From: an uncultured Lachnospiraceae bacterium
GTDB lineage: Bacteria; Bacillota; Clostridia; Lachnospirales; Lachnospiraceae
Assembly (NCBI GenBank): GCA_905236615.1
Contig: CAJORC010000407.1
Coordinates: 1 to 11,404 of the forward strand
Direction: 5' to 3'
DNA length: 11,404 nt
The translations under genes were made by a program, and so were the position numbers. Of this stretch, positions 1-11,404 are shown in pieces. Position 1 is the first letter of the stretch. Each line of letters starts with the position of its first letter. The notes beneath the pieces are model-generated. The model had not been told where the DNA came from and searched no databases. It worked only from the letters and a program-made list of their open reading frames with translations.

Positions 1-363
1 GAATATCGCGCGGAGCAGTCAAGTGTGCGCTTGGCTATGGGTAATCAGTGGCGTGACAGCGGAAAGATATTCACGGCAGAAAACGGCAGCATAATAAACC
101 CCGATACACTTTCATCGTGGTTTAGGGAGTTTATAAAGCGCCATAATCTGCCTGACGCACATATTCACACCTTGCGTCATGTATCGGCTACACTTTTAAT
201 TGCCGGTGGTGTTGATATTGCGACAGTGTCAAAGCGACTCGGGCACGCAAGCAAAAGTACAACACTGAATATCTACACCCACGCCATAAAATCAGCAGAC
301 GAAGTAGCGGCGGAAACTTTACAGAATATATTAAATCCTTCTAAGAATTATCAGATGGGCTGA
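1..363 (+). CDS. Tyrosine recombinase (phage/ICE-type integrase), C-terminal part, truncated by window edge
   Basis: The frame is open from base 1, so this is the tail of a longer gene and not a short protein starting at the internal GTG at 25. About 120 residues are visible. The sequence shows the catalytic signature of tyrosine recombinases: an H-x-x-R box (HTLRH, His at 166-168, Arg at 175-177), the GH box (RLGH, His at 244-246) and the nucleophile Tyr in IYTH at 274-276. The spacing is normal and a typical short tail follows the tyrosine. The other catalytic Arg/Lys and the DNA-binding domains must lie upstream of the window. Enzymes of this family cut and rejoin DNA through a 3'-phosphotyrosine link to integrate or excise phages and integrative conjugative elements. 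The TGA stop is followed by a terminator, so it appears to be transcribed separately from the large operon downstream. Whether the upstream part is intact cannot be judged. Confidence 0.94.
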   Translation, partial: EYRAEQSSVRLAMGNQWRDSGKIFTAENGSIINPDTLSSWFREFIKRHNLPDAHIHTLRHVSATLLIAGGVDIATVSKRLGHASKSTTLNIYTHAIKSADEVAAETLQNILNPSKNYQMG

Positions 364-400
364 TTACTAATTATATAGTATAAAATAAATTTATAGATGT

Positions 401-435
401 GGTATAACCGTTTTTAGTGGTTATACCCTTCTTTT
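401..435 (+). terminator. Rho-independent terminator of the integrase gene
   Basis: A perfect 9-bp inverted repeat, GGTATAACC (401-409) with GGTTATACC (419-427), encloses a 9-base loop and is followed at once by a pyrimidine/T-rich run, CTTCTTTT. It lies 38 bases after the integrase stop and about 80 bases upstream of the operon promoter. It would therefore end the integrase transcript and insulate the operon. The opposite strand has no clean T-run next to the stem, so it is probably unidirectional. Confidence 0.75.
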
Positions 436-510
436 ATTACTGTAAAATATCGTAAATGCACGACATAAAATTTTTATATAAATAAACGCAAGAATACATA
501 CTCTAGGGAT

Positions 511-539
511 TTGCATAAAATGACGAATTATGTTATAAT
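511..539 (+). promoter_or_regulatory. Sigma-A-type promoter of the three-gene operon
   Basis: TTGCAT at 511-516 (-35, four of six matches to TTGACA) and a perfect TATAAT at 534-539 (-10) are separated by 17 bases. A TG at 531-532 makes this an extended -10 (TGTTATAAT). Transcription would begin near 546, giving a leader of about 30 bases before the ATG at 575. The ribosome binding site GGAGG lies at 561-565, nine bases before that ATG. No clear operator palindrome overlaps the promoter and no regulator gene is adjacent, so fairly constitutive expression is the simplest reading. Confidence 0.8.
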
Positions 540-574
540 ATGTTAATAACTAATTTTATTGGAGGTTATCAGAT

Positions 575-3500
575 ATGAACGATACTTATATTATCAGTAA
601 AATCAACGAGTTCATGTATAACTTGAGCCAGCAAATGGGTGAGTGGCTCGAGGATAAACTACCGCGTATAACAGATAACTGGTGGAATGAACTAGTAATA
701 AATAATTTGAGTATGCTACAGAGAGAACAGGTAATATCTAATAATATCAATGACGTAAAAGGTTTGGATTTAGCATCACTTCTGCGTATTTTTGATAGAA
801 ATTGGTTCGTTATAACAAGCAAGTTTTTTATAAACAACAGAGAGCGTGATAACGTGAAAAATATGCTTGAAATACGCAATACATGGGCTCATATAACCCC
901 TAATGATATAAATAAAATTAGAATAATATCCGATATTGAAACGATAATCAGTCTAATGCAAACCTTTGGTGCCAGTATGAAAGATACAAGAGATATGGAG
1001 GCTTTCATTTTTGATGTTGAAGAAGACAGAGATATACAGAAGGAAGAGGAAAAAACTGAACCACAGAAGAACAATATAACAGAAATTACAGATGACACCA
1101 TAATTAAGATTGGAAGCTTAGTAGTTTTGGTTAGTGACCCTTCCATTATGGGTGCTGTCACTGGCATAACTGGAAACAAATATTCTGTTCTGATTAATGG
1201 TAAGCTACAGTCATTTTACGAGGAGCAAATAAAACTTTATGAGGCAAATGATCAAAAAGAACAGCTGTCACTAAGGCAAGTGAAATCAGCCATAACAGCC
1301 TATCAGATAAACAATCCTAATTCAAACAGTCTGTATTCGCTTAATTCAGCACGAATTGATTTTGTTCCATACCAATTCAGACCCGCGTTGAAGCTAATAA
1401 AATCTGACAGTCCGAGACTTTTAGTTGCAGATGATGTAGGTGTAGGTAAGACTATTGAGGCTGGTTTAATTCTCAAAGAGCTGGAAGCACGTTCGAGTAT
1501 CAATTCTGTGCTTATAATTTGCCCGAGGCCACTTGTTTCTGAAAGAAAATGGGAACTTGAAATGAAGCGATTTGATGAGAACTTCACACAACTTGACGGC
1601 AGGGAGTTTTTAGAAGCAATTTCAGAAACAGACAGGGATGGTGAATGGCCTGAACGGCACAGAAAAACAATAATTCCGTATTCGCTTTTTGGTGAGGATT
1701 CGATTATGGGTACACAATCTGGCTCCAACAAAAAAAGAAAGGTTCTGGGTTTGGGAGAACTGGACCCTATACCTCATTTTGATTTAGTAATAGTAGATGA
1801 GGCTCATAATATAAGAAATTCAAATACATGGATGTATCGTGGGGTCGAAATATTCTGCAGAAATGCCGATGCTGTTGTATTCTTGACCGCAACACCGTTG
1901 CAAAACAGCAATAATGATTTATATACATTATTAAATTTACTTCGTCCTGACATAGTTATTGATCGGGAAACATTCAGAACAATGTCTGAGCCAAACACAT
2001 ATATAAATAACTTACTACGGATAGTACGCAACCAGGAAGAAGGATGGAATGAGCAGGGTAAAGAGTGTATTGATTCTATTCTTTCAACTGATTGGGGAAG
2101 AAATGTTATACAGCACAATCCTCATTTTGAAGTGATATATGATTTTCTGTCAAAGGAACATGTGACACGTGACGAGAAAATTGATATGATTTCTAAAATA
2201 GAAGGCTTACATTCATTTAATGGACTTATAAACAGAACCAGACGTAGGGATATAGAAAATTTCTGCATAAGAAGGACGCAGACCGTTAGGGTTCCGTATG
2301 ATTTAGTTCAACGAACATTGTATGATATGCTGATTGAATTTGAAACAACATCACTGACGATTTTGCATGGCAGCCGGAGCGTGCGTTTTATGATGTGTAC
2401 AATTATGCGTCAGGCGGCGAGCTGTATATATGGACTTGTACCGTTTATGAAGGATATTTTATCGAGAAGGCTGGAGCAAATTCAAGAGGATGGCGAACTC
2501 TATGAATATGATTATTCTATGGGTGAAGAAGAAGGAAAAGGATTATTTGAGCTTGCAGATAGGATAGCTGAACTTTCTGCAGACCTACCGGAATATGATC
2601 CCAAATTTGAAAAGATGTATGAGATTATAGTACGAAAACAGCGAGAAGATAATAATCGTGTCATTATATTTAGTTCATTCAGACATACCCTGTCTTATTT
2701 GAAAGAGAAATTACAAGACAAAGGTGTAAGAGTTGGTTATGTAGACGGCAATGTTCCCGATGAAGAACGATTTAATCTCAGAAAACGTTTTCTGATGGAC
2801 AGAAACGATACTGATGCAATTGATATCATTCTGTTTAGCGAAGTGGGCTGTGAAGGCCTGGACTACCAATTCTGCGATACAATGATCAACTATGATTTGC
2901 CGTGGAATCCAATGAGAATTGAGCAGCGGATAGGTCGTATTGACAGACGCGGTCAGGAGAGTGACACTGTTAAAATTTATAATATGATTACTGCTGATAC
3001 TATTGATGCGGTTATTTATGACAGATGTCTGAGTAAAATAGGTGTTTTTGAAGATAGTATAGGTGACTGTGCTGAGATTTTGGGAGGCATTAATGATCAA
3101 ATATTAAAAATAATGTTTAATTCTGAACTGACAGAGGAGGAGCGCCAAATTAAAATTGAGAAAATGGCAGATAATGAGGTGATGAAGGTTCAGGAACTGC
3201 ACAGATTAGAACATGAAGAGAAGTCTCTGTTCGGATTTGATCTTTCTGATTATATATTAAACAAAGATGTTCAGGAGGCTGAGAATTCATGGATTTCTCC
3301 TGCAAGCATACAAGAATTAATTAATGTTTTTTTAAATGATTTTCTGGGTGGTGGCGAATATATAATAGGAAAATCGGAACAAAAATCATTAAGACTTTCT
3401 AATGAAAAAAGACAGATACTTCTTGAAAATCTAAAGAAAACAGAAATAGTAAATAACAATAATGCAACAAAACTATGGAATGCTTATCTGAAGTCAGATA

Positions 3501-4144
3501 AGCCGATTTTGCCTGTCACTTTTGATAGTGTGTGCGCAAAAGATAATCGTGACATTACATTTCTTACACAAATGCACCCTCTTGTTATTCAGGCTGCAGC
3601 GTATGAGAGCAGTAAATTCCCGTGTGAACTTGGCATTAGCGTAAGTACGGATGATATACCGCCTGGAGATTACGAGTTTTTAGTCTATGCATGGAAATAT
3701 GTCGGCTTAAGACCTGATATTAAAATGATAGCCGTAAGCGAGAATGAACTGGTACGACAAAATGTTCTGGGATATATACAGTATGGAAGTGAATATGAGT
3801 ATATTCCTCAAAATCATATAAATAAATGGAAAGAGATGGACTCTTTACACTATACTACATGGCAGAATGCAAAGGAAAAATACTCACATGAAGTAAAAGA
3901 CGAATGCAATTATCGTATGGAACAGCTGGGACAGTCGTTTAATCAACGAGATGCTATTTTTAGAAATATGATAATAAATGCAGCTGATGACAAGATCAGA
4001 AGAATGAGAAAATCACAGTTGGACAAGCTTAAATCGGACTTTAATGTGCAGAAGAAAGCAATGGATGAAACAATTAAAAAAGCTGACATACATACAAATC
4101 TGATTATAAAAGGCGTTTTGCATGTTGAACGGGAGAATGTATAA
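575..4144 (+). CDS. HEPN (Swt1-type)-SNF2 helicase fusion protein, RapA/DrmD-like
   Basis: A 1189-aa protein. Residues about 1-135 match the Swt1-type HEPN domain: a helical domain with a conserved LDLASLLRIFDRNW block, ending in the RNase-type motif RNTWAH (Arg101, Asn102, His106; an RX4H motif). Residues about 150-165 are a charged linker. Residues about 178-222 look like a small beta-barrel (Tudor/SH3-like) module, as often found ahead of RapA-like helicases. The SF2/SNF2 motor follows: motif I DDVGVGKT (Lys292), motif II VDEAH (Asp408-Glu409), motif III LTATP (437-441), motif IV around 696-702, motif V around 756-763 and motif VI QRIGRIDRRGQ (784-794). About 255 residues separate motifs III and IV. 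The C-terminal 390 residues are unassigned and end in a charged, probably coiled-coil stretch (about 1100-1170). The start is fixed by GGAGG nine bases upstream. SNF2 enzymes translocate on duplex DNA; HEPN domains of this motif type cut RNA. It is the first gene of the operon. The HEPN-SNF2 call is firm, the RNase activity is inferred and the biological role is not known. Confidence 0.96.
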   Translation: MNDTYIISKINEFMYNLSQQMGEWLEDKLPRITDNWWNELVINNLSMLQREQVISNNINDVKGLDLASLLRIFDRNWFVITSKFFINNRERDNVKNMLEIRNTWAHITPNDINKIRIISDIETIISLMQTFGASMKDTRDMEAFIFDVEEDRDIQKEEEKTEPQKNNITEITDDTIIKIGSLVVLVSDPSIMGAVTGITGNKYSVLINGKLQSFYEEQIKLYEANDQKEQLSLRQVKSAITAYQINNPNSNSLYSLNSARIDFVPYQFRPALKLIKSDSPRLLVADDVGVGKTIEAGLILKELEARSSINSVLIICPRPLVSERKWELEMKRFDENFTQLDGREFLEAISETDRDGEWPERHRKTIIPYSLFGEDSIMGTQSGSNKKRKVLGLGELDPIPHFDLVIVDEAHNIRNSNTWMYRGVEIFCRNADAVVFLTATPLQNSNNDLYTLLNLLRPDIVIDRETFRTMSEPNTYINNLLRIVRNQEEGWNEQGKECIDSILSTDWGRNVIQHNPHFEVIYDFLSKEHVTRDEKIDMISKIEGLHSFNGLINRTRRRDIENFCIRRTQTVRVPYDLVQRTLYDMLIEFETTSLTILHGSRSVRFMMCTIMRQAASCIYGLVPFMKDILSRRLEQIQEDGELYEYDYSMGEEEGKGLFELADRIAELSADLPEYDPKFEKMYEIIVRKQREDNNRVIIFSSFRHTLSYLKEKLQDKGVRVGYVDGNVPDEERFNLRKRFLMDRNDTDAIDIILFSEVGCEGLDYQFCDTMINYDLPWNPMRIEQRIGRIDRRGQESDTVKIYNMITADTIDAVIYDRCLSKIGVFEDSIGDCAEILGGINDQILKIMFNSELTEEERQIKIEKMADNEVMKVQELHRLEHEEKSLFGFDLSDYILNKDVQEAENSWISPASIQELINVFLNDFLGGGEYIIGKSEQKSLRLSNEKRQILLENLKKTEIVNNNNATKLWNAYLKSDKPILPVTFDSVCAKDNRDITFLTQMHPLVIQAAAYESSKFPCELGISVSTDDIPPGDYEFLVYAWKYVGLRPDIKMIAVSENELVRQNVLGYIQYGSEYEYIPQNHINKWKEMDSLHYTTWQNAKEKYSHEVKDECNYRMEQLGQSFNQRDAIFRNMIINAADDKIRRMRKSQLDKLKSDFNVQKKAMDETIKKADIHTNLIIKGVLHVERENV

Positions 4145-7100
4145 TGAAAAAAATAAATTATGAAGAAATATACAATAAAAACCGCGATGACTGGAAAGAA
4201 TTAACTAATAATCCTCAGAAATATGAGGCTCTTTTGGCGGGGCATTATTCAGATAGCAATCATTTTGTATATGAATTAATTCAAAATGCTGAAGATGCCA
4301 AGGCTACTAAAACAGTTATTGAATATTATGAGGATAGGCTGATATTCTACCATGACGGTATTCCTTTTGATGCGGCGGATGTACGAGGAGTCTCTTCAAT
4401 GCTTATGGGAACAAAGGCCAAAGAGGACGCTCAAACGATTGGCAGATTTGGTATGGGCTTTAAGTCTGTGTTCAAATACACGTATCAGCCTGAAATATAT
4501 TCTGATGACGAAGCCTTTTTAATTAGAAATTATTTATTGCCTATTGAAATTAAAGATGGATGGAATTGCTCACAGGAAAAACGTGAAATATCCTATACAT
4601 CAAACAGAAGCATACCAATTCATCCGTTTGCCAGTTCAAAACATTTAACCAAAATAGTAATACCGTTTATGAAAAAGAATAAAAATGGTGAAATTGAGAA
4701 AATATCCGGAGATGATGTGCTTATTAAATTAAGAGAACTGACGGGTGAGATTTTACTTTTTCTCAATCATATAAACAACCTATGTTGGATAAATAAGATG
4801 ACAGGAGAAGGTGCGGCTATTTCGTTAAAATCAGATAAAGCGGATCGTAATCTTGTAGGCTGCAGTATAAGAAAGCTTAATGAGAGTAAAGAAAATACTA
4901 CATATTATCTCAAATATAAAAAGGTTTTTGACCACAAAGATATGAAATCTGCTGAGGTTAGCGTTGCATACAAATTAAATAACAGGGCAAACAACATAAA
5001 TGATATGCCGAGAACAGATATATATGTGTACTTTCCGACAAAAGATGAAACTGATTTGCCATTTCTTGTACATGGCTCTTTTGAAACAGCCGTTTCCCGC
5101 GAAAAACTAATGCATCCATCATCATTCAATAACTATCTCTTTGATGTACTGGGCGATCTGATTGCAAATTCCATGAACAACCTGAAAAACCGCAAACTCA
5201 TAACACAAAATTTTATTCGACGTTTACTGCTTGTTGCCTTTAAGGATGAGGAAGACAATAACACAATACCGGGACTGCGGGATAAAATAACAGAGGTGTT
5301 TTCAGAAAATGCAATGCTACCTGGTACCGACGGACAATATCACAGGTGCGGTGAAATGTTTATTCCTGTACCCTTTGGGATTGCTGAGTTTAGTAAAACA
5401 TCCTTTTTCGGCACATTACTGGCAAATAAAAAATTTGTAGCATTTAATGATAGCAAAGCTGCAAATTTTAGTGAGTACTATTTATGGCTAAAGAACAGTC
5501 TTAATATTAGAATATATACGTTGTTGGATTTGGCGAAGGACTTAAAGAATGTTCCAACACACATTCCGTTCTCTGTTGATGAATTTGATAAGTTTTACAC
5601 GTTAATGGAGGGATATCCTGATAAAGAAGAACAAATATATTCGAGCTATCTTTATAGACCTCCATATGATAAAGATGCGGAGTCAGGAATAAATGAGGTA
5701 TGGTCAATTCTAAGACAATCACCTATTATCATAAATTCTAATAACACGTTATCAGCTGCTTATGAAGGTGATAAGGAAATTCTTTATTTAAATTCATCAA
5801 GTGTATATAAAAGCGTTTCTAATGTAGTACATCATGAAATAGCGGAAAAACATTTAAGTCTATTGAAAAATGATTTTAAATTGAACGAGTTTAATGACTT
5901 TCAATATATTAAGGAGAAGGTAATTCAGAAATATATAAATGCAGAAGAAATATATGAGCCAGAGTATTTATTGGATATTAAACAGATAATTAAGCAAATG
6001 CACAATCCTGTTCAAGCGAAGGAATTACTTGAACTATTACGTGAAGCGTGTATTATGCGTGTGCATGATTATTATGATGGTGATATCGTTTTTGTACAAC
6101 CCGGAAATGCGTATGCAGATATTTCTGATGAAGGAGTAGATTTAAGAATATTTTTTAATCCTCCATCAGAGATGCATGAACAAATCCCCAAATTACCTCT
6201 ATTTGATAAATATTATTTAGATATTGATTTTTATAAAGAAAACGGAATATTAATTGATAATTTAAGGCAGCTGGGACTTTTTACAAAGCTGGTTGATGAT
6301 GGAGAGAGATATGGTAAACACCGTAATATAACCTGGTCAGCGGAAGGTGATTTTTGCCCAGAATTACATATAGAAGGTTTAGGTAAAAATTTAGTATTTA
6401 TTGAAGAGTATCCAGATTATGATCTTTCAAGAAATAAGTCGGAGCAGATTTTAAAATTAATGTTGTCTGAAGCGCATAAGCTTTCAGGACAGATAAAACA
6501 TAAGCAGTATAATTCAGATTATGAAGACAAAGTGTCAATGGCACTAGAGATGAGCAGTAATCACAAGTGGTTATATTGTACAGATGGAGAAATGCATAAA
6601 CCTCAGGAAGTATCATTGTATGAATTAGACACAACGATTTATGGTAAGCCAATCAGAAATAAAGATGCATATAAACAGCTTGGATTTATAGAAAAAGAAC
6701 AGGATGTAGCCGAAGAAGCATTTGAAATAGTTGATAACCTTGATGAGAGAAATAAAAAGATACTTGCAAAACAACTTGCAAGAGAATTTGGTTGGAGTTT
6801 TGTGGAAGATGACAATGCACAGGTAGATCACTATACTAATAAGGCTGTATATAATACAAATGAAATTTTTACTGCGAATGACTGGGAGTTAAATGAATTT
6901 CCGTCGCATAAGATTCGTAATATGGATAGCCTGGTTGAACATGTAAGACAGCAGTTTTACTGCGCAGATCCTGTGAAATACAAACGTGTGTGGAGGCAGA
7001 TACGTACAAGCAAGTCCTTGCAGACAAGCAGAGCGTATGCGTTAAGTATGTATACAAATTCAGAAAACAATAAAATGTGTCAGATGTGTAAGGAGCCGAC

Positions 7101-7407
7101 ATATAATCCGGAGATAGTTGAAATATCAAACTATGGAATGGAGCTTCCTCAGATGCATCTATGTCTTTGTAGAAACTGTGCGGCTGTATATAAAAGCATG
7201 AGAGATTTGGATAAGGATAATTTTAAGAAAATGATTAGGCAAAAAATTTGTGATATAGATATCTCATCAGATGAAGACAACTGCTTTGTAGAACTGATGC
7301 CTGACATATTCATAAACTTCACACAGACTCACGCCGCAGAATTACAAATATTATTTAAACTTATAGAAGAATATGGTTTGCCCAATATAGGCGAAGCGGT
7401 ATCTTGA
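4144..7407 (+). CDS. Sacsin-type GHKL (Hsp90-like) ATPase with C-terminal zinc ribbon
   Basis: A 1087-aa protein. The N-terminal 110 residues carry a complete Bergerat ATP-binding fold: N-box ELIQNAEDA (Glu44 general base, Asn48 metal ligand), G1 box HDGIPF (Asp71 contacts adenine) and G2/lid TIGRFGMGFKSVF (Gly100-Phe110). The form ELIQNAEDA plus GRFGMGFKSVF is that of sacsin-like ATPases rather than histidine kinases or MutL. Residues to about 350 continue this module, and residues about 350-970 match nothing I can name. A four-cysteine cluster, C979-x2-C982 and C1009-x2-C1012 (LCRNC), resembles the zinc ribbon of HNH proteins but lacks an obvious HNH catalytic histidine set, so a structural zinc site is more likely. 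The ATG at 4144 overlaps the preceding TAA by one base (TAATG), with GGGAGA seven bases upstream, which indicates translational coupling with the HEPN-helicase. No signal peptide or membrane segment is seen, so it is cytoplasmic. It may act as an ATP-driven conformational switch or scaffold for its neighbours, but this is inference. It could alternatively be an independent chaperone-like protein. Confidence 0.95.
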   Translation: MKKINYEEIYNKNRDDWKELTNNPQKYEALLAGHYSDSNHFVYELIQNAEDAKATKTVIEYYEDRLIFYHDGIPFDAADVRGVSSMLMGTKAKEDAQTIGRFGMGFKSVFKYTYQPEIYSDDEAFLIRNYLLPIEIKDGWNCSQEKREISYTSNRSIPIHPFASSKHLTKIVIPFMKKNKNGEIEKISGDDVLIKLRELTGEILLFLNHINNLCWINKMTGEGAAISLKSDKADRNLVGCSIRKLNESKENTTYYLKYKKVFDHKDMKSAEVSVAYKLNNRANNINDMPRTDIYVYFPTKDETDLPFLVHGSFETAVSREKLMHPSSFNNYLFDVLGDLIANSMNNLKNRKLITQNFIRRLLLVAFKDEEDNNTIPGLRDKITEVFSENAMLPGTDGQYHRCGEMFIPVPFGIAEFSKTSFFGTLLANKKFVAFNDSKAANFSEYYLWLKNSLNIRIYTLLDLAKDLKNVPTHIPFSVDEFDKFYTLMEGYPDKEEQIYSSYLYRPPYDKDAESGINEVWSILRQSPIIINSNNTLSAAYEGDKEILYLNSSSVYKSVSNVVHHEIAEKHLSLLKNDFKLNEFNDFQYIKEKVIQKYINAEEIYEPEYLLDIKQIIKQMHNPVQAKELLELLREACIMRVHDYYDGDIVFVQPGNAYADISDEGVDLRIFFNPPSEMHEQIPKLPLFDKYYLDIDFYKENGILIDNLRQLGLFTKLVDDGERYGKHRNITWSAEGDFCPELHIEGLGKNLVFIEEYPDYDLSRNKSEQILKLMLSEAHKLSGQIKHKQYNSDYEDKVSMALEMSSNHKWLYCTDGEMHKPQEVSLYELDTTIYGKPIRNKDAYKQLGFIEKEQDVAEEAFEIVDNLDERNKKILAKQLAREFGWSFVEDDNAQVDHYTNKAVYNTNEIFTANDWELNEFPSHKIRNMDSLVEHVRQQFYCADPVKYKRVWRQIRTSKSLQTSRAYALSMYTNSENNKMCQMCKEPTYNPEIVEISNYGMELPQMHLCLCRNCAAVYKSMRDLDKDNFKKMIRQKICDIDISSDEDNCFVELMPDIFINFTQTHAAELQILFKLIEEYGLPNIGEAVS

Positions 7408-7445
7408 TTTGATAAATAACAGTTAAAAGAAAAGAGGTATATTAA

Positions 7446-10400
7446 ATGGCACAGCATATTTCACTAAGAGTACCGTGGCATGATAACGGCTGGAATGGTA
7501 CTGTCTGCAATAATCCTGCGGAGAACATTTCATGCCTGCGACTGAAAAATATATTTGAAAACCGTGATGATAATTTGGAAGAAAAATTTGCGTCGTGTAA
7601 ATTTTGTTCTCTTGCATGCAATAAGGATATGCCCTGCTTAAAAGAGGGCGGCGCATTTATGTCTGATGAGCAGATTGAATTCTTTGTTGAGCATCCATAC
7701 AGCAAATACGGTTATAGCACACATGATCATTTGCTGCCTACGAAGGAAATTATGCCACCGTACTCATACCCGGCAAGGCCATACAGATGGACAATGAAAA
7801 GACGCTATATAGGTCCTAGACAATATTTAAGGATTGAACAGCTTGCTACTGAACAAGGTATAGACTACCACGCGGAATACGAGCCTGAAATGAAAAATAA
7901 AACGTGGGTTCAGGATGGAAGAAATCAGCGCGCTATATTCAATAAATTTTTTGAAGACGTTGAGCCGGACAAGTCTCTGTGTATTTTCTATGCAAAACAA
8001 GTCCCGTTTGTTGAGGATTCGAGAAGAGTGGTTATAGGCATAGGTCATGTCAAGGCAGTATACCCGTCTGTTGACTATGAAACATCAGATACGAACAAAA
8101 TGACATCGTGTACATGGGAAACGATGATTCAGCATTCTATAAGAAGCAATATGGAGGATGGTTTTCTTCTGCCGTATGATAAGCTGACGGAATATGCTGA
8201 AACAGATCCTAATTTTGACATAAATAAGGTGGTTGTGTTTGCAGAAAACGATTTTTTTGAGGAATTTTCATATGCGTCTGAGCATTTAAGCTATGATGCC
8301 GTAATTGATGTTATTTTACAGTGTTTAAAAGTAATTGAAATTGCAAAGGAATACCATATAGAAGGTGATTGGAACAAGTGTATTACATGGCTTAACCAAC
8401 AGCTGATTGAAGTTTGGGAGGACAGAGGTGCATTCCCGGGACTTGGAGCGATGCTGACTGCATTTGGTGTACCATCGGGTGTAGCGGCAGCCAAGGAATT
8501 GAAAGACCAGAGCCACAATTCAGAAGATTTGTGGGAACTACTGGATAAGGCAATAGATAAGCCGGACAATTATTTTTCTGATTTTTGTAGAGATAATTTT
8601 AATGAAACTATAAGAACGACGTGGAAGAATCTCCCCAAAATCAGGAAGAAGCTTTTCATGATGCTCTCTAGGGTCGATTTGTCTATTAAACAGGCGCAGA
8701 CGCTGTACAATAAGGAATTGCGAGAATATAGCAAAATTATGCATACAGATAATGAATTGCTTGAAAATCCATATCTTCTTTATGAAAGCACAAGAAATAA
8801 AATTGATGCATTAAAGGTATCTATAAAAAAAGTTGATTTGGCTTTTTTTCCGATGCCTAATGTAAAAAATCAATATCCTATTGAAGCACCTTCAAACATT
8901 GAATCTGAAAATGATTCACGGCGTGTACGGGCTTTGGCAGTGAGCATTTTGGAAAAAAGTGCTCTTGAAGGCCATACAATAATGCCCATGAATAATCTTG
9001 TTATACAAATAAATCAGCTTACTGTAGAACCGCCATGTCCAGTAAACGGTGATATAGTAGCAGCGATGAACGATTATTTTAAAGACGAGATTGTGTGCAA
9101 TAAAGATGCTCTTGGAAGGGAATACTATAAACTTGTACGGTACAAGAAAATTGATCATATAATAAATTCACAGATAAAAAAGCGTGTAAACAGCACAAAT
9201 CGTCATATTATTGATGTTGACTGGCGAGCTCGTGTTGACGAGGAACTGAAGTACATGCCGAATGATGATGCACTTGAGGAAAGGGCAAGACAAGAAAAAG
9301 CTGCTGCACTTAAAGAAATGGCAGAAGCGAGAGTTTCCGTTCTAATAGGTGGAGCAGGCACAGGTAAAACTACGGTTCTTTCTATACTATGCCAAGAAAA
9401 GAGAATACAGGATGATGGCATTTTGCTACTTGCGCCTACAGGTAAGGCAAGCGTGCGTATGACACAATTACTAAAAGGAAAAACAAAATTTCGCGCTTGT
9501 ACAATTGCAAGCTTTCTGAATAAAAGCGGAAGATATGACCCTGCTACATATAATTATAGAATATTGGAAGGCGCTGAAAGAGGCAAGGATAAGCCAATAA
9601 GTGAAAAAACGGTTATTATAGATGAGTGTTCAATGCTCACAGAGGAAATGTTCGGAGCGCTTTTGGATGCTGTGAAGTATGCCGAAAGAATTATTTTTGT
9701 TGGAGATGCAAATCAATTGCCGCCAATCGGTGCCGGACGTCCGTTTGTTGACCTTTTGCGTTATTTGCGTTCGGTTTCGGATATTGAAGATTTTCCAAAG
9801 GTGGGCAGAAGCTATGCAGAGCTTATAACTACAAGACGGCAGCTTCCGGATAAAAAAACAGGAACTTTAAGAGCCGATGTACGCCTTGCTAAATGGTATA
9901 CGGAGGATACTACTGACATGGATGAGGCTGTATTTCGTGAAATTCAGTCTGGCACAAAGGACGGAACTGTTATATTTAAACGATGGAATGACAAAGATGA
10001 ACTGGAAAGAATCCTGCTGCATACAATTGCGGAATTGTGCGGCATGAAAAATATTGATGATATAGAAGGCTTTAACCGATATCTGGGTGCAACTGTATAT
10101 AACGACAACAATAAAACTCTTTTTTATGCCTCAAAAGACAAAGATAAAGAGATGGATGATATACCAGCGGAAAGGTGGCAAATTTTATCACCTGTCAGAA
10201 ATAATGCCCATGGTGTACTTAATATAAATCATCTTATTCACGGGAAATACAGAGCCGAATTTCTCGAAATGTCGGTAAGCGAGAACTCTAAAATTCCTAA
10301 TCAAATGGGACCTGAGAATATTGTTTATGGTGATAAGGTTATAAATGTTGTTAATTCAACGAAAGAAGCTTATCCTCAAGATAACGCCGAAAATTTTGTT

Positions 10401-11180
10401 GCTAACGGTGAAATAGGTATTGTGTGCGGGCATTATGGAAGCGGAAAAGCGAGGCAGTATCTAAAAATTGAATATACGACTCAAAAAGGTTACACATATT
10501 CATATACTGAATCAGAGTTTAATGGAGAGGGGACAATTCCATTAGAACTCGCATATGCGCTTACTGTACATAAAGCGCAAGGAAGTCAGTTTGAGGATGT
10601 TATTCTTGTACTTGATGATAAATGCATCTTAGCTTCAAAAGAACTTTTATATACCGCATTGACAAGACAGCGGGGGAAGCTTATAATTTTATATAATGAG
10701 GATGCATTTAATTTACGAAAATTTTCATACGGCTATTATTCAGATGTGGCGAAAAGATTTACTGACCTTTTCACTCCACCGAAAATTAGACAAATCAATA
10801 ACAGATATTATGAAGAAGACCTCATTCATTGTGCAAATAATGGAACCATGGTGCGTTCCAAATCAGAAGTAATAATCGCAAATATGCTTAGTGAAAACGG
10901 TTATGATGATTTTTTATATGAGGAACCGTTGGCAATAGGTGATTCATACTTTCTGCCTGATTTTACAATTAAAGATAAGGCTTCCGGTAATACAATTATT
11001 TGGGAACATTGTGGCATGATGGATGATGAGGACTATAGAAAACGTTGGGAGAAGAAAAAAAGAGTTTATGAAGCAAATGGTTATTCAGAAGCAAATGGAA
11101 ATTTAATTGTCACAGAAGAAACAAAGAATACTGGATTGAATTCAAGCCTTTTGCAAGAGAAGATAGATGAATATCTGTAA
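7446..11180 (+). CDS. RecD2-like SF1 helicase with Cys-rich N-terminus and C-terminal PD-(D/E)XK nuclease domain
   Basis: A 1244-aa protein. Residues 1-70 contain RVPWHDNGWNGTVC and six cysteines (21, 30, 51, 54, 58, 64), suggesting a metal-binding module. Residues about 70-480 are unassigned and include a Gly/Pro-rich block, GAFPGLGAMLTAFGVPSG (328-345). Residues about 490-580 look like the winged-helix region that precedes the motor in RecD2 (LEKSALEGHTIMP). The SF1 motor follows: motif I GGAGTGKTT (Lys641), Ia APTGKAS (663-669), II IIDECSM (Asp726-Glu727), III GDANQLPPIGAG (753-764), V ALTVHKAQGSQFE (1038-1050) and VI LYTALTRQRGKLII (1068-1081). Residues about 1125-1244 form a PD-(D/E)XK-type nuclease: Glu1141 (SKSE), Pro-Asp1172 (LPDF) and Glu1187 (IIWEHCG). 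The usual ExK lysine is replaced, since His-Cys follows the Glu. The gene starts 38 bases after the GHKL gene with its own AAGAGG eight bases upstream, so it is most likely in the same transcript. The likely role is 5'-3' DNA unwinding coupled to DNA cleavage; polarity and cutting are inferred from family. Confidence 0.95.
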   Translation: MAQHISLRVPWHDNGWNGTVCNNPAENISCLRLKNIFENRDDNLEEKFASCKFCSLACNKDMPCLKEGGAFMSDEQIEFFVEHPYSKYGYSTHDHLLPTKEIMPPYSYPARPYRWTMKRRYIGPRQYLRIEQLATEQGIDYHAEYEPEMKNKTWVQDGRNQRAIFNKFFEDVEPDKSLCIFYAKQVPFVEDSRRVVIGIGHVKAVYPSVDYETSDTNKMTSCTWETMIQHSIRSNMEDGFLLPYDKLTEYAETDPNFDINKVVVFAENDFFEEFSYASEHLSYDAVIDVILQCLKVIEIAKEYHIEGDWNKCITWLNQQLIEVWEDRGAFPGLGAMLTAFGVPSGVAAAKELKDQSHNSEDLWELLDKAIDKPDNYFSDFCRDNFNETIRTTWKNLPKIRKKLFMMLSRVDLSIKQAQTLYNKELREYSKIMHTDNELLENPYLLYESTRNKIDALKVSIKKVDLAFFPMPNVKNQYPIEAPSNIESENDSRRVRALAVSILEKSALEGHTIMPMNNLVIQINQLTVEPPCPVNGDIVAAMNDYFKDEIVCNKDALGREYYKLVRYKKIDHIINSQIKKRVNSTNRHIIDVDWRARVDEELKYMPNDDALEERARQEKAAALKEMAEARVSVLIGGAGTGKTTVLSILCQEKRIQDDGILLLAPTGKASVRMTQLLKGKTKFRACTIASFLNKSGRYDPATYNYRILEGAERGKDKPISEKTVIIDECSMLTEEMFGALLDAVKYAERIIFVGDANQLPPIGAGRPFVDLLRYLRSVSDIEDFPKVGRSYAELITTRRQLPDKKTGTLRADVRLAKWYTEDTTDMDEAVFREIQSGTKDGTVIFKRWNDKDELERILLHTIAELCGMKNIDDIEGFNRYLGATVYNDNNKTLFYASKDKDKEMDDIPAERWQILSPVRNNAHGVLNINHLIHGKYRAEFLEMSVSENSKIPNQMGPENIVYGDKVINVVNSTKEAYPQDNAENFVANGEIGIVCGHYGSGKARQYLKIEYTTQKGYTYSYTESEFNGEGTIPLELAYALTVHKAQGSQFEDVILVLDDKCILASKELLYTALTRQRGKLIILYNEDAFNLRKFSYGYYSDVAKRFTDLFTPPKIRQINNRYYEEDLIHCANNGTMVRSKSEVIIANMLSENGYDDFLYEEPLAIGDSYFLPDFTIKDKASGNTIIWEHCGMMDDEDYRKRWEKKKRVYEANGYSEANGNLIVTEETKNTGLNSSLLQEKIDEYL

Positions 11181-11340
11181 AATGAAATTCGGGCATACTC
11201 TTTTTTAGAAAAGAAACAGATAGACTAAATGATGAATACCGGTATATGTACGTTTGTCGTATTCTTTATCAACATTATAACAGAATAAAGTTGAAAAAGT
11301 AGCAAATTTTTTAGCATAGATTTTAATTTTTAAACCCCAT
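11181..11340 (+). promoter_or_regulatory. Downstream intergenic stretch with a possible weak promoter
   Basis: No open frame of note. TTGTCG at 11254-11259 and TATAAC at 11276-11281, spaced by 16 bases, could be a modest promoter for a gene that begins beyond the window. A 10-bp palindrome, ATACCGGTAT, lies just upstream at 11236-11245. A short inverted repeat (GAATAC 11234-11239 with GTATTC 11259-11264) has a 19-base loop and is too weak to call a terminator. No convincing terminator for the operon is seen after the stop at 11180, so transcription may continue to the right. Confidence 0.3.
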
Positions 11341-11370
11341 AACGGACAAACAACGGACAAAACGGGAAAA
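11341..11370. repeat. Short tandem direct repeats AACGGACAAA (two copies plus one degenerate)
   Basis: AACGGACAAA at 11341-11350 recurs one base later as AACGGACAA at 11352-11360, and again in altered form as AACGGGAAAA at 11361-11370. The period is about 9-11 bases, close to one DNA helical turn, so copies would face the same side of the helix. Such iterated short sites can be binding sites for a recombinase (arm-type sites), an initiator or a regulator. Nothing in the window says which. Confidence 0.55.
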
Positions 11371-11404
11371 TGAGAGAATCAAAGCAAAATATTTTGACAT
11401 CAAA

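Follow-up and report, generated by a model that had tools for sequence, protein, structure and literature searches.

The three large genes of this locus raise the question of whether they make up a single defence machine, or whether a smaller unit lies within them. The window, i.e., the whole 11,404-nucleotide stretch analysed here, is an entire contig of a gut bacterium's genome that is 76% complete and divided among 447 contigs. A preliminary description had presented the genes as one three-part system. Comparison with relatives showed that the conserved unit is not all three genes together but the pair formed by the first two, G1 and G2.

The locus and its three proteins

The window, in which all features described here lie on the forward strand, begins with the C-terminal 120 residues of a tyrosine recombinase of the phage-integrase type (positions 1–363; Phage_integrase PF00589, 53.4 bits, cut-off 27.1). 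The fragment is cut by the contig edge, and its top phage relatives are ≈42% identical. A terminator-like stem of 12 pairs (four G-C) with a T-rich tail lies between the integrase and G1 (401–437), identified only by a pattern scan that found six such sites in the window and 5.0 in shuffled sequences. A promoter-like site, TTTGCA-18-TATAAT with a TG preceding the second hexamer, is well placed at 510–539 and matches at 10 of 12 positions, but promoter-like sites as a class were no commoner than expected by chance (43 vs. 47.4 in shuffles, sd 6.3), and the “single strong promoter” of the preliminary description is not established. A GGAGG sequence is found a short way 5′ of the G1 ATG.

The open reading frames of G1 (575–4144, 1189 residues), G2 (4144–7407, 1087 residues) and G3 (7446–11,180, 1244 residues) follow each other on a common strand with a one-base overlap and a 38-base gap, in agreement with the earlier account. 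The assignment of G1 as a HEPN-SNF2 protein, of G2 as a sacsin-type GHKL ATPase and of G3 as a RecD-like helicase with a putative nuclease also held, with domain scores far above chance. The “three distinct ATPase folds”, however, are only two, since the SNF2 and RecD motors are both P-loop (RecA-like) proteins.

Judging by Pfam, PADLOC and NCBIfam profiles and an 80-sequence alignment, G1 is a RapA/BrxHII-like SNF2 (SF2) motor with an N-terminal Swt1-type HEPN domain. RapA was the closest solved structure in the PDB (E = 1.2e-28). The motor (SNF2-rel_dom 71.6 bits, Helicase_C 73.4 bits) has its Walker A motif at residues 289–293 and its DEAH box at 408–411 (positions 1439–1807); GxGKT and the D and E of the DEAH box were present in 80/80 sequences, and its A and H in 79/80. 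The HEPN_Swt1 domain comprises residues 15–125 (617–949; PF18731, 36.3 bits, cut-off 27.5) and includes an Rx4H motif, R101-N-T-W-A-H106 (875–892), that fits the Rx4–6H motif of the family and is found in 70 of the 80 sequences. Score and motif together indicate a member of the Swt1-type HEPN RNases, with predicted RNase activity. The HEPN domain is missing from three of the 80 sequences and its motif is altered in seven, and plasmid copies from Rhizobium and Ensifer begin to align only at residue 180. Thus, RNA cleavage is not the core function everywhere.

G2 scored above the cut-offs of SACS (47.8 bits, cut-off 32.8) and NCBIfam P_loop_sacsin (87.6 bits, cut-off 50), and crystal structures of sacsin SR1 matched it by profile (E = 1.8e-20). 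Its predicted model (mean pLDDT 84) resembles the ATPase folds of Hsp90, sacsin, MORC and MutL. The GHKL/Bergerat residues E44, N48 and D51 of the N-box, and G100, G103 and G105, were conserved in 42/42 G2 sequences. A putative zinc site near the C-terminus, C979-x2-C982…C1009-x2-C1012 (7078–7179), resembles a zinc finger; the first three cysteines were present in 42/42 sequences and C1012 in 40/42.

G3 matched the PADLOC model for PDC-S68, PDLC05065, over its full length (1469 bits; residues 2–1243 on model positions 5–1218 of 1221). No named domain was recognized in its N-terminal region. Residues 614–1087 (9285–10,706) form an SF1B helicase core of the RecD type (AAA_19, 101 bits; AAA_30, 89.5 bits; UvrD_C_2, 48.4 bits), with a TIGR01447 score of 154 bits that is below the cut-off of 310. 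The protein is RecD2-like rather than RecD2 proper, for which TIGR01448 gave 231.8 bits against a cut-off of 500. Its C-terminus contains a putative PD-(D/E)XK-like nuclease, S-K-S-E1141…P-D1172-F…W-E1187-H…K1204 (10,827–11,114). The E, PDF, EH and K residues were invariant in alignments of 9 and 15 homologs, and the Walker A and E..PD..WEH..K residues were found in 15/15. A model of a G3 homolog (mean pLDDT 72) displayed an α-β-β-β-α-β order at the C-terminus, a topology that would fit such a nuclease; fold matches span mainly residues 431–1067, and sequence searches of the nuclease stretch against Pfam and the PDB gave nothing noteworthy. Of the two candidate nuclease domains described earlier, the HEPN domain stands on a score above the Pfam cut-off together with its Rx4H motif, and that of G3 on conserved residues and predicted topology.

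G1–G2 as the conserved unit

We collected 84 G1 loci, comprising the best 80 of 209 in GTDB genomes, three IMG/VR contigs and one phage record. The loci were chosen by two peptides from the SNF2 region of G1 alone, so G2 played no part in their selection. In 75 of the 77 loci with >600 bp of room, the next same-strand open reading frame of at least 150 residues 3′ of G1 was sacsin-type, with a median gap of 6 bp; the two exceptions (L077 and L128) have a sacsin gene at another place in the locus. When G1 sequences with room, window included, were clustered at 70%, 80% and 90% identity, at least one sacsin-followed member was present in 34/34, 50/52 and 60/62 clusters, respectively. As a control, only 3/626 other open reading frames of at least 150 residues in the same loci were sacsin-like, two of them being the displaced partners in L077 and L128. 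On the G1 tree (68 rows, three cut rows excluded), the size class of G2 switches at least nine times (eight without one doubtful clade), and the slot stays sacsin-type throughout. Distances of G1 and G2 were correlated (rho = 0.737, 40 loci), a value reached by 0/999 permutations. No description of the pair occurs in the papers searched.

G3 behaves differently. If all three genes were obligate parts of one machine, as the preliminary description proposed, they should have been co-conserved across genomes, but G3 was absent from 38 of the 55 loci with room, one of which (L078) retains just a 121-residue fragment. Of the 17 loci that have it, 14 carry G3 3′ of G2 and in the same orientation (other genes intervene in L103), and three carry it on the opposite side of G1 (L077, L120 and L121). 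Its frequency there compares with matches in 6/397 other genomes of a phylum sample (E = 1e-40), and its distances and those of G1 were correlated (rho = 0.407, 15 loci; 10/999 permutations as high). However, G3 changes state about ten times on the G1 tree and is also found standing alone. L062 and L110 have near-identical G1 (end branches of 0.0046 and 0.0025), yet only L110 has G3. Six of the eight plasmid records with full-length G3 had no G1 or G2 match within 19–30 kb, and the other two had only weak SNF2-like or sacsin-like matches. An obligate three-part machine is therefore very unlikely.

Genomic context and proposed function

A recognized system lies upstream of the pair in 25 of 68 classified rows: BREX in ten, type III R-M in ten, type I R-M in four and a DISARM-like locus in one. 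PglZ was matched in 12 of the 84 G1 loci (in one case a 139-residue fragment only) and ends 2–44 bp 5′ of G1 in ten of these; PADLOC confirmed five of the PglZ proteins, as well as PglX and BrxC of the Butyrivibrio sp. MC2013 locus (L058, the same locus as G277/L052). Some relatives have BrxL, GmrSD, AIPR, OLD/UvrD, SIR2/UvrD, McrBC or TOTE-like genes as further neighbours. The defence context that had been suspected for the locus is thus present among its relatives, but 43 of the 68 rows, including the window, have no recognized modification system, and several neighbours scanned were ordinary genes (carbamoyl-phosphate synthase, GatB, heparinase-like), so that a plug-in to such systems fits a minority of the rows as classified.

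The pair is nearly constant, G3 is optional and the upstream systems vary. The window is therefore best read as a stand-alone copy of a portable accessory anti-phage module with a G1–G2 core and an optional helicase-nuclease, G3, a reading to which we assign a probability of roughly 0.6. Alternatively, the operon could descend from a type-5-like BREX locus of which only the 3′ half is left, its core lost by recombination at an integrase and the remainder now decaying or inactive. The MC2013 locus has the full order BrxC-PglX-PglZ-G1-G2-G3, with 66%, 51% and 48% identity to the window in G1, G2 and G3; the window G1 falls within a starred clade of 18 rows, nine of them BREX-linked, and the integrase fragment is immediately 5′ of G1. 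PglZ (PF08665), PglX and BrxC were also not found in the window’s genome, an absence that carries little weight, given the 76% completeness of that genome and the lack of a positive control for the PglX and BrxC queries. However, all three reading frames are intact with conserved active sites. L053, which at 71% identity ranks first among the relatives, carries a DUF2130 gene, and its 3.7 kb of upstream sequence contains no BREX. The 43 rows above indicate that the pair is commonly found without BREX, and we consider a decaying remnant unlikely. Still more improbable is a DNA-repair or transcription- or chromatin-like remodelling pair with no part in defence. RapA, the nearest structure to G1, recycles RNA polymerase, and RecD2 and the GHKL protein MutL are repair proteins. 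Against this, G1 is patchily distributed (at E = 1e-60, 0/397 genomes of the phylum sample other than the window’s own, 398 in all), its relatives are also found on plasmids and in the three IMG/VR contigs, BREX and R-M neighbours are frequent, and HEPN domains are typical of conflict systems.

For the portable module, we infer a defence role and a mechanism from context, motifs and precedent. G1 and G2 would form one ATP-driven complex, in which the SNF2 motor would track along invading DNA and G2 would close in an ATP-dependent manner, like Hsp90, MutL and MORC, as a clamp or switch holding the complex on DNA. G2 would gate both the DNA engagement of the motor and the HEPN RNase, much as PrrC is controlled by R-M subunits. 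The RNase would stay silent until DNA engagement persisted or a partner restriction system was neutralized, and would then cleave RNA and halt the infected cell. G3, if present, would unwind and degrade DNA. Such a division of labour, with sensing motors, a degrading PD-(D/E)XK domain, an abortive HEPN domain and a GHKL gate, is plausible by precedent in passages of PMC3710099, which describe HEPN RNases kept silent by R-M partners, and of PMC2292703. Behind BREX or R-M, the module may serve as an effector arm or second line. The copy in the window adjoins an integrase fragment and lacks a linked modification gene, so it would need to act by itself or together with genes encoded elsewhere.

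Catalogues of defence systems are usually organized by operon. Here, the order of the pair is constant across many lineages and the upstream system varies. This pattern suggests a general accessory function, a second-line response or effector arm that would be common to BREX, R-M and DISARM-like loci. A more specific proposal, which we offer tentatively, is that the sacsin-type ATPase and the HEPN-bearing motor are a switch moved as a unit among BREX, type I and III R-M and DISARM-like systems, in which the ATPase would gate a motor-borne RNase that fires upon failure of the primary system. Animal sacsin, in which Hsp90-like repeats and a HEPN domain of another family share one chain (a passage in PMC3710099), might on this view preserve a distant echo of that kind of pairing. 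Two questions become testable, namely the role of RapA/BrxHII-like helicases in type-5-like BREX and that of bacterial sacsin-type ATPases, and PDC-S68, hitherto a candidate by name, gains a recurring context.

Comparison with known systems

The preliminary description could name no matching system. Scans with PADLOC and NCBIfam profiles gave no single named system that would contain all three proteins, but G3 already belongs to PDC-S68, presumably a “phage defence candidate” of the single-gene (S) class; unlike such a gene, it is here third in an operon behind G1–G2. G2 shares its sacsin-type GHKL N-terminal region with TmtA, which we take to be the Tiamat gene: residues 7–635 of 1087 align to positions 8–612 of a 1302-position model (PADLOC, 171 bits). 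TmtA constitutes a single-gene system, and G2 corresponds to roughly the first half of its models (1302–1782 positions). The PADLOC models nearest to G1 were DISARM DrmD (PDLC02623, 385 bits, residues 180–1059) and BrxHI/HII (198 bits), a closer likeness to DISARM and BREX than the preliminary description had drawn. The window is not a DISARM locus: G1 reached 292 bits against the NCBIfam DISARM_DrmD cut-off of 610, DrmB and DrmC had no match in the window, and the DrmA model matched only through the shared helicase core of G1 (139 bits). One related locus (L057) has both DrmA and DrmB.

Nor is the window a BREX locus, as PglZ, BrxC and PglX, the methylase of the methylating BREX types, were absent from its open reading frames by PADLOC, Pfam and NCBIfam, even if relatives do sit in such loci. 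In the type-5 BREX described in the main text of PMC12839542, a RapA-like BrxHII helicase is encoded directly after PglZ, at the position where type 5 carries a helicase instead of BrxL. G1 differs in its N-terminal HEPN domain, in its near-constant sacsin-type partner and in occurring behind other systems or alone; that main text does not mention HEPN on BrxHII at its 11 HEPN places, and GHKL, HATPase and Hsp90 do not occur in it. ARMADA, in the available text of PMC12458937, is likewise a defence array of several helicases, one BrxHII-like and another a GajB-like UvrD helicase with an RNase domain. Its YprA-like helicase and PglX-like methylase had no recognized counterpart in the window, and sacsin, HEPN and GHKL do not occur in that text.

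The architecture of G1 itself has a precedent in a Swt1-like HEPN-SWI2/SNF2 fusion, predicted to be active and represented by one table entry, WQE_15321 (Anantharaman 2013, PMC3710099), for which Section 10 and the other passages seen of that paper give no sacsin-type partner or link to a host system. The layout of the pair is shared with the MORC/paraMORC operons (Iyer 2008, PMC2292703), in which, in the part available, “sacsin” does not occur and a GHKL ATPase gene lies beside an SF2 helicase (SWI2/SNF2 in one class) in R-M neighbourhoods. In the same way, the GHKL gene adjoins an SF2 gene in our loci (75/77), with R-M or BREX upstream in 24 of the 68 classified rows. The ATPases of those operons are MORC-like, however, and often accompanied by HNH or EcoRII-like nucleases, whereas G2 is sacsin-type and its helicase partner carries a HEPN domain.

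Arrangement of the window and the G1–G2 pair

The window spans all of contig C407. The draft assembly from which it comes totals 2.47 Mb, is divided into 447 contigs and is estimated to be 76% complete. The window opens with the 3′ end (120 codons) of a gene for a phage-type tyrosine integrase, followed by a terminator-like stem and a promoter-like site, all on the plus strand. Three intact plus-strand ORFs come next: G1 (575–4144), a HEPN-SNF2 protein; G2 (4144–7407), a sacsin-type GHKL ATPase; and G3 (7446–11180), a RecD2-like helicase. The spacing claimed in the preliminary description, a 1-base overlap between G1 and G2 and a 38-base gap between G2 and G3, was confirmed. Comparison of 341–575 with 11161–11404 revealed no integration-site repeats that reach 10 bases. 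A sequence that matches the sigma-70 consensus at every position (TTGACA-17-TATAAT, 12/12) is present at 10659–10687 within the G3 coding region, where it probably occurs by chance.

Relatives of G1 were sought by scanning GTDB genomes with two peptides from its SNF2 region, which yielded 209 confirmed relatives. The best 80 of these were combined with all three of three IMG/VR viral contigs and L051, a locus from the phage records, into a set of 84 loci. Seven loci that lacked 600 bp after G1 were left out of the adjacency count. A gene was called sacsin-type if it matched a three-sequence profile, which included the window G2, with an E-value of 1e-8 or better. By this measure, 75 of the 77 remaining loci have a sacsin-type gene as the first ORF of ≥150 aa that follows G1 on its strand, with a median G1–G2 gap of 6 bp. 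The two exceptions were L077, a permuted locus with the order sacsin, G3, G1 and a helicase with a PLD-like domain, and L128, in which a 202-codon ORF lies between G1 and the sacsin-type gene. All 34 G1 clusters (70% identity, with room) had at least one member with the G1-then-sacsin arrangement. As a control, sacsin-like genes made up only 3 of the 626 other ORFs of ≥150 aa in the same loci. The natural unit is thus the G1–G2 pair.

G2 was ≥1400 aa long in 17 loci and 950–1399 aa in 51, excluding three cut copies. On the G1 tree, a quick LG+G4 search in which long branches were flagged and from which all counts of state changes are minima, the size class switches at least nine times (eight without one doubtful clade). 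The G2 slot is therefore conserved even when its occupant has been replaced. The 80-row G1 alignment excludes L108, L113 and L135, in which G1 is cut or split. The BREX-linked locus L061 carries a second sacsin-type gene of 1074 aa after G2 (17334–20558).

The pair was also found in plasmid records. In Rhizobium and Ensifer, G1 matches only from residue 180, and in Methanomethylovorans hollandica, an archaeon, the annotation makes the second gene a chaperone of the HSP90 family. We considered the possibility that a separate small gene supplies the HEPN domain in the HEPN-less copies. The small ORFs that precede G1 in the Rhizobium, Ensifer and Methanomethylovorans copies were read by eye and searched for the Rx4-6H motif. 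None was HEPN-like; those in Rhizobium and Ensifer resemble sigma factors by eye. G1-like helicases occurred in nine plasmid records (E-value 1e-40), with a sacsin match in four and none in the other five (24–30% identity), which suggests that the latter mark where the G1 family ends.

Systems upstream of G1

Host systems were labeled using seed proteins of our own choice and Pfam and PADLOC scans of selected neighbors (8–10 proteins per scan). Rows without a recognized system were labeled "none" if they had >3 kb upstream of G1, as was the window; L066, with an 88-bit HsdM match, and L078 were labeled despite having ≤3 kb. A recognized system was present upstream in 25 of the 68 classified rows: BREX in 10, one of which (L055) was labeled from a 139-aa PglZ fragment, type III in 10, type I in four and a DISARM-like set in one. 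PglZ was found in 12 loci, with PglX upstream of G1, and lies 2–44 bp before G1 in 10 of them; the PglZ and PglX identities held in a PADLOC check of the scanned proteins. The type III sets consist of Mod-Res, the type I sets of HsdM-HsdS-GmrSD-HsdR, and the DISARM-like set of DrmA-DrmB with NERD-UvrD and DpdB-like genes. G1 itself missed the cut-off of the NCBIfam DISARM_DrmD model and was not assigned to DISARM. L051 (MT835838.1), deposited as "Bacteriophage sp.", was rejected as a phage: it has a PADLOC PglZ and a PglX-like gene followed by G1–G2, and is probably bacterial BREX DNA. In five loci (L082, L085, L086, L089 and L135), the Mod-Res genes are preceded by a conserved pair encoding a PDC-M30A-like protein of ≈380 aa and a 260-aa radical SAM protein.

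The remaining 43 rows, including the window, had no system recognized by the seeds used, a number that is an upper bound because the labels cover selected neighbors rather than all of them. Some of these rows adjoin AIPR, OLD/TOPRIM and UvrD, SIR2 and UvrD, McrBC or TOTE-like genes, and others adjoin ordinary genes. Across the G1 tree, the host-system label switches at least 15 times, and different systems carry the module. Against a portable accessory defense module stand the ordinary or unnamed neighbors in L064 (carbamoyl-phosphate synthase), L120 (GatB) and L125 (a heparinase-like gene and an unnamed one), as well as those in L088 (VIT/DUF2135 and an unnamed one), L053 (DUF2130), L054 (DUF4379) and L104 (DUF2201). 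The scanned neighbors of L069, L079 and L084 matched no family. Compared to the BREX-linked copies, the window copy sits behind an integrase fragment and has no linked modification gene. It may be an independent module or, less probably, a remnant of a BREX locus.

Distribution of G3

The preliminary description had treated the three genes as one candidate defense system. This did not hold up: while the pair is nearly constant, G3 was found in only 17 of the 55 loci with >7.5 kb after G1 (in the same sample of the best 80 of 209 plus four), 14 times downstream of G2, and the adjacency and G3 counts speak against the trio as the unit. On the G1 tree, G3 is gained or lost at least 10 times; L062 and L110, with nearly identical G1, differ in whether they have it. 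In a sample of 398 genomes from the phylum, G3 matches were found in six genomes besides that of the window, two of them broken or partial, with no G1 match outside the window's own genome; four G3 loci from this sample (L144–L147) had no G1 within the stretches examined. Among 295 genomes from the order, four others had a G3 match of >250 bits, and only Butyrivibrio sp. MC2013 has G1 next to it; in two of these genomes (G222 and G112) a different sacsin-type gene adjoins G3. Six of eight plasmid records with full-length G3 had no G1 or G2 match within the stretches examined. G3 is accessory to the pair.

Several G3 loci had unusual neighbors. In L040 (G222), a putative 1674-aa fusion of a sacsin-type GHKL ATPase and an SF1 helicase (5994–11018) adjoins a 60% identical G3 and is followed by a 997-aa helicase, TOTE-like and PLD-like by eye; the gene order recalls TALON-type loci. 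In L044 (G112), the G3 homolog directly follows an uninterrupted reading frame that is 4385 codons long (3–13160). L144 (G297, 1873–17874) resembles the HsdM-HsdS-HsdR-YgjP set of L115 in gene sizes and has a stop-broken G3 and a long sacsin-type gene at the place of the G1–G2 pair of L115. On a Rhizobium leguminosarum plasmid (L033, 12001–17609), ≈1.9 kb of inserted DNA containing a 508-aa reverse ORF interrupts the G3 homolog, and an IncC-typed Vibrio fluvialis plasmid (L034, 12001–16966) carries a lone G3 homolog adjoining a Qnr-family gene.

Proposed mechanism and relation to known systems

GHKL proteins beside SF2 helicases, including SWI2/SNF2, have been described as a theme of restriction–modification (R-M) operons, with DNA looping as a proposed role (PMC2292703). 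HEPN RNases linked to R-M systems were proposed to be silenced by the R-M subunits and freed once these are neutralized, with PrrC as a reported case (PMC3710099). By analogy, the SNF2 motor of G1 would engage invader DNA, with G2 perhaps acting as its ATP-dependent clamp or switch and the HEPN domain as a last-resort RNase, while G3 may contribute DNA unwinding and degradation. HEPN is absent in three and altered in seven of 80 G1 sequences (alignment of the best 80 of 209), and the constant core is therefore the motor–ATPase pair rather than the RNase. Foldseek and VIA searches confirmed no nuclease fold in G3, as matches to the helicase core (model residues 431–1067) took up their lists.

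The main texts searched describe neither a near-constant HEPN-SNF2 and sacsin pair nor the occurrence of such a pair downstream of modification systems of different kinds. In the portion of PMC13092281 covered, sacsin, SNF2, GHKL and Tiamat each had no occurrences, and the abstract and opening text of PMC12799240 describe no such pair. The HEPN-SWI2/SNF2 architecture itself is already known from one table entry (PMC3710099), as are PDC-S68, the PADLOC candidate represented by G3, and BrxHII in type-5 BREX.
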